Below are positions 1-64,000 of a DNA stretch of 64,000 nt, one piece after another. Where the stretch lies: NCBI RefSeq assembly GCF_900090195.1, contig NZ_LT607803.1, positions 4,614,229 through 4,678,228 on the forward strand, given 5' to 3'. The translations under genes were made by a program, and so were the position numbers. The first letter of the stretch is position 1; each line of letters opens with the position of its first letter. This stretch comes from Variovorax sp. HW608. GTDB lineage: Bacteria; Pseudomonadota; Gammaproteobacteria; Burkholderiales; Burkholderiaceae_C. The notes under the pieces were generated by a model. It saw only the letters and a list, made by a program, of their open reading frames with translations, searched no databases and had not been told where the DNA came from.

Positions 1-1
1 C

Positions 2-217
<216 letters not shown>

Positions 218-239
218 TCGGGAAGGGGCGGCGAGCATG

Positions 240-322
240 AGCGCCGCGCCGGGCCGCCCCAAGCAAGCTCGCGCCCCCTCGGGGGGCAGCGAGGACACGC
301 AGTGCCGAGCGTGGGGGCCGCA
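240..322 (-). repeat. Dispersed intergenic repeat, copy 1
   Basis: This GC-rich spacer between aspS and nudB, read on the minus strand, carries a CCCCCA...CTCG block, a CCCCCCGAGGGGGC block and then CTTGGGGCGGCCCGGCG. The same order of blocks occurs on the plus strand at 32204-32290, and the last block recurs at 6270-6287. It looks like a lineage-specific interspersed repeat and not a coding segment. Its exact boundaries are uncertain. Confidence 0.6.
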
Positions 323-790
323 ATGAGCGCGCGCCCCTGGAAGATCCCGGAGTCGGTGCTGGTCGTGATCCACACGCCGGCGCTCGACGTGCTCCTGATC
401 CGCCGTGCCGACGCCGAAGATTTCTGGCAGTCGGTCACCGGCAGCAGGAATTCCGAAGACGAGCCCCTGGCCCTCACCGCGGCGCGCGAGGTGGCGGAAG
501 AAACCGGCATCGACTGCGGCGAAGGCTCCGAGCTGGCGGCACGGCTGGTCGACTGGGGCCTGGAAAACGTCTACGAGATCTACCCGCGCTGGCGCTCGCG
601 CTATGCGCCGGGCGTGACGCACAACACGGAGCATCTTTTTGGCCTTTGCGTGCCCGATCGCGTGACGCCACGGCTCGATCCGCGCGAACATACGGACTGG
701 CGCTGGCTGCCGTACCGCGAAGCGGCGGATGCCTGTTTTTCTCCGTCGAACGCCGAGGCCATCCTGCTCCTGCCACAATTTGCGCGATGA
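323..790 (+). CDS. nudB: Dihydroneopterin triphosphate diphosphatase (Nudix)
   Basis: This Nudix hydrolase of about 155 residues probably removes pyrophosphate from dihydroneopterin triphosphate, the second step of folate synthesis. The N-terminal ESVLVVIHTP...DFWQSVTGS block is characteristic of NudB, and the Nudix helix follows (E, seven residues, then REVAEETGI). The loop before the helix is one residue longer than in the E. coli enzyme. An in-frame GTG at 302 would add seven residues, but it lies in repeat-like sequence, so the ATG at 323 is preferred. The stop overlaps the next start as ATGA, indicating translational coupling. FolE, which makes its substrate, is encoded 0.8 kb downstream. 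Confidence 0.85.
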   Translation: MSARPWKIPESVLVVIHTPALDVLLIRRADAEDFWQSVTGSRNSEDEPLALTAAREVAEETGIDCGEGSELAARLVDWGLENVYEIYPRWRSRYAPGVTHNTEHLFGLCVPDRVTPRLDPREHTDWRWLPYREAADACFSPSNAEAILLLPQFAR

Positions 791-1545
791 ATCCGCAGGC
801 GAACACCCTCCGCGTGGCCACCTACAACATCCACAAGGGTGTGCAAGGGATCGGGCCGGCGCGGCGCCTCGAAATCCACAATCTCGGCCACGCCATCGAG
901 CAGCTCGACGCGGACATCGTGTGCCTGCAGGAAGTCCGCAAGATGAACCGGCAGGCGGCGCGGCGGTTCCTGCACTGGCCCGAAATGCCGCAGGCGGACT
1001 TCCTCGCGCCTGAAGGCTACACCGCGGTCTACGAGACCAACGCCATCACCCGGCACGGCGAGCACGGCAACGCGCTGCTCACCCGCTGGCCGGTGCTCAA
1101 AACGACGCATCAGGACATTTCGGACCACCGCTTCGAGCAGCGCGGGCTGCTGCATGCGGTGATCGAGATCGAGCGCCAGCCGGTGCATGCGATCGTGGTG
1201 CACCTGGGCCTGATCAAGGGCAGCCGGATCCGCCAGGTGGCCCAGTTGCGGGAGTTCATCGACAGCGAGATCCCATCGCACGAGGCGCTGGTGGTGGCCG
1301 GCGACTTCAACGACTGGGGGGCGCGCATGCGCTATGCGATGAACGCCATGGGCATGCGCGATTCGAGCGACCTGCGCGGGCCGCGCACGCTGACCTATCC
1401 GTCGCGGCTGCCGGTGACCCAGCTCGATTTCATCTACGGGCGGCGGCTCGAACCGGTCGCCTGTTCGGTGCCTCGCGGTCCGATCTGGGCGCGGATGTCC
1501 GACCATCTCCCGCTCGTGACCGACTTTTTGCTATCGAAAAAGTAG
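787..1545 (+). CDS. Endonuclease/exonuclease/phosphatase family protein
   Basis: The 252-residue protein has the metal-dependent phosphodiesterase fold. N14 in the NIHKG motif, E49 in LQEVRKMN, the AGDFNDW motif near residue 170 and the final D239-H240 of SDHLP are the expected metal and catalytic residues. Family members cleave phosphodiesters in nucleic acids or lipids, and the substrate cannot be told from sequence. No signal peptide is visible, so it is probably cytoplasmic. The start codon overlaps the nudB stop (ATGA), so the two are cotranslated. Confidence 0.85.
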   Translation: MNPQANTLRVATYNIHKGVQGIGPARRLEIHNLGHAIEQLDADIVCLQEVRKMNRQAARRFLHWPEMPQADFLAPEGYTAVYETNAITRHGEHGNALLTRWPVLKTTHQDISDHRFEQRGLLHAVIEIERQPVHAIVVHLGLIKGSRIRQVAQLREFIDSEIPSHEALVVAGDFNDWGARMRYAMNAMGMRDSSDLRGPRTLTYPSRLPVTQLDFIYGRRLEPVACSVPRGPIWARMSDHLPLVTDFLLSKK

Positions 1546-1615
1546 CAACAACCGTAAGCGGGTAGGGCGCTGCCGGGCTTATCGCCCACCGCCCATTCGC
1601 TGTTAGGATGCTTGG

Positions 1616-2347
1616 ATGCTAAGGACCATCGACGCCGCACGGCGCCCCGTGGAAGGGGATGAAGACGAGGGCACACCCGTGTCCGTGAAGATTCGCGAGC
1701 GCCTGCAGGCCGCACGACGACGCTTCAACGCCAACGACAACATCGCCGAATTCATCGAGCCGGGCGAACTCGAGCATCTGCTCGACGAGGTCGAGGACAA
1801 GATGAAGGACGTGCTGCGCAGTCTCGTGATCGACATCGAGAACGATCACAACACGGACAACACCGCCCGGCGCGTCGCCAAGATGTACCTGCAGGAGGTG
1901 TTCAAGGGCCGCTACGTGAATCAGCCCTCGCTCACCGAATTCCCCAACGCGGAGCATCTCAACGAACTGATGATCGTCGGGCCGATCACGGTGCGCAGCG
2001 CCTGCTCGCACCATTTCTGCCCGATCATCGGCAAGCTGTGGATCGGCGTCATGCCCAACGAGAAGACCAACGTCATCGGCCTCTCGAAGTACGCGCGCCT
2101 CGCCGAGTGGGTCATGGGCCGCCCCCAGATCCAGGAAGAGGCGGTGGTGCAACTCGCCGATCTCATCCAGGAGAAGACGCAGCCCGACGGCCTCGCGCTG
2201 GTGGTGGAGGCGGAGCACTTCTGCATGCAGTGGCGCGGCGTCAAGGAGATGGACAGCAAGATGATCAACTCCGTGATGCGCGGCGTGTTCCTGAAGGACC
2301 CGAACCTTCGCCGCGAATTTCTTTCCCTTCTTCCGCGCCAGCGCTGA
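1616..2347 (+). CDS. folE: GTP cyclohydrolase I
   Basis: FolE converts GTP to 7,8-dihydroneopterin triphosphate, the first committed step of tetrahydrofolate synthesis. The 243-residue protein carries the zinc site at C130 and H133 in CSHHFCP and C203 in EHFCMQW, plus the catalytic-core segments IGLSKYARLAEW and VMRGVF. The N-terminal 20 or so residues are acidic and variable, and a GTG near 1680 is an alternative start that would give a more usual length. It is followed five bases later by a BLUF photosensor gene. NudB, acting next in the pathway, is upstream. Confidence 0.95.
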   Translation: MLRTIDAARRPVEGDEDEGTPVSVKIRERLQAARRRFNANDNIAEFIEPGELEHLLDEVEDKMKDVLRSLVIDIENDHNTDNTARRVAKMYLQEVFKGRYVNQPSLTEFPNAEHLNELMIVGPITVRSACSHHFCPIIGKLWIGVMPNEKTNVIGLSKYARLAEWVMGRPQIQEEAVVQLADLIQEKTQPDGLALVVEAEHFCMQWRGVKEMDSKMINSVMRGVFLKDPNLRREFLSLLPRQR

Positions 2348-2352
2348 ACATC

Positions 2353-2775
2353 ATGCTCGTACGTCTTCTCTATGCCAGCCGCGCCGTGGACACCAGCCAG
2401 GAGGCGATCGACGCGATCCTGGCCCAGGCACGGTCGCACAACACGACCTGCGGCGTCACCGGCATCCTGTGCTACGGCGCCGGCGTGTTCCTGCAGGCGA
2501 TCGAGGGTGGCCGCATGGCGATCAGCGAGCTGTACGGCCATATCCAGAGGGATCCCCGCCACAAGGACGTGGTGCTGCTGCACTACGAGGAGATCTCGGA
2601 ACGCCGCTTCGGCGGCTGGACCATGGGGCAGGTGAACCTGTCGAAGCTCAATGCGTCGACGCTGCTCAAGTATTCCGAACGGGCGGAACTCGACCCGTAT
2701 TCGGTCTCGGGCCAGGTCTCGCTGGCGCTGCTCGAAGAGCTGATGGCGACCGCCGCCATCGTCGGGCGGCACTGA
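2353..2775 (+). CDS. BLUF-domain blue-light photoreceptor
   Basis: A 140-residue short BLUF protein that should bind FAD and change state under blue light. The flavin-site residues fit: Y7 in LLYASRA, N30, Q48 in FLQAIEG, and W89 and M91 in GGWTMG. Q48 to W89 has the same spacing as in AppA. The remaining 45 residues form the C-terminal helices usual in stand-alone BLUF proteins; no output domain is attached. It starts five bases after folE, with no clear ribosome-binding site, so it is probably translated from the same message. Its partner is unknown. Confidence 0.9.
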   Translation: MLVRLLYASRAVDTSQEAIDAILAQARSHNTTCGVTGILCYGAGVFLQAIEGGRMAISELYGHIQRDPRHKDVVLLHYEEISERRFGGWTMGQVNLSKLNASTLLKYSERAELDPYSVSGQVSLALLEELMATAAIVGRH

Positions 2776-2824
2776 GCCTGCGGTGTCCACCGCCGCCCGG
2801 GCCGCGGCGGATCGAGGGCGCTCC

Positions 2825-3649
2825 ATGCGCCTGATCGGCTGCGATTTCTCGAGCGCGCCGACTGCACGCAAGCCGATCGTCGTCGCGCTCGGCGCATCGG
2901 GCGATGGCGTGGTCGAGCTTCATGGATTCGAGTGCTTCCCATCGCTGGACGCGTGGGGCCGCTGGCTGGCCGAGACACCGCAGTGGGTGGGCGCTTTCGA
3001 TTTCCCGTTCGGTCTTCCACGTGAACTCGTCGTGGAACTCGGATGGCCTTCGGAGTGGAAGCCGCTCATCGAGCACTACACGGCCATCGAGCGCGCGAGG
3101 ATTCGGGACACTTTCGCGGCGTTCTGCGCCGCCCGTCCGGCGGGCGGCAAGTTCGCGCACCGCGCGACGGATCGGCCCGCAGGCTCCAGTCCGTCGATGA
3201 AGTGGGTCAATCCGCCGGTGGCGTTCATGCTCCACGCCGGCGTGCCGCGGCTGATCGAGGCGGGCGCATCGCTGCCGGGCCTGCACGTGCGGGCGGAGGG
3301 CGGCAGCCGTATCGCGCTGGAAGGCTATCCGGGCCTGCTGGCGCGCGAACTGGTCGGCCGCCGCAGCTACAAGAGTGACCAGGCCGCCTCGCAATCGGCG
3401 GCGCGCCGGTGGGTGCGAAGCGAACTTCTGGCGGCGCTGGAGCGGGGTTCGTCCAGGCTGGGGCTGCGGCTCGTGCTGCCCGAGGGCCTGCGCGACCGCA
3501 TGGTGGACGATGCCAAGGGCGATTTCATCGATGCGGTGCTCTGCCTGATGCAGGCCGCCTGGGGCGTGGCGCGGCATGCGAGCGCAGGCCCCGGGTACGG
3601 ACTCCCCCCGGATATCGATCCGCTCGAAGGCTGGATCGTGACAGCCTGA
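2825..3649 (+). CDS. DUF429 family protein
   Basis: The 274-residue protein begins MRLIGCDFSSAPT and contains GAFDFPFGLP, WVNPPVAFMLHAG and DDAKGDFIDAVLCLMQAAW, the acidic motif spacing of the DUF429 group, which has an RNase H-like fold. The catalytic role is not established. An in-frame GTG at 2783 would lengthen it by 14 residues, but the ATG at 2825 places the first beta strand at the N terminus as in relatives. It lies about 50 bases after the BLUF gene on the same strand and could share its transcript. Confidence 0.75.
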   Translation: MRLIGCDFSSAPTARKPIVVALGASGDGVVELHGFECFPSLDAWGRWLAETPQWVGAFDFPFGLPRELVVELGWPSEWKPLIEHYTAIERARIRDTFAAFCAARPAGGKFAHRATDRPAGSSPSMKWVNPPVAFMLHAGVPRLIEAGASLPGLHVRAEGGSRIALEGYPGLLARELVGRRSYKSDQAASQSAARRWVRSELLAALERGSSRLGLRLVLPEGLRDRMVDDAKGDFIDAVLCLMQAAWGVARHASAGPGYGLPPDIDPLEGWIVTA

Positions 3650-3797
3650 GGTTCTCCTGCCCTATCCCCTGTCCTACATTGTTTCGCGCCCATGCTGGCA
3701 TACGGGCGGATGAGTTGCTGCGTAGATTGAAGACGGACGGGCTCGCGCGAGTCATCCGCGAACCCATCGATCTATCGATTCGCAGCAAGGATGTGTC

Positions 3798-3995
3798 ATG
3801 AACAACGATCAGGTGTCGGGCCGCATGGAAGAAGCCAAGGGCAAGTTGAAGGAAGCCGCGGGCAAGGTCCTCGGCAGCGACAAGCTGAAGACTCGAGGCG
3901 CGGTGGAACAGGCCGCCGGCAAGGTCCAGAAGACCTACGGCGATATCAAGGAACAGGTCAAGGATGCAGGCCGCAGCGGCGCGGGCAAACCCTGA
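3798..3995 (+). CDS. CsbD-family stress protein
   Basis: A 65-residue hydrophilic protein with the family pattern: N-terminal QVSGRMEEAKGKLKEAAGKV, then AVEQAAGKVQKTYGDIKEQVKD. CsbD proteins are small, abundant and induced by general stress in many bacteria, and their molecular function is unknown. It precedes a BON-domain lipoprotein by 25 bases on the same strand, and several other small stress-associated families lie within 2 kb, so it probably belongs to a stress regulon. Confidence 0.88.
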   Translation: MNNDQVSGRMEEAKGKLKEAAGKVLGSDKLKTRGAVEQAAGKVQKTYGDIKEQVKDAGRSGAGKP

Positions 3996-4020
3996 CCCGA
4001 TTGAGCAAAGGAGCTCTCCT

Positions 4021-4446
4021 ATGACTGATCTCGATCAAGTTTTGAAACACCTGCGCACCGCGCTCATTCTGACGGTCGCGGGGTCCGCGCTGTCGCTGAC
4101 GGCTTGCGGCAAAGGGCCCGGCGACCAGACGGCGGGTCAGAAGATGGACTCGGTGATCGCCAAGACCGAGCAGGCCGGTGCCGACGCCAAGGCCAAGACG
4201 GAATCCGCCGCCGCCAAGGTGGGTGCTGCCGTCGACGATGCGGCCATTACCGCCAGCGTGTCGACGAAGCTCGCGAAGGACCCTGACCTGAGTGCCACGA
4301 AGATCGACGTGGACACCGCGGGAGGCGTCGTGAGTCTGAGCGGACCGGCGCCGAATGCAGCCGCGAAGGCGCGCGCCGAAGAGATCGCGAAGTCCGTGAA
4401 CGGCGTGGCCTCGGTTCACAACAACCTCGAAGTGAAGTCTATGTAG
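4021..4446 (+). CDS. BON-domain lipoprotein
   Basis: The 141-residue protein has an N-terminal hydrophobic stretch ending in LTAC, a lipobox that would place the acylated cysteine near residue 29. An Ala/Lys-rich helical segment follows, and then one BON domain (DDAAITASVSTKLAKDP through SVNGVASVHNNLEV). BON proteins bind membranes or phospholipids in the periplasm and are often osmotically induced (OsmY-like). A strong ribosome-binding site, AAGGAG, sits seven bases before the ATG. It is probably cotranscribed with the CsbD gene, and a clear terminator follows. Confidence 0.87.
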   Translation: MTDLDQVLKHLRTALILTVAGSALSLTACGKGPGDQTAGQKMDSVIAKTEQAGADAKAKTESAAAKVGAAVDDAAITASVSTKLAKDPDLSATKIDVDTAGGVVSLSGPAPNAAAKARAEEIAKSVNGVASVHNNLEVKSM

Positions 4447-4467
4447 GGTTTCACTGCCTGGTCGACG

Positions 4468-4492
4468 AAAAGCCCGGCATGCCGGGCTTTTT
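4468..4492 (+). terminator. Intrinsic terminator after the BON lipoprotein
   Basis: AAAGCCCGGC AT GCCGGGCTTTTT forms a perfect GC-rich stem with a minimal loop and a T-run on both strands. It can end both the plus-strand CsbD-BON transcript and the convergent minus-strand YqjD-type operon. Confidence 0.85.
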
Positions 4493-4530
4493 CATTGCGG
4501 TGGCGATTCGCGGTTCGGTGACCGCGGTGT

Positions 4531-4974
4531 TCATGGGGCATCCTTTCGTGGGTTGGCTGTTTTCTTCATCAGCGTGGTCACGAGATCGGCCACGTCCGAT
4601 GTCTTGAGCACGGCGGCCAGGACGGCGGTGATCGACAGCAGCCGCCATGGCCTGATCAGCACGACGAGCGCGCCCGTTGCAGCGGCTGCTGCGATGAGCT
4701 TGGCCGGCTGCTCGCGCGCATAGCGTTCGAGCAGGGGCCGGGCGAGCTGACCCGCCGCGTTGGCCGGATGGCGGCGCCACCAGCGCCGCACCACATGGCT
4801 TGCCACTTCGCTCCACGGATGGCCGCGGTGTCCGTCGACTTGCCGCGGCGGCGACTCATCGGGCGCCGCGTCGCGCCAGTCGGCCGACGTGCCTTCTTGC
4901 AGTTGCGCGATCAACGCCCGGCGCGACAGCGAGAGGCGCTGCTGCGGCGTGAGCTGTTCATGCTCAGCGCTCAT
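4531..4974 (-). CDS. YqjK-like small membrane-associated protein
   Basis: A 147-residue protein starting MSAEHEQLTPQQRLSLSRRALI. The N-terminal half is charged, and the C-terminal half contains one or two hydrophobic stretches (LIAAAAATGALVVLI and LLSITAVLAAVLK). It is the third gene of a minus-strand set ordered like E. coli yqjD-yqjE-yqjK, and its start overlaps the end of the YqjE-like gene. Longer frames upstream read through the neighbour and are not used. The function is unknown, and the YqjK assignment rests on position and general character more than on sequence. Confidence 0.6.
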   Translation of the reverse strand: MSAEHEQLTPQQRLSLSRRALIAQLQEGTSADWRDAAPDESPPRQVDGHRGHPWSEVASHVVRRWWRRHPANAAGQLARPLLERYAREQPAKLIAAAAATGALVVLIRPWRLLSITAVLAAVLKTSDVADLVTTLMKKTANPRKDAP

Positions 4975-5344
4975 GGCGTTCTCCCGCGAGGTGAAGCGCA
5001 AGGATGTCGGCCTCGACCTGCGCCCGCAATTCCGCGAAGCCAGGAACGTCACGCTGCCGGGCTGCGTAGAGCGCCGAGACCAGTGCGACCAGCATCGCGA
5101 CCGCGGGTACGGCCACGAGCGTCCAGTGGAATCGGTCGTGCATTGCCCCGAGCATGATCGCCACGCCGATGAGGCCGAGCGCCAGCATGACGCTCACCAC
5201 GGCCAGGACGCCCGCGACCGTTCGGGCGATGAGGCTGCGGCTGGCTTCCCGCGCTTCTTCCCGCAGGAGCGCGGCATAGTTGGCCAGGTGATCGGCAATC
5301 AGCTCGGGATGCCCGAGCACCGTGGAATAAATGGGATGAAGCAT
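4964..5344 (-). CDS. Phage-holin-family (YqjE-like) membrane protein
   Basis: The 126-residue protein has two transmembrane segments (TVAGVLAVVSVMLALGLIGVA and WTLVAVPAVAMLVALVSAL) and an N-terminal amphipathic stretch ADHLANYAALLREEAREA, the layout of the holin-superfamily III group containing YqjE. Chromosomal members are not lysis proteins as far as is known; they accompany DUF883 proteins that bind ribosomes to the membrane in stationary phase. It lies about 55 bases after the DUF883 gene and overlaps the following gene. Confidence 0.75.
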   Translation of the reverse strand: MLHPIYSTVLGHPELIADHLANYAALLREEAREASRSLIARTVAGVLAVVSVMLALGLIGVAIMLGAMHDRFHWTLVAVPAVAMLVALVSALYAARQRDVPGFAELRAQVEADILALHLAGERHER

Positions 5345-5400
5345 GGTGCCGGGCAGTTGAGGCTCGCCGGGAGCCGCCGATGAAGGTCAGGGACTAGGGA

Positions 5401-5775
5401 TCAATAGTCATCCCGACGGCGGCTTGCGAGCACGATGAGCGCGGTGATGGCTGCACCGGCCGCGGCGGCGATGAGGACCGAGCGCATCGGCTGATCGGCG
5501 ATGTACTTGCCCGTCACGTCGGCCGCTTGTTCCAGGCGGCGCTGTGCGCGGGCGCTGGTGGTCGATGCGGCGTCCAGTCCGCGCTGCACGGCTTGCTGGA
5601 CGCGGGCTGCCAGTTGCTCCACGGCAGGCTCTGCGTCACGGCGCAGGTCGCGCACCTTTTCCCCCGCCGCGTTCACGGCGTTCTGCGCATAGGCCCGCGT
5701 GGTATCGATCGCATCGGCCGCGGTCTGCCGCGCGTCTTCGGCCAGTTGCGAGGGAGTCTTGACGGTCGTGTTCAT
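5401..5775 (-). CDS. DUF883 (YqjD/ElaB-type) membrane-anchored protein
   Basis: The 124-residue protein consists of a long amphipathic helical region rich in Ala, Arg and Asp (about residues 5-95) followed by ADQPMRSVLIAAAAGAAITALIVLASRRRD, a single C-terminal membrane anchor with a positive tail. This is the tail-anchored architecture of YqjD/ElaB, which in E. coli ties ribosomes to the inner membrane in stationary phase under RpoS control. A good ribosome-binding site (GGAAGGAA) precedes the start. It heads the three-gene minus-strand set. Confidence 0.82.
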   Translation of the reverse strand: MNTTVKTPSQLAEDARQTAADAIDTTRAYAQNAVNAAGEKVRDLRRDAEPAVEQLAARVQQAVQRGLDAASTTSARAQRRLEQAADVTGKYIADQPMRSVLIAAAAGAAITALIVLASRRRDDY

Positions 5776-5831
5776 GATGAAAAAATTCCTTCCGGGAAGA
5801 TGGTTGCGGGAACCTGCTCATCGTACCGACG

Positions 5832-5996
5832 CTACCCGCGTCGTATCAAGCCCGCGATGAAACTCGCGAGCGCGAGGACCAGGAAGATGATGAACAGGAT
5901 CTTGGCGATGCCCACCGCACTTGCTGCGATGCCGCCGAAGCCGAAGATGGCTGCGATCAGGGCAATGACCAGGAACACGACTGCGTAGTACAACAT
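5832..5996 (-). CDS. DUF1328 small membrane protein (YtjA-like)
   Basis: A 54-residue, almost wholly hydrophobic protein, [22 protein letters not shown] followed by [25 protein letters not shown]: two transmembrane helices with the conserved FGFGG turn of DUF1328. Family members are small inner-membrane proteins often found with CsbD and DUF883 genes and induced by stress; the mechanism is unknown. A GGAG ribosome-binding site precedes the ATG. A longer in-frame reading upstream runs through a tandem repeat and is not used. Confidence 0.88.
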
Positions 5997-6130
5997 GCTT
6001 GACTCCTTTGGCGTGGCCGCATTGATGTGCAAGCGTGCTCTTTTGGAACACGCTCGGATCCACGTTAAGAGGCACCCTGCGGCGACCCTGTCAGCAGTGA
6101 CGGGAGCGAGGCGTAGGAGAGGGCCGAAAG

Positions 6131-6287
6131 CCTCGGCGACCGCCTTTGGAGCGGCCGGGCGGGGGCTCATTGGAGTACCTTCGCGCAGTAGCGCTTCGGT
6201 ATTCGCCTTCGGGGCGGCCGGGCGGCTCACCGGGCTACCCTCGCGCAGCGGCGCCTCGGGATTCGCCTTGGGGCGGCCCGGCGGCTC
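6131..6287. repeat. Degenerate ~60-bp tandem repeat (about 2.6 units)
   Basis: Three successive units share CCTCGG-nATTCGCCTT-GGGGCGGCCGGGCGGCTCA-CGGGnTACCCTCGCGCAGCGGCG. Unit starts near 6131, 6194 and 6254 give spacings of 63 and 60 bases, with one 3-base indel. The last unit ends at the kinase stop codon. The unit contains the CTTGGGGCGGCCCGGCG core also present in the repeats at 240-322 and 32204-32290. It fills the spacer between the kinase and the DUF1328 gene. Confidence 0.75.
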
Positions 6288-7644
6288 ATGCCACGGCGGC
6301 GGATGGCACGGGGGTGGCCGGCAGTACCGCGCTCAGTCGGGTGCCGTGCCCTGGCCTGGATGTGACGGTCAGCCGGCCCTTGGCCGCCTCGACGCGATGG
6401 CGCATGCCGGCAAGACCGTGGCTCGTAGGCCGGTTGTGCTGCGTATCGAAACCCTTGCCGTTGTCCGTCACTTCGACGACGACGTGATTGCCGTAGTTCT
6501 TCATGACGATGCTGGCCTCGGTCGCCTGCGCGTACTTGCTGATGTTGGTCAGGCCCTCCTGCACCATCCGGTAGACCGTGAGCTGGTTCGCCTCGTTCAG
6601 CACCACCGGTTCGAGCACCATCTCGATCTCGATGTTCGAACGCTCCGCGAATTCACGGCCCAGGATCTCCAGCGACGCGACCAGCCCGAGGTTGGAGAGC
6701 GACGAAGGCCGCAGGTCCTCGATGATGCGGCGCTTGAGCGCGATACCGCTGTTGAGAAGGTCGTTGAGGTGCTGGAGCCGCTGGATCGCATCCGGCGAAT
6801 CGGTCATTCGCGACTTCAGCCGCGCGACATCGAGCTTGGCCGCCGTGAGCAGCGAGCCCAGCTCGTCGTGCAGCTCGCGCGCGAGAAAGCCGCGCTCGGT
6901 CTCGCGCACCTGCTGCAGGTGGGTCGCGAGCTCGGCGAGCGTCGCGGTGCGCTCGCGCACTTCATCCTCCAGCGCATTGCGCTCGCGTTCGAGGGCCTGC
7001 TGCTGTCGTTCTCCCGCCAGACGCAATGCGTGCGTCTGCCTGAGGTAGAGGTAGAACGCGACGAGCGCGGCGATCGCGATGATCGCAATGCCGATGCGCG
7101 CGAAGCGCAGCGACTTCACGACCTGGAGCTGTCCGCGCGTGAGCTCGTCGCTGCTGAGGGCGACGAGGTCGCCGACCTCGTTGCGGATGGCGTCCATTTC
7201 CTCGCGGCCGACGTCGGTCGTGATGATGAACTTCCAGGCGTCCTCGTTGCCGCTCTGCCGCAGGCGCACGCTCATGTCCATCTCGGCCAGCTTCTTCGAG
7301 ACGTGCTTGGCGAGCTGATTCAACTGCGCGAGCTCGTTCGGCCGATTGGCATAGAGAAGCTGGAGTGCGGCAAGGTGGCCGTCGACCTGCCTGACCGCGA
7401 CGTCATAGGGCTCGCGATAGCGGGGCTCGCCTGTCAGCAGATAACCGCGCTGGCCCGTTTCTGCATCGAGGATGTTCTGAAGCATGAGGTTGAGCACCAC
7501 ACGCGCGCGCTGCGCATCGCCCACCTCCGCGAGGGCCTGGCGGGACTGGCGATAGCCGGCTTCGTTGATGCCCACGAGCACGAGGGCGGCGAGGGTCGCC
7601 AGCGTCAGGCTCAGCGCCATCTTCGGGAAAGCTAGCCAGCGCAT
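6286..7644 (-). CDS. CHASE3 sensor histidine kinase (NarL-type partner)
   Basis: The 452-residue inner-membrane kinase has a first transmembrane segment (about 9-27), a periplasmic CHASE3 region (about 35-175, with the typical [13 protein letters not shown] motif), a second transmembrane segment (about 184-200), a coiled coil, then a HisKA_3 dimerisation domain with the phosphoacceptor H259 in RELHDELG. The HATPase domain follows, with [13 protein letters not shown] as N box, VTDNGKGFD as G1 and HGLAGMRHR. HisKA_3 kinases pair with LuxR/NarL-type regulators, and one is encoded divergently 107 bases away. The stimulus is unknown; the adjacent envelope-stress genes suggest membrane or osmotic stress. 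Confidence 0.9.
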
Positions 7645-7751
7645 GGGGTCTCCGATCGATGCCGAAAAATCGAATTCGGGAATAATCGAAACAGGCCAGG
7701 GACCGGCATGTTGCGACGCAAAAAGCCGCGATTCAACACGGAAGGTAACAG

Positions 7752-8384
7752 ATGATCAAGATTGGAATTGTGGACGACCATGCCATCGTTCGATCCGGCT
7801 TGCGGCAGTTCTTTTCCGAGCATGTCGATCTGCGTGTGGTGGGTGAGGCGGCGAGCGGCCGCGAGGCGATCGAACTCGTTCGCACGACTGAACTCGATGT
7901 GCTCGTCATGGATCTCTCCATGCCGGGTCAGAGCGGCATCGATGCGCTGGCGATGATCCGTGCGAAGGCGCCCGATGTCGGCATTCTCATCCTCAGCGGC
8001 TATCCCGAAGAGCACTACGCGATGAACCTCATCCGCCAGGGTGCGAGCGGCTATCTCAACAAGGAGTGCGATCCGATCGAGATCGTGAATGCGATCCGCA
8101 CCATCTCGCTGGGCCGCCGCTACATCACGCCGGCCGTGGCAGAGCTGCTCGCACGCCAGCTCGATCGCAAGGATGACGCAGCGCCGCACGAACAGCTTTC
8201 CGAGCGCGAGTTCCAGGTCTTCCTCAAGCTGGCGAAGGGCGAGACCGCGGGCGACATCGCGAAGACCCTGTCCCTGTCGGTGAAGACCGTGAGCACCTAC
8301 AGAACACGCTTGATGGAGAAGATGAATCTCTCCTCCAACAGCGACCTCACCTACTACGCGCTGAAGAACAAGCTGATCGATTGA
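7752..8384 (+). CDS. LuxR/NarL-family response regulator
   Basis: The 210-residue regulator has an N-terminal receiver with acidic pair D8-D9, phosphoacceptor D54 in VLVMDLSMPG, S82 region (ILILSGYP) and a conserved lysine in YLNKE. A linker and a GerE helix-turn-helix (LSEREFQVFLKLAKGETAGDIAK...VKTVSTYRTRLMEKM) complete it. It should dimerise on DNA after phosphorylation, probably by the divergent CHASE3 kinase. The C-terminal LTYYALKNKLID resembles the end of RcsB-like and UvrY-like regulators. The 107-base shared upstream region probably holds both promoters. Confidence 0.92.
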   Translation: MIKIGIVDDHAIVRSGLRQFFSEHVDLRVVGEAASGREAIELVRTTELDVLVMDLSMPGQSGIDALAMIRAKAPDVGILILSGYPEEHYAMNLIRQGASGYLNKECDPIEIVNAIRTISLGRRYITPAVAELLARQLDRKDDAAPHEQLSEREFQVFLKLAKGETAGDIAKTLSLSVKTVSTYRTRLMEKMNLSSNSDLTYYALKNKLID

Positions 8385-8404
8385 AGCGGCTTCTTGCGGC
8401 GCGG

Positions 8405-8815
8405 TCAGTTTCGGCTGGCCGTCTGCCGCTGCGTGGCGGTCTGCGAGATGCAGAAGTCGATGAGTCCGTCGATCTCGTTCGATTTGTCGAAGACCGCATC
8501 GACCCCGAACTGTGCGCAGCGCTTGCGGATGTCCGGCGTCGCATAGTTGCTCAGCACCACGACCTTCTGACCAGGGCGGCGCGACATGCAGGCCTGGAGG
8601 ACGCCCAGGCCGCTTCCCTGCTTGAGGAAGAGGTCGATGATGGCGAGTTCCCACTCGTCGCCGTTTTCGCTCAGCCACTGGGTCGCCTCGGCTTCCGTCT
8701 CTGCGAAGCCGATCGTCGAAATGCACGTGAGCTCCTCCAGAGTGCCGACGAGATTCTCTCGAATCGTGACGTTGTCTTCGACGATGTAGGTTTTCAATCT
8801 GAGGTCCATGAGCAC
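8405..8815 (-). CDS. Stand-alone receiver-domain protein
   Basis: The 136-residue protein is a single receiver domain: acidic pair E13-D14, phosphoacceptor D61 in LAIIDLFLKQGSG, and a lysine in VFDKSNEI. There is no output domain, so it should act by protein interaction, as a phosphate sink or as an allosteric partner. It is convergent with the LuxR-type regulator and ends 20 bases from it. A second ATG two codons in (8809) is an alternative start. The close packing with the kinase and regulator suggests one signalling circuit. Confidence 0.85.
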   Translation of the reverse strand: MLMDLRLKTYIVEDNVTIRENLVGTLEELTCISTIGFAETEAEATQWLSENGDEWELAIIDLFLKQGSGLGVLQACMSRRPGQKVVVLSNYATPDIRKRCAQFGVDAVFDKSNEIDGLIDFCISQTATQRQTASRN

Positions 8816-9097
8816 CGCTTGTCCCTGGGCGAGCTTGGCGACGAGGCTAGCCTTCCACCTTCCACGGAAAGCTGTCGTTGCAAATGCTACGGAATATTAG
8901 GTCCGATGATGCAGGGAACCGCGTCCAGCCGCTGTAGGCTTGTTCTTACGATTGTTGCTCGAAAGCCGCAGTCGTAGGCCCGTCCCCACAGCGCTTGCGG
9001 CGCGATGCCGACGCGGCAGTGGCAGCCGCCCTCGTACGCTGTTCATAAGAGGCCCGCAATGCGGTGCCGACGGAACCAGAGGTCGAGGAGCCCTGAA

Positions 9098-9304
9098 ATG
9101 CAGATTCTGTGGAGTTACATCGCGTTGGGTTTGCTGGCGTTGGTGGCCGCCGCCACCATTGCCGGAGGCGAGCCCGCCGTCGCCGAGCTGAAGCTGGCGG
9201 AGGCCGCGACCAAGGCCGCCGTCGTCGGCGTTTCGGCGGTTTGTCTTCTGCCCGAGCCCAAGGCAGCCTTGTCATCCGCAAGCACTGCGGCGGGCATCGA
9301 CTGA
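9098..9304 (+). CDS. Small hypothetical membrane protein
   Basis: The 68-residue protein begins MQILWSYIALGLLALVAAATIAGG, one clear transmembrane or signal segment, followed by an Ala-rich amphipathic stretch and a second mildly hydrophobic patch (AAVVGVSAVCLLP). No family was recognised. GAGGAG lies eight bases before the ATG, which supports translation. It ends ten bases before the AsmA-family gene and may share its transcript. Confidence 0.5.
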   Translation: MQILWSYIALGLLALVAAATIAGGEPAVAELKLAEAATKAAVVGVSAVCLLPEPKAALSSASTAAGID

Positions 9305-9314
9305 AGGGGGCGCG

Positions 9315-11363
9315 GTGGTAGCGGCCCCCCACGCTTCAGGACATCGGCCGGTCTGGGTCAGACTCGGCGCGGTCTTGCTGGGGTTCCTGGTCGCGCTGGT
9401 CCTGCTCATCGCATGGTTCCCGTGGGACCTGCTGCGCGGGCCGGTCAATCGCTATGTCAGCGAACGGACCGGACGCAGGTTCGAGATCACACGCAAGCTC
9501 GACGTCAAGCCCGGGCTGCGCCTTGCCACCGTCGAGCTCGACGGTGTGGAGTTCGCCAACCCCGGGTGGGCGCGGGATCCCTATTTGCTGCGCGCCGAAC
9601 GCGCAGAGTTCGAGATCAGCTTCTGGCGCCTCTTCGCGGGCAAGGTCGTGCTTGCGCGCCTGAAGCTCAGCTCGCCGGCGATCGGGCTCCAGATCGAAGA
9701 GGACGGCAGGCGCACCTGGGCCCTCGGCAAGGACAGCGCGGACACCGGTACGGTCCCCGCCATCGGTCGGGTGGAAGTTGACGGCGGCAGCGTGGACTTC
9801 CTCGCAAGCCACCAGGCCCTGGACCTGCATGCCGAGTTCGACTACGACAACAGCCGCGGCGAGATGCCGCTGCAGTACACGATCAAAGGGCTGCTCCATC
9901 GCCAGCCGCTCGGGGCCGACGGCCGCGCGGGCGACGTGCTCGAACTCAATTCGGGCCGGGGCGGGCGCTCGCCTTTTCCAATCGAGATCGACCTGCGTGC
10001 CGGCACGGCCCATCTCAAGGCCCGGGGCACGGTGGCCGAGCTGGCGAGCCTCGACGGCCTTGATGCGCAGGTCGACATGCGAGGCCAGAACCTCGGCAAT
10101 CTCTATCCGGTGCTCGGCGTGGCGTTGCCGCAGACGCCTCCGTACGCGATCAAGGGCAATCTCCGAAAGAACGGCGATCTGTGGGAGCTGCGTGCCTTGA
10201 CGGGCCGGCTGGGGCTCTCCGACATCGCAGGCGACATGCAGTTCGACAAGGCCCCGAAGGTGCCGCATCTGGGCGGTGCGCTGCGCTCGCGCGTCCTCGA
10301 CATGGACGACCTCGGTCCGCTCATCGGTCTGGCGCCGACATCCCGTTCCGCCCATGCGGTGGAAGGCGTCGCGCCGCCGCCGACGATCTCGCAGACGAAG
10401 CAGGGGCGCCCCGATTCGAACCGGAAGGTGCTTCCGGATGCGCCGCTGGACTTCGAGCGGCTGCGCGCCATGAACGCCGACGTGAAGTATGTCGCCGACC
10501 GCATCGACAACGTGCGCGAGCTGCCGCTGGACAAAGGCAGCGTTCAGGTGACGCTGAACGACGGCGTGCTGACGCTCGATCCGCTCGATCTCGGTGTGGC
10601 GCGCGGCAAGGTCGCCGGCAGGATCCGCATCGATGCGACGCAGAACCCGGCCGACATCCGCGCGGCGCTCGACGTGCGTTCGATGCAGCTCGAGCGCCTG
10701 ATCCCCAAGGTGGAAAAGTCCAGGAGCAGCTTCGGCAAGCTGGACGGCCGCATCAACCTGTCAGGGCGCGGCAATTCGGTGGCCGGATGGCTCGGCGGTG
10801 CGTCGGGTGACGTGGCCGCGATGACCGGCCACGGGCAGATGAGCAACCTGCTGATCGAAATCTTCGGGCTCGACGGCGGCGAGATCATCAAGTTCCTGCT
10901 GGAGGGCGACCGCGAGGTGAGCTTGCGCTGCGCGGCGCTGGCGTTCGACGTCGGCAAGGGCGTGATGCACGGCCGCAACCTGCTGCTCGACACGAGCGAC
11001 ACCCTCTTCGACGGAAGCGGCGACGTCAGCCTCGCGGACGAGACCATGAACATCGTCGTCCGGCCGCAGCCCAAGGACAAGAGCATCCTGGCGGCGCGCA
11101 CGCCGCTGCTGCTTCGCGGCACCTTCGCGTCGCCGAAGGTCGGAGTCGAGAAGGGGCCGCTGGCGGCGCGAGGCGCGGCGGCGCTGGCACTGGGCGCCAT
11201 CAACCCGCTGCTCGCGCTCGCGGCCACGATCGAGACGGGCCCCGGGCAGGATGCGGATTGCACGGAAGTGCTGGCGCAGGCCCGCAAGCCGGCGTCCGGC
11301 GAAGCGGCCGCCGGCGCGGCCAAGGCGAGGAAGCAACCCGCGCCGACGGCAAACCGCAGCTAG
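9315..11363 (+). CDS. AsmA-family protein
   Basis: The 682-residue protein has one N-terminal transmembrane segment (about 16-35, LGAVLLGFLVALVLLIAWFPWD) followed by the AsmA signature PVNRYVSERTGRRFEITRKLDVKPG and a very long beta-rich periplasmic region. The C-terminal segment (about 480-620, with INLSGRGNSVAGWLGGASGDV and LLIEIFGLDGGE) is the conserved AsmA_2 part. Such proteins are predicted bridge-like lipid transporters between the membranes. The start is GTG with AAGGGGG upstream. Its stop overlaps the convergent moeB stop by a few bases. Confidence 0.85.
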   Translation: MVAAPHASGHRPVWVRLGAVLLGFLVALVLLIAWFPWDLLRGPVNRYVSERTGRRFEITRKLDVKPGLRLATVELDGVEFANPGWARDPYLLRAERAEFEISFWRLFAGKVVLARLKLSSPAIGLQIEEDGRRTWALGKDSADTGTVPAIGRVEVDGGSVDFLASHQALDLHAEFDYDNSRGEMPLQYTIKGLLHRQPLGADGRAGDVLELNSGRGGRSPFPIEIDLRAGTAHLKARGTVAELASLDGLDAQVDMRGQNLGNLYPVLGVALPQTPPYAIKGNLRKNGDLWELRALTGRLGLSDIAGDMQFDKAPKVPHLGGALRSRVLDMDDLGPLIGLAPTSRSAHAVEGVAPPPTISQTKQGRPDSNRKVLPDAPLDFERLRAMNADVKYVADRIDNVRELPLDKGSVQVTLNDGVLTLDPLDLGVARGKVAGRIRIDATQNPADIRAALDVRSMQLERLIPKVEKSRSSFGKLDGRINLSGRGNSVAGWLGGASGDVAAMTGHGQMSNLLIEIFGLDGGEIIKFLLEGDREVSLRCAALAFDVGKGVMHGRNLLLDTSDTLFDGSGDVSLADETMNIVVRPQPKDKSILAARTPLLLRGTFASPKVGVEKGPLAARGAAALALGAINPLLALAATIETGPGQDADCTEVLAQARKPASGEAAAGAAKARKQPAPTANRS

Positions 11364-12118
11364 GCCGCCGGGCGGTGGCCGCACACGCTGCATCCCGGAT
11401 CGCGCGCGACGCGAAGGCTGTCGAAAGCCGATCGCCGGCCATCGAACATCAGGAGGCTGCCTGCGAGAGAGGGGCCGATTCCGGCCAGCAGCTTCAGCGC
11501 CTCGTTGGCCTGCAAGGTCCCGATGGTGCCGACCACCGGCGCGAACACGCCGAGCACTGCGCATCGCGTTTCCTCGAAGTCGGCGTCGGGCGGGAAGATG
11601 CAGGCATAGCAGGGGGACGCCGGGTCGCGCGTGTCGTAGACGCTCAGCTGCCCGTCGAAGCGGATGGCCGCGCCGGCCACCAGGGGCTTCGCATGGGCCA
11701 CGCAGGCGCGATTGACCGCATGCCGCGTCCGGAAGTTGTCGCTGCAATCCACCACCACGTCGGCTTCGGCGACCCGCCTGGACAGCAGCGCGTCGTCGGC
11801 ACGCAGCTTGACGGCTTCGATGGTGATGTCCGGGTTGATGGCGCGCATCGCTTCCGCGGCCGAATCGACCTTGGACATGCCCACGCGCGCGGTGGTGTGT
11901 GCGATCTGCCGCTGGAGGTTGGTCAGATCGAGCTCGTCATGGTCGACGAGCGTGATGCGGCCGACACCCGCTGCAGCGAGATAGAGCAGGGCGGGCGAGC
12001 CCAGCCCGCCGGCACCGATGACCAGCGCGTGCGCCGCACTGACGCGCGCCTGGCCGTCGATGCCGAATTCTTCGAGGAGGATGTGGCGCGAGTAGCGCAG
12101 GAGGTGTTCGTCTTCCAT
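11360..12118 (-). CDS. moeB: ThiF/MoeB-family adenylyltransferase
   Basis: The 252-residue protein adenylates the C-terminal glycine of a ubiquitin-like sulfur carrier such as MoaD or ThiS. It shows the MoeB start RYSRHILLEEFG, the nucleotide loop GAGGLGSP, the DLTNLQRQ arginine motif, VVDCSDNFRTR, and two zinc-binding CxxC pairs (CYAC and CSVCG). MoeB and ThiF cannot be separated by sequence alone. It is the last gene of a gpmA-ctpA-moeB row. Molybdopterin supply is relevant to the two formate dehydrogenases encoded further on. Confidence 0.85.
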   Translation of the reverse strand: MEDEHLLRYSRHILLEEFGIDGQARVSAAHALVIGAGGLGSPALLYLAAAGVGRITLVDHDELDLTNLQRQIAHTTARVGMSKVDSAAEAMRAINPDITIEAVKLRADDALLSRRVAEADVVVDCSDNFRTRHAVNRACVAHAKPLVAGAAIRFDGQLSVYDTRDPASPCYACIFPPDADFEETRCAVLGVFAPVVGTIGTLQANEALKLLAGIGPSLAGSLLMFDGRRSAFDSLRVARDPGCSVCGHRPAA

Positions 12119-12170
12119 GCGCCGCGCGGGACGCCCGGTGGCCGCGGCGCGAGGCCGGGCCGCCCGAGGG

Positions 12171-13613
12171 TCAGTTTTCCTTCTTCTCTTCCTTGTTGTC
12201 GACGATCACCTGCGTCTTGCTCACGAGCACCGGCTGGCCCTTGAGCCGGTTGAGCGCCTGGACCAGCGGGAAGTCCTTGTCGGCGCCGAACTCCGGAACC
12301 TTGCGATCCTGCGGCGCCTTCTTGGCTTCCTCTTCGAGGCGCTTGCGGGCTTCGTCGCGCGCCTTCTCGCGCTCGGGATCCTTGACCTCGGGGCCCTGGC
12401 CGCTCGCGAGGTGCTTCTCGAGGTCGGCTTCGCGCATGCGCAGGGCGGCGTAAGGGCTGCCCTCGGCGCTTTCGTCGACCAGCACGTTCGGAACGATGCC
12501 CTTGGCCTGGATCGAGGTGCCGCTCGGCGTGTAGTAGCGGGCCGTCGTGATCTTCAGGCCGGTGTCGGGGCCCAGCGGCCGCACCGTCTGGACCGAGCCC
12601 TTGCCGAAGGTCTGGCTGCCCATGACGGTCGCGCGCTTGTGGTCCTGCAGCGCGCCGGCGACGATTTCGCTGGCGGAGGCGGAGCCCTCGTTGACGAGCA
12701 CGACCAGCGGCACGGTCTTGAGTGCGGGCGGCAGGCCGCGCAGCGGGTCGCTGCCTGCGCGACGCTGGTAGAACTCGGGCGCGGCCTTGTAGACGGCCTT
12801 GCTTTCGGCCAGCTGCCCGTCCGTCGACACGACAGTCACGTTCTCGGGCAGGAATGCGGAGGAAATCGCCACCGCGGCGTCGAGCAGGCCGCCGGGGTCG
12901 TTGCGCAGATCGAGCACCAGACCCTTGAGGTTCGGCTCCTGCTTGTAGATTTCCTCGACCTTCTTGACGAAGTCGTCGACGGTCCGCTCCTGGAACTGCG
13001 ACAGGCGAATCCACGCGTAGCCCGGCTCCATGACCTTGCCGCGCACCGATTGGGTGCGGATTTCCTCGCGCGTGATCGTGACCGGGAAGGTCCGGTTCTC
13101 GTCCTTGCGGTAGATCGTCAGCAGCACCTTGGTGTTGGCTTCGCCCCGCATGCGCTTCACCGCGTCGTTGAGCGAGAGGCCGCGCACGGCGGTGTCGTCG
13201 ATCTTGGTGATCAGGTCGTTCGGCTTCAGGCCGGCTCGGAACGCCGGGGAGCCCTCGATCGGGGACACGATCTTGACCAGGCCGTCCTCTTGCGAAATCT
13301 CGATGCCCACGCCGACGAAGCGGCCGGTGGTGCCCTCACGAAATTCCTTGAACGACTTCTTGTCGAAGTACTGCGAATGCGGATCGAGCCCGGCGACCAT
13401 GCCGGAGATGGCGTCCGAGATGAGCTTCTTCTCGTCGACCGGCTCGACGTAGTCGGTCTTGACCATGCCGAAAACCGCAGCGAGCTGCTGCAGTTCCTCC
13501 AGTGGCAGGGGGGCCAGCGAACCGCGTGCGACGGTTTGCAACGAGACCGTGGTCAGTGCGCCCGCAACGGCACCCGCGGCAATCCAGCCGCCAATTTTCA
13601 GTTTCTGGCCCAT
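12171..13613 (-). CDS. ctpA: C-terminal processing peptidase (S41 family)
   Basis: The 480-residue serine protease has an N-terminal signal anchor (about 8-28), the S41 motif GMVAGLDPHSQYFD, a PDZ domain (about 97-170, GVGIEISQEDGLVKIV) and the catalytic domain with the Ser/Lys dyad S313 (NEGSASASE) and K338 (TFGKGS), exactly 25 residues apart as in the family. It cleaves the C-terminal tails of periplasmic proteins. The last 80 residues are highly charged and low in complexity (EKARDEARKRLEEEAKKAP). It lies about 100 bases downstream of gpmA and 50 upstream of moeB, an order common in Burkholderiales. Confidence 0.93.
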   Translation of the reverse strand: MGQKLKIGGWIAAGAVAGALTTVSLQTVARGSLAPLPLEELQQLAAVFGMVKTDYVEPVDEKKLISDAISGMVAGLDPHSQYFDKKSFKEFREGTTGRFVGVGIEISQEDGLVKIVSPIEGSPAFRAGLKPNDLITKIDDTAVRGLSLNDAVKRMRGEANTKVLLTIYRKDENRTFPVTITREEIRTQSVRGKVMEPGYAWIRLSQFQERTVDDFVKKVEEIYKQEPNLKGLVLDLRNDPGGLLDAAVAISSAFLPENVTVVSTDGQLAESKAVYKAAPEFYQRRAGSDPLRGLPPALKTVPLVVLVNEGSASASEIVAGALQDHKRATVMGSQTFGKGSVQTVRPLGPDTGLKITTARYYTPSGTSIQAKGIVPNVLVDESAEGSPYAALRMREADLEKHLASGQGPEVKDPEREKARDEARKRLEEEAKKAPQDRKVPEFGADKDFPLVQALNRLKGQPVLVSKTQVIVDNKEEKKEN

Positions 13614-13714
13614 GTGTAGGAGTCCTTGTCGCCTGTCAAATCAATATACACAGCTTGGAAGCTACTTGTCTGCCCGGGTTCCGTGAATGACTCGAACTCT
13701 GGAGGACTTTGCGC

Positions 13715-14461
13715 TCAACCCTTTTTGCCTTGCGCCGCGACCGCGGCGGCGGCCTTCTCGGCCGCTTCCGCGTCGCCCAGGTAGTAATGGCGCAGCGGCT
13801 TGAGATCATCGTCCAGTTCGTAGACCAGAGGAATTCCGTTGGGAATGTTGAGGCCGACGATGGCGTCGTCGGAAATCCCGTCCAGGTACTTGACCAGCGC
13901 GCGGATGGAATTGCCGTGCGCCGCGACGACCAGCCGGCGGCCGGCGCGAATCGCCGGCGCCATGGATTCGTTCCAGAAGGGCAGCACGCGGGCGACGGTG
14001 TCCTTCAGGCACTCGGTCAGCGGGATCTGTTCCGGCGGCAGCTTGGCGTAGCGGATGTCGGTGCGTTCGCTGCGCGGGTCGTTCGACTCCAGCGGCGGCG
14101 GCGGCGTGCCGTAGCTGCGGCGCCAGACCAGCACCTGCTCGTCGCCGTATTTCTTGGCCGTTTCCGCCTTGTTCAGGCCCTGGAGGGCGCCGTAGTGGCG
14201 TTCGTTGAGGCGCCAGGAATGCACGACCGGCAGCCAGGTGCGATCGAGTTCGTCGAGCGTGTGCCACAGGGTGCGGGTGGCGCGCTTGAGGACGCTGGTG
14301 TAGGCCACGTCGAAGTCGTAGCCCTCCGCCTTGAGCAGGCGGCCGGCCTGTTTGGCCTGCTCGATGCCGGCGGCGGTCAGGTCGACATCGGTCCAGCCGG
14401 TGAAGCGGTTTTCGAGATTCCAGGTCGATTCGCCATGGCGGATCAGTACCAGTTTGTGCAT
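13715..14461 (-). CDS. gpmA: 2,3-bisphosphoglycerate-dependent phosphoglycerate mutase
   Basis: The enzyme interconverts 3- and 2-phosphoglycerate in glycolysis and gluconeogenesis. The 248-residue protein has the phosphohistidine H9 in LIRHGES, E87 in [11 protein letters not shown] and H182 in AAHGNSIRA, and is full length with a short Ala/Lys-rich tail. It is divergent from the rhodanese gene; the 72 bases between them must contain both promoters. Confidence 0.96.
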
Positions 14462-14533
14462 GGGGGAGGCCTTTGGGAACGCGGTCGTAAACCCGACATT
14501 CTAAAATCCGAGGTTTGCCACTCAAGGAACACC

Positions 14534-14941
14534 GTGAAATTCATCGTCGACAACTGGATGCTCATCCTGATCGCACTGGCCTCGGGAGGCATGCTTTTCT
14601 GGCCGATGCTGCGCGGGGCCGGCGGCGGCTCGCTCTCGGCGCAGGGGGCGGTGCAGTTGATCAATCGTGAGCGTGCAGTGGTGGTCGACGTTCGGGAGCC
14701 GGAGGAGTTTGCCACTGGCCATGTCACCGGTGCCAAGAATGTGCCGCTCAGCGAGCTGGAACAGAAGCTCCCCAGTGCGGTGAAGAACAAATCGTTGCCT
14801 TTGTTGCTGATTTGTGCCACTGGCGCGCGTGCGCAACGCGCCGTGGCGACGGCCAAGAAGCTGGGCTACGAGCAAGCCCAAGCGGTCTCCGGCGGACTCA
14901 AGTCGTGGAAAGAAGCTAACCTCCCGGTTGAAAAGGCCTGA
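14534..14941 (+). CDS. Membrane-anchored rhodanese-like protein
   Basis: The 135-residue protein has one N-terminal transmembrane helix (about 7-25, WMLILIALASGGMLFWPML) followed by a single rhodanese domain with VVVDVREPEEFATGHVTGAKNVP and the active-site loop LLICATGARA carrying C94. Such proteins move sulfane sulfur via a cysteine persulfide; the acceptor is unknown. The start is GTG, preceded by AAGGA. grxC, secB and gpsA follow on the same strand, a conserved Burkholderiales block. Confidence 0.9.
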   Translation: MKFIVDNWMLILIALASGGMLFWPMLRGAGGGSLSAQGAVQLINRERAVVVDVREPEEFATGHVTGAKNVPLSELEQKLPSAVKNKSLPLLLICATGARAQRAVATAKKLGYEQAQAVSGGLKSWKEANLPVEKA

Positions 14942-14973
14942 ACTTTCCCGACTTACGACCCATGCAAGGACCC

Positions 14974-15234
14974 ATGCAAGCCGTCAAGATGTACACCACC
15001 GCCGTTTGCCCCTACTGCATTCGCGCGAAGCAAATCCTCAAGTCCAAGGGCGTGGAACAGATCGAAGAGATCCGCATCGACAGCGACCCCCGGGCGCGTG
15101 CCACGATGATGGACATCACCCAGCGCCGCACGGTGCCGCAGATCTTCATCGGCGATACGCACGTCGGTGGCTGCGACGACCTGATCGCGCTCGACGGCCG
15201 CGGCGGCCTGATGCCGCTGCTTGAGGGCGCCTGA
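14974..15234 (+). CDS. grxC: Glutaredoxin 3
   Basis: The 86-residue dithiol glutaredoxin has the CPYC active site near residue 12, the cis-proline motif TVPQIFI and the glutathione-binding GGCDDL. It reduces disulfides and glutathione mixed disulfides in the cytoplasm. An ATG at 14962 would add four residues (MQGP); the ATG at 14974 matches the usual GrxC length and is preceded by AAGGA. It starts 32 bases after the rhodanese stop, so cotranscription is likely. Confidence 0.93.
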
Positions 15235-15282
15235 GTCCGGTGCCGCGTTCTCACGGGCGATAATCGCCCGCTACATCCAGAA

Positions 15283-15318
15283 GCCCGCTCCGGGGTTTTC
15301 CCGGGCGGGCGTTGTTTT
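15283..15318 (+). terminator. Terminator-like hairpin between grxC and secB
   Basis: GCCCGCTCCGGGG TTTT CCCGGGCGGGC is a strong, slightly imperfect stem followed by GTTGTTTT. It would stop or attenuate transcription from grxC. A second small palindrome, CGGGCGA TAA TCGCCCG, lies just upstream at 15254-15270. secB presumably has its own promoter or depends on read-through. Confidence 0.6.
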
Positions 15319-15337
15319 GACTCTCGAAAGTTCAGCC

Positions 15338-15805
15338 ATGGCCGACCAGCAAGCACAAGATCCCGTCTTTCAGATCCAGCGCGTCTATCTGAAGGATCTC
15401 TCGCTCGAGCAACCCAATTCGCCGGCCATCCTGCTCGAGCAGCAGCAGCCGACGGTCGACATCCAGCTCGGCGTCGACGCCCAGCCCGTGGCTGACGGCA
15501 TCTTCGAAATCACTGTCTCGGCGACCGTGCAGACCAAGATCGGCGAGAAGACGGTGTTCCTGGTCGAGGCCAAGCAGGCCGGCATCTTCGAAATCCGCAA
15601 CCTGCCCGAAGATCAGATGGGCCCGATCCTCGGCATCGCCTGCCCGCAGATCGTCTATCCGTACCTGCGCGGCAACGTCGCCGACGTGATCCAGCGCGGC
15701 GGCTTCCCGCCGGTGCACCTGGCCGAAATCAACTTCCAGGCGATGTTCGAGCAGCAGCAGGCGCAGGCCGCCGCCAATCAGCCCTCGCCGATCATCACGC
15801 AGTAA
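15338..15805 (+). CDS. secB: Protein-export chaperone SecB
   Basis: The 155-residue protein matches SecB throughout: [19 protein letters not shown] at the N terminus, DIFEITV-type strand ([11 protein letters not shown]), [13 protein letters not shown], and the conserved [21 protein letters not shown] and [11 protein letters not shown]. It is a tetrameric cytoplasmic chaperone that keeps preproteins unfolded and delivers them to SecA. It sits between grxC and gpsA, the usual order in beta- and gammaproteobacteria. Confidence 0.97.
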
Positions 15806-15827
15806 TCGGTACTGCCCGCCGCCGCCG

Positions 15828-16829
15828 ATGAGAATCTGCGTGCTCGGAGCCGGCGCCTGGGGAACGGCGCTGGCGGTCAATGCTTCCGGCCGTCACGCGG
15901 TCACGCTCTGGGCCCGTGACGCCGCTCAGGCGCAAGCCATGTCGGCGGCGCGCGAGAATGCGCGCTACCTGCCGGGCGTCGCGCTTCCTCCCTCCATCAC
16001 CCTGGCGTCCGGCGATGCGCTCGCCGCGGCGAAAGCTGCCGATCTCGTCATCATTGCCACGCCGATGGCGGCCTTGCGCGAGCAGCTCTGCCTGCTCGAT
16101 GGCTTGTCGTCCCCGGTTGCCTGGCTTTCCAAAGGTGTCGAGCCGGCACTCGCCGGGGGCGGCGGGGAAGGCTTGCTGGCCCATGAAATCCAGGCCCAGG
16201 TCGCGCCCGGACTCGCCGCCGGCGTCCTGAGCGGGCCGAGCTTCGCGCAGGAGGTGGCACAGGCCCGTCCCACGGCGCTGGTGGCGGCCAGTCGACGCGC
16301 CGATGTGCGCAAGGCGCTGGTGGAGGCTTTCCATGGCCCCACCCTGCGGGTCTATGCCAACGACGACATCGTCGGCGTCGAAGTCGGCGGTGCGGTCAAG
16401 AACGTCCTGGCGATCGCGACCGGGCTGGCCGACGGGCTCGCGCTGGGGCTCAATGCCCGGGCGGCGCTCATCACGCGCGGCCTGGCCGAAATGACGCGGT
16501 TCGGCGTGGCGCTCGGCGCGCGCCCGGAGACCTTCATGGGGCTCTCCGGTCTCGGCGATCTGGTCCTGACCGCCACCGGCGACCTGTCGCGCAACCGCAA
16601 GGTCGGGCTTCTGCTGGCACAGGGCCAGACGCTGTCGCAGGCGGTCGATTCGCTCGGCCACGTGGCCGAAGGCGTCTATTGCGCGCGCACCGTGGTGCAG
16701 CGCGCGCGGCATCTGGGCGTCGAGATGCCGATTTCGGCCGGCGTGGTGGCGGTGCTCGACGGCCGCGTGCGGCCGGCGGATGCGGTCGCCGGGCTCATGG
16801 CCCGCGAGCCCGGCAGCGAATCCGCCTGA
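15828..16829 (+). CDS. gpsA: Glycerol-3-phosphate dehydrogenase [NAD(P)+]
   Basis: GpsA reduces dihydroxyacetone phosphate to sn-glycerol 3-phosphate for phospholipid synthesis. The 333-residue protein carries the dinucleotide-binding GAGAWGTA (8-15), the SKGVEP and [11 protein letters not shown] motifs and the catalytic lysine in [12 protein letters not shown], plus [10 protein letters not shown] and the C-terminal EGVYCA helix. It starts 22 bases after secB and is convergent with scpA. Confidence 0.96.
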
Positions 16830-16831
16830 GC

Positions 16832-17755
16832 TCAGGCCGGCGTGTAGGCCAGCCGCACGTAGATCGGCGCGAAGGCCTCGGCCTGCGTGATGTCGATCAG
16901 CGTCTCCTTGGCGAGCTCGAGCATCGCGATGAAGGTGACGATCATCACCGGCGTGCCGCGCGACACATCGAAGAGCTTCTCGAACTCGACGAACTGCCGC
17001 CCCTGCAACTGGCGCAGCACGAGGCTCATGTGCTCGCGCACGCTCAGTTCCTCGCGCGAGATCTTGTGGTGCTGCACCAGCTTCGCGCGCTTGAGGATGT
17101 CGGCCCAGGCTTCGCGCAGGTCGATCACGTTGACGTCCGGAAAGCGCGGCTTCAGCGATTGCTCGATGTAGACCTGTGCCTTCCAGAAATCGCGCCCGGC
17201 CTGCGGCAGCGCGCTCAGCGCGGCGGCCTGCAGCTTGGTCTGTTCGTATTCGAGCAGCCGGCGCACGAGCTCGGCGCGCGGATCCTCGGCTTCCTCGCCG
17301 TCGGCCGTCTTCTTGGGCGGCAGCAGCATGCGCGACTTGATCTCGATGAGCATCGCCGCCATCAGCAGGTACTCGGCAGCGAGCTCGAGATTGGTTTGCC
17401 GGATTTCGTCGACGTAGCTCAGGTACTGCCGAGTCAGCCCGGCCATCGGGATGTCGAGGATGTTGAAGTTCTGCTTGCGGATGAGGTAGAGCAGCAGGTC
17501 CAGCGGCCCCTCGAAGGCTTCGAGGAAGACCTTCAGCGCGTCGGGCGGGATGTAGAGGTCGTTCGGCAGCGCGAACAGCGGCTCGCCGTACAGCCGGGCG
17601 AGGGCGACCTGGTCGATCACGTCGGGCATCGGCGGCACGACGGCAGCGCCGTCCTCCGCCGTGACCACGTCCTGTGAGGAAAGGTCGTGCTCATCCGTTT
17701 CGGCGCCTTCGCCCTGGCGGCGGGCGCCGGAACCCGGTACGGCGCGGATGGTCAC
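16832..17755 (-). CDS. scpA: Segregation and condensation protein A
   Basis: ScpA is the kleisin subunit of the bacterial SMC-ScpAB condensin. The 307-residue protein has a variable, charged N-terminal 65 residues and then the kleisin core FEGPLDLLLYLIRKQNFNILDIPM, ELAAEYLLMAAMLIEIKSRMLLP, and a C-terminal winged helix (REHMSLVLRQLQ through FIAMLELAKE). The GTG start directly abuts the stop of the DUF3460 gene, so the two are translationally coupled. It ends two bases from the convergent gpsA stop. No scpB lies in the window. Confidence 0.92.
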   Translation of the reverse strand: MTIRAVPGSGARRQGEGAETDEHDLSSQDVVTAEDGAAVVPPMPDVIDQVALARLYGEPLFALPNDLYIPPDALKVFLEAFEGPLDLLLYLIRKQNFNILDIPMAGLTRQYLSYVDEIRQTNLELAAEYLLMAAMLIEIKSRMLLPPKKTADGEEAEDPRAELVRRLLEYEQTKLQAAALSALPQAGRDFWKAQVYIEQSLKPRFPDVNVIDLREAWADILKRAKLVQHHKISREELSVREHMSLVLRQLQGRQFVEFEKLFDVSRGTPVMIVTFIAMLELAKETLIDITQAEAFAPIYVRLAYTPA

Positions 17756-17962
17756 TTACTTGGCTTGGGTCTGGTAGACGTAGGGCTGCTGCGGCACCCG
17801 GCCTTCGCTGAATTCCTCCTGCAGGCTGGGGTCGAGGTGCTTGTCCCACAGCAGGGCGCGGCCGGCGCGCTGTTCGGCCTCGAGCGTCGGCTTCTTTTCC
17901 TTCATCTCTTCGATGAAGTTGGTGATCTCGGAGGTGTAGTGCGGGCGGGCGAAGATGGGCAT
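17756..17962 (-). CDS. DUF3460 family protein
   Basis: A 68-residue hydrophilic protein beginning MPIFARPHYTSEITNFIEEMKEKKPTLE and continuing with GRALLWDKHLD. This is the DUF3460 pattern, a short family seen mainly in betaproteobacteria next to scpA. Its function is unknown. The stop codon touches the scpA start, so they form a unit. Tight linkage suggests a role with condensin or in its expression, but this is inference. Confidence 0.85.
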   Translation of the reverse strand: MPIFARPHYTSEITNFIEEMKEKKPTLEAEQRAGRALLWDKHLDPSLQEEFSEGRVPQQPYVYQTQAK

Positions 17963-18066
17963 GGCGATTGAACCTTTGGGGCGGGATTTTACCGGGTGGA
18001 TTCCGCCTTGAAGCGGGCTCTGGCATGCGCTAGCGTGGCGGCTCCCAAACACCAAGGAGCCTGTCG

Positions 18067-18741
18067 ATGAAACGCCGATACACGCTATTCCTTGCTTCGA
18101 CGATCGCTGCCGCCGCACTGCTGGCCGCCTGCGCGATGGGCGGCTCGTCCGCACCGCGGAACAAGATGAGCTTCTTCATTACCAGCGCCAATCCGGGCAA
18201 GGGAGGCGACTTCGGCGGTCTCGCGGGCGCTGATCGCCATTGTCAGAGCCTCGCCGAAAGCGTCGGTGCCGGGGGCCGCACCTGGCGTGCGTACCTGAGC
18301 ACGACGGCGACGGCCGGCACTCCGGCGGTGAACGCCCGCGATCGCATCGGCAACGGGCCGTGGGTCAACGTGAAAGGCGTGACGATCGCCAACAACCTCG
18401 AGGAGCTGCACGGCACCAACAACATCGACAAGCAGACGGGCCTGACGGAAAAGGGCGAGATCGTCAGCGCGAGCGGCGACCCCGTCAACAACCATGACAT
18501 CCTGACCGGCTCGATGCCGGACGGGCGCGCTTCCACCGACATCAGCAAGGACACGACCTGCGGCAACTGGACCCAGAGCGGCGAGGGCTCCGCCATCGTC
18601 GGCCATCACAACCGCATGGGCACGAACGCGCCGCCGGCGTCGATGTCCTGGAACTCCTCGCACGCCACCCGGGGCTGCAGCCTGGAAGCTCTCAGAAGTA
18701 CCGGCGGTGCAGGCCTGATGTACTGCTTCGCGGCGAACTGA
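18067..18741 (+). CDS. Lectin-like exported lipoprotein
   Basis: The 224-residue protein has a lipoprotein signal (MKRRYTLFLASTIAAAALLAACAMGG, lipobox LAAC) and a mature domain with FFITSANPGKGGDFGGLAGADRHCQ, WRAYLST, NNHDILTGSMPDGR, TCGNWTQSGEGSAIVGHHNR and a final GLMYCFAAN. This pattern of cysteines and tryptophans resembles C-type-lectin/endostatin-like domains of bacterial exported proteins. The ligand is unknown. It stands alone between DUF3460 and the next lipoprotein gene. Confidence 0.65.
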   Translation: MKRRYTLFLASTIAAAALLAACAMGGSSAPRNKMSFFITSANPGKGGDFGGLAGADRHCQSLAESVGAGGRTWRAYLSTTATAGTPAVNARDRIGNGPWVNVKGVTIANNLEELHGTNNIDKQTGLTEKGEIVSASGDPVNNHDILTGSMPDGRASTDISKDTTCGNWTQSGEGSAIVGHHNRMGTNAPPASMSWNSSHATRGCSLEALRSTGGAGLMYCFAAN

Positions 18742-18786
18742 CGGCGACGGCTAGACTTTCCGTCCCGTGCAATTTCCTGGGACGGT

Positions 18787-19290
18787 ATGCAGCCATCGAC
18801 AATCCGCCGCGGCATCGCGGCTCTTCTGCTTCTGACCACCATGTTCTGGCTTCTCGGCTGCGACTCGAAGCGCATCAGCGAACTGGAGGAGGGCGTCTCC
18901 ACCGAGGCCGACGTCCGCGCGCGCTTCGGCGTGCCCGAGAACGTCTGGGACACGCCGGCCGGCCGGGTCTTCGAATACAACCGCCAGCCGCAGGGCCAGA
19001 AGAACTACATGATCACGATCGGCCCCGACGGCAAGATGAGCGCGCTGCGCCAGGTGCTCACGCCGGAGAACTTCGCCAAGGTCACGCCCGGCATGCCGAT
19101 GGAGGATATGCGCCGGCTGCTCGGCAAGCCCGCCAGGCGCACGCCGTACCCGCTCAAGAGCCAGACCGAATGGGAATGGCGCTGGGTCCAGCCGCCGAAT
19201 TCGCCGATGGTGTTCACCGCCACGGTGGATGACGCGCAGCGCGTGGTCAGCGCGGGTTCGTCGCCCGACCGCAGCGTGGAAGCACCTTAG
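18787..19290 (+). CDS. BamE/SmpA-like outer-membrane lipoprotein
   Basis: The 167-residue protein has a lipoprotein signal ending LLGC (cysteine near residue 24) and two copies of a BamE-like element: GVSTEADVRARFGVPENVWDTPAGRVFEYN, and VTPGMPMEDMRRLLGKPARRTPYPLKSQTEWEWRW. BamE stabilises the outer-membrane beta-barrel assembly machine, but this protein is longer and not in the usual fur/recN setting, so it is probably a paralogue. Its stop overlaps that of the convergent SulP gene. Confidence 0.7.
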   Translation: MQPSTIRRGIAALLLLTTMFWLLGCDSKRISELEEGVSTEADVRARFGVPENVWDTPAGRVFEYNRQPQGQKNYMITIGPDGKMSALRQVLTPENFAKVTPGMPMEDMRRLLGKPARRTPYPLKSQTEWEWRWVQPPNSPMVFTATVDDAQRVVSAGSSPDRSVEAP

Positions 19291-20972
19291 CCCTCATCGG
19301 CGCGCGGCATGCCCGATGCCAGTTCGTCCGCGAAGCCCGAGCGGACGATGACCTCCAGCGGCTGCGGCTGCAGTGATTCGATGCTGAGCGCACCGCCGCG
19401 CCCGAGCACCGTTTTGTGCAGCTGCCGCAGCGCATCGAGCCCGGTCGCGTCGAGCGAGATGAGGTGCATCGCATCGAGCACCACCGTCATGCCGCGCGGC
19501 GCGCGCTCGACCGCCTGCGCCGCCGCATCCAGCTTGGCCGCCGCGCCGAAGAAGAGCGCCCCGTAGAGCCTGAAGGTCAGCACCGGCGGTTCCAGCGAGA
19601 CCATCTCGACGTTGAACAGCCCGCTCATGCGCCGGATGAAGAGGGCGCAGGCGAGCACGATGCCTGCCTGCACGGCGACCGTGAGGTCGAACACCACGGT
19701 GAGGAAGAAGGTGCCCAGCATCAGCAGCCGGTAGTGGCGGCTGAAGCGCCGCAGCATGTACGGCGAGAACTCGCGCCATTCGCCCATGTTCCAGGCCACG
19801 AAGACCAGGATGCCCGCCAGCACCGCGAGCGGCACGTGTTGCGCCAGCGGTGCGGCCACGAGCACCACGGCCATCAGGCTCATCGCATGCACGATGCCGG
19901 CGATCGGCGAAGTGGCGCCCGCGCGCACGTTGGTGACGGTGCGCGCGATGGTGCCCGTCGCCGGCATGCCGCCGAAGAAAGGTGCGACCGTGTTCGCGAT
20001 GCCCTGCGCCATGAGCTCCTGGTTGGGATCGTGGCGCGGCAGCCCGCTGACCTGGTCGGCGATGCGCGCACACAGGAGCGACTCGATCGCGCCCAGCGCC
20101 GCGATGGTGAGCGTCGGCGTCACGAGCTGCTTGACCGTCTCCCACGAGAAATCGGGCAGCGCAAAAGCCGGAAGGCCCTGCGGGATGCCGCCGAACCGGG
20201 TGCCGATGGTTTCGACCTGCAGACTGAATCCCCACGACACCAGCGTGAGCGTGACGAGCGCCACGATCGGCCCCGGCACGCGCGAGCCCGCCCGCACCGC
20301 GCGCGTATCGGCCACGCGACCCAGCACGATGCGCACCGCGTGACCGAAGCGGGTCGAGTCGTGCAGCAGCCTGGGCCAGGCGAACAAGCCGACGAGGCAA
20401 GCCAGGCCGAGCCCGAAGGCGTAGGGATTGAAGGTGTCGAGGTGGGTCGCCAGCGCGTGCAGCTGCGAGAACATGTCGGCCGGCATCTTCTCGATCGACA
20501 GGCCGAGCCAGTCCTTGATCTGCGAGATGAGGATCAGCGCCGCAATGCCGTTGGTGAAGCCGATCACGATCGACACCGGCACGTAGCGCACCAGCGTGCC
20601 GAGCCGGAACAGGCCCAAGAGGAAGAGCAGCACGCCGGCGCAAGCGGTGGCGATCAGCAGGTTGGCCACGCCGTAGCGTTCGACGATGCCGTAGACGATC
20701 ACGATGAAGGCGCCCGCCGGTCCCCCGATCTGCACCGCCGAGCCGCCGAGGGCGGAGATGAGGAAGCCCGCGATGATCGCGGTCCAGATGCCGGCCTCGG
20801 GCTTGAGCCCGGATGCGATCGCGAAGGCCATCGCGAGCGGCAGCGCGACGATGCCGACCGTCGCGCCCGCGGCTGCATCCTTGAGGAAGCGCTCCCTGTT
20901 GTAGCCCGCCAGCGCGTCGATCAGTCGGGGACGGAACGAAGCGATCGGGCGCCGGGTCGTCATGGGGGCCAT
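19287..20972 (-). CDS. SulP-family anion transporter with STAS domain
   Basis: The 561-residue inner-membrane protein has about 12 transmembrane helices (residues 30-430), with the SulP signatures GIVALPLAMAFAIASGLKPEAGIWTAIIAGF and GLPRHDPNQELMAQGIAN, followed by a cytoplasmic STAS domain (about 445-550, VVLDAMHLISLDATGLDAL). SulP proteins carry sulfate, bicarbonate or dicarboxylates; the substrate cannot be told here. A second ATG at codon 4 is also possible. No carbonic anhydrase or sulfur-assimilation gene adjoins it. Confidence 0.88.
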   Translation of the reverse strand: MAPMTTRRPIASFRPRLIDALAGYNRERFLKDAAAGATVGIVALPLAMAFAIASGLKPEAGIWTAIIAGFLISALGGSAVQIGGPAGAFIVIVYGIVERYGVANLLIATACAGVLLFLLGLFRLGTLVRYVPVSIVIGFTNGIAALILISQIKDWLGLSIEKMPADMFSQLHALATHLDTFNPYAFGLGLACLVGLFAWPRLLHDSTRFGHAVRIVLGRVADTRAVRAGSRVPGPIVALVTLTLVSWGFSLQVETIGTRFGGIPQGLPAFALPDFSWETVKQLVTPTLTIAALGAIESLLCARIADQVSGLPRHDPNQELMAQGIANTVAPFFGGMPATGTIARTVTNVRAGATSPIAGIVHAMSLMAVVLVAAPLAQHVPLAVLAGILVFVAWNMGEWREFSPYMLRRFSRHYRLLMLGTFFLTVVFDLTVAVQAGIVLACALFIRRMSGLFNVEMVSLEPPVLTFRLYGALFFGAAAKLDAAAQAVERAPRGMTVVLDAMHLISLDATGLDALRQLHKTVLGRGGALSIESLQPQPLEVIVRSGFADELASGMPRADEG

Positions 20973-20999
20973 TGTGGACGCGCCCCCGTGACAAACACG

Positions 21000-21218
21000 C
21001 TAATTCGAGTCGCCGGGCAGCACCGCATCGGCGGCCGCGCCCACCGCCTTGCCGGTGATGCGCGCCGTGCCGATCGCGGCATCGGCCGCGAGACCGACGG
21101 CGCCGGCGCCCACGCTCACGGCGGTGCTGGTGACCGCGACAGCGGCGCCGGCTACCGCGCATCCGCCCAGCGCCACGGTGCACGCCAGCGCGACGAAGAG
21201 GCCGATTCGCCGCATCAT
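21000..21218 (-). CDS. Small Ala/Gly-rich lipoprotein downstream of metG
   Basis: The 72-residue protein begins MMRRIGLFVALACTVALGGCAVAG, a lipoprotein signal with the cysteine at residue 20. The mature part is almost entirely Ala, Gly and Val (VSVGAGAVGLAADAAIGTARITGKAVGAAADAV), a weakly amphipathic, glycine-zipper-like sequence. Its start lies two bases after the metG stop, so translation is probably coupled. Related short proteins occur at this place in Comamonadaceae; the function is unknown. Confidence 0.65.
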   Translation of the reverse strand: MMRRIGLFVALACTVALGGCAVAGAAVAVTSTAVSVGAGAVGLAADAAIGTARITGKAVGAAADAVLPGDSN

Positions 21219-21220
21219 GA

Positions 21221-23299
21221 TCAACGGACCCTCATGCCCGGGATGGCCCCGGGCCACGGCTCGAGCACATAGATGCCCGGCGTCGCCTTCTCGTCCGCGT
21301 GGCTGGCGGCCAGCACCATGCCTTCGGAGATGCCGAACTTCATCTTGCGCGGCGCGAGGTTCGCCACCATCACGGTGAGCTTGCCCACCAGCTGCTCGGG
21401 CTGGTAGACCGAGGCGATGCCCGAGAACACGTTGCGCGTCCGGCCTTCGCCGACGTCGAGCGTGAGATGCAGGAGCTTGGTCGAGCCTTCGACCTTCTGG
21501 CATTCCACGATCTTCGCGATGCGCAGGTCGATCTTCGCGAAGTCGTCGATGGTGATCGTCGGCGCGATGCCTTCGCCGCCGGGCAATTCGGTGGCGGCAG
21601 CAGGCGCCGCGGCCGGCTCGGGCGGCTCGAAGAGCTGGTCGAGCTGCTTGGCATCGACGCGCTGCATCAGGTGCTTGTAGTCGTTGATCGCATGGCCCGC
21701 GCCGAGCAGCCTGCCGGCGTCGGCCGAGACCAGCGGCGCGCTGCCCAGGAAGGCCTCGACCTGCGCCGCGAGCGCCGGCAGCACCGGCTTCAGGTAGATC
21801 GTCAGCAGGCGGAAGGCCTCGATGCAGGCGCTGCAGACATCGTGCAGGCGCGCATCCATGCCTTCCTTCTTGGCGAGTTCCCAGGGCTTGTTCTGGTCGA
21901 CGTACTCGTTGACCTTGTCGGCCAGCCCCATGATCTCGCGCAGTGCGCGTGCGTAGTCGCGGGTGTCGTAGAGCGTCTGCATCGAAGCCGATGCCGCCTG
22001 CAGCGCCGACAGCAGTGCCGCGCCATCCGCCGACACCGTGCCCAGCTTGCCGCCGAAGCGCTTGGCGATGAAGCCCGCCGCGCGGCTCGCGATGTTGATG
22101 TACTTGCCGATCAGGTCGGCGTTCACGCGGGCGATGAAGTCGTCGGGGTTGAAGTCGACGTCCTCCACCTTGGCGTTGAGCTTGGCCGCGATGTAGTAGC
22201 GCAGCCACTCGGGGTTCATGCCGATCGAGAGGTACTTGAGCGGGTCGATGCCGGTGCCGCGGCTCTTGCTCATCTTCTCGCCCGACACCGTGATGAAGCC
22301 GTGCACGTTGACCTGGCTCGGTGTCTTGCGGCCGCTGAACTGCAGCATCGCGGGCCAGAACAGGGTGTGGAAGTAGACGATGTCCTTGCCGATGAAGTGC
22401 ACCTGCTCCACCGACGGATCGGCGACGAAGTCGTCGAAGCTCTGTGCGGTGCGCGAAGGCGCGTGCCAGTGGTTGGCCGCCTGGCCCTTGTCGAAGTGGT
22501 TCTTCAGGCTCGCGAGGTAGCCCACCGGCGCATCGAGCCAGACGTAGAAGTACTTGCCCGGCGCGTCGGGGATCTCGATGCCGAAGTAGGGCGCCTCGCG
22601 CGAGATGTCCCAGTCGGCCATGCCGGCCTCGAACCACTCGCCGGCCTTGCGCGCCATCTCGGGCTGCAGCTTGCCGTCCTGCGTCCAGGCCTTGAGGAAG
22701 TCGACCACCTGCGGGTCGGAGAGCTTGAAGAAGAAGTGCTCCGAGCTGCGCAGTTCGGGCGCCGCGCCGGTCAGCGTCGAATAGGGGCTGATGAGTTCGG
22801 TCGGCGAATAGACGCTGCTGCAGACCTCGCAGGCGTCGCCGTACTGGTCCTTGGCATGGCACACCGGGCACTCGCCCTTGATGAAGCGATCGGCAAGGAA
22901 CATGCCCTTGACCGGGTCATAGAACTGTTCGACCGCCCGACTGGTGATGAGGCCTGCGGCCTTGAGCCGCTTGTAGACGCCCTGGACCAGTTCCTTGTTC
23001 TCGGGCGATGCCGTGGAATGCCAGTTGTCGAAGCGGATGTGGAAGCCGTCGAGGTATTCCTTGCGTCCGGCAGAGATGCCTGCCACGAATTCCTGCGGAG
23101 TGACGCCGGCCTTCTCTGCCGAGATCATGATGGCTGCCCCGTGCGCGTCGTCGGCACCCACGAAGTGCACCATGTGCCCCTGCATGCGCTGGAAGCGCAC
23201 CCAGATGTCGGCCTGGATGTATTCCATGATGTGGCCGACATGGAACTTGCCGTTGGCGTAGGGCAGGGCGGTGGTGACGAAGAGTTTGCGCTGGGACAT
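21221..23299 (-). CDS. metG: Methionyl-tRNA synthetase
   Basis: MetG charges tRNA-Met and initiator tRNA. The 692-residue protein has the HIGH-type motif FHVGH near residue 21, a zinc knuckle ([17 protein letters not shown]), the KMSKS loop and the C-terminal EMAPII-like tRNA-binding domain (about 585-692, [21 protein letters not shown]) that makes it dimeric. The ATG at 23299 ([17 protein letters not shown]) is the family start; an upstream in-frame ATG would add 27 unrelated residues. A small lipoprotein gene follows directly. Confidence 0.97.
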
Positions 23300-23429
23300 C
23301 GCGTGGTGCGCTTTCGGGGAGATCAGAAAACGAGCTGGACCGGAGGGCGGCGCAAGCCGCCGGGACCAGCAGGAGGACACGCATTTTAGGTGCCGGGGCT
23401 ATAGTCGTCCCGCCAACCGGAGTTCCGCC

Positions 23430-23897
23430 GTGATCACCGCTTACGAAATCACCCTTGCCCAGGCGGCCGACGCCGGGGCGATCGCGGAGCTGTCCCGCGA
23501 CGCCATCGAGCGGGGGCTTTCATGGCGCTGGACCGAACGCCGCGTGCTGCGCGCCATCCGCAGCGAGGAGACCAACGTGGCCGTGGCGCGCCGGGACGGC
23601 ATGCTCCTGGGCTTCGGGATCATGCAGTACGGCGACGACGAGGCGCACATCGCGCTCTTCGCCGTCAGCGCCCAGCATCGCCGCCTGGGCGTGGGCTCCG
23701 CGCTGCTGGCATGGTTCGAAGCCACCGCCGCCGTGGCCGGCCTCAGCGCGATACGGCTCGAGGCGCGGATCGGCAACGCGCCGGCCAAGGCCTTCTACCG
23801 GCGGCACGGCTTCACGGAATACGCGTCGAGCCCGGGCTACTACGAGGACGTGGAAGACGCGGTGCGGATGGTCAAGCGTCTCGGCGTGGAGCCCTGA
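23430..23897 (+). CDS. GNAT-family N-acetyltransferase
   Basis: The 155-residue protein has the GNAT fold: beta strands before ALFAVSAQHRRLGVGSALLAWFE, which is the acetyl-CoA-binding motif A (R/Q-x-x-G-x-G/A as RRLGVG), and the C-terminal NAPAKAFYRRHGF motif. The start is GTG. The acceptor is unknown. The last 26 bases overlap the convergent patatin gene. No operon partner is evident. Confidence 0.85.
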   Translation: MITAYEITLAQAADAGAIAELSRDAIERGLSWRWTERRVLRAIRSEETNVAVARRDGMLLGFGIMQYGDDEAHIALFAVSAQHRRLGVGSALLAWFEATAAVAGLSAIRLEARIGNAPAKAFYRRHGFTEYASSPGYYEDVEDAVRMVKRLGVEP

Positions 23898-25137
23898 GGC
23901 CGTCCGGCGAGTCTTCGCAGCGCCGCCAGCCGAAGAATCGGCGGATCGCAGCGCGCTGCTCCATCGCATCCGACCGCCCGAGCGCGATCAGCTCGCGCGT
24001 GAAGGCCTTCTCGAACAGCAGGTAGCTCGCGAGCGCCGCGCCCTTGAGCTCTTCCGCCGCGCGCGGCATCGAGGGCTCGCCGAGCAGGCTGCGCACGGCC
24101 GGCGGCAGGGCGTGCGCGTGCCGCGCGGCGATCAGGTCCACGCGCTGCGACGGCGCGATCAGCAACAGCTCGACGTGCCGCAGCGCGGTTCGATGGCGCG
24201 CCTCGAGCGGGATCAGCGACAGGGTGTCGTTGATGCGGCGCAGGCGCTCCACGTCGGCGGTCAGCGAATCCAGGAAGATGCTCGAAAGCGTATGCCCGGC
24301 GATCTGCGCCAGCGACGGATAGCCGCTGAGCGCGTTCGGCGCCAGCACCTCCTGCGGCTCCTCGATGCGGCCGGAGCCGATCGCGAGGACGCGCCGCGCG
24401 CCCAGGTGGATGGCCGCCGACAGCGGCGCCGACTGCCGCATCGAGCCGTCGCCGAAGTACTCCAGGTGCGCGCCCATGTCGAGCGCCGTCGCCGGGAACA
24501 CGAAGGGAATCGCCGAGGACGCGAGCAGATGGTCGTAGGTGATGCGCACCGGCACCGCCATGCGCTTGGAGCGGACCCACGGCTGCTGGTGCGGGCCGGC
24601 CTGGTAGAAGGTCACGTGCTCGCCCGACCCGTAGCTCGATGCGGTCACAGCCAGCGCGTCGAGATGGCCCTTTGCCATCAGGTCGTCCAGCCGGGCCAGC
24701 GGCACCATCTGCTCCAGCAACTGGCGCAGCGGCGTGTTGTCGAGCAGCGAGCGCAGGCCGCTGCGCCGCCATTTGGCGATCAGCCAGCCGGCTGACAGCA
24801 GGCGCGCCCACGGGGCGTCGCTGCGCACCACGCTCAGCGCGTCGGCGCGGTAGACCTGGCCGGGGCCGAGGCCGGACCAGGCGCGTCCGATCATCCGCAC
24901 GGTGGCCTCGAAGTCATCGGCCCCGCAGGCGAGCGCCGCGGCGTTGATCGCGCCCGCCGAGGTGCCGGTGATGATCTGGAAGGGATTGATGCGCGAGCGT
25001 TCGCCGGCGCTGCGCCGCAGCCTGCCGATCGCCTGCAGCACGCCGGCCTGGTAGGCCGCACGCGCACCGCCGCCGGTCAGGACCAGACCCACGGGCGAGA
25101 TGTCGATGTTCGGCGGATCGTTCGGGACGGAAGGCAT
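23872..25137 (-). CDS. Patatin-like phospholipase
   Basis: The 421-residue protein contains the patatin oxyanion motif GGGARAAYQAGVL (about 22-34), the nucleophile elbow GTSAG (about 58-62) and the Asp of the Ser-Asp dyad in FGDGSMRQ. Bacterial patatins hydrolyse phospholipids or other acyl esters. A DUF3336-like or long C-terminal helical region (about 290-421) is extra to the core. No signal peptide is seen. It lies between the GNAT gene (convergent overlap) and the CysB-type regulator on the same strand, 33 bases apart. Confidence 0.88.
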   Translation of the reverse strand: MPSVPNDPPNIDISPVGLVLTGGGARAAYQAGVLQAIGRLRRSAGERSRINPFQIITGTSAGAINAAALACGADDFEATVRMIGRAWSGLGPGQVYRADALSVVRSDAPWARLLSAGWLIAKWRRSGLRSLLDNTPLRQLLEQMVPLARLDDLMAKGHLDALAVTASSYGSGEHVTFYQAGPHQQPWVRSKRMAVPVRITYDHLLASSAIPFVFPATALDMGAHLEYFGDGSMRQSAPLSAAIHLGARRVLAIGSGRIEEPQEVLAPNALSGYPSLAQIAGHTLSSIFLDSLTADVERLRRINDTLSLIPLEARHRTALRHVELLLIAPSQRVDLIAARHAHALPPAVRSLLGEPSMPRAAEELKGAALASYLLFEKAFTRELIALGRSDAMEQRAAIRRFFGWRRCEDSPDGLRAPRRDA

Positions 25138-25170
25138 GCGCTGGGCGCAAGCGTACCCGGTCCCGGCGGA

Positions 25171-26112
25171 TCAGGATTCGATCTGCGCCGCGGGGTCCTC
25201 CGCCAGCGCCTTCTCCACCACCTCGCGCGGCAGCGTCGGCGCAAACGATTCGATGAAGGCGTGCACGTAGCCGCGCAGGTAGCTGCCGCGCCGCACCGCG
25301 AGCTTGGTCAGGTGGATGCCGAACAGCTCGCCCGCGTCGAGCGCCTGCAAGTGCGTGTCGCGCTCGGCCTCGTAGGCGATGCCGGCGACGATGCCCACGC
25401 CCATGCCCAGCTGCGCGTAGGTCTTGATGACGTCCGCGTCCATCGCGGTCAGCACGATGTTGGGCGCGAGGCCGCGTTCCTCGAAGGCCCTGTCGATGCG
25501 CGTGCGGCCCGTGAAGCCGGTGTCGTAGGTGATCAGCGGATGCTTCGCGAGCGCCCCCAGCGTCAGCGGCTGGTCGAGCAGCGCATGCCCGGGCGGCACT
25601 ACCACCGAATGCGTCCAGCGGTAGCAGGGCAGCGCGACGAGCTGCGGGTAGTCGCCGAGCGCTTCGGTCGCGATGCCGACGTCGGCCTCGCCGTCGAGCA
25701 GCATCTGCGCGATCTGCTTGGGCGAGCCCTGGTGCAGGTGCAGCTTCACGTCGGGAAACTGGGCCCGGAACTCCTGCACCGCCACCGGCAGCGCATAGCG
25801 TGCCTGGGAGTGCGTGGCCGCGACCGAGAGCAGCCCGGTCTGCCGCGCGACGAATTCCTGGCCCGCGAGCTTCAGGTTCGCGCTCTCCAGCAGCATGCGC
25901 TCGATGATCGGCAGCACATGGCCGCCGGGCTCGGTGAGGCCCGTGAGCCGCTTGCCGGCGCGCACGAAGAGCTCGATGCCCAGCTCTTCCTCGAGTTCGC
26001 GGATCTGCCGGCTCACGCCGGGCTGGGAGGTGTGAAGCTGATGAGCGACTTCGGTCAGGTTGAAGCCGCAGCGCACGGCCTCGCGCACCGAGCGCAATTG
26101 TTGGAAATTCAT
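25171..26112 (-). CDS. CysB-type LysR regulator
   Basis: The 313-residue LysR-type regulator starts MNFQQLRSVREAVRCGFNLTEVA, with the winged helix (LHTSQPGVSRQIRELEEELGIELF) and an effector domain containing VAATHSQARYALP and the CysB/Cbl signature TYAQLGMGVGIVAGIAYE. CysB proteins control sulfur assimilation genes in response to acetylserine. The preferred start gives the family N terminus; an ATG 60 bases upstream is less likely. It is divergent from apbC. Confidence 0.88.
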   Translation of the reverse strand: MNFQQLRSVREAVRCGFNLTEVAHQLHTSQPGVSRQIRELEEELGIELFVRAGKRLTGLTEPGGHVLPIIERMLLESANLKLAGQEFVARQTGLLSVAATHSQARYALPVAVQEFRAQFPDVKLHLHQGSPKQIAQMLLDGEADVGIATEALGDYPQLVALPCYRWTHSVVVPPGHALLDQPLTLGALAKHPLITYDTGFTGRTRIDRAFEERGLAPNIVLTAMDADVIKTYAQLGMGVGIVAGIAYEAERDTHLQALDAGELFGIHLTKLAVRRGSYLRGYVHAFIESFAPTLPREVVEKALAEDPAAQIES

Positions 26113-26269
26113 GACGGTCTTCATTGTCCGAAGCGGCGTGCCGATCGCGAACGAACGAATCGTTGGTTCCAAATGGCGAAATGATCTTTGGCCCCCATGG
26201 GCAAGCGCCGCGCGGCGCCGGCGCCTGCCGCCGCCGCACTAGACTAGCTGCCATTCAGGAGTTACTCAG

Positions 26270-27361
26270 ATGGCAGTTACACAAGAGGCGCTCGCAAGCG
26301 CACTCCAGGCGGTCCAGGACCCCAACACCGGCAAGGATTTCGTCAGCACCAAGGCGTTGAAGAACGTCCAGATCCAGGGCGGCGACGTCGCGTTCGACAT
26401 CGAGCTCGGCTACCCGGCCAAGAGCCAGGTGCCCGAGATCCGCAAGGCGCTCGTGGCGGCCGCGAAGGCGGTGCCGGGCGTGCAGAACGTCTCGGTCAAC
26501 GTCACGACCAAGGTCATCAGCCATGCGGTGCAGCGCGGCGTGCAGCTGATGCCCAACGTGAAGAACATCATCGCGGTCGCATCGGGCAAGGGCGGCGTCG
26601 GCAAGAGCACCACCGCGGTCAACCTCGCGCTCGCGCTCGCGGCCGAGGGGGCGAAGGTGGGCCTGCTCGACGCCGACATCTACGGCCCGAGCCAGCCGAT
26701 GATGCTGGGCATCGACCGCCGGCCCGAGAGCGAGGACGGCAAGACCATGGAGCCGCTGGAGAACCACGGTGTGCAGGTCATGTCGATCGGCTTCCTGGTC
26801 GACCAGGACGAGGCCATGATCTGGCGCGGCCCGATGGCCACGCAGGCGCTGGAGCAGCTGCTGCGCCAGACCAACTGGAAGGACCTCGACTACCTGATCG
26901 TCGACCTGCCGCCGGGCACCGGCGACATCCAGCTCACGCTCTCGCAGCGCGTGCCGATGACCGGCGCGGTGATCGTCACCACGCCGCAGGACATCGCGCT
27001 GCTCGACGCCAAGAAGGGCATCAAGATGTTCGAGAAGGTCGGCGTGCCGATCCTCGGCATCGTCGAGAACATGGCGGTGCACGTGTGCTCCAACTGCGGC
27101 CATGTCGAGCACATCTTCGGCGCCGAGGGCGGCAAGAAGATGGCCGAGCAGTACAAGATGGAGTACCTCGGCGCGCTGCCGCTGGACATCAACATCCGCC
27201 TGCAGGCCGACAGCGGCAAGCCGACGGTGGTGGCCGACCCCGACGGCGAGGTGGCAGGCATCTACAAGGCGGTCGCGCGCCGCGTCGCGGTGGGCATCGC
27301 CGAGAAGGCCAAGGACTTCTCGTCGAAATTCCCGACCATCACGATCTCCAAGAACACCTGA
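26270..27361 (+). CDS. apbC: Iron-sulfur cluster carrier ApbC/Mrp
   Basis: The 363-residue P-loop ATPase has an N-terminal DUF59/MIP18-like domain (about 1-85), the deviant Walker A motif ASGKGGVGKST near residue 105, Walker B (LIVDLPPGTGD) and the CxxC (CSNCGHVEHIF, near 271) that holds a bridging Fe-S cluster in the dimer. It delivers 4Fe-4S clusters to target enzymes. It is followed 16 bases later by the LysR gene at the edge of the formate island, where many Fe-S proteins are encoded. Confidence 0.95.
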   Translation: MAVTQEALASALQAVQDPNTGKDFVSTKALKNVQIQGGDVAFDIELGYPAKSQVPEIRKALVAAAKAVPGVQNVSVNVTTKVISHAVQRGVQLMPNVKNIIAVASGKGGVGKSTTAVNLALALAAEGAKVGLLDADIYGPSQPMMLGIDRRPESEDGKTMEPLENHGVQVMSIGFLVDQDEAMIWRGPMATQALEQLLRQTNWKDLDYLIVDLPPGTGDIQLTLSQRVPMTGAVIVTTPQDIALLDAKKGIKMFEKVGVPILGIVENMAVHVCSNCGHVEHIFGAEGGKKMAEQYKMEYLGALPLDINIRLQADSGKPTVVADPDGEVAGIYKAVARRVAVGIAEKAKDFSSKFPTITISKNT

Positions 27362-27377
27362 GGCCTGCAGCGCTCGC

Positions 27378-28322
27378 ATGAACCTGCTCGCCTCGATGCG
27401 CTATCTCGTCGCGCTCGACGAGCACCGCCATTTCGGCCGCGCCGCGCAGGCCTGCCACATCACTCAGCCGGCGCTGTCGAATGCGCTGCGCGCGCTGGAG
27501 GCCGAATACGGCGTGGTGATCGTGCGGCGCGGCCGCACCTACGTCGGGCTCACGCACGAAGGCGAACTCGTGCTGGCGACCGCGCAGCGCATGCTGCGCG
27601 AAAGCGAGGTGCTGCAGCAGGAACTGCGCAGCGAGGAGGGCAAGCCCTGCGGCCACCTGCGCATGGCGGCGGTGCCCACGGCCATCCCGGTGCTGGCGCG
27701 CTTCGCGGCGATGCTGCAGCAGCGGCATCCGGGCATCGTGCCGTCGGTGCTGACGATGAGCTCGCAGCAGCTCGAGACCGGTCTGGAAACCCTCTCGCTC
27801 GATCTGGCGCTGGGCTATATCGAGCGCATGCACCTTCGGGACGTGAAGCTCGATGCCTGGCCGCAGACCATCGAGCACTACTTCCTGCTGCGCCGCGCGA
27901 AGCGGCCGGCCGCGGACATGCTGCGCATCGGCAAGCCGATCACCTGGGCCGAGGCGGCCGAGCTGCCGCTGTGCCTGCTCACGCCGGACATGCACAACCG
28001 CGACATCATCGATCAGGCTTTCCGGGGCAGCGGAAAGACCGTTGCGCCGGCCATCGAGACGAACTCGGTGCTGACGCTGGTGCTCGGCGTGGTGGCAGGC
28101 AATGTCTGCAGCGTGCTGCCGGGCGCCATGGTGGCCGCCGTGCGCAGCCATCGCGAGCTCGAAGCGCTGCCGCTCGCCGAGCCCGACGTGAAGACGCCCA
28201 TCGGCTTCATGACGCAGCAGGGGGTGCGGCCGTCGCGCGCCCTGGAGGCGGCGCTGGCGCTCTTGCAGACGCCCGAGTGGCGCGAGCAGGTCGAGCAGCA
28301 CAGCGGGGCGCTGGGCGCCTGA
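27378..28322 (+). CDS. LysR-type regulator, probable FdsR
   Basis: The 314-residue LysR-type regulator has an N-terminal winged helix (FGRAAQACHITQPALSNALRALEAEYG) and an effector-binding domain with MAAVPTAIPVLARFAAML and TNSVLTLVLGVVAGNVCSVLPG. It directly precedes the formate transporter and the fds operon, both of which carry the same 33-bp upstream motif, so it is the best candidate for their formate-responsive regulator, by analogy with FdsR of Cupriavidus. It is only 16 bases from apbC and has no evident promoter of its own. Confidence 0.82.
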   Translation: MNLLASMRYLVALDEHRHFGRAAQACHITQPALSNALRALEAEYGVVIVRRGRTYVGLTHEGELVLATAQRMLRESEVLQQELRSEEGKPCGHLRMAAVPTAIPVLARFAAMLQQRHPGIVPSVLTMSSQQLETGLETLSLDLALGYIERMHLRDVKLDAWPQTIEHYFLLRRAKRPAADMLRIGKPITWAEAAELPLCLLTPDMHNRDIIDQAFRGSGKTVAPAIETNSVLTLVLGVVAGNVCSVLPGAMVAAVRSHRELEALPLAEPDVKTPIGFMTQQGVRPSRALEAALALLQTPEWREQVEQHSGALGA

Positions 28323-28340
28323 TTCCCGGCTGAGCCCGGC

Positions 28341-28366
28341 AGGGCCGGCCCGTGGCCGGCCTTGTT
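28341..28366 (+). terminator. Terminator-like hairpin after the LysR gene
   Basis: AGGGCCGGC CCGTG GCCGGCCTT forms a GC-rich stem followed by GTTACG. The T-run is weak, so efficiency is uncertain. It separates the apbC-LysR unit from the transporter promoter region. Confidence 0.5.
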
Positions 28367-28383
28367 ACGTCCATTTATTTATT

Positions 28384-28416
28384 GAATCGTCATATAGAGC
28401 GATTTTATTTGACGAT
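28384..28416 (+). promoter_or_regulatory. Probable LysR operator upstream of the formate transporter
   Basis: The 33-base element GAATCG-N9-GCGAT-N3-ATTTGACGAT contains the dyad ATCG-N10-CGAT and a third CGAT half-site 13 bases downstream. An element with the same spacing and the same outer blocks lies at 30243-30275 before the fds operon. Its end is 73 bases before the transporter ATG. The multi-half-site layout fits LysR-type regulators; the binding protein is inferred to be the adjacent one. Confidence 0.7.
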
Positions 28417-28488
28417 TTGTAACATTCGCACTGACACTCCGCCGGCCCCACAGAGGGCGCGCTCAAGACCACAACAGGAGTTCAATCG

Positions 28489-30183
28489 ATGACAGGTTCA
28501 ACTGCAGGCGTCCTCGGCGGGGACGGCATCGGCGTCGCCGTACCGGAACCGGGCTTTCTCGACAAGGAACGGATCATCGCGGGGGCGGGCTTCAACCGCT
28601 GGCTGGTCCCGCCGGCAGCGCTGGCGATCCACCTGTGCATCGGCATGGCCTACGGCTTCTCGGTGTTCTGGCTGCCGCTGTCGAAGTCGCTGTCCACCGC
28701 CGGCACCGGCGCCAAGGCCTGTCCGAACGACATGAGCTTTTTCGCCGAGCTCTTCGCCACCGGCTGCGACTGGCGCATTGCCACGCTGGGCTGGATGTAC
28801 ACGCTGTTCTTCGTCTTCCTCGGTTGCGCCGCGGCGCTCTGGGGCGGCTGGCTCGAGCGCGCCGGTCCGCGCAAGGCCGGCGTGGTGTCGGCGCTGTGCT
28901 GGTGCGGCGGCATGCTGATCTCGGCGCTGGGCATTCACCTGCACCAGTTCTGGATGATGATCGTCGGCTCCGGCGTGATCGGCGGCATCGGGCTGGGGCT
29001 CGGCTACATCTCGCCGGTGAGCACGCTGATCAAGTGGTTCCCCGACCGGCGCGGCATGGCGACCGGCATGGCGATCATGGGCTTCGGCGGCGGCGCGATG
29101 ATCGGCTCGCCGCTTGCGGTGGACCTGATGAAGGCCTTCTCCAGCCCCACGGACGTCGGCGTGATGCAGACCTTCATCGTGATGGCGCTGGTCTACTTCG
29201 TCTTCATGATGGGCGGTGCGCTCGGCTACCGCGTGCCGGCGACCGGCTGGAAGCCCGAGGGCTGGACCCCGCCGCCCGCGCAGACCAGCAACGCGATGAT
29301 CACGCAGCACCACGTGCACGTGAAGAAGGTGTGGGGCATCCCGCAGTTCTGGCTCGTGTGGATGGTGCTCACCATGAACGTGAGCGCGGGCATCGGCGTG
29401 ATCGGCATGGCCAGCCCGATGCTGCAGGAGGTCTTCGGCGGCGCGCTGATCGACGTGCCGAAGAAGTTCGGCGAACTCGACAAGACTCAGCTCGCCGCCA
29501 TCGCCGCGGTAGCCGGCGGCTTCACCGCGCTGTTGTCGCTTTTCAATATCGGCGGCCGCTTCTTCTGGGCGAGCCTGTCGGACAAGCTCGGCCGCAAGCT
29601 CACCTACACCGTCTTCTTCCTGCTCGGCGGCGCGCTGTACTTCAGCGTGCCGACCTCGGCGGCCATCGGCAGCAAGCTGATGTTCGTCGGTGCCTTCTGC
29701 ATCATCCTGTCGATGTACGGCGGCGGTTTCTCGACGGTGCCGGCTTACCTCGCAGACCTGTTCGGCGCGCAGATGGTCGGCGCGATCCACGGCCGCCTGC
29801 TCACCGCATGGGCCACGGCCGGCATCCTGGGCCCGGTGGTCGTCAACTACATGCGGGAATACCAGCTCGGGCTTGGCATCCCGCGCGAGCAGGTTTACAA
29901 CCAGACCATGTACATCCTGGTCGGCATGCTGGTCATCGGGCTCATCTGCAACCTGCTGGTGCGTCCGGTCGCCGACAAGCACTTCATGACCGAAGAGGAG
30001 TTGGCGCACGAGAAGAAGCTCGCACACGAGAGGGCCGCGGCGGCCGAGGTAGGCTCCGGCGCGGTGCGCGCAAGCGATGCGGTGAGCCCGGCCGTGGCCA
30101 TCATGGCCTGGCTGGCGGTGGGCATTCCGCTGGCCTGGGGCGTGTATCGCACGCTGGCACCCGTTGCGAAATTCTTCAACTAG
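28489..30183 (+). CDS. OFA-family MFS transporter (oxalate/formate type)
   Basis: The 564-residue inner-membrane protein has 12 predicted helices plus an extra C-terminal one. Family features include a long loop after helix 1 (LPLSKSLSTAGTGAKACP), WGGWLERAGPRKAGVVSALCWCGG, GYISPVSTLIKWFPDRRGMATGMAIMGFGGGAMIG and GGRFFWASLSDKLGRKLTY. OFA members exchange oxalate and formate or carry other small carboxylates. Position between the LysR gene and formate dehydrogenase points to formate. A motif shared with the fds promoter lies upstream, and CAGGAG precedes the ATG. Confidence 0.85.
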   Translation: MTGSTAGVLGGDGIGVAVPEPGFLDKERIIAGAGFNRWLVPPAALAIHLCIGMAYGFSVFWLPLSKSLSTAGTGAKACPNDMSFFAELFATGCDWRIATLGWMYTLFFVFLGCAAALWGGWLERAGPRKAGVVSALCWCGGMLISALGIHLHQFWMMIVGSGVIGGIGLGLGYISPVSTLIKWFPDRRGMATGMAIMGFGGGAMIGSPLAVDLMKAFSSPTDVGVMQTFIVMALVYFVFMMGGALGYRVPATGWKPEGWTPPPAQTSNAMITQHHVHVKKVWGIPQFWLVWMVLTMNVSAGIGVIGMASPMLQEVFGGALIDVPKKFGELDKTQLAAIAAVAGGFTALLSLFNIGGRFFWASLSDKLGRKLTYTVFFLLGGALYFSVPTSAAIGSKLMFVGAFCIILSMYGGGFSTVPAYLADLFGAQMVGAIHGRLLTAWATAGILGPVVVNYMREYQLGLGIPREQVYNQTMYILVGMLVIGLICNLLVRPVADKHFMTEEELAHEKKLAHERAAAAEVGSGAVRASDAVSPAVAIMAWLAVGIPLAWGVYRTLAPVAKFFN

Positions 30184-30242
30184 CCACGTGAGAGACGGGC
30201 GCCCGCGAGGCGGCGGATGGCGCCCGGCTCCATTTCTTTTCT

Positions 30243-30275
30243 GAATCGCTGCATTTCGCGATCCAATTTGACGAT
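30243..30275 (+). promoter_or_regulatory. Probable LysR operator upstream of fdsGB
   Basis: GAATCG-N9-GCGAT-N3-ATTTGACGAT: the same 33-base layout as at 28384-28416, with identical GAATCG, GCGAT and ATTTGACGAT blocks but diverged spacers. The last base is about 100 bases before the fds start codon. Conservation of blocks but not of spacers argues for protein binding and not for simple duplication. Confidence 0.7.
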
Positions 30276-30378
30276 CCGCGCCGGGGCCGCCCACACTCGA
30301 CGAGTCTGGAGAAGGGCTTCAGGCTGAAACGAACGATGAGACGGCGCCACCCGGGGCAGGCGCCCGAGGCCGAGGCAA

Positions 30379-32202
30379 ATGCAATACCCAGGCACAGAAC
30401 AAATCAGGGAGGTGGCCATTGCCACTCCCGACCAGCTGCGCGAGCGCATCCGGCGCAAGAGCAAGCTCAAGGGGCGCCAGCCTGAAGAGGCCTCCCTGCA
30501 GCAGGTGAGCGAACTGATCGGCCCGGCGCCGGCCGACGGCTATCCGCGCGATCTGCTGATCGAGTTCCTGCACCGGATCAACGACGCGCACGGTTGCCTG
30601 CGCGACCATCATCTGGTCGCTCTCGCGAAGCTCATGAACATCCCGATGGCGGAGGTGTTCGAGGTCGCGAGCTTCTATCACCACTTCGAGATCGTGCGCG
30701 GTGGCCAGGACGCGCCGGGCCTCACGGTGCGCGTGTGCGAGAGCCTCGCATGCGAGATGGCCGGCGCGAAGGACCTGCTCTCCCGGCTGCCCGCGCTGCT
30801 GGGTCAGGCCGGACGCGGCGACGTGCGCGTGATTCCCGCGCCCTGCATCGGGCGCTGCGAGCAGGCGCCGGCGGTGGCGGTGCACCAGCGGGCGGTGCCG
30901 TGCGCGACCGCGGAGAAGGTGCTGGCCACCGTTCTTTCCGGCGAATCGCTGCAGGCCGGACCGCCCGCCCAGAGGTCCGTCGTGCGCTTCGAGCCCGCCG
31001 AGCTGGCACAGCAAAGCGTCTCGCCGCCGGCGGGGCACATCGAGGTGCAGCCGGCGTATACCGACTACGCCACCTACCGCGCGAAAGGCGGCTACCAGCT
31101 TGCCGCCGCCCTGGTGGGCAACGAGAAGGAAGCGGAGACGGTGATCCGCGCGATGGAGAATTCGGGCCTGCGCGGCTTGGGCGGCGCGGGATTCCCGACC
31201 GGGCGCAAGTGGCGCATCGTGCGCGACCAGCCGGCGCCCAAGCTCATGGCGGTCAACATCGACGAGGGCGAGCCCGGCACCTTCAAGGACCGCGTCTACC
31301 TCGAGCGCGATCCGCATCGTTTCCTCGAAGGCGTGCTGGTCGCCGCGCGCATCGTCGGCATCGACGCCTGCTACCTCTACCTGCGCGACGAATACCACGA
31401 CTGCCGCGAACTCCTCGAGGCGGAGCTCGCCAGGCTGCGCGCCGATCCGCCATGCCCGCTGCCGCACATCGAACTGCGGCGCGGCGCGGGCGCCTACATC
31501 TGCGGCGAAGAGTCCGCGATGATCGAAAGCATCGAGGGCAAGCGCGGCGAGCCGCGCATGCGGCCGCCCTACATCGCGCAGGTGGGCCTGTTCGGCCGGC
31601 CGACGCTGGAACACAACTTCGAGACGCTCTACTGGGTGCGCGACATCGTGCAGAAGGGGCCGCAGTGGTTCAGCGCCTTCGGCCGCCATGGCCGCAAGGG
31701 GCTGCGCAGCTTCAGCGTCAGCGGGCGCGTGAAGGCACCGGGCGTCAAGCTCGCGCCGGCGGGCATCACGGTGCAGGAACTGATCGACGAATACTGCGGC
31801 GGCATGCAGGACGGCCACACGCTCTATGCCTACCTGCCGGGCGGCGCCTCGGGCGGCATCCTGCCCGCGCGCATGAACGACATCCCGCTGGACTTCGACA
31901 CGCTGCAGCCGCACGGCTGCTTCATCGGCTCCGCGGCGGTGATGGTGCTGAGCCAGCATGACCGGGCGCGCGACGCCGCGCTCAACGTGATGCGCTTCTT
32001 CGAGCACGAGAGCTGCGGCCAGTGCACGCCGTGCCGCGTCGGCACCGCGAAGGCGGCGGCGCTGATGGAAGCGCCGGCGTGGGACAACGCCACGCTCGAA
32101 GACCTCGCTCAGGTCATGGGCGATGCATCCATTTGCGGATTGGGGCAGGCTGCGCCCAACCCCATCCGCTGCATCCAGAAGTACTTCCCGCAGGAAATAT
32201 GA
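30379..32202 (+). CDS. NAD+-formate dehydrogenase, fused gamma-beta subunit (FdsG-FdsB)
   Basis: The 607-residue protein joins two diaphorase subunits that are usually separate. Residues about 40-195 are NuoE/FdsG-like, with the 2Fe-2S ligands C120, C125, C156 and C160. Residues about 235-600 are NuoF/FdsB-like: NADH-binding GLGGAGFPTGRKW, FMN-binding INIDEGEPGTFKDR, GAGAYICGEESAMIESIEGKRGEPR, and a 4Fe-4S site (ESCGQCTPCRVG plus a later Cys). It passes electrons from FdsA to NAD+ in the cytoplasm. A GTG about 11 codons in, with GGGAGG before it, is an alternative start. The stop overlaps an in-frame fdsA ATG (ATGA). Confidence 0.9.
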   Translation: MQYPGTEQIREVAIATPDQLRERIRRKSKLKGRQPEEASLQQVSELIGPAPADGYPRDLLIEFLHRINDAHGCLRDHHLVALAKLMNIPMAEVFEVASFYHHFEIVRGGQDAPGLTVRVCESLACEMAGAKDLLSRLPALLGQAGRGDVRVIPAPCIGRCEQAPAVAVHQRAVPCATAEKVLATVLSGESLQAGPPAQRSVVRFEPAELAQQSVSPPAGHIEVQPAYTDYATYRAKGGYQLAAALVGNEKEAETVIRAMENSGLRGLGGAGFPTGRKWRIVRDQPAPKLMAVNIDEGEPGTFKDRVYLERDPHRFLEGVLVAARIVGIDACYLYLRDEYHDCRELLEAELARLRADPPCPLPHIELRRGAGAYICGEESAMIESIEGKRGEPRMRPPYIAQVGLFGRPTLEHNFETLYWVRDIVQKGPQWFSAFGRHGRKGLRSFSVSGRVKAPGVKLAPAGITVQELIDEYCGGMQDGHTLYAYLPGGASGGILPARMNDIPLDFDTLQPHGCFIGSAAVMVLSQHDRARDAALNVMRFFEHESCGQCTPCRVGTAKAAALMEAPAWDNATLEDLAQVMGDASICGLGQAAPNPIRCIQKYFPQEI

Positions 32203-32203
32203 G

Positions 32204-32290
32204 ACCACCCCCAGCCTCGCCCACTTCGTGTGGCTCTGCACCCCCTCAAGGGGGCGCACCCCTGCGGCCCGGCGGAGCCGGTTCCGCGGG
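32204..32290 (+). repeat. Dispersed intergenic repeat, copy 2
   Basis: Immediately after the fdsGB stop, blocks ACCCCCAGCCTCG, CTTCGTGTG, CACCCCCTCAAGGGGGCGC and GCGGCCCGGCGG match, in order, the reverse complement of the repeat at 240-322. It is translated in frame with FdsA if the ATG at 32199 is used, giving a Pro/Gly/Ala-rich segment unlike any FdsA domain. It is therefore probably an inserted spacer element. Confidence 0.65.
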
Positions 32291-32306
32291 TGCCCTGGAC
32301 TGGGCT

Positions 32307-35171
32307 GTGCCAGTCTCATCGATCGAGTTCCAGCTCGATGGCAGGACCGTGGAGGCCTTCGAAGGCGAGACCATCCTCGCGGCCGCGAAGCGCCACGGCG
32401 TCGACATTCCACATCTCTGCTTCAAGGAAGGGCTGCGGCCCGACGGCAACTGCCGCGCCTGCGTGGTCGAGCTGAAGGGCGAACGCACGCTCGCGCCGAG
32501 TTGCTGCCGCACCGTTTCGGCCGGCATGGAAGTGCAGGCCGCGAGCGAGCGCGCCCTCAAGAGCCAGAAGATGGTCGTCGAGATGCTGCTCTCGGACATG
32601 CCCGACGCGGGCTACAAGTGGATCGGCGACGATGCCACGCGGCAGCATGGCGAGCTCAGCGAATGGGCGGCCAAGCTCGATGTCGCGGTGCGGCCCGAGC
32701 TCAAGGCCCTGCGTCGCGAGCAGCCTGCACCCGATGTGTCGCACCCGGCGATGGCGGTGAATCTGGACGCCTGCATCCAGTGCAACCGCTGCGTGCGCGC
32801 CTGCCGCGAGGAGCAGGTCAACGACGTGATCGGCTACGCACTGCGCGGACAGGATTCGAAGATCGTCTTCGACCTCGACGACCCGATGGGCGACAGCACC
32901 TGCGTGGCCTGCGGCGAATGCGTGCAGGCCTGCCCGACGGGCGCGCTGATGCCCAAGAGCCACATCGGCTCGCAGCAGGTGGACCGCAAGGTCGACTCGG
33001 TGTGCCCGTTCTGCGGCGTCGGCTGCCTGATCACCTACAACGTCAAGGACGAGAAGATCGTCAGCGTCGACGGCCGCGACGGCCCGGCCAACCACAGCCG
33101 GCTGTGCGTCAAGGGCCGCTTCGGCTTCGACTACGCGCACCATCCGCAGCGCCTCACCAAGCCGCTGATCCGCAAGCCCGGCGTGCCCAAGACCTGCGAC
33201 GACGCGCCGCGCCCCGGCGACTGGAGCGAGGCCTTCCGCGAGGCGAGCTGGGAAGAGGCACTGGCGCTCGCTGCCGGCAAGCTCAGGGGCCTGCGCGATA
33301 CGCACGGCCGCAAGGCGCTGGCGGGCTTCGGCTCGGCCAAGGGCAGCAACGAGGAGGCGTATCTGTTCCAGAAGCTGGTGCGCACCGGCTTCGGCAGCAA
33401 CAACGTCGACCACTGCACGCGGCTGTGCCATGCGTCCAGCGTGGCGGCGCTGCTCGAAGGCGTGGGTTCGGGCGCGGTCAGCAACCAGGTCAACGATGTC
33501 GAGCATGCGGACCTGATCTTCGTGATCGGCTCCAACCCGACTGCGAACCACCCGGTCGCCGCCACCTGGATGAAGAACGCGGCCAGGCGCGGCACGAAGA
33601 TCGTGCTGGCCGACCCGCGCCGCACCGAGATCAGCAAGCATGCCTGGCGCACGCTGCAGTTCAAGGCCGACACCGATGTGGCGATGCTCAATGCGCTGAT
33701 CCATGCGGTGATCGACGAAGGGCTGGTCGACGAGGCCTTCATCCGCGATCGCGCCAGCAACTTCGAGGCGCTGCGCGAGAACGTCAAGGGCTACAGCCCC
33801 GAGGTGATGGCGCCGATCTGCGGCATCCCGGCCGAGACGCTGCGCGAGGTCGCGCGCGCCTTCGCGACCGCCAAGGGCGCGATGGTCCTCTGGGGCATGG
33901 GCGTGAGCCAGCATGTGCACGGCACCGACAACGCGCGCTGCCTGATCGCGCTGGTCACCGTCACCGGCCAGATCGGCAAGCCCGGCTCGGGCCTGCATCC
34001 GCTGCGCGGCCAGAACAACGTGCAGGGCGCGAGCGATGCGGGGCTGATCCCGATGATGTTCCCCAACTACCAGCGGGTCGACAACGCCGGCGCGCATGCG
34101 TGGTTCGAGAACTTCTGGGGCATGCCGCTGGACGACCAGCCCGGCTACACCGTGGTCGAGATCATGCACAAGGCGCTCGCGCCGGACGACGATCCGCACA
34201 AGGTGCGCGGCATGTACATCATGGGCGAGAACCCGGCCATGAGCGACCCGGACCTGAACCATGCGCGCCACGCCTTGGCGAGCCTGGAGCACCTCGTGGT
34301 GCAGGACATCTTCATGACCGAGACCGCCTGGCTCGCCGACGTGGTGCTGCCCGCGAGCGCCTGGCCCGAGAAGACCGGCACCGTGAGCAACACCGACCGC
34401 ATGGTGCAGCTCGGCAAGCGGGCGCTCGATCCGCCGGGCGATGCCAAGCCCGACCTCTGGATCATCCAGCAGATCGCAAAGCGCATGGGGCTGGCCTGGG
34501 ACTACGAGGGCGAGGAATCCGGCGTCGCGGCGGTCTACGAGGAGATGCGGCAGGCGATGCATGCGGCGATCAGCGGCATCAGCTGGGAGCGCCTGCAGCG
34601 CGAATCGAGCGTGACCTACCCGTGCCTCTCCGAGGACGATCCGGGCCAGCCGATCGTCTTCGTCGAGACCTTCCCGACCGCCGACGGCCGTGTGAAGCTG
34701 GTGCCGGCCGACATCATCCCGGCGGCCGAGCGGCCCGATGCCGACTACCCGTACGTGCTGATCACCGGGCGCCAGCTCGAACACTGGCACACCGGCAGCA
34801 TGACGCGCCGCGCCACGGTGCTCGATGCGCTGGAGCCGATGGCGACCGCGTCGATGAACCAGGCCGACCTCGAGGCGATGGGGCTTGCGCCCGGCGACGT
34901 GATCACGATCCGCTCGCGGCGCGGCGAAGTGGCGATCCATGTGCGCCGCGACGACGGCACGCCGCACGGCGCGGTGTTCGTGCCCTTCGCGTACTACGAG
35001 GCGGCGGCGAACCTCATGACCAACGCGGCGCTCGACCCCTTCGGCAAGATCCCGGAGTTCAAGTACTGCGCGGTGAAGATCGAGCGCGGCGGCGTGCCGG
35101 TGCCGGCGGCGGGTTACGGAACGGGCGCGACGGGGGACAATCGACCCCAGTCATGGACAGCCTCGACCTGA
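32307..35171 (+). CDS. fdsA: NAD+-formate dehydrogenase alpha subunit (molybdenum)
   Basis: The 954-residue catalytic subunit oxidises formate to CO2 at a bis-MGD molybdenum site. It has an N-terminal 2Fe-2S domain (C38, C49, C52 and the CC pair near 67), a Cys-rich NuoG-like region, two 4Fe-4S clusters (CIQCNRCVRACREE and CVACGECVQACPTGA), the FdhF-type 4Fe-4S motif CPFCGVGC, and molybdopterin domains. The Mo ligand is C374 in HCTRLCHAS, encoded by TGC, so no selenocysteine is used. The GTG at 32307 fits FdsA length; the in-frame ATG at 32199 would add 36 repeat-encoded residues. The last 19 bases overlap the next LysR gene. fdsC and fdsD do not follow. Confidence 0.93.
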   Translation: MPVSSIEFQLDGRTVEAFEGETILAAAKRHGVDIPHLCFKEGLRPDGNCRACVVELKGERTLAPSCCRTVSAGMEVQAASERALKSQKMVVEMLLSDMPDAGYKWIGDDATRQHGELSEWAAKLDVAVRPELKALRREQPAPDVSHPAMAVNLDACIQCNRCVRACREEQVNDVIGYALRGQDSKIVFDLDDPMGDSTCVACGECVQACPTGALMPKSHIGSQQVDRKVDSVCPFCGVGCLITYNVKDEKIVSVDGRDGPANHSRLCVKGRFGFDYAHHPQRLTKPLIRKPGVPKTCDDAPRPGDWSEAFREASWEEALALAAGKLRGLRDTHGRKALAGFGSAKGSNEEAYLFQKLVRTGFGSNNVDHCTRLCHASSVAALLEGVGSGAVSNQVNDVEHADLIFVIGSNPTANHPVAATWMKNAARRGTKIVLADPRRTEISKHAWRTLQFKADTDVAMLNALIHAVIDEGLVDEAFIRDRASNFEALRENVKGYSPEVMAPICGIPAETLREVARAFATAKGAMVLWGMGVSQHVHGTDNARCLIALVTVTGQIGKPGSGLHPLRGQNNVQGASDAGLIPMMFPNYQRVDNAGAHAWFENFWGMPLDDQPGYTVVEIMHKALAPDDDPHKVRGMYIMGENPAMSDPDLNHARHALASLEHLVVQDIFMTETAWLADVVLPASAWPEKTGTVSNTDRMVQLGKRALDPPGDAKPDLWIIQQIAKRMGLAWDYEGEESGVAAVYEEMRQAMHAAISGISWERLQRESSVTYPCLSEDDPGQPIVFVETFPTADGRVKLVPADIIPAAERPDADYPYVLITGRQLEHWHTGSMTRRATVLDALEPMATASMNQADLEAMGLAPGDVITIRSRRGEVAIHVRRDDGTPHGAVFVPFAYYEAAANLMTNAALDPFGKIPEFKYCAVKIERGGVPVPAAGYGTGATGDNRPQSWTAST

Positions 35172-36055
35172 TCAGAACCTTTCGCGAAGTCGCCTCCCAC
35201 GGCAGCTTTTCCCGCGCCGCCAGCAAGCTCGACGTCTCCAAGGCCACCGTCAGCAAGTACATCGCCGAGCTCGAATCGCGGCTCGGCGTGCGGCTGCTCA
35301 ACCGCTCCACCCGCGCGGTGAGCCTCACCGATGCCGGCTCGCTGCTGCTCGAGCGCAGCAAGCCGATGATGGAGATGTTCGAGGACACCCAGGCCGAGGT
35401 CCAGGAGCACGCGAGCCGGCCGACCGGCCGCCTGCGCCTGTCGGCGCCGCTCGGCGCCGGGCAGGGCGACCTGCCGAAGCTGATCGGCGAGTTCATGGGC
35501 CACTACCCCGATGTCAGCATCAGCCTGCACCTGACCAACCGCAACATCGACATGGCGGAGGAAGGCATCGACCTGTCGCTGCACTTCGGGCCGGTCGAGG
35601 ACGAGAACCTGATCGTGCGCAAGCTCGCCCGCCGCAGCCTCGTGGTCTGCGCCTCGCCGGTGTACTGGAAGAAGCACGGCAAGCCGGCGCATCCGGGCGA
35701 GCTCGCGACCCACGACGCGCTCACGCACTCGCGGCTGGGCCTGCATCCGCAATGGCGCTTCGAGGTCGACGGCAAGCCCTTCGACGTGGCGGTGAAGTCG
35801 CGCATGGACGCGACCGAGGCCGCGCCGTTGATCCAGGTCGCGATGCAGGGCTTCGGCGTGATCTACCTGCCCGAGATGCTGGTGCAGCCGCACATCGATC
35901 ATGGCGAGCTGGTGCCGGTGCTGCAGGCCTACTCGCGCAACGACATGTGGCTGTCGGCCGCCTACCTCCAGCGGCGCCACAACAGCGCGGCCTTGCGCGC
36001 GTTTCTCGACTTCCTGGAGATGAGCTTCCGCAAGCAGGACAAGTCAGGCCGCTGA
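35153..36055 (+). CDS. LysR-type regulator (CrgA/DhcR-like)
   Basis: The 300-residue regulator begins MDSLDLIRTFREVASHGSFSRAASKLDVSKATVSKYIAELESRLG, a typical winged helix, followed by an effector domain with the PTGRLRLSAPLGAG motif of the large CrgA-like group. Its ATG lies inside the 3' end of fdsA in another frame, so it is likely cotranscribed with fdsGBA. A role in formate control is possible, but the separate LysR at 27378 is the better candidate for the shared operators. Confidence 0.87.
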   Translation: MDSLDLIRTFREVASHGSFSRAASKLDVSKATVSKYIAELESRLGVRLLNRSTRAVSLTDAGSLLLERSKPMMEMFEDTQAEVQEHASRPTGRLRLSAPLGAGQGDLPKLIGEFMGHYPDVSISLHLTNRNIDMAEEGIDLSLHFGPVEDENLIVRKLARRSLVVCASPVYWKKHGKPAHPGELATHDALTHSRLGLHPQWRFEVDGKPFDVAVKSRMDATEAAPLIQVAMQGFGVIYLPEMLVQPHIDHGELVPVLQAYSRNDMWLSAAYLQRRHNSAALRAFLDFLEMSFRKQDKSGR

Positions 36056-36197
36056 TCGACCGCCGCTTCGTGAAGGAATGCCTTTGACTGACTCGCGTGG
36101 ACCGAACTGCGCGGGATTAAGCCTTCTGTTTCTGTCTTTCGGTTTGGACTTGCCCGCCTAAGCTTCGATGCAAGTCAAACGAACTAAAGAAACTGGC

Positions 36198-36563
36198 ATG
36201 GCAAGACTGATCATCCTGGCCCGGCACGGCAGCGTGCGGCAGGTCAACCTCGCGGGTCCGATCACCACCATCGGGCGCTCGAATTCCAACAACGTCTGCA
36301 TCGACAGCGACCGGGTGAGCCGCCACCACGCGGCCATCCAGTGGACCGGCGAGCATTTCATCCTCACCGACATGGGCAGCCGCAACGGCACCTACGTGAA
36401 TCGCGAGCGGGTCCGCGCGCACGAACTGGCCAACGGCGACGTGATCCTCGTGGGCGACTGCCAGCTCCGCTTCCTGTGCAACAGGCGGGTCGAGGTGCCG
36501 GTCGATGCGCTGCGGCTGATGCCGGCGCCGGACGAGTTCCTCCACCTCGTGCCGGCGCGCTGA
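36198..36563 (+). CDS. FHA-domain protein
   Basis: The 121-residue protein is essentially one forkhead-associated domain: TTIGRSNSNNVCIDSDRVSRHHAAIQ, then LTDMGSRNGTYVNRERV. The GR, SRHH and NGT motifs that hold phosphothreonine are intact. FHA proteins bind phosphorylated partners, but no Ser/Thr kinase or phosphatase gene lies in the window. An ATG at 36168 would add ten residues; MARLIILARHGSV is taken as the start. It is convergent with a GAF gene, their stop codons adjoining. Confidence 0.88.
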   Translation: MARLIILARHGSVRQVNLAGPITTIGRSNSNNVCIDSDRVSRHHAAIQWTGEHFILTDMGSRNGTYVNRERVRAHELANGDVILVGDCQLRFLCNRRVEVPVDALRLMPAPDEFLHLVPAR

Positions 36564-37085
36564 TCAGGCGGCGCGCGCTTCGGTGCGGTGCTGCACCTGC
36601 GCCGCGGTGCCTTGCGCGACGGGCGCGGCGGTCCGCGGACGGCGCTCGCCGACCAAGCGGGCCGCCAGTTGCGCGGCCATTTCCAGCTTCTTGAGATCGC
36701 GCGCCTCGATGGCCGGATCGGGGTTGAAGCTGAACGAGTACAGGGTGCCGTAGACGCCGCCGTTCACCACCACCGGCGCGCTGAGGTAGCAGCCGGCCGG
36801 CACGCGGGCGTTGAGTACCTGGCGGCAGAAGGCCATTTCCAGCGGCTCCGCCTGCTCGTCGATGAACTGGGCGCGTAACGTGGGCGAGCGGTGCGCCACG
36901 CGCTGGCCGTCCACCACTTCGCAGGCGAAGGCAGCGTCCATGCCCTGCTGCTCGCGCAGCAGCTTCAGCACCTGGTGGACGCCCGGATCGATCAGCGGAT
37001 CGCAGTAGTCCGGCGTGGCGATGAGCAGGTCCGACACCTTGACCTCGAGGGCACCGGGGGCGAATTCGCAGTCGTAATAGCTCAT
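36564..37085 (-). CDS. GAF-domain protein
   Basis: The 173-residue protein is a single GAF domain: LLREQQGMDAAFACEVVDGQRVAHRSPTL, then QAEPLEMAFCRQVL and YLSAPVVVNGGVYGTLYSFSFNPDP, the usual small-molecule or chromophore fold. No output domain follows, only a variable Ala/Arg tail. It may be a redox or ligand sensor acting on another protein. Its promoter region (37086-37289) contains nested inverted repeats shared with the divergent formate dehydrogenase operon. Confidence 0.8.
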   Translation of the reverse strand: MSYYDCEFAPGALEVKVSDLLIATPDYCDPLIDPGVHQVLKLLREQQGMDAAFACEVVDGQRVAHRSPTLRAQFIDEQAEPLEMAFCRQVLNARVPAGCYLSAPVVVNGGVYGTLYSFSFNPDPAIEARDLKKLEMAAQLAARLVGERRPRTAAPVAQGTAAQVQHRTEARAA

Positions 37086-37187
37086 GTGTAGGGCCTTCGT
37101 GTTACTTTGTGTGAATGGCTCCATTGGAGCGCATGACACGCCGGTTTCTTGGAAATGAGAACTTAGGTTTCCGATTTGTTGATGACT

Positions 37188-37235
37188 TTGTCACGAAAGT
37201 ACTACAAGGTGTAGTACTTTGTAACCCAGTGACAA
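37188..37235. promoter_or_regulatory. Nested inverted repeats between GAF gene and fdh operon
   Basis: AAAGTACTACA AGG TGTAGTACTTT at 37196-37220 is a perfect 11-base inverted repeat. Around it, TTGTCAC at 37188-37194 and GTGACAA at 37229-37235 form a second perfect pair. The symmetry and its place in the 204-base divergent spacer suggest a regulator binding site. The core resembles the TACTACA/TGTAGTA half-sites of BlaI/CopY-type repressors, but with a three-base centre; the protein is unknown. Confidence 0.65.
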
Positions 37236-37289
37236 CCCCGATTCCCGTGATCGCCTGTCGTCCCCGGCGCATGGGCTATCGTCTTTTGC

Positions 37290-37877
37290 ATGGCGCAATC
37301 CGAAATCCAGACCCCGGCCGGCCACGAATCGCCCCTCGACGTCGCCGTCGTGATGCGGCGCGAGCGCCTGCACGGGCCGTCGAGCCACTGGCAGGCGTGG
37401 CGCTGGACGCTCGACGACGTGGTGCCCGACGAACCGGGCTTCGGCCGCGCGCCGCGCCTCCTGCACGACGGCGAGGAGGTGCAGCGCTGGCTGCATCCGG
37501 GCTTCAAGGTCGAACTGTTCCGCGACGAGGCCGAGGGCTATCACCTGAACGTCTCGTCGCCCGCCCCCTGCTGGTTCGTGCTCTGGCGCATGGACGAGGA
37601 GGCCACGCTGGCCGCCGAGCCGATCCCGCGTCCGGTGGTCGTGACCCTCAGCTACTACGAGGCCGGACGGTGGCTCGACGCACAGGAAACCGTCGAGCAG
37701 GTGCCGGCGCCCAGGGAGGTCGTGGCGTGGCTGCGCGCCTTCGTGGACGAGCACTACGTGATCGAACCCAAGCGCCGCAAGCGCCCGGAGAGCTTCCGCT
37801 CGCTGACCGACCGTTTCGGCAATGCCGCGAGCGTGTCCACCGAAAAGCCGCGCGGCCGGGGAGCCGGCGATGTCTGA
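37290..37877 (+). CDS. DUF3305 formate-dehydrogenase accessory protein
   Basis: The 195-residue protein contains VVMRRERLHGPSSHWQAWRWTLDDVVPDE and FKVELFRDEAEGYHLNVSSPAPCWFVLWRM, the DUF3305 pattern. Members occur almost only in operons for periplasmic formate dehydrogenases, before DUF3306. The role is not established; assembly or maturation is likely. It is cytoplasmic by sequence. Its last codons overlap the start of the DUF3306 gene by eight bases. It opens the second formate dehydrogenase operon. Confidence 0.88.
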   Translation: MAQSEIQTPAGHESPLDVAVVMRRERLHGPSSHWQAWRWTLDDVVPDEPGFGRAPRLLHDGEEVQRWLHPGFKVELFRDEAEGYHLNVSSPAPCWFVLWRMDEEATLAAEPIPRPVVVTLSYYEAGRWLDAQETVEQVPAPREVVAWLRAFVDEHYVIEPKRRKRPESFRSLTDRFGNAASVSTEKPRGRGAGDV

Positions 37878-38493
37878 AGGCTTCTTCGACCGCTGGTCGC
37901 GCCGCAAGCAGCAGGCGCGCAGCGGGGAGGTGGCGGACGAACCGCAGAAGCCGCCGGCGCAACCGGTGCCGGTGGAGCGGCCGGCCGCTGCGCCGGCCGT
38001 CGAGCCCGAAACCACTGGCAGCCCACTGCCCGTCGAAGCCGTCGAGGCGCCGCCGCTCACCCTGGAGGACGTGAAGGCCCTGCGCGTCGACTCGGACTTC
38101 CGGCCCTTCGTGGCGCAGAACGTGGCGCCCGAGGTGCGCAACGCCGCCTTCCGGAAGCTCTTCTCCGATCCGCATTTCAACGTCATGGACGGCCTGGACA
38201 CCTACATCGACGACTACTCCAAACCTTCGCCGCTGCCCGAGGGCGCCTTGCGCCAGATGGCCAGCGCCAAGTTCCTGAAGCTCTTCGACGAAGACCCCGC
38301 GCATCCCGAAGAAACTCCCGAGGGTGATGGATTGGTCGGCGTGGCAAAGTCCGGACATTCCGGGGATCTTCCCAGCCCGCCGGTGGCCGATGCGCCACCT
38401 GCCAGCCCAAAGACTGATGACCACGACGCTGATCTGCGACTGCAACCAGACGATGCCCCTCGAGCCGAAGACGCTCGGGACCGCGCTGACTGA
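37870..38493 (+). CDS. DUF3306 formate-dehydrogenase accessory protein
   Basis: The 207-residue protein starts MSEGFFDRWSRRKQQAR, a DUF3306 hallmark, followed by a Pro/Ala-rich linker, then the conserved core (LTLEDVKALRVDSDFRPFVAQNVAPEVRNAAFRKLFSDPHFNVMDGLDTYIDDYS). It has no signal or membrane segment. It overlaps both neighbours: DUF3305 upstream and the ferredoxin gene downstream (about 77 bases). Function unknown; genomic context ties it to formate dehydrogenase. Confidence 0.88.
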   Translation: MSEGFFDRWSRRKQQARSGEVADEPQKPPAQPVPVERPAAAPAVEPETTGSPLPVEAVEAPPLTLEDVKALRVDSDFRPFVAQNVAPEVRNAAFRKLFSDPHFNVMDGLDTYIDDYSKPSPLPEGALRQMASAKFLKLFDEDPAHPEETPEGDGLVGVAKSGHSGDLPSPPVADAPPASPKTDDHDADLRLQPDDAPRAEDARDRAD

Positions 38494-40540
38494 ATCCCTC
38501 CCACTGCATTCGACGCTCTGCCGTCGCGAGGCGCCGGCCTTCCAGCGGGCGATCCAGTCCGGTGACGACGTGGTGGTCGCGTGCACGCAGGAAAAAAGAC
38601 TCTTCGGAGAACTCGCGCAGCAGACGCCCGGAGCGAGCTCCCCGATCCGCTTCGTCAACATCCGCGAGACCGGCGGCTGGAGCCGCGACGCGAAGAGCGC
38701 GATGCCGAAGATCGCCGCGCTGCTGGCGGCCGCCGGGCTGCCCGAGCCCGATCCGGTCTCGACCGTGAGCTATGCCAGCCAGGGCCGGCTGCTGATCGTC
38801 GGGCCCCTCGATGCGGCCGAGCAGGCTGCCGCGCTGCTGGCCGATGCGCTCGAGGTGACGATCTTTTCGCGCGGGCCCGGCGTCGCCGGCGGCGCGCAGG
38901 AGCGGCGCTGGCCCGTGATCGCCGGACGCATCGATGCGCTGGCGGGGTGGCTCGGCGCGTTCAAGCTGCAGTGGACGCAGGACAACCCGATCGACCTCGA
39001 CCTGTGCACGCGCTGCAATGCCTGCTTGAGCGCCTGCCCCGAGCAGGCCATCGGGCTCGACTACCAGATCGACACCGTGAAGTGCACCTCGCACCGGGAT
39101 TGCGAGCGCGCCTGCGCCGTGGCGGGCGCGATCCGCTTCGATCGCGCGCGCGAGCCGCAGGACGGCGCCTTCGACCTCGTGCTCGATCTCGGCACGGCGC
39201 CGCTCATCGACTGGCACGCGCCGCCGCAAGGCTACTTCCATCTTGCGGGCGGCATGTCGCATCCGAAGGCCGCGCAGACCTTGATGCGGCTGCGCGAACT
39301 GGTCGGTGAATTCGAGAAGCCGAAGTTCTTCGACTACAAGCAGAAGCTCTGCGCGCACAGCCGCAACGAAGTGGTCGGCTGCAACGCCTGCATCGAGGTG
39401 TGCTCGGCCCACGCGGTCAGCAGTGACAAGGAGCGCCAGCGCATCGTCGTCAACCCGAACCTCTGCGTCGGCTGCGGTGCCTGCACGACGGTGTGCCCGA
39501 CCGGTGCGCTCGCCTACACCTACCCGCGCACGCCGGACCAGGGGCTCAAGCTGCGCACGCTGCTCGCGACCTACGCCGCTGCCGGCGGACGCGACGCGAC
39601 GCTGCTGCTGCACAGCGAGGAGGGCGGGCGCGCGCTGGTCGAACAGCTCGGCCGCGCGGCGCAGCTTCGCAAGGCGCATGGCGTTCCAGCGAACGTGATT
39701 CCGGTGGCGCTCTTCCATGCGGCGAGCACCGGCATCGACCTCTGGCTGAGCGCGGTGGCGTTCGGCGCCTCGCAGGTGTGCGTGCTGCTGACCGGCGAAG
39801 AAGCGCCGCAGTACGTCGCGGCCATGAAGAAGCAGGCGGAGATCGCCCAGGCGCTGTTGCATGGCCTGGGCTATACCGGCACGCACTTCAGGCTCATCGA
39901 AGCGGCAACGCCGGCTGCGCTCGACACCGCGCTGGCCGGCTTGCGCGAGACCCGGCAGATCGTGCCGTCCAGGGCCGCGCGCTTCGCGGTCGGTGCGGAA
40001 AAGCGCAGCACGCTCGAGCTGGCGCTGGATCACCTGATGGACGAGTCGCCCGCGCTGAAGGCGGCGGCCGATGCGCCGCTGGCGGTCCCGTTGCCGGCGG
40101 GCGCGCCCTTCGGCGCCATCGCGGTCGACAAGGACAAGTGCACCCTGTGCCTCGCCTGCGTCAGCGCCTGTCCCGCGGCCGCGCTGCAGGACAACCGGGA
40201 TTCGCCGCAGCTGCGCTTCATCGAGAAGAACTGCGTCCAGTGCGGACTCTGCGAAACCACCTGCCCCGAGGATGCGATCGAACTCGTGCCGCGCCTCTTG
40301 GCCTCGCCCGCGCGCAGGCAGCCCGCAGTGCTCAACGAGGCCAGGCCGTGGGCCTGCATCCGCTGCGGCAAGCCCTTCGGCACGCAGAAGGCCATCGAGG
40401 CGATGCTGGTCAAGCTGGCCGGCCACGCAATGTTCCAGGGCGAGGCGCTGGAGCGCCTCAAGATGTGCAGCGACTGCCGGGTCATCGACCTCTACAGCGC
40501 CCAGGACGAAATCAAGATCACCAGGATCCCGCCGCAATGA
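38417..40540 (+). CDS. Polyferredoxin-like 4Fe-4S protein of the fdh operon
   Basis: The 707-residue protein carries many cluster motifs: CTRCNACLSACPEQA, a CTSHRDCERAC variant, CNACIEVCSAHA, CVGCGACTTVCPTGA, CTLCLACVSACPAAA and CVQCGLCETTCPEDA, plus C-terminal CIRCGKPFG and CSDCR. Between them lies a domain without cysteines (about 400-560, with VIPVALFHAASTGIDLWL) resembling CoB-CoM heterodisulfide reductase-type delta folds. No signal or membrane segment is seen, so it is cytoplasmic. It probably moves electrons or helps Fe-S/Mo maturation of the exported enzyme. The ATG at 38417 overlaps DUF3306, and the stop overlaps the TorD gene. Confidence 0.8.
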   Translation: MTTTLICDCNQTMPLEPKTLGTALTESLPLHSTLCRREAPAFQRAIQSGDDVVVACTQEKRLFGELAQQTPGASSPIRFVNIRETGGWSRDAKSAMPKIAALLAAAGLPEPDPVSTVSYASQGRLLIVGPLDAAEQAAALLADALEVTIFSRGPGVAGGAQERRWPVIAGRIDALAGWLGAFKLQWTQDNPIDLDLCTRCNACLSACPEQAIGLDYQIDTVKCTSHRDCERACAVAGAIRFDRAREPQDGAFDLVLDLGTAPLIDWHAPPQGYFHLAGGMSHPKAAQTLMRLRELVGEFEKPKFFDYKQKLCAHSRNEVVGCNACIEVCSAHAVSSDKERQRIVVNPNLCVGCGACTTVCPTGALAYTYPRTPDQGLKLRTLLATYAAAGGRDATLLLHSEEGGRALVEQLGRAAQLRKAHGVPANVIPVALFHAASTGIDLWLSAVAFGASQVCVLLTGEEAPQYVAAMKKQAEIAQALLHGLGYTGTHFRLIEAATPAALDTALAGLRETRQIVPSRAARFAVGAEKRSTLELALDHLMDESPALKAAADAPLAVPLPAGAPFGAIAVDKDKCTLCLACVSACPAAALQDNRDSPQLRFIEKNCVQCGLCETTCPEDAIELVPRLLASPARRQPAVLNEARPWACIRCGKPFGTQKAIEAMLVKLAGHAMFQGEALERLKMCSDCRVIDLYSAQDEIKITRIPPQ

Positions 40541-41154
40541 GCCAGACCTTCCCTGCGACCTCGGCCCTCGACGAAGAAATCGCGCGCGCGGAACTCTACG
40601 GCCTGCTCGCGCGGCTCTGGTATGCGGCGCCGGATGCCGCCTTGCTCGAAGCCTTCCAGGTCGCGCCGACCGAGGCCCCGGCCGCCGGCGCCTTCCTCGA
40701 GGAGCCGTGGCGGCATCTCGTCGGCGTCGGGCGCGGCATGGACATCGCCGCGCTCGATGACGAATACGACGCGCTCTTCGGCGGCATCGGCAAGCCGGAG
40801 GTCTTTCTCTTCGGCTCGCACTACCTGAGCGGCTTCCTCAACGACAAGCCGCTCGCCAAGCTGCGGGGCGACCTCGACCAGCTCGGCCTGGCGCGCGAAG
40901 AGAGCGTGCCCGAAACCGAGGACCACATCGCCTTCCTGTTCGAGGTGATGCGCTACCTGATCGCGGGCGAGGACGCAGCGGTGGCCAACCTGACCCGTCA
41001 GCGGGCGTTCTTCTCGGCCCACATCCTGCCCTGGCTTCCGGCGCTGTGCGATGCCGTGTCCGGGCATTCGAAGGCCCGTTTCTACGCCGCGCTGGCGGCG
41101 CTCACGCGTGCCTTCGGCGAGGTCGAGGCCCAGGGCTTCGACATGCTCGGCTGA
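40537..41154 (+). CDS. TorD-family molybdoenzyme chaperone
   Basis: The 205-residue all-helical protein shows the TorD/DmsD layout: ELYGLLARLWYAAPD at the N terminus, the signature LDDEYDALFGGIGKPEVFLFGSHYLSGFLNDKPLAKLR, and ETEDHIAFLFEVMRYLI. Such chaperones bind the Tat signal of a molybdoenzyme and hold it until the cofactor is inserted. The client is probably the Tat-exported formate dehydrogenase encoded 0.4 kb on. ATGA overlap with the ferredoxin gene indicates coupling. Confidence 0.9.
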   Translation: MSQTFPATSALDEEIARAELYGLLARLWYAAPDAALLEAFQVAPTEAPAAGAFLEEPWRHLVGVGRGMDIAALDDEYDALFGGIGKPEVFLFGSHYLSGFLNDKPLAKLRGDLDQLGLAREESVPETEDHIAFLFEVMRYLIAGEDAAVANLTRQRAFFSAHILPWLPALCDAVSGHSKARFYAALAALTRAFGEVEAQGFDMLG

Positions 41155-41272
41155 GAACAGGGGAAATCTCAGAGGGAATTTCAGACCACCGTATTAGGGT
41201 CTGGACTAGTATCCGAACTTATGTAACTGGTTTCATATCTGACTGGTGCGTCAGCCATTCCTGGAGTTCGTC

Positions 41273-41500
41273 ATGCAGGACTGTCAAGCTTCCGGCCCAC
41301 GGCCGGCTTCCCGTCGGGGATTCTTTTTCGGCGCCGCCACGGTCGGCGCAGCCGCAGCGGCCGTCACGGTGCTGCCGAAGGTCGTGCAGGCGCCCGATGC
41401 CTCCGCCGCCGCGCCCGAGCCCAAGCCCGCGCCCGAAAAGGGGGGCGGCTACACGCTGAGCGAGCACGTCAAGCGCTACTACAAGACCGCGTCCGCCTGA
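41273..41500 (+). CDS. Small twin-arginine protein of formate dehydrogenase operon
   Basis: The 75-residue protein has a twin-arginine signal, SRRGFFFGAATVGAAAAAVTV, near residue 14, then a short Pro/Ala-rich linker and a conserved-looking end (GGYTLSEHVKRYYKTASA). It fits the short Tat-target family found immediately before the alpha subunit of many periplasmic formate dehydrogenases. It may be a small subunit or an assembly factor. It is preceded by a 118-base spacer, so a promoter may lie there. Confidence 0.85.
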   Translation: MQDCQASGPRPASRRGFFFGAATVGAAAAAVTVLPKVVQAPDASAAAPEPKPAPEKGGGYTLSEHVKRYYKTASA

Positions 41501-41516
41501 AGACGGAGGTGAACCC

Positions 41517-44513
41517 ATGCTATTGACCAAGAAAGCGAGCGGCACCGCGCGTGACGGCGCCGCGACCCCTGCAATTTCCTCCAACTCCACGTCATCGTTC
41601 GTGCACAGCCTCCGGCGCGGGCTCTCCAACGCCCTGCCGACCATGGACCGGCGCGCCTTCCTGCGGCGCTCCGGACTGGGCGTCGGCGTCGGCCTCGCGG
41701 CAGGCCAGCTCACGCTGATCCGCAAGGCCCAGGCAGCCGACGGCCGGCCCACCGCGATCGGCGCCGGCAAGGTCGAAGTCCGCCGCACGGTGTGTTCGCA
41801 CTGCTCGGTCGGCTGCGCATCGGATGCCGTGGTCGAGAACGGCGTCTGGGTGCGCCAGGAGCCGGTGTTCGACTCGCCGATCAACCTCGGCGCGCATTGC
41901 GCCAAGGGCGCGGCCCTGCGCGAGCATGGCCATGGCGAATACCGCCTGCGCTATCCGATGAAGCTGGTGAACGGCAAGTACCAGCGCATCAGCTGGGACA
42001 CCGCGCTCGACGAGATCACGGCCAAGCTCAAGGAACTCAGCAAGGCCAGCGGGCCCGACTCGGTCTACTGGATCGGCTCCAGCAAGCACAGCAACGAGCA
42101 GTCGTACCTGCTGCGCAAGTTCGTGAGCTTCTTCGGCAGCAACAACTGCGACCACCAGGCGCGCATCTGCCACTCCACCACCGTCGCCGGCGTTGCGAAC
42201 ACATGGGGCTACGGCGCCATGACCAATTCGTACAACGACATGCGCAATGCCAAGGTCGCGATGTACATCGGCTCGAACGCGGCCGAGGCGCATCCGGTCA
42301 GCATGCTGCACATGCTCCATTCCAAGGAGCGCGGCTGCAAGATGATCGTGGTCGATCCGCGCTTCACGCGCACGGCCGCCAAGGCCGACGAGTACGTGCG
42401 GATCCGGTCGGGCTCCGACATCGCCTTCCTCTTCGGCATCCTCCACCACGTCTTCAAGAACGGCTGGGAAGACAAGCAGTTCATCAACGACCGCGTCTTC
42501 GGCATGGACGAAGTGCGCGCCGAAGTGCTCGCCAAGTGGACGCCCGACAAGGTCGAGGAGGTTTGCGGCGTCAAGGAAGCGCAGGTCCTCAAGGTCGCGA
42601 CCTGGCTCCACGAGAACCGCCCCGGCACCGTCGTCTGGTGCATGGGCCAGACCCAGCACACGATCGGCAACGCGATCGTGCGCGCCTCGTGCATCCTGCA
42701 GCTCGCGCTCGGCAACGTGGGCGTCTCGGGCGGCGGCACCAACATCTTCCGCGGCCACGACAACGTGCAAGGCGCCACCGACGTCGGCCCGAACCCGGAT
42801 TCGCTGCCCGGCTACTACGGCCTCACCGAAGGCTCGTGGAAGCATTTCGCGGCGAGCTGGGGCGTCGACTACGAGTGGATCAAGAGCCGCTACGCCTCGC
42901 CCGCGATGATGAGCAAGCCCGGCATCACCGTGTCGCGCTGGATCGACGGCGTGCTCGAGAAGAACGAGCTGATCGACCAGGACTCGAACCTGCGCGGCGT
43001 CTTCTACTGGGGCCATGCGCCGAATTCGCAGACGCGCGGCCTCGAGATGAAGCGGGCGATGGACAAGCTCGACCTGCTGGTCGTGATCGACCCCTATCCG
43101 TCCGCCACCGCGGCGATGGCGGCGATGCCCGGCAAGCCGGAGGACCTCAACCCGAATCGCGCGGTGTACCTGCTGCCGGCTTGCACGCAGTTCGAGACCA
43201 GCGGGTCGTGCACCGCGTCGAACCGCTCGCTGCAGTGGCGCGAGAAGGTCATCGAGCCGCTGTGGGAAAGCCGCAGCGACCACATGATCATGCAGCAGTT
43301 CGCCGACCGCCTCGGCTTCGGCAAGGAACTGAGCAAGAACTACCGGATGCAGAAGGTCAAGGGCATGGACGAGCCCTTGCCCGACGACATCCTGCGCGAG
43401 ATCAACAAGAACTGCTGGTCCATCGGCTACACCGGTCAGAGCCCCGAACGGCTGCAGGCGCACATGCGCAACATGGCCGCCTTCGACGTCGCCACGCTCA
43501 GGGCCAAGGCCTCGGTCAAGGACAAGGTCAACGGCTACGACATCGCGGGCGACTATTTCGGCCTGCCGTGGCCCTGCTACGGCACGCCGGAGCTCAAGCA
43601 CCCCGGCTCGCCGAACCTCTACGACACCTCCAAGCACGTGATGGACGGCGGCGGCAACTTCCGCGCGAACTTCGGCGTCGAGCGCAACGGCAAGAACCTG
43701 CTCGCCGAGGACGGTTCGCATTCGCTGGGGGCGGCCATCACCACCGGCTACCCCGAGCTCGACCATCTGTTGCTCAAGCGGCTCGGCTGGTGGGACGAAC
43801 TCACCGAGGCCGAGAAGGCCAAGGCCGACGGCAAGAACTGGAAGACCGACCCCTCGGGCGGCATGATCCGCGTCTTCATGAAGAACCATGGTTGCCATCC
43901 CTTCGGCAACGCCAAGGCGCGGGCGACGGTCTGGAACTTCCCGGATGCGATTCCGCAGCACCGCGAGCCGCTCTACGGCACCCGGCCCGACCTCGCCGCG
44001 AAGTACCCGACCCACGACGACAAGATGGCCTTCTGGCGCATGCCGACGCTCTACAAGACGGTGCAGCAGCGCAACATCGCGGACAAGATCTCGGAGAAGT
44101 TCCCCTATGTCATGACCTCCGGCCGGCTGGTCGAGTACGAGGGCGGCGGCGAGGAAACGCGCTCCAACCCGTGGCTCGCCGAGCTGCAGCAGCAGATGTT
44201 CATCGAGATCAATCCCAAGGTCGCGGCCGAGAAGGGCATCCGCAACGGCGAGCGCGCCTGGGTGATGACGCCGACCGGTGCGCGCCTGAACGTGCAGGCC
44301 CAGGTGACCGAGCGGGTCGGGCCCGACACGGTGTTCATGCCGTTCCACTTCTCGGGGCACTGGCAGGGTGCCGACCTGCTGGCCTACTACCCGGAGGGTG
44401 CACACCCGATCGTGCGCGGCGAGGCGATCAACACCTCGACCACCTATGGCTACGACAGCGTGACCATGATGCAAGAGACCAAGACGACGGTCTGCAACGT
44501 TGAACGCGCTTAA
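41517..44513 (+). CDS. Periplasmic formate dehydrogenase, catalytic alpha subunit
   Basis: The 998-residue molybdoenzyme has a Tat signal (DRRAFLRRSGLGVGVGLAAG) after a 42-residue leader, the N-terminal 4Fe-4S motif CSHCSVGC plus a distant Cys, then bis-MGD-binding domains. The Mo ligand is C218 in DHQARICHSTT, encoded by TGC where E. coli FdnG has selenocysteine. GQTQHTIGNAIVRA and the C-terminal FMPFHFSGHWQGADLL are typical. It oxidises formate in the periplasm and sends electrons through the Fe-S subunit to cytochrome b. A start at 41643 would remove the leader, but the longer form is usual in relatives. Confidence 0.93.
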   Translation: MLLTKKASGTARDGAATPAISSNSTSSFVHSLRRGLSNALPTMDRRAFLRRSGLGVGVGLAAGQLTLIRKAQAADGRPTAIGAGKVEVRRTVCSHCSVGCASDAVVENGVWVRQEPVFDSPINLGAHCAKGAALREHGHGEYRLRYPMKLVNGKYQRISWDTALDEITAKLKELSKASGPDSVYWIGSSKHSNEQSYLLRKFVSFFGSNNCDHQARICHSTTVAGVANTWGYGAMTNSYNDMRNAKVAMYIGSNAAEAHPVSMLHMLHSKERGCKMIVVDPRFTRTAAKADEYVRIRSGSDIAFLFGILHHVFKNGWEDKQFINDRVFGMDEVRAEVLAKWTPDKVEEVCGVKEAQVLKVATWLHENRPGTVVWCMGQTQHTIGNAIVRASCILQLALGNVGVSGGGTNIFRGHDNVQGATDVGPNPDSLPGYYGLTEGSWKHFAASWGVDYEWIKSRYASPAMMSKPGITVSRWIDGVLEKNELIDQDSNLRGVFYWGHAPNSQTRGLEMKRAMDKLDLLVVIDPYPSATAAMAAMPGKPEDLNPNRAVYLLPACTQFETSGSCTASNRSLQWREKVIEPLWESRSDHMIMQQFADRLGFGKELSKNYRMQKVKGMDEPLPDDILREINKNCWSIGYTGQSPERLQAHMRNMAAFDVATLRAKASVKDKVNGYDIAGDYFGLPWPCYGTPELKHPGSPNLYDTSKHVMDGGGNFRANFGVERNGKNLLAEDGSHSLGAAITTGYPELDHLLLKRLGWWDELTEAEKAKADGKNWKTDPSGGMIRVFMKNHGCHPFGNAKARATVWNFPDAIPQHREPLYGTRPDLAAKYPTHDDKMAFWRMPTLYKTVQQRNIADKISEKFPYVMTSGRLVEYEGGGEETRSNPWLAELQQQMFIEINPKVAAEKGIRNGERAWVMTPTGARLNVQAQVTERVGPDTVFMPFHFSGHWQGADLLAYYPEGAHPIVRGEAINTSTTYGYDSVTMMQETKTTVCNVERA

Positions 44514-44522
44514 GGAAATCCC

Positions 44523-45143
44523 ATGGCCAGAATGAAATTCATCTGCGACTCCGAGCGCTGCATCGAATGCAACGGCTGCGTCACCGCGTGCAAGAACGAG
44601 AACGAAGTGCCGTGGGGCGTGAACCGCCGCCGCGTGGTCACGCTCAATGACGGCGTGCCGGGCGAGCGCTCGATCTCCGTCGCCTGCATGCATTGCTCGG
44701 ACGCGCCGTGCATGGCGGTGTGCCCGGTGCAGTGCTTCTATCGCACCGAGGAAGGCGTGGTGCTGCACGACAAGGACGTGTGCATCGGCTGCGGCTATTG
44801 TTCCTATGCCTGCCCGTTCGGCGCGCCGCAGTTCCCGTCGCAAGGCACCTTCGGCGCACGCGGCAAGATGGACAAGTGCACCTTCTGCGCCGGCGGCCCC
44901 GAAGCCAACGGCTCTGAGGCCGAGTTCGAGAAATACGGGCGCAACCGCCTCGCGGAAGGCAAGCTGCCCGCCTGCGCCGAAATGTGCTCGACCAAGGCCC
45001 TGCTCGCGGGCGATGGCGATGTCGTGGCGGACATCTTCCGCACGCGCGTGGTCCAGCGCGGCAAGGGCGCGGAAGTCTGGGGCTGGGGCACGGCCTACGG
45101 TTCGCGCCAGGCCGGCACGCCGACCAACGGAGGCACCAAGTGA
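44523..45143 (+). CDS. Formate dehydrogenase iron-sulfur (beta) subunit
   Basis: The 206-residue ferredoxin-like subunit has motifs for four 4Fe-4S clusters: CIECNGCVTACKNE, CMHCSDAPCMAVCP, CIGCGYCSYACPFG, and CTFC with two later cysteines. Unlike E. coli FdnH it lacks a C-terminal membrane helix and is shorter. It carries electrons from the alpha subunit to the cytochrome b. It has no signal of its own and should be exported with the alpha subunit. It starts nine bases after the alpha stop; its own stop overlaps the next start (GTGA). Confidence 0.93.
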   Translation: MARMKFICDSERCIECNGCVTACKNENEVPWGVNRRRVVTLNDGVPGERSISVACMHCSDAPCMAVCPVQCFYRTEEGVVLHDKDVCIGCGYCSYACPFGAPQFPSQGTFGARGKMDKCTFCAGGPEANGSEAEFEKYGRNRLAEGKLPACAEMCSTKALLAGDGDVVADIFRTRVVQRGKGAEVWGWGTAYGSRQAGTPTNGGTK

Positions 45144-45391
45144 AGCGCGCACTCTCGACCGCCGTTGTCCTGGCCGCCGCGCTGCTGGTCGGCGCCTGCG
45201 GCGAAAGGCCGCAGACCAACCAGCACGGCGTGCGCTTCGACGCGCCGCCGTGGACCGGCAGCGGTGCGCAAGCGAACACCGGCACCGCCTTCACGGCGAG
45301 CGGCTGGCAGCCCGGCGACCGCAACGCCTGGGAACAGCATCTCAAGGCACGCATGCAGTTCAGCCAGAACGAATACACGCGGATCAACTGA
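45140..45391 (+). CDS. Small lipoprotein of the formate dehydrogenase operon
   Basis: The 83-residue protein begins VKRALSTAVVLAAALLVGACGERP, a lipoprotein signal with lipobox LVGAC (cysteine near residue 20). The mature part is polar, with FDAPPWTGSG and WEQHLKARMQFSQNEYTRIN. The start is GTG overlapping the beta-subunit stop, and the cytochrome b gene follows 12 bases later. No family was recognised. Strict position between beta and gamma subunit genes suggests a part of, or an assembly aid for, the membrane complex. Confidence 0.75.
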   Translation: MKRALSTAVVLAAALLVGACGERPQTNQHGVRFDAPPWTGSGAQANTGTAFTASGWQPGDRNAWEQHLKARMQFSQNEYTRIN

Positions 45392-45403
45392 AGCGGAGGC
45401 CGT

Positions 45404-46627
45404 ATGAGACACCTGCTTGACGCGCTGGTCATCGCCGCGGCACTGGGTTGCGGTTTGGCCGGCGCGCAGACGCAGGCGCCGGCCACGACCGCCGCGCCCG
45501 CAGCGGCGCCCGCCGCACCCGCCGCCGCGCCGGCTCAGGCCGGCAGCGGCATCCGCAGCCAGAACATCTTCGAGCTCAAGCCCGATGCGAGCCAGGATCC
45601 CGGCTACCTCGAGCAAACCAACGGCGAGCGCCAGCGTGTCCAGCCCGGCAACAACGCGCCGATGTGGCGGCAGGTGAGCGGCGGCGTCACCGGCTTCAGC
45701 AGCCTGCCGGTCGAGCAGGCGCCGGAGGCCGGCAACCTGATCCAGCGCTTCGTGACCTACCCCGGCTCGCACTACACCAACGCCGGGGAAGCCTGGCGCC
45801 AGACGCGCAACAACCTGATCATTCCCTACGGCGCCGCGCTGCTCTTCGTGACGCTGCTCGCGGTGACGATCTACTACTTCACGCGCGGAACGATCGAGCT
45901 GCACGAGAGGGAGACCGGCCGCAAGATCGAGCGCTTCACGCCCTTCGAGCGCGCGACGCACTGGTCGAACGCGATCGCCTTCGTCGTGCTCGCGGTCTCG
46001 GGCCTGGTGATGGCCTTCGGCAAGTTCTTCCTGCTGCCGATCCTGGGCGGCGCGCTTTTCGGCTGGCTGACCTACGTGCTCAAGACGGTGCACAACTTCG
46101 TCGGCCCGCTGTTCGTCCTGACCACCATCTTCATGCTCGTGACCTTCTTCCGAGACAACCTGCCGCACAGGTATGACGTGGAATGGGTCCGCCGCGGCGG
46201 CGGCCTGTTCGGCGGCAGGGAGCCGCGCTCGCACCGCTTCAATGCCGGCGAGAAGGTGGTGTTCTGGGGCGGTGTGCTGCTGCTCGGCAGCTTCGTGATC
46301 GCATCCGGGCTGTTCCTCGACAAGCTGCTTCCGGGCTTCGTCTACACCCGCGGCGAAATGCAGATCGCCCACATGATCCATGCGACCGCGACGCTGCTCA
46401 TGATCGCGCTGATCATGGGCCACATCTACCTCGGCACGCTGGGCATGCGTGGCGCGTACGCTGCGATGCGCGAGGGCTACGTCGATGAAACCTGGGCCAA
46501 GGAGCATCACGAGCTCTGGTACGACGACATCGCGGCTGGCAAGATCCCGGCCGAGCGCAGCGCCGAGGCCCGCGCTGCCGCCCATGCGCCGGTCGCCGGT
46601 GCCCGCGTCGAAGGAAGTCCCTCATGA
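45404..46627 (+). CDS. Formate dehydrogenase cytochrome b (gamma) subunit
   Basis: The 407-residue protein has a signal peptide (about 1-21), an Ala/Pro-rich linker, a periplasmic segment to about residue 135, and then a four-helix cytochrome b. Haem histidines fit in ERATHWSNA, KTVHNFVGP, and the pair in AHMIHATATLLMIALIMGHIYLG. It anchors the enzyme and passes electrons to quinone. The N-terminal extension of about 130 residues is absent from E. coli FdnI but known in related epsilon- and gammaproteobacterial enzymes. The stop overlaps the next gene (ATGA). Confidence 0.92.
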   Translation: MRHLLDALVIAAALGCGLAGAQTQAPATTAAPAAAPAAPAAAPAQAGSGIRSQNIFELKPDASQDPGYLEQTNGERQRVQPGNNAPMWRQVSGGVTGFSSLPVEQAPEAGNLIQRFVTYPGSHYTNAGEAWRQTRNNLIIPYGAALLFVTLLAVTIYYFTRGTIELHERETGRKIERFTPFERATHWSNAIAFVVLAVSGLVMAFGKFFLLPILGGALFGWLTYVLKTVHNFVGPLFVLTTIFMLVTFFRDNLPHRYDVEWVRRGGGLFGGREPRSHRFNAGEKVVFWGGVLLLGSFVIASGLFLDKLLPGFVYTRGEMQIAHMIHATATLLMIALIMGHIYLGTLGMRGAYAAMREGYVDETWAKEHHELWYDDIAAGKIPAERSAEARAAAHAPVAGARVEGSPS

Positions 46628-46962
46628 AGAAGTCGCTGATCCTCTGCGGCCTGCTCGCCGGCCTGGTCGCCGCGCCGGCTGCTTTCGCCAAGTTGCCCGG
46701 GCCTGCCGCCACGCCCGACGCCAAGCTCAAGGCCGCCGAGGCAGCGCAAAAGGCCGCCTGGTCGGCCAAGGTCGACACCTTCCAGCTCTGCCAGGCGCAG
46801 GAGCGTGTGGTGGCCCATGTGCGCGACGGCCTCGTCGCCGCCGGCAAGCCGGTGCCCACCCCGACGCCGACGCCGCCGTGTGCCGACCCCGGCCCGTTCG
46901 CTTTCGCGCCGCCCGAGGAGCCCAAGCCTTCGGCCGAGGCGCCCACCGCGCCCAAGCAGTGA
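46624..46962 (+). CDS. Small exported protein of the formate dehydrogenase operon
   Basis: The 112-residue protein has a Sec signal peptide (MKKSLILCGLLAGLVAAPAAFAK), an Ala/Lys-rich helix with FQLCQAQERVVAHVRDGLVAAGK, and a Pro/Thr-rich tail (PVPTPTPTPPCADPGPFAF). Two cysteines remain in the mature part and could form a disulfide. No family was recognised. It overlaps the cytochrome gene (ATGA) and fdhD (GTGA), so it is cotranslated with both. Confidence 0.7.
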   Translation: MKKSLILCGLLAGLVAAPAAFAKLPGPAATPDAKLKAAEAAQKAAWSAKVDTFQLCQAQERVVAHVRDGLVAAGKPVPTPTPTPPCADPGPFAFAPPEEPKPSAEAPTAPKQ

Positions 46963-47822
46963 CACTCCCGCGCCTGACGAGGGCCCGGGCGCCGCTCACG
47001 CGCGAGGTCGAAATCGTCGATGAGCACGGCGAACGCGGCACCGTCTCCATCCCCGCCGAACGGGATCTCACGGTCTACGTCGATCGGCGCGAGCTCGTCA
47101 CGCTGATGACGCTCGGCGCCGAACCCGAGCTGCTCGTGCTGGGCTACCTGCTGAACCAGCGGCTCATCGAATCGGCCTCGGACGTCGAGTCGATCACCGT
47201 CGACTGGGAGGTCGGCGGCGCGGCGGTGCGTACGCACAGCGGCATCGACCGCATCGAGGAGCGCACCGCCAAGAAGGTCGTGACCACCGGCTGCGGGCAG
47301 GGCAGCGTCTTCGGCGAGCTGATGGCCGGCATCGAGCGGCTGCGCCTGCCGGACACGCGCATCACGCAGACGCAGCTCTATGCGCTGGTCAACACCATTC
47401 GCGTCCAGGAGAGCACCTACAAGTCGGCCGGGTCGGTGCACGGCTGCGCGCTCTTCACGCTCGACGAAGGCGGCGCGGGCGTGCGCATGCGCTGCTTCGT
47501 GGAGGACGTGGGCCGCCACAACGCGATCGACACCATCGCCGGCTGGATCGCGATGCAGCCCGCGAACGAGCTCGGCGGCGCGCGCGTGTTCTACACCACC
47601 GGCCGGCTGACGAGCGAGATGATCATCAAGTCGGCGCAGATGGGCGTCGCGGTCGTGGTTTCGCGCAGCGGCATCACCCAGATGGGCCACGAGGTCGCCA
47701 GCCGCGTCGGCCTGTGCGCCATCGGCCGCGCGACCAACCGGCGCTTCCTTTGCTTCGCGGGCGCCGACCGGCTGGAACTCCAGCCCGAACTGGCCGGCGC
47801 GCGGCAGCCCGCGGCGGCTTGA
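46959..47822 (+). CDS. fdhD: Formate dehydrogenase sulfurtransferase FdhD
   Basis: FdhD passes sulfur from a cysteine desulfurase to the molybdenum cofactor, which formate dehydrogenases require. The 287-residue protein has LLVLGYLLNQRLI, STYKSAGSVHGCALF, CFVEDVGRHNAIDTIAGW and SRSGITQMGHEVA, all family signatures. The loop that in E. coli FdhD has a CxxC reads TTGCGQGSVFG, so only C112 is present. The GTG start overlaps the preceding stop. As no other fdhD/fdsC is nearby, it may serve both formate dehydrogenases. Confidence 0.92.
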   Translation: MTLPRLTRARAPLTREVEIVDEHGERGTVSIPAERDLTVYVDRRELVTLMTLGAEPELLVLGYLLNQRLIESASDVESITVDWEVGGAAVRTHSGIDRIEERTAKKVVTTGCGQGSVFGELMAGIERLRLPDTRITQTQLYALVNTIRVQESTYKSAGSVHGCALFTLDEGGAGVRMRCFVEDVGRHNAIDTIAGWIAMQPANELGGARVFYTTGRLTSEMIIKSAQMGVAVVVSRSGITQMGHEVASRVGLCAIGRATNRRFLCFAGADRLELQPELAGARQPAAA

Positions 47823-47877
47823 GCGCCTAAATCCTTCAGTTTGGCGGGCCGTTGGCCGCTCGGCTATCGTTTCGTCC

Positions 47878-50394
47878 ATGAACGCTTCCCTCCGCCTCGG
47901 CTGGCGCACGCTCTGGCGCGACCTTCGCGCGGGCGAGCTCCGGCTTCTCATCGTGGCCGTGCTGCTCGCCGTGGCGGCGCTGACCGCCGTGGGGTTCTTC
48001 GCCGACCGCCTCAAGGGCGGTCTCCAGCGCGACGCGCGCCAGTTGCTCGGTGGCGATGCGGTGCTCGCCAGCGACAACCCGACGCCTGCCGCCTTCATCG
48101 ACCGTGCGCGTGCGCTGGGGCTCAAGACCACCACCAACTACGGCTTCCCGACCATGGCGCGCGCGAGCGATGCGCAGGGCGGCGCGACCAAGCTGGTGGC
48201 GCTCAAGGCCGTCACTGCCGGCTATCCGCTGCGCGGCAGCCTGCTGGTCAGCAGCGACGCCACGACGCCGGGCCAGCCGACGCGCGGCATACCGGCGCCC
48301 GGCGACGCCTGGGTCGACGGCTCGCTGCTCGAAGCGCTGGGCCTCAAGGTCGGCGATACGCTGCTGCTCGGCGACGCGGGCCTGCGCATCGCGCGCGTGA
48401 TCACGCTGGAGCCCGACCGCGGCGCCGGCTTCATGAGCTTCGCGCCGCGCGTGATGATCAACCAGGCCGACGTGCCGCGCACCGGCCTCGTGCAGCCGGC
48501 GAGCCGCGTGAGCTACCGTTTCGCGGTGGCCGGCGAACCCGCCGCGGTGACGCGATTCAGCGATTGGGCGGCCGAGACGCTCAAGCGCGGCGAGATCCGC
48601 GGTGCGCGGCTCGAATCCTTCGAAAGCGGACGGCCCGAGATGCGCCAGACCTTGGACCGCGCCGAGAAATTCCTGAACCTCGTCGCACTGCTGGCCGCGC
48701 TGCTGTCGGCGGTGGCGGTGGCGCTGGCGGCGCGTGGCTTCGCCGCGCGCCATCTCGACGACTGCGCGATGCTGCGTGTGCTCGGGCAGAGCCAGCGCAC
48801 CATCGCCGGCGCCTATGCCTTCGAGTTCGCCGTCGTCGGCGTGATCGCCAGCGTGCTCGGCGTCGCGATCGGATTCGGGGTGCACTACGCCTTCGTGGTG
48901 CTGCTGGCCGGGCTGGTCGAGAACTCGCTGCCCGCGCCGACCCTCTGGCCGGTGGCCTTCGGGATGGGCGTCGGCCTCACGCTGCTCTTCGCCTTCGGCC
49001 TGCCGCCGGTGCTGCAACTGGCGCGCGTGCCGCCGCTGCGCGTCATCCGCCGCGACGTCGGCAACCTGAAGCCGGCGTCGATCGCGGTGCTCGCGCTGGG
49101 CGTCGCCGGCTTCGCGGCCTTGCTGGTCGCGGCCAGCAGCGACCTCAAGCTGGGTCTGATCGCGGTCGGCGGTTTCGCGGGCGCGGTGGCGGTGTTCGCG
49201 CTCCTGAGCTGGCTCGCGGTGCTGGTGCTGCGCCGCAGCGTCAACGAGACGACCGCGCCGCGCTGGCTGGTACTGGCCACGCGGCAGATCTCGGCACGGC
49301 CCGCCTATGCGGTGGTGCAGGTCAGCGCGCTGGCGGTCGGTCTCTTGGCGCTGATCCTTCTCGTGCTGCTGCGAACCGACCTGGTGTCGAGTTGGCGCAA
49401 GGCCACGCCGCCCGACGCGCCGAACCGCTTCGTCATCAACGTGATGCCGGACCAGAGCGACGTGTTCCAGAAGACGCTGCGCGACGCCGGCGTGCGCAAG
49501 TTCGACTGGTATCCGATGATTCGCGGCCGGCTGGTCTCGGTCAATGGCCGCGCGGTCTCGCCGGACGACTACCCCGACGACCGCGCGAAGCGGCTGGTCG
49601 ACCGCGAGTTCAACCTCAGCAACAGCGCCGAGGCACCGCCGCACAACATCGTCACCGCCGGGACCTGGAAGCCGGGTGCGGCGGGCGAAGTCAGCGTCGA
49701 GGAGGGCCTGGCCGAGACGCTGGGCCTGAAGCTCGGCGACGTGCTGCGCTTCGACATCGGGGGCCTGCAGAACGATGCGCGCATCACCTCGCTGCGCAAG
49801 GTGGACTGGGGTTCGATGCACGCCAACTTCTTCGTCATGTACACGGTGCCCGAGCTGGCCGACGTGCCCGTGACCTACATGGGCGCGTTCCGTGCGCCGG
49901 ACGTGAAGGGCTTCGACAACGCGCTCGTGCGCACCTATCCCAACATCACCAATGTCGACATGAGCGCCACCATCGGGCAGGTGCAGCGCGTGCTGGACCA
50001 GGTGATCGGCGCCGTGGAGTTCCTCTTCGGCTTCACGCTCGCCGCCGGGCTGGTGGTGCTGTTCGCCTCGGTCACCGCCACCCGCGAGGAGCGGGCGCGC
50101 GAGTTCGCGGTGATGCGTGCGGTCGGTGCGCGCGGCAGCCTGCTGCGCCAGGTGCAGCGCGCCGAGCTGGCCGGCGTCGGGCTGATGGCGGGCTTCCTCG
50201 CCAGCATCGTGGCCTCGGTGATCGGCTGGGGGCTTGCGCGCTACGTGTTCGATTTCACCTGGACCGCGTCACCGCTGGTGCCGATCGCCGGTTCGCTCTC
50301 GGGCGCGGTGCTCGCGCTGGCTGCCGGCTGGTGGGGCTTGCGTGAAGTGCTGCGCCGGCCGGTGGTCGCCACCCTGCGGCAGGCGGCTGAATAG
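47878..50394 (+). CDS. FtsX-type ABC transporter permease
   Basis: The 838-residue inner-membrane protein has the YbbP-like layout: one N-terminal helix (LLIVAVLLAVAALTAVGFFADRL), a large periplasmic domain, an FtsX-like core of three to four helices (about 260-440), a second periplasmic domain, and a C-terminal FtsX core (LFGFTLAAGLVVLFASVTATREERAREFAVMRAVGA). Such permeases pair with LolD-type ATPases in lipid or lipoprotein export. No ATPase gene adjoins it in this window, which is unusual. Confidence 0.88.
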   Translation: MNASLRLGWRTLWRDLRAGELRLLIVAVLLAVAALTAVGFFADRLKGGLQRDARQLLGGDAVLASDNPTPAAFIDRARALGLKTTTNYGFPTMARASDAQGGATKLVALKAVTAGYPLRGSLLVSSDATTPGQPTRGIPAPGDAWVDGSLLEALGLKVGDTLLLGDAGLRIARVITLEPDRGAGFMSFAPRVMINQADVPRTGLVQPASRVSYRFAVAGEPAAVTRFSDWAAETLKRGEIRGARLESFESGRPEMRQTLDRAEKFLNLVALLAALLSAVAVALAARGFAARHLDDCAMLRVLGQSQRTIAGAYAFEFAVVGVIASVLGVAIGFGVHYAFVVLLAGLVENSLPAPTLWPVAFGMGVGLTLLFAFGLPPVLQLARVPPLRVIRRDVGNLKPASIAVLALGVAGFAALLVAASSDLKLGLIAVGGFAGAVAVFALLSWLAVLVLRRSVNETTAPRWLVLATRQISARPAYAVVQVSALAVGLLALILLVLLRTDLVSSWRKATPPDAPNRFVINVMPDQSDVFQKTLRDAGVRKFDWYPMIRGRLVSVNGRAVSPDDYPDDRAKRLVDREFNLSNSAEAPPHNIVTAGTWKPGAAGEVSVEEGLAETLGLKLGDVLRFDIGGLQNDARITSLRKVDWGSMHANFFVMYTVPELADVPVTYMGAFRAPDVKGFDNALVRTYPNITNVDMSATIGQVQRVLDQVIGAVEFLFGFTLAAGLVVLFASVTATREERAREFAVMRAVGARGSLLRQVQRAELAGVGLMAGFLASIVASVIGWGLARYVFDFTWTASPLVPIAGSLSGAVLALAAGWWGLREVLRRPVVATLRQAAE

Positions 50395-50408
50395 AAGCTC
50401 GCCGAGCA

Positions 50409-51005
50409 ATGACTCAGTGCATCGAGTTCGACACCGAACGGCTGCGCCTGCGCCAATGGCGTGACAGCGACCGCGAGGCTTTCGCGGCACTGAACGCCGA
50501 TCCGCGCGTGATGGAATTCTTCGCCGCGCCGCTTACGCGCGCCGAAAGCGATGCGCTGGTCGATCGCATCGCGGCGGGCATCGATGAGCGCGGCTGGGGC
50601 CTCTGGGCGGTGCAGGAGCGCGAGAGCGGTGCCTTCGTGGGCTTCGTCGGACTGAGTGTTCCCAGGCCCGACCTGCCGTGCTCGCCTTGCGTCGAGGTCG
50701 GCTGGCGCCTCGCACGGGCGCACTGGGGCAAGGGCTATGCTCAGGAAGCCGCGCGCGGCGCACTGCATGTGGGCTTCGAGCGCCTCGGCCTGCCGGAGCT
50801 CGTCTCGTTCACCGCCGTGCCGAACCTGCGTTCGGAAGCCGTCATGCAGCGGCTTCGCATGACGGCCGATGGCGTCTTCGAGCACCCCGCGCTGCCCGAA
50901 GGGCACCCGCTGCGCCCGCACAAGCTCTACCGGCTCGGCCGCGCGTCCTGGAGCACTTCGTCGCGAAGCTGCGGGAACACCTTCGACACCTTCGCGAGCA
51001 GGTAA
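50409..51005 (+). CDS. RimJ/RimL-type GNAT acetyltransferase
   Basis: The 198-residue protein shows the Acetyltransf_3 pattern: [55 protein letters not shown] (acetyl-CoA loop) and [16 protein letters not shown]. It probably acetylates an amino group of a protein or small molecule. The family end is near LYRLG; the remaining 20 residues lie in the 79-base overlap with the convergent oxygenase gene and look unlike the family. It starts 14 bases after the permease gene. Confidence 0.82.
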
Positions 51006-51967
51006 TCGCCGTACTTGCCATTGAAGGCATGCACGTTCGCGCGGTCCCAGCGCGCGGCGCTGTCGTCGAGCGCACTCGCGCCCGCCAGTCCCTCGATGCG
51101 CTGCACGCGCGCCTCGAAGTTCGGATCGAAGAAGAGCGGGAACGACAGCCGGTCGCGCCCCGAGGTGTTGCGCGTCACGCGGTGCGGCGTCGACTTGTAG
51201 AGGCCGCCGGTCATGCGGTCGAGCATGTCGCCGATGTTGCAGACGAAGGAGCCGGCGACGGGCGGCGCCTCGATCCAGCCCTCCGGCGTGCGCACCTGCA
51301 GGCCGCCGACGTCGTCCTGGTGCAGGATCGTGAGCAGGCCGTAGTCGGTGTGCTCGCCCACGCCCCAGTGCACGTCCATGCCTTCCGGCACCGGCTGCGT
51401 CGGGTAGTTGAAGATGCGGAACAGGATCAGCGGATCCGCCGTGTAGCGGCGCGCGAAGTAGTCGGGCGCCAGCCCGAGGCCGAGCGCGATGCCTTCCATG
51501 AGCCGGTGTCCGAGCTGCGTGACCGCGTCCATGTACGCCAGGATCGTCTCACGCAAGCCCTCGATCGCCGGGAACAGGTTCGGCCCGTGCACCGGCGTGC
51601 GTGCGCGCACCAGCGGATGGTCTTCGGGCAGCTCGGTGCCGAGGTAGAGACCTTCCTTCCAGTCCGGGCGGCCCGAGGTCAGTTCGCCCGCAAGCGGGAA
51701 ATAGCCGCGCCAGGCCCGGCCACCCAGCGCCATGCGCCAGCGCATCTTGGTCGCCTCGTCCTGCGCGAAGAATCGGCGGCTCAGGTCTTCGAGCCGCTTC
51801 ACGAGCGCCGGATCGACGCCATGGCCGACCACGTAGAAGAAGCCATGGGCGCGGCACGCGGCGCCGATCCGCGCCGCCACCTCGCCCTGGGCGGGGCCGC
51901 CGCTGGCGAGGCCCGACACGTCGATGACCGGCAGGGCGCCGGCAGAGGGAAGGGGTAAATCGCGCAT
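50927..51967 (-). CDS. 2-oxoglutarate/Fe(II)-dependent oxygenase (isopenicillin N synthase-like)
   Basis: The 346-residue protein has the plant-type dioxygenase fold. [12 protein letters not shown] and [12 protein letters not shown] form the DIOX_N domain, and the catalytic jellyroll holds the iron ligands in [12 protein letters not shown] and STPHRVT, with the 2-oxoglutarate arginine in [12 protein letters not shown]. The substrate is unknown. The ATG at 51967 ([10 protein letters not shown]) gives the family N terminus; a longer upstream reading crosses the haemoglobin gene. It is divergent from that gene, 39 bases apart. Confidence 0.88.
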
Positions 51968-52006
51968 CCCGCCATGGTGCCGCAAGTCCTTGGGACAATG
52001 TAGCCC

Positions 52007-52426
52007 ATGCAAATTCAGGATAAACCGCCCTTCGACACCCCCTTCGAATGGATCGGCGGCGAGGAAAAGGTGCACGCGCTGGTGGAGCGCTTCTACGATC
52101 TGATGGACCTCGAGCCCGCCTACGCGCGGCTGCGCGCGGTGCACGGCACGTCGCTCGACAACGCCCGCCAGCGGCTCTTCTGGTTCCTCTGCGGCTGGCT
52201 CGGCGGCCCGCAGCACTACACCGACCGCTTCGGCCACCCGATGCTGCGTGCGCGGCATCTGCCGCAGAGCATCGGCGGCCACAGCATCGGGATCAAGGAG
52301 CGCGACGAGTGGCTGGCCTGCATGGACCAGGCGATGGGCGAGACCGGCGTGCCCGAGGCGCTGCGCGACCGGCTGCGCGACTCGTTCTTCCAGACGGCCG
52401 ACTGGATGCGCAACCGCAGCGGTTAG
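52007..52426 (+). CDS. Group II truncated haemoglobin
   Basis: The 139-residue protein begins [24 protein letters not shown] and has Y30 (B10), proximal H84 in [11 protein letters not shown] and W103 (G8) in [11 protein letters not shown], the usual group II residues. Such globins bind O2 or NO and are linked to redox or nitrosative protection. It is complete. It is divergent from the oxygenase and convergent with the Smr gene, ten bases away. Confidence 0.92.
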
Positions 52427-52436
52427 TCCGGCGGCG

Positions 52437-53099
52437 CTACATGTTCCGGCGCGACGGCGCCAGCAGCACCACCAGCGCGCCGGCGCCGCCTTCGGCCGGC
52501 TTGGCCTGCACGAAGGCCAGCGTCTCGTTCTTCTGGATCAGCCAGCGCTGCACCTTGGCCTTGAGCACCGGCTGCCGGCCCGGTGAGCCGAGGCCCTTGC
52601 CGTGCACCACGCGCACGCAGCGCAGGCCCTGCTTGCAGGCATCGCGGATGAAGGCGCCGAGCGCCTCGCGCGCCTCGTCGGTGCGCATGCCGTGCAGGTC
52701 GATCTGGCGCTGGATGGACCACTCGCCCGCGCGCAGCTTGCGTGTCACGTCGGTGTTGATGCCGGGCCGGCGGAAGCTCATCGCGTCGTCGGCGTCAAGG
52801 AGCGTGGTGACGTCGAACTCGTCGGAGAGCGATTCGCGCAGCACGCGCTGCTCGTCGAGCTGCTGCTGCACCGGAATCGGCGCGGGCGGCTCGGGCGCGA
52901 GATGCACCGCGGCCTTGCGCCGCAAAGGCTGGGTGGCGCCGATGGCGCGCGCGAAGAGGTCCTGCTCGGCCGCACGCTTCTTCTCGGCCGCCGCGCGGGC
53001 GATCGCCTCGGCGGCTTCGCGTTCGCGCTGTTCGACGAGCGAGCGCTGCACGTCCCGGAGGTCGGCGAGGCTCTTGAGGTTCCTGGGTTTGGCGGACAT
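52437..53099 (-). CDS. Smr-domain protein
   Basis: The 220-residue protein has an N-terminal coiled-coil-like charged stretch ([26 protein letters not shown]), a middle linker with [18 protein letters not shown], and a C-terminal Smr domain (about 130-212) with [18 protein letters not shown] and VVHGKGLGS. Smr domains nick branched DNA or act on RNA in stalled-ribosome processing. The length and order match the YdaL/SmrA group. About 160 bases without a recognisable gene separate it from radC. Confidence 0.88.
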
Positions 53100-53259
53100 G
53101 CGTGCGGGGCAGGGGAATGACTCGGACGGCCTTGCTCACGGGAGGCCCATGCCGGCGAGGGTGCCGGCAGCTGCGGTCGATTCGTTCGCGAAGCCGCGGC
53201 CATTGTCGCGGATCGACAAAACCAGTTCCCTCTGGCGGGCTTCGACGCGGATGATCCGC

Positions 53260-53937
53260 TCAGATCAGACCGCGTTCAGCCATCGACAGCGTGTGGCCGC
53301 GGCCGACGACCATGTGGTCGAGCACGCGGACATCCACGACCGCGAGGGCGCTCTTGAGTGACTGGGTCAGGATCTCGTCGGCGCGCGAAGGCTCCGTGCA
53401 GCCGCTCGGGTGGTTGTGGGCCAGCACCACCGCGGCGGCGCCATGGTGCAGCGAACGTGCCACCACTTCCCGCGGGTAGACGCTGGTCTGCGTCAGGGTG
53501 CCGCGGAACAGCTCCTCCATGGCGATCAGGCGGTGCCTCGCGTCCAGGAAAAGTGCCGCGAACACCTCGTGCGGCTTGGCGGACAGGTGGAGCTGCAGGT
53601 ACTGCTTCACGGCCTCGGGCGAGTCGAATACCGGGCTTTCCTTGAGGCCCTCGGCCATGGCCCGGCGTGCGAGTTCGAGGACGGCGGCGAGCTCGGCGCG
53701 CTTGGCGGTGCCGCCCAGGCCCTTGATGCGCTTGAGGTCGCCGAGCTGCGCGTGCAGCAGGCCGTAGAGGCCGCCGAAGGAATCCAGCAGTTCCTGGGCG
53801 AGCTGCAGCACGTTCTTTCCGCGGATGCCGGTGCGCAGCAGCAGGGCCACGAGCTCCGCGTCGGCCAGCGCGCCGGGGCCGAAATCCATGAGCTTCTCGC
53901 GCGGCCGCAACGGTGCGATCAGGTCCTTGAATGACAT
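53260..53937 (-). CDS. radC: RadC/UPF0758 JAMM-domain protein
   Basis: The 225-residue protein has an N-terminal helix-hairpin-helix-like region ([28 protein letters not shown], then [16 protein letters not shown]) and a C-terminal JAMM/MPN+ domain whose zinc motif HNHPSG...SRAD is intact. Despite the name, a repair function is not proven. It is chromosomal and adjoins fkpB-ispH, as in other betaproteobacteria, so it is not evidence of a mobile element. It is divergent from fkpB. Confidence 0.92.
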
Positions 53938-54002
53938 GGTTTCTACGGGGTTCTGGCCCCTCTCCCTAAAATACGCCCCTCAGTCTATAGCGGCCTTCCA
54001 CC

Positions 54003-54461
54003 TTGTCTACGACCACTCAGCCCGCCGTCGTCACCGCCGGTTCATTCCTTACGCTGCACTACCGGCTTGCCGGTCCTGCGGGCGACATCATCAACACCTT
54101 CAACGACAAGCCGGCCACGCTGTCGCTGGGCAACGGCGAGCTTTCGCCCGCGGTCGAGCAGCGGCTGATCGGCATGCAAGAGGGCACGCACGCCACTTTC
54201 GAGCTGCCGGCCGGCGCGGCTTTCGGCGAGCGCAATCCCGACATGCAGCAATGGGTCGCGCGCAAGCTGCTCGCCCAGATGGGCGACCCCGACGAGCAAT
54301 ACGCCGTCGGCGACGTGGTGCAGTTCCCGACGCCGGACGGCGCCGGCAGCTACGCCGGCGCGGTGATCGAGTCGAGCGAGACCGCGGTGCGCTTCGATTT
54401 CAACCATCCGCTCGCAGGTCAACCGGTGACCTTCGAGGTCAAGCTGATCGGCGTGCTGTGA
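54003..54461 (+). CDS. fkpB: FKBP-type peptidyl-prolyl isomerase
   Basis: The 152-residue protein is SlpA/FkpB-like: [34 protein letters not shown], then [31 protein letters not shown] with the insert-in-flap domain, and a final [18 protein letters not shown]. It catalyses proline isomerisation and acts as a cytoplasmic chaperone. The start appears to be TTG (STTTQPAVV) since no ATG or GTG fits. The stop overlaps the ispH start (GTGA), the common fkpB-ispH pairing. Confidence 0.9.
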
Positions 54462-55423
54462 GCCAGGTCGAAGAAGTCATCCTGGCCGAGCCGCGCGGCT
54501 TCTGCGCCGGCGTGGATCGCGCGATCGAGATCGTCGAGCGCGCCATCGCGAAGTTCGGCGCCCCGATCTACGTGCGCCACGAGATCGTGCACAACACCTA
54601 TGTGGTCAGCGAGCTCAAGGCCAAGGGCGCGATCTTCATCGAGGACCTCGCCGAAGTGCCGCCGGGCGCGACGCTGGTGTTCAGCGCGCACGGCGTCAGC
54701 AAGGCGGTGCAGGCCGAGGCGCGCGAGCGCGGCTTCGAGATCTTCGATGCCACCTGTCCGCTGGTGACCAAGGTCCACGTCGAGGTGGCGAAGCTGGCCA
54801 AGGAAGGCTACGAGTTCATCATGATCGGCCACAAGGGCCATCCGGAAGTCGAGGGCACGATGGGGCAGCTCTCCAGCGGCATCCATCTGGTGGAGGACGT
54901 GGAAGACGTGCAGCGCGTGGCGCCTTCGCAGACCGAGAAGCTCGCGGTCGTCACGCAGACGACGCTGTCGGTCGATGACGCGGCCGAGATCTCCGCTGCC
55001 GTGCGCGCGCGCTTCCCCAATGCGCGCGAGCCCAAGCAGCAGGACATCTGCTATGCGACGCAGAACCGCCAGGACGCGGTGAAGCTCCTGAGCCCGCAGG
55101 TCGACCTGGTGATCGTGGTCGGCAGCCCGACCAGTTCCAACAGCAACCGGCTGCGCGAACTTGCGCAGCGCCTGGGCACCGAGAGCTACATGGTCGATTC
55201 GGCCGCCGAGCTCAGGCCCGAGTGGTTCGAAGGCAAGAGCCGCGTCGGCCTGACCGCAGGCGCGTCGGCGCCCGAGGTGCTGGTGCGCGAGGTGGTCGAC
55301 CGGATCAAGGCGCTCGGCGCCGTGTCGGTGCGCAAGATGGACGGCATCCAGGAAACGCTCAAGTTCCCGCTGCCCAAGGGGCTCAAGCTCGAAGACGTTC
55401 CTGCACCGGGGCATATCTCGTGA
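54458..55423 (+). CDS. ispH: 4-hydroxy-3-methylbut-2-enyl diphosphate reductase
   Basis: IspH makes isopentenyl and dimethylallyl diphosphate in the last MEP-pathway step. The 321-residue protein has the three Fe-S cysteines C16 (RGFCAGV), C100 ([11 protein letters not shown]) and C198 (DICYATQN), and the catalytic E130 in HPEVEG, plus [13 protein letters not shown]. The start is GTG overlapping the fkpB stop; its own stop overlaps the next GTG. The three genes form one tightly coupled unit. Confidence 0.96.
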
Positions 55424-56382
55424 CGGGCGGCGCGGTCGACTGGCGCGGGGACATCGAGGCGGCGTCGAAGCGTGCGCGCGAACGCGCGCCCGGATTCCTG
55501 CGCGAGACGCCGCTGTGGAAGCTGCCGGGCGCCGCGCTGGGCCTCGCGGCGCGCAATGCCCGGGTCTGGCTGAAGCTCGAACAGCTGCAGACCAGCGGCA
55601 GCTTCAAGGCGCGCGGCATGATGAACCGGCTGCTCGCCAACGACATCCCGGCCAGCGGCGTGATCGTGGCCTCGGGCGGCAATGCCGGCATCGCGACGGC
55701 TGCGGCCGCGCAGGCGCTTCGCGTTCACTGCGAAGTCTTCCTGCCCGATGTCTCGTCCGAGGCTAAGCGTTCACGGCTGCGCGCGCTCGGCGCCCAGGTG
55801 GTGGTCGGTGGCGATGCCTACGCCGATGCGCTTGCCGCCTGCCTCGAGCGGCAAAGGGCGAGCGGCGCCCTGTTGACCCACGCCTACGATCAGCCCGAAG
55901 TGGTCGCGGGCGCCGGCACGCTGGGGCTCGAGATCGAACGGCAGGGCGGCGTGCCCGATTCAGTGCTCGTGAGCGTCGGCGGTGGCGGCCTCATCGGCGG
56001 CCTGGCCGCGTGGTTCGGGGCGCGTGCCCGCGTGGTGGCACTCGAGCCCGAACGCGCGCCGACCCTGTTCAAGGCGCGCGAAGCCGGTCAGCCGGTGGAC
56101 GTCGAAGTCGGCGGCATCGCGGCCGATGCGCTCGGCGCGCGGCGCATCGGAAGCATTTCGTGGGGCATCACGCAGCGCCACGTGCCCGAAGCGCTGCTGC
56201 TCACGGATGAAGCGATCCGCGCTGCGCAGCTCTGGCTGTGGAAGGAGCTGAAGCTCGCCGTCGAACCCGCGGCCGCGCTGCCGCTGGCCGCATTGCAGAG
56301 CGGCGCCTATGCGCCGCAGGACGGCGAGAAGGTCTGCCTCATCGTCTGCGGCGCCAACGTGGACCCGGCCACGCTGGGCTGA
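55420..56382 (+). CDS. PLP-dependent threonine/serine dehydratase-like enzyme
   Basis: The 320-residue fold type II PLP enzyme has the Schiff-base lysine K63 in SGSFKARG, the phosphate loop [14 protein letters not shown] and the GGGGLIGG motif. It lacks a C-terminal regulatory ACT domain, so it is like catabolic dehydratases or serine racemases and not biosynthetic IlvA. The exact substrate is uncertain. GTG start, overlapping the ispH stop. Confidence 0.87.
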
Positions 56383-56394
56383 AGGGCCGGTCGA

Positions 56395-56805
56395 TCAGAC
56401 CGGCGGATGCTCGACGTTGACCATCCACGGCACGCCGAACTTGTCTTCCAGCATGCCGAAGCCCGGCGACCAGAAGGTCGCCGCATAGGGCATCGTGACC
56501 TTGCCGCCGGCCGACAGCGCATTGAAGAGCTGTTCGCCTTCCTTCACGTCCTTGGCCTGCACCGACAGCGAGAAGCCCTTGTAGCCCTCGAACTTGAAGT
56601 CGGGCGGCCCGTCGGACGCCATCAGCTTCTGGCCGCGCGCGGTGAGCGTGGCATGCATGATCTTGTCCTTGTGGCTGTCGGGCGTCTGCGCTCCCATGGG
56701 ACTCTCGGCGAAGGTCATGCTGAATTCGATCTTGCCGCCCAGGCACTTGGCGTAGAACGCCAGCGCCTCGGCCGCGTTGCCGTTGAAGGTCAGATAGGCT
56801 TCCAT
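56395..56805 (-). CDS. PhnB-like VOC-fold protein
   Basis: The 136-residue protein has the glyoxalase/VOC fold of the PhnB group: YLTFNGNAAEALAFYAKCLGGKIEFSMTF, then HATLTARGQKLMASDGPP and WSPGFGMLEDKFGVPWMVN. Despite the name it is not a phosphonate enzyme. The catalytic role is unknown. It is convergent with the dehydratase and divergent from serS. Confidence 0.88.
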   Translation of the reverse strand: MEAYLTFNGNAAEALAFYAKCLGGKIEFSMTFAESPMGAQTPDSHKDKIMHATLTARGQKLMASDGPPDFKFEGYKGFSLSVQAKDVKEGEQLFNALSAGGKVTMPYAATFWSPGFGMLEDKFGVPWMVNVEHPPV

Positions 56806-56853
56806 GTTGGCTCCTTGAGGTGTGTCGGGGGTTCACGATGCACGCGCACCTAA

Positions 56854-58194
<1,341 letters not shown>

Positions 58195-58242
58195 AGAAAA
58201 ACCGGCCGAAGCTCTGCTAGAATCGCGGGCTCGACCAACACC

Positions 58243-58333
58243 GGAGAGGTGGCAGAGTGGTCTAATGTACCTGACTCGAAATCAGGCGTGGGTTCATAGC
58301 CCACCGAGGGTTCGAATCCCTCCCTCTCCTCCA
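58243..58333 (+). tRNA. tRNA-Ser (anticodon CGA)
   Basis: The 91-base cloverleaf is intact. Acceptor stem GGAGAGG/CCTCTCC, D arm GCA/TGT, anticodon stem CCTGA/TCAGG with loop CTCGAAA (anticodon CGA, reading UCG), long variable arm GTGGG/CCCAC as expected for serine, T arm GAGGG TTCGAAT CCCTC, and an encoded CCA. The discriminator base is T (U73), whereas E. coli tRNA-Ser species have G. Confidence 0.96.
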
Positions 58334-58377
58334 GGAATGGCTTCCGGATCACTTCACGGTGAATCAAAAAGCCCGCC

Positions 58378-58403
58378 AAAGCCCCGCCAGCCGGGGCTTT
58401 TTT
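58378..58403 (+). terminator. Intrinsic terminator after tRNA-Ser
   Basis: AAAGCCCCG CCAGC CGGGGCTTTTTT is a perfect GC-rich stem with a six-base T-run. It ends the serS-tRNA-Ser transcript. Confidence 0.88.
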
Positions 58404-58531
58404 GCGTCTGGTCGTTTGATGCCGCGGATCACCTCGAGCCACTTCGCGCCGGCGGCGCAGGATCTTTGAGGCGCGTCAGGTTTTGGCCTTTTCGCATCTG
58501 CTGTAATCCGTCTCCGATCGCATCAGGAGCT

Positions 58532-59365
58532 ATGGCGCACATGCAGTTTCCCCTTGGCTTTCGCCGGGCCGCATTTCTGTTGGCGATGCTGCTGGGCGCG
58601 CAGCTTGCGCTCGCACAGGCCGAGCCGCACACCGTCTTGCTCGAGGACCTGACCTGGACCGAGTTGCGCGACCAGGTCGGCGCCGGCAAGACAACCATCC
58701 TCATCCCCATCGGCGGTACCGAGCAGAGCGGGCCGGACATGGCGCTCGGAAAGCACAACGCGCGCGTCCTGTATCTGTCGCGGCGCATTGCGGAAGAGCT
58801 CGGCAACGCGATCGTCGCGCCGGTCGTGGCCTATGTGCCCGAGGGCGGCTACGCGCCGCCGACATCGCACATGCGCTTTCCCGGCACGATCACCGTGCCC
58901 GAGGATGCCTTCGAGAAGACGCTGGCCTCGGCGGCCAACAGCTTCAAGGCGCACGGGTTTCGCGACATCGTGTTCCTCGGCGACCACGGCGGATACCAGA
59001 AGAGCATCCAGCGCGTGGTGGCGATGCTCAACAAGTCATGGGCCAATTCGGGCGCAAGGGCCTTCGTGCCGCCGGCCTACTACGAGAGCAGCTCCGACGG
59101 TTTCGACAGGATCCTGCGCAGCAGGGGCTATCGCGACGACGAGATCGGCACCCATGCGGCTCTCGCGGACACCTCGCTGCAACTGGCCAGCGCGCCGCAG
59201 ATGGTGCGGCTCGATCGCCTGCGCCAGGCCCCCAAGCGCGGCCCGAGCGATGGCGTCTACGGAGGCGATCCGCGTCGCGCCACGGCAGAGCTGGGCAAGC
59301 TCGGCATCGATGCCATCGTCGCTGACACCGTCGCTGCGATTCGCAAGGACACCGAGCGGCATTGA
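58532..59365 (+). CDS. Exported creatininase-family amidohydrolase
   Basis: The 277-residue protein has a signal peptide (FRRAAFLLAMLLGAQLALAQA) and a creatininase domain: LIPIGGTEQSGPDMALGKHNARV, SHMRFPGTITVP and VFLGDHGGYQKS supply metal-binding Glu, His and Asp residues. Most family members are cytoplasmic; export is notable. The substrate is unknown. An ATG at 58541 is an alternative start with a better-spaced AGGAG. A beta-propeller gene follows 37 bases later on the same strand. Confidence 0.8.
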   Translation: MAHMQFPLGFRRAAFLLAMLLGAQLALAQAEPHTVLLEDLTWTELRDQVGAGKTTILIPIGGTEQSGPDMALGKHNARVLYLSRRIAEELGNAIVAPVVAYVPEGGYAPPTSHMRFPGTITVPEDAFEKTLASAANSFKAHGFRDIVFLGDHGGYQKSIQRVVAMLNKSWANSGARAFVPPAYYESSSDGFDRILRSRGYRDDEIGTHAALADTSLQLASAPQMVRLDRLRQAPKRGPSDGVYGGDPRRATAELGKLGIDAIVADTVAAIRKDTERH

Positions 59366-59402
59366 GACCTGCGTCACATCCAGACAACTACCCACTTTCA
59401 AC

Positions 59403-60563
59403 ATGCATCTTTCACGCTCCTCCTTGCGCCTTGCTTCGCTCGCCGGCGCAACCCTGCTGGCCGTCCACCTGCACGCTGCAGCGATCGAGCCGGCATTGCC
59501 GGGCATGCCGCCGATCGTCAATCCGGCCAATCTCTACAGCGAGACCACGGCCGACAAGCTCAGCCCTGCGGTGCAGGGTGCGCTGTCGCGCGTCTACGTG
59601 CCCAACGTGAAGTCGAACGATGTCTACGTGATCGACCCGGCAACCAACAAGGTGGTCGACCGCTTCAAGGTCGGCACGAACCCGCAACACGTCGTGCCCT
59701 CGTGGGACCTGAAGACGCTGTGGGTCGCCAACAATGCCGAAGGAACGACCAAGGGCAGCCTCACCCCCGTCGACCCGCTGACCGGCAAGCCGTCCGGCAA
59801 GCCGATTGCGGTGGACGACCCCTACAACATGTACTTCACCCCCGACGGCAAGCAGGCGATCGTGGTCGCCGAAGCGCACCAGCGTCTCGACTTCCGCGAT
59901 CCGCACACCATGGCGCTGGAGTCCTCGCTGGCCGTGCCCGATTGCTCCGGCATCAACCATGCCGACTTCGCGATCGACGGCCGCTATGCCATCTTCACCT
60001 GCGAGTTCGGCGGCCACCTGGCCAAGATCGACATGGTCGAGCACAAGGTGCTCGGCATCCTGAAGCTGTCCAAGGGCGGGATGCCGCAGGACATCCGCGT
60101 CTCGCCCGATGGCAAGGTCTTCTACGTGGCCGACATGATGGCTGACGGCGTGTTCCTCATCGACGGCGACTCCTTCCGCGAGATCGGCTTCGTCCCCACG
60201 GGTGTCGGCACGCATGGCCTGTACCCGAGCCGTGACGGCACCAAGCTCTACATCGCGAACCGCGGCTCCAACAAGATCCACGGCAAAAAGGGCGGCCCCG
60301 GCAGCGTTTCGGTGCTGGACTTCGCGACCCGCAAGGTCGTGGCGACCTGGCCGATCCCCGGCGGCGGCAGTCCGGACATGGGCAATGTGAGCGCGGACGG
60401 CGGCCACCTGTGGCTGTCCGGGCGCTTTGACAACGTGGTCTACAACTTCGACACGACCACCGGCGCGGTCGTCAAGGTTCCGGTCGGCACCGAGCCTCAC
60501 GGCCTCGCGGTGTGGCCGCTTCCGGGCCGGCATGCGCTCGGCCATACCGGCAACATGCGTTGA
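59403..60563 (+). CDS. YVTN-type beta-propeller protein, exported
   Basis: The 386-residue protein has a signal peptide (about 1-26) and repeated propeller blades: RVYVPNVKSNDVYVIDPATNKVVDRF, KTLWVANNAEG, GKQAIVVAE, KVFYVADMMADGVFLIDGD, TKLYIANRGSN and HLWLSGRFDNVVYNF. These are YncE/40-residue YVTN repeats, which form a seven-bladed fold without a known enzymatic site. It lies just downstream of the exported creatininase and is probably cotranscribed. Confidence 0.83.
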   Translation: MHLSRSSLRLASLAGATLLAVHLHAAAIEPALPGMPPIVNPANLYSETTADKLSPAVQGALSRVYVPNVKSNDVYVIDPATNKVVDRFKVGTNPQHVVPSWDLKTLWVANNAEGTTKGSLTPVDPLTGKPSGKPIAVDDPYNMYFTPDGKQAIVVAEAHQRLDFRDPHTMALESSLAVPDCSGINHADFAIDGRYAIFTCEFGGHLAKIDMVEHKVLGILKLSKGGMPQDIRVSPDGKVFYVADMMADGVFLIDGDSFREIGFVPTGVGTHGLYPSRDGTKLYIANRGSNKIHGKKGGPGSVSVLDFATRKVVATWPIPGGGSPDMGNVSADGGHLWLSGRFDNVVYNFDTTTGAVVKVPVGTEPHGLAVWPLPGRHALGHTGNMR

Positions 60564-60589
60564 GGAGATCGTCGTGCCGCGGTGAGACC

Positions 60590-61027
60590 TCAGGCCGCGC
60601 GCGGCACCGGCAGGCGCTTGCGGCGCTCGAAGAGTTCGAACACGCCCATGCCCGCCAGCATCGCGGCCACGAAGACGAGCGCCTTGACTTCGCCCATCCC
60701 GAGCGAAACCAGGCCCGGCCCGGGGCAGATGCCCGCAATGCCCCAGCCGATGCCGAACAGCACGCTTCCCGCGACCAGGCGGCGGTCGATGTGGCGCGCC
60801 GAGGGCAGGCGCATTTCAGCGCCGAGCAGGGATGCGGAGCGCCGGTCGGCCAGGGCGAAGGCGACCACGCCGACGGCGATGGCGCCGCCCATGACGAAAG
60901 CCAGGGACGGGTCCCAGGTGCCGGCCAGGTCCAAGAAGCCGAGCACCTTGGCCGGATTGGCCATGCCCGAGACGATGAGGCCGAGGCCGAAGACCAGGCC
61001 GGCGAGCAGCGAAGCAAGAACGATCAT
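60590..61027 (-). CDS. YeeE/YedE-type membrane protein (PmpB-like half)
   Basis: The 145-residue protein has four hydrophobic helices and the motifs GLIVSGMANPAKVLGFLDLAG and GIGWGIAGICPGPGLVSLG, where the cysteine in the second half of the pore is typical of sulfur-species transporters (TsuA group). With the next gene it makes a split YeeE pair. It starts ten bases after the partner's stop in a three-gene minus-strand operon led by a sulfide-type repressor. Confidence 0.88.
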   Translation of the reverse strand: MIVLASLLAGLVFGLGLIVSGMANPAKVLGFLDLAGTWDPSLAFVMGGAIAVGVVAFALADRRSASLLGAEMRLPSARHIDRRLVAGSVLFGIGWGIAGICPGPGLVSLGMGEVKALVFVAAMLAGMGVFELFERRKRLPVPRAA

Positions 61028-61037
61028 GGTGGACTCC

Positions 61038-61475
61038 TCAGATACCCAGAAGGTGACGCGTCACGAACACCGTGACGAAACCGGCGCCCATGAAGGCGGC
61101 CGTGGCCACGAGTGAACGCGGCGAAAGGCGAGACAGCCCACAGACCCCGTGGCCGCTGGTGCAGCCGGAGCCATACCGCGTGCCGATACCCACGAGCAGG
61201 CCGGCCAGGATCAGCGCGCCGTAGCTGGCGTCGATCTGCGGCTTGGGCAGCGCCGCGAACAGCACATAAACCCCTGGCGCGCCGACCAGGCCGAGGACGA
61301 AGGCGATACGCCAGGCCATGTCGCCCCTGGTGGGCCGGAGCAGGCCTCCGAGCACCCCGCTGATGCCTGCGATGCGGCCGTTGAGCAGCGCAAACATCGC
61401 GGCGGCAATCCCGATGAGCACCCCCCCGGCCAGGGCGGCGAGCGGCGTGAAGTGGTTCCAGTCGATGGACATCAT
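61038..61475 (-). CDS. YeeE/YedE-type membrane protein (PmpA-like half)
   Basis: The 145-residue protein has four helices with [36 protein letters not shown] and the pore motif [25 protein letters not shown], whose cysteines are the hallmark of the family. It is probably the first half of a thiosulfate or sulfide-related importer. Its start overlaps the repressor stop by four bases, so translation is coupled. Confidence 0.88.
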
Positions 61476-61804
61476 TCTTCCTTTGGGCAATAGAGTTGGT
61501 AGAGAAGCGCGAGGATTTCGAGCATCGATGGGTCGGCCACGCTGTAGAAGATGTTCTTGCCTTCGCGGCGCGTGCTCACCACCCCCTCGCCCCGCAGTAC
61601 GCCCAGTTGCTGCGACAGCGTCGGTTGGTGAATGTCCAGCGCTTCTTCGAGCTCGCTCACGCACATCTCGCCCTGCGAGAGCTGGCACAGCAGCAGCAGA
61701 CGGTCCTCGTTGGCGAGCACCTTGAGCGCGGCGACCGCGCCGCCGGCGGCGGCGCGCAAGGCTTCGGGGGCGATGACGAGTGGGCGCTTCATGGACGGGG
61801 GCAT
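61472..61804 (-). CDS. ArsR-family repressor, BigR/SqrR-like
   Basis: The 110-residue winged-helix protein has [28 protein letters not shown], then [18 protein letters not shown] and [10 protein letters not shown]40 and C106 match in place and spacing the two cysteines (42 and 108) that form the sulfide-responsive bond in BigR. C48 is extra. It should repress its own operon and the divergent gene until reactive sulfur species oxidise it. An ATG at 61792 is an alternative start. A palindrome overlapping both promoters lies just upstream. Confidence 0.88.
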
Positions 61805-61812
61805 CGGTTTCG

Positions 61813-61850
61813 ATTGACATATTATGTATAAAAACATAATATCAGTCAAT
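61813..61850. promoter_or_regulatory. Palindromic operator with two face-to-face promoters
   Basis: ATTGACATATTATGT at 61813-61827 and ACATAATATCAGTCAAT at 61834-61850 form an almost perfect inverted repeat. On the plus strand TTGACA (61814-61819) and TAATAT (61837-61842), 17 bases apart, form a sigma-70 promoter toward the dioxygenase-like gene. On the minus strand TTGACT (61849-61844) and CATAAT (61826-61821), also 17 apart, face the repressor. The block is AT-rich in a GC-rich region. The repressor is the likely ligand. Confidence 0.85.
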
Positions 61851-61881
61851 AGATTAAAACTGGCACTCACCGAGGTCCCTC

Positions 61882-62775
61882 ATGACGAACCGCACGACGA
61901 CAACCAAAGGCTTCTTCGACCCCACGACGTGGACGATTTCCTACGTCGTGTGGGACCACGCGACGGCGCGCGCCGCGATCATCGACCCGGTACTGGACTA
62001 CGACTTCAAGTCGGGTCACACCAGCACCGCCTCGGCCGACCGGCTGCTGGCCCATGTCAGGGACCAGGGCCTGAAGGTCGACTGGATCCTGGAAACCCAT
62101 GCCCATGCCGACCACCTGTCCGGCGCACGCTACGTTCAGGCCCAGGCCGGGGGCCGCATCGCCATCGGCGAAAACATTCGCGTCGTCCAGTCGACCTTCA
62201 AGAAGCTCTTCAACCTCGAGCGCAGCTTCCTGCCGGACGGCAGCCAGTTCGACCACCTCTTCAAGGACGGCGAGGTCTTCAAGATCGGCGACACCGAGGC
62301 AAGGGCACTGCTGGTGCCGGGTCACACCCCCGCGGACATGGCCTACCTGGTCGATGACGCGGTCTTCGTCGGCGACACGCTCTTCATGCCCGACGTGGGC
62401 AGCGCGCGGGCGGACTTCCCCGGCGGCGACGCGCGCCAGCTCTATGCCTCGATGCGGCGCCTGCTGGACCTGCCTGCCGAGACGACGATGTACGTCTGCC
62501 ACGACTATCCGCCTGCATCGCGGCAAGCCCAATGGCAGACGAGCGTCGCAGAGCAGCGCGCTCGCAACATCCATGTGCGCGATGGCATCGGCGAGGCCGA
62601 ATTCGTGGCGATGCGCACGGCCCGCGACGCCACCCTGGATGTCCCGACGCTCATCCTCCCGTCGATCCAGGTGAACGTGCGGGCCGGGCGGCTTCCGCCA
62701 GCCGACGACAACGGCGTCGCGTACCTGCGGATTCCGTTGAACGCACTTCCTGTTCACCCGCATCAGGATGCCTAG
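61882..62775 (+). CDS. MBL-fold persulfide-dioxygenase-like hydrolase (Blh-type)
   Basis: The 297-residue metallo-beta-lactamase-fold protein has H73, H75, D77 and H78 in ETHAHADHLSGA, GHTPADMAY, VGDTLFMPD and VCHDYPP as metal ligands. It fits the Blh/ETHE1-like group that oxidises glutathione persulfide to sulfite. It is divergent from a BigR-like repressor, as in BigR operons of plant-associated bacteria. A strong promoter overlaps the repressor operator. Confidence 0.88.
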   Translation: MTNRTTTTKGFFDPTTWTISYVVWDHATARAAIIDPVLDYDFKSGHTSTASADRLLAHVRDQGLKVDWILETHAHADHLSGARYVQAQAGGRIAIGENIRVVQSTFKKLFNLERSFLPDGSQFDHLFKDGEVFKIGDTEARALLVPGHTPADMAYLVDDAVFVGDTLFMPDVGSARADFPGGDARQLYASMRRLLDLPAETTMYVCHDYPPASRQAQWQTSVAEQRARNIHVRDGIGEAEFVAMRTARDATLDVPTLILPSIQVNVRAGRLPPADDNGVAYLRIPLNALPVHPHQDA

Positions 62776-62803
62776 GGCGGCGCTGTACACTTCTGCCAGC
62801 CGC

Positions 62804-62828
62804 AAAACGCCCCATCCGGGGCGTTTTT
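62804..62828 (+). terminator. Intrinsic terminator after the Blh-type gene
   Basis: AAAACGCCCC ATCC GGGGCGTTTTT: a perfect ten-base-pair stem with a tetraloop and a T-run. It separates the sulfur module from the ParB-like gene. Confidence 0.92.
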
Positions 62829-62866
62829 GCTTCCTATCCGCATCTTTTCCGCATCGCACCGCACCC

Positions 62867-63778
62867 ATGGACGTCGTCGTCAACGAGGAACTCAAGGCCT
62901 ATATCGATCCCTTGACGGCGGAGGAATTCGAAGCGCTGGAGCGCAGCCTGCTGGCCGAGGGCTGCCGCGACGCCCTGGTGCTGTGGGGCAAGGTGCTGGT
63001 GGATGGCCACAACCGGTACGCGATCTGCCGCAAGCACGACCTGCCGTTCCGGACCGTGCAGAACACGCGCTTCCAGTCGATGGAGGACGTTCATCTCTGG
63101 ATGATCGACCAGCACCTGGGGCGGCGAAGCATCTCCGACTTCCAGCGCGGCGTGCTGGCCCTGCGCAAGCGCGAGATCGTGGCGGCGCGACGGGCCCGGC
63201 GCGAGGCGCAGATGCCTGCCGGCGAGGCGTCGGCAGACGGCGCCGCCGATGCACCTCAGGTCGATGCGCCGTCTGCTGGCGAGTCCCTGCAGACCCGCGA
63301 GGCCGTGGCCCGCGCAGCGCGACTGCGCAGCAATCAGGTCGTGATGATCGAGAAGATCCAGCAGAGCGCGGCGCCCGAGGTCGTGGCCGCCGTGAAGTCC
63401 GGAACGCTCTCGCTCAACGCGGCGGCCGCGGTCGCGAGCCTGCCGGCCGAGGAACAGGTCGCCGCAGCGACCGCCGGCAAGGACGAACTCAGGCAGGCCG
63501 CGAAGCGCGTACGCGATGCACGGCGTACGCCGGCGCGCGAGAAGGACGACGAAGCGGCGGCGCGGTCCGATACGCCTGGGCCGCAGCAGGGCGATGACGG
63601 CGCGGCCGCGCTGCGGCGCCAGGTGGGCGAACTGCGTGCGGAGAACGCCAGGCTGACGGCCGAGAACGCCGCGCTGCGCAAGCAGGTCCTGGCGCTGCTC
63701 GCGAAGGGCGGGCCGGGCGCCGGCGCCGCGCAGCCCGATGCGGTGACCAGCGAGGACGAGGCCGACGCGCCGTTCTAG
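62867..63778 (+). CDS. ParB/Srx-fold protein with C-terminal coiled coil
   Basis: The 303-residue protein has an N-terminal ParB/sulfiredoxin-like domain (LTAEEFEALERSLLAEGCRDAL, VDGHNRYAICRKHDLPF) with the HNR motif, a helical region with a possible DNA-binding part (AARLRSNQVVMIEKIQQ), and a C-terminal leucine-zipper-like coil (LRRQVGELRAENARLTAEN). Similar proteins are named plasmid replication/partition proteins. No ParA, parS cluster or plasmid gene is seen nearby. Only 222 bases without a recognisable gene follow to the window end. Confidence 0.75.
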   Translation: MDVVVNEELKAYIDPLTAEEFEALERSLLAEGCRDALVLWGKVLVDGHNRYAICRKHDLPFRTVQNTRFQSMEDVHLWMIDQHLGRRSISDFQRGVLALRKREIVAARRARREAQMPAGEASADGAADAPQVDAPSAGESLQTREAVARAARLRSNQVVMIEKIQQSAAPEVVAAVKSGTLSLNAAAAVASLPAEEQVAAATAGKDELRQAAKRVRDARRTPAREKDDEAAARSDTPGPQQGDDGAAALRRQVGELRAENARLTAENAALRKQVLALLAKGGPGAGAAQPDAVTSEDEADAPF

Positions 63779-64000
63779 TGCGAGCGGGCGAATCGCCCCC
63801 GTGGCTTCGCAGGCATGGCAGGGCGTCGCCGCGCGCGTGGCATTGCGCTGCTCCAATCAACTCGTTGTGTGCACGCGACGCATTGGGAATCACTCGAGCT
63901 AGACATTTCCGCAGGCAATTAAGATCGCGCCTGCGACGGGCCGATGATCGGTGGCGGTCCGTCGCGTGTGCATGTATCCCGCCGAGTTCCGTTCATCATC

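Follow-up and report, generated by a model that had tools for sequence, protein, structure and literature searches.

Activator promoters of the LysR-type transcriptional regulators (LTTRs) share a layout in which the recognition site lies near -65 and the activation site near -35, and many LTTR genes are divergent from their target. Formate metabolism is also governed by the FhlA/sigma-54 regulon, which is recognized by a -24/-12 promoter and FhlA sites. A regulator, FdsR, stands beside the formate dehydrogenase genes of Cupriavidus necator and answers to formate in that host; its gene, fdsR, was reportedly described by Oh and Bowien in 1999. The fds promoter of C. necator is formate-inducible, with a 4.5-fold induction and a Km of 130 uM (PMC7057948). 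The T-n11-A sequence is named as the LysR consensus motif (PMC5002191). In the open-access literature, no description of a motif for a LysR formate regulon was found. The regulon presented in this section is well supported and apparently undescribed, and the kind of LTTR promoter on which it relies is familiar.

The window, that is the whole stretch of 64,000 nucleotides from Variovorax sp. HW608 analysed here, contains in order mrp/apbC, a LysR gene, promoter 1, an MFS transporter gene, promoter 2, the genes for a fused gamma-beta subunit and an alpha subunit of formate dehydrogenase, and a second LysR gene. The two promoters carry copies of a 33-bp element. Both elements are very probably promoter copies of a single formate regulon bound by the LysR protein encoded at 27378; this binding, the tetramer, the activation, formate as effector and the transcription start are inferred. 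The features of the locus are listed below in window coordinates.

27378..28322, + strand: LysR-type regulator of 314 aa with HTH_1 and LysR_substrate domains (Pfam), the proposed binder
28373..28387, + strand: promoter 1 recognition box ATTTATTTATTGAAT (T-N11-A), centre placed at about -65
28384..28416, + strand: element copy 1, ahead of the gene for the MFS transporter; a similar transporter promoter occurs in Variovorax sp. YR216 (L036)
28402..28414, + strand: promoter 1 activation box, overlapping the -35 hexamer TTGACG (28409-28414); its left half is degenerate in this copy
28433..28438, + strand: promoter 1 putative -10, GACACT, 18 bp after TTGACG
28489..30183, + strand: MFS transporter (PF07690) of 564 aa, placed in the OFA-like (oxalate/formate) group, substrate assigned by context
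30232..30246, + strand: promoter 2 recognition box ATTTCTTTTCTGAAT (T-N11-A), from the window letters and the conserved sites
30243..30275, + strand: element copy 2, ahead of the gene for the fused FDH1 beta/gamma subunit; a close match occurs in genome G749
30261..30273, + strand: promoter 2 activation box, overlapping the -35 hexamer TTGACG (30268-30273)
30292..30297, + strand: promoter 2 putative -10, CACACT, 18 bp after TTGACG
30379..32202, + strand: fused FDH1-type gamma-beta subunit, 607 aa (best PDB match 7e5z_B; Pfam)
about 32166..35171, + strand: FDH1-type alpha subunit (molybdopterin/tungstopterin formate dehydrogenase; 1249.5 bits to PDB 7e5z_A; TIGR01591 above cut-off)
about 35180-36055: second LysR (LysR2), directly behind fdh1A

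Both copies of the element lie on the + strand and have GAATCG, GCGAT and ATTTGACGAT in common at equal spacing, just as the first-pass annotation had described them. Its distances of 73 and about 100 bases to the respective starts also hold, the ATG at 28489 lying 73 positions past the end of copy 1 and the ATG at 30379 lying 104 past copy 2. A 20-base test pattern, GAATCG-N10-CGAT-N3-ATTTGACGAT, gave 2 matches in the window with up to 3 mismatches, versus 0 in 100 dinucleotide shuffles. Exact matches to this pattern are restricted to these two places in the whole 7,733,565-bp Variovorax genome, and the backwards control pattern has no exact match genome-wide. The blocks within the 33 bp are real, but the likeness is wider than first proposed and reaches further on both sides: CCATTT.TTT..TGAATCG is found in both copies at the 5' end, and TTGACG-N18-(G/C)ACACT at the 3' end. 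Such alike copies, 1.86 kb apart, could be taken for a recent local duplication in the strain with little regulatory meaning. This is extremely improbable, given that the copies differ outside the shared blocks, and the duplication was rejected by eye because each copy is more like another promoter: copy 1 is nearer the transporter promoter of YR216 (L036) and copy 2 nearer the fdh1B promoter of G749.

The architecture of the element was examined in 190 loci, comprising 80 named loci around LysR relatives and 110 from further same-family genomes (7 of the 190 repeat another locus). The pool, in which the three sites of the HW608 genome are included, yielded 55 non-redundant sites at 85% identity or 52 at 80%. 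The recurring unit reads CATT[TC]a-N4-TTGAATCG-N3-CATGt-N2-CGATTCAATTTGACG-N17/18-nACACT, where CGATTCAATTTGACG represents the second dyad together with the -35 box; in relatives, a dyad TCAA-T-TTGA covers the -35. T-N11-A is present in 52/52 non-redundant sites and ATT...AAT in 51/52. The upstream ATT-N9-AAT, far 5' of the -35, is among the most conserved columns, and the conservation of its ATT is independent of selection because the search pattern spanned only GAATCG to GACG. When 20 offsets were tried, the best-scoring hexamer (nACACT) was located 17 or 18 bp past TTGACG in 50 of the 52 sites. The centres of the two boxes are 28 bp apart, at about -65 and -37 from a start placed by means of the putative -10; with the start put there, the geometry is compatible with the LTTR layout.

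In its build, the conserved unit resembles an activator promoter of the LysR type, composed of an ATT-N9-AAT recognition box and an activation box fused to the -35. It shares with the described LTTR activator promoters two dyads whose centres are 28 bp apart, T-N11-A on the upstream side and one overlapping the -35 on the downstream side, as well as a protein with HTH_1 and LysR_substrate domains. It differs from them in that the regulator gene is located upstream and co-directional, behind mrp (apbC), instead of being divergent, and in that formate genes of three kinds stand behind a single type of element. Unlike the FhlA/sigma-54 formate regulon, the unit has a -35/-10-like arrangement. The first-pass annotation had noted ATCG-N10-CGAT plus a third CGAT in both copies. 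Both are indeed there, but the pair is only the inner half of the unit and takes one half-site from each box, the right one of the first and the left one of the second. Conservation does not extend to the third CGAT, which was rejected as a part of the operator; relatives have, for example, GACGCT, GACGGC, GACGCC or GACCGG at this place. The blocks could also represent a conserved strong core promoter with some chance similarity and no operator, and TTGACG with its 17-18 bp spacer does belong to the conserved unit. The far upstream position of ATT-N9-AAT, one of the best-conserved parts, and the fact that motif presence tracks the LysR gene nevertheless make a bare core promoter very improbable.

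The closest named relatives of this LysR are from Variovorax strains, with 95% identity for YR216 (L036). Its start is situated 16 bases behind mrp/apbC (window 26270-27378) and a mrp match was found at most 1 kb upstream of LysR in 137 of the 190 loci, so that the regulator may be transcribed together with this iron-sulfur carrier gene. Further along the window, a long open reading frame (38324-40540) near the formate dehydrogenase genes contains several cysteine motifs resembling those of 4Fe-4S clusters.

The first-pass annotation had proposed a scan of related genomes, and relatives do keep the blocks in front of the same genes. The training set of a matrix comprised 12 non-redundant sites, taken from the 94 loci (87 once repeats are removed) with a LysR identity of at least 66%. 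The held-out set came from the 96 loci of lower identity, 90 of which were scored over some 400 bases covering the LysR end and what follows it; in the other 6, no formate gene lay within the stretch. With the threshold at 22, just above the highest control score of 21.9, the site was detected in 58/90 held-out loci versus 0/90 reverse complements and 0/450 mononucleotide shuffles; with the threshold at 10, the figures were 75/90 versus 16/90 and 1/450. Detection at 22 reached 53/71 when the first formate gene was less than 700 bases away and 5/19 when it was at least 700 away, so that of the 32 loci below the threshold 14 belong to these 19. The single held-out match upstream of LysR (L252) is a slicing artefact, LysR starting there at the contig edge. 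All 7 repeated loci were in the training part and their removal altered no held-out count.

A promoter scan by gene class, which is not independent since the training sites of its matrix came from these very loci, gave scores of at least 10 for 79/92 transporter, 61/90 fused-subunit, 18/41 FdhF and 7/33 Fds-type genes; the controls gave 0/660 dinucleotide shuffles, 0/74 mrp promoters and 1/330 reverse complements. Many of the non-scoring genes are close behind a transporter gene and may be read with it. The transporter-promoter element is kept with 1 mismatch in L036 (LysR 95%), and its second half is lost in L037-L040 (LysR 88-91%), where the scores fall to -25 to -30. L039 and genome G704 retain a site before FdhF.

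The relaxed pattern has 5 places in the HW608 genome, and its control none. A third site with 1 mismatch was found 1.6 Mb away from those of the window, at C1:6273418-6273448 (L151:9419). With its first base 61 bases from the ATG, it precedes a gene encoding an oxidoreductase of the FdhF/YdeP family, which is followed by fdhD; both genes are above the curated cut-offs (969.2 versus 582.15 for TIGR01701, and 174 versus 140.9 for the fdhD model TIGR00129). Since about 30 bases separate the end of the site from this ATG, translation starting there would imply a very short leader. The regulon had been proposed to consist of two promoters. Its formate-gene promoters are indeed conserved in relatives, but at least three promoters are present in this genome. 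The remaining two relaxed matches have 2 and 3 mismatches and no clear relation to the regulon. A weak match, GATCGAATCATATGATGATTGAATTCGACG at C1:6752614-6752643 (L152), has its own internal palindrome AATCATATGATGATT, and the gene near it on the other strand looks by eye like a 2-hydroxyacid dehydrogenase gene. It was set aside as a regulon site.

The distribution of the motif was compared with that of the LysR gene, scored as present at E 1e-60. Among 399 same-family genomes, LysR is present in 116 and the motif, at up to 3 mismatches, in 65; the backwards control had no match in these genomes among the matches listed. The proportion of motif genomes that also contain LysR rises with stringency, from 46/65 at up to 3 mismatches to 29/31 at up to 2 and 12/12 at up to 1, and 33 of the 79 same-family matches follow LysR on its own strand at a distance of at most 500 bases. 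Conversely, 70 of the 116 LysR-positive genomes have no site within 3 mismatches of the strict pattern and 19 of the 65 motif-positive genomes have no detected LysR. A 3-mismatch match, AAATCGCACG...TTGACG, recurs in some same-family genomes without LysR, for example G526, G565 and G492. In Variovorax, LysR is found in 92/101 genomes and the motif in 77/101 (the backwards control matched once, in G782): the motif is present in 77/92 LysR-positive versus 0/9 LysR-negative genomes (Fisher 6e-7), and 15 of the 92 have no site within 3 mismatches. Of the 77 genomes with the motif, at least four (G695, G709, G743 and G754) have only a 3-mismatch match with no formate gene beside it; some 3-mismatch matches are due to chance or unrelated. 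Sites unlinked to LysR also exist, namely the third site of HW608 and that of G725, whose LysR is on another contig.

This strong co-occurrence agrees with the choice made in the first-pass annotation, and the LysR at 27378 is the best candidate for the binder. Another regulator could in principle occupy the element, for example a global regulator or LysR2 at 35180, whose gene follows fdh1A both here and in 8 of the 80 named loci. This alternative is decidedly improbable. LysR2 relatives (E 1e-100, many only 55-79% identical) are present in 98/101 Variovorax genomes, including 8 of the 9 without the first LysR and the motif, and copies of at least 83% identity in 13/101. Motif presence tracks the first LysR and not LysR2, as illustrated by G701, which encodes a LysR2 with 89% identity but has neither the first LysR nor the motif. 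On the basis of this co-occurrence, LysR2 was rejected as the binder.

The genes behind these promoters required some reassignment. What had been called fdsGB on first inspection is a fused beta/gamma subunit of the FDH1 type, with 665.6 bits to 7e5z_B versus 248.8 to the FdsB of C. necator (6vw7_B). The enzyme of the window is of the FDH1 type, its fused gamma-beta and alpha subunits both being closest to 7e5z and having their counterparts in the tungsten enzyme FDH1 (fdh1AB) of Methylorubrum extorquens; the fused subunit is closer to that enzyme than to the Fds of C. necator. The label of formate transporter, which had been given from the sequence, rests on context, because the cut-offs of the oxalate/formate antiporter models were not reached (106.6 versus 335 for TIGR04259 and 133.7 versus 374.85 for TIGR00890); the NF047966 tail domain is above its cut-off.

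A formate gene is located downstream of LysR within the available stretch in 176 of the 190 loci, the other 14, some of them with short stretches, having none. These genes encode a transporter, a fused FDH1-type subunit, FdhF or Fds-type proteins. The latter are only about 32-37% like those of the window, and the Fds-type beta subunit of L183 scores 856.6 bits against FdsB of C. necator (6vw7_B). In 28 of the 30 Variovorax loci retrieved, the gene immediately behind the site, and read in its direction, is that of the transporter, fdh1B or fdhF, and the other 2 have none of these; 13 further motif stretches, 5 of which come from loci already among the 30, comprise 9 with a formate gene and 4 without. 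In G749, LysR is followed directly by a promoter much like copy 2 and then by fdh1B, and no transporter match lies in that interval. In L036-L040, the transporter is followed by fdh1B after about 50-60 bases, with no second promoter. Given these two arrangements, LysR-promoter-fdh1B and transporter-fdh1B, the window can be described as combining both.

These target genes bear directly on the effector. The same LysR could respond to another signal, such as oxalate, lactate, another carboxylate or the redox state, and the formate genes would then be controlled indirectly. Two observations favor such an effector: the transporter is nearer to the L-lactate MFS model (286.2 for a cut-off of 320) than to the oxalate/formate models, and the best PDB relative of the regulator is OxyR (68 bits). 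The genes downstream across the loci nevertheless encode formate dehydrogenases of the FDH1 and Fds types, plus the FdhF/YdeP type, and many of these loci have no transporter match between LysR and the dehydrogenase. A different effector is for these reasons possible but unlikely.

Formate is most likely the inducer. In the proposed mechanism, LysR, probably as a tetramer, would occupy the ATT-N9-AAT recognition box at about -65 and the activation box over the -35 at about -37. In response to the inducer, it would recruit RNA polymerase to a weak promoter (TTGACG, 17-18 bp, nACACT). The regulon would include three promoters or more: those of the transporter gene and of FDH1 (fdh1BA), and one for the FdhF/YdeP-type oxidoreductase and fdhD. 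The motif, its layout, conservation and gene context, and its co-occurrence with LysR were established computationally; read together, these sequence data point to a real and conserved operator-promoter of the LysR type and make a formate regulon probable.

The comparison was extended to other families. In an order sample of 300 genomes, 77 possess an Fds-type fdsB. Up to about 4 kb before fdsG (1.1 kb in one locus), tblastn at E 1e-5 detected no relative of this LysR in 20 loci of other families, taken from 19 of the 77 genomes. The divergent regulators before fdsG in L264 and L265 contain a PBP_like domain, accompanied by HTH_1 in L264, and a divergent regulator was also seen by eye in L266, L267, L271, L275, L276, L280 and L283. 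Words resembling ATATGC/CATATTG recur in the fdsG intergenic regions with a divergent regulator and may be the operator of that regulator, and an OFA-like transporter was seen by eye before fdsG in L269, L273, L277 and L281. L265 is a Cupriavidus-like locus of genome G158, the FdsG of which scores 257.8 bits against that of C. necator (6vw7_A). Its divergent PBP_like regulator (PF12727), presumably the published FdsR, has no meaningful BLAST similarity to the window LysR. Like FdsR, the window regulator lies beside formate dehydrogenase genes, but its identification as the FdsR orthologue is not supported, no relative of this LysR preceding fdsG in the 20 loci and the G158 regulator being unrelated.

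Relatives do exist outside the family. Genome G275, from another family of the order sample, contains one with 44% identity. Among 60 matched records, annotated plasmids of Azospirillum ramasamyi, Sinorhizobium meliloti and Rhizobium sp. were examined, and in these three alphaproteobacterial loci a related LysR (35-41% identical) lies directly upstream of, and co-directional with, fdsG, fdsB, fdsA and fdhD. These loci differ from the window by their separate gamma and beta genes and by the lack of a transporter between LysR and fdsG. On the S. meliloti plasmid, an ATAG-N7-CTAT box, the sole match to the pattern used, is centred 28 bp before TTGACC, versus 29 bp in the window, even if its half-site letters are unlike those of the window; the Azospirillum and Rhizobium intergenic regions were read by eye.

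It is about an even chance that these loci reflect an unnamed formate-sensing LTTR common to alpha- and betaproteobacteria, with a stable operator beneath which the enzymes (FDH1, Fds or FdhF/YdeP-FdhD, the last of unclear function, with or without an OFA-like transporter) have been exchanged. The presence of the same operator before true formate dehydrogenases and YdeP/FdhF-family oxidoreductases would provide a functional lead for the latter, and the YdeP-like oxidoreductases of this group would, if the regulon is confirmed, be assigned to formate metabolism. For soil bacteria of the Comamonadaceae type, a confirmed regulon would also put a concrete operator and regulator behind formate use, and it would supply a candidate part for a formate biosensor. 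The exchange of enzymes under a single regulator-operator pair, if true, would represent a regulatory element that outlives the genes it controls.
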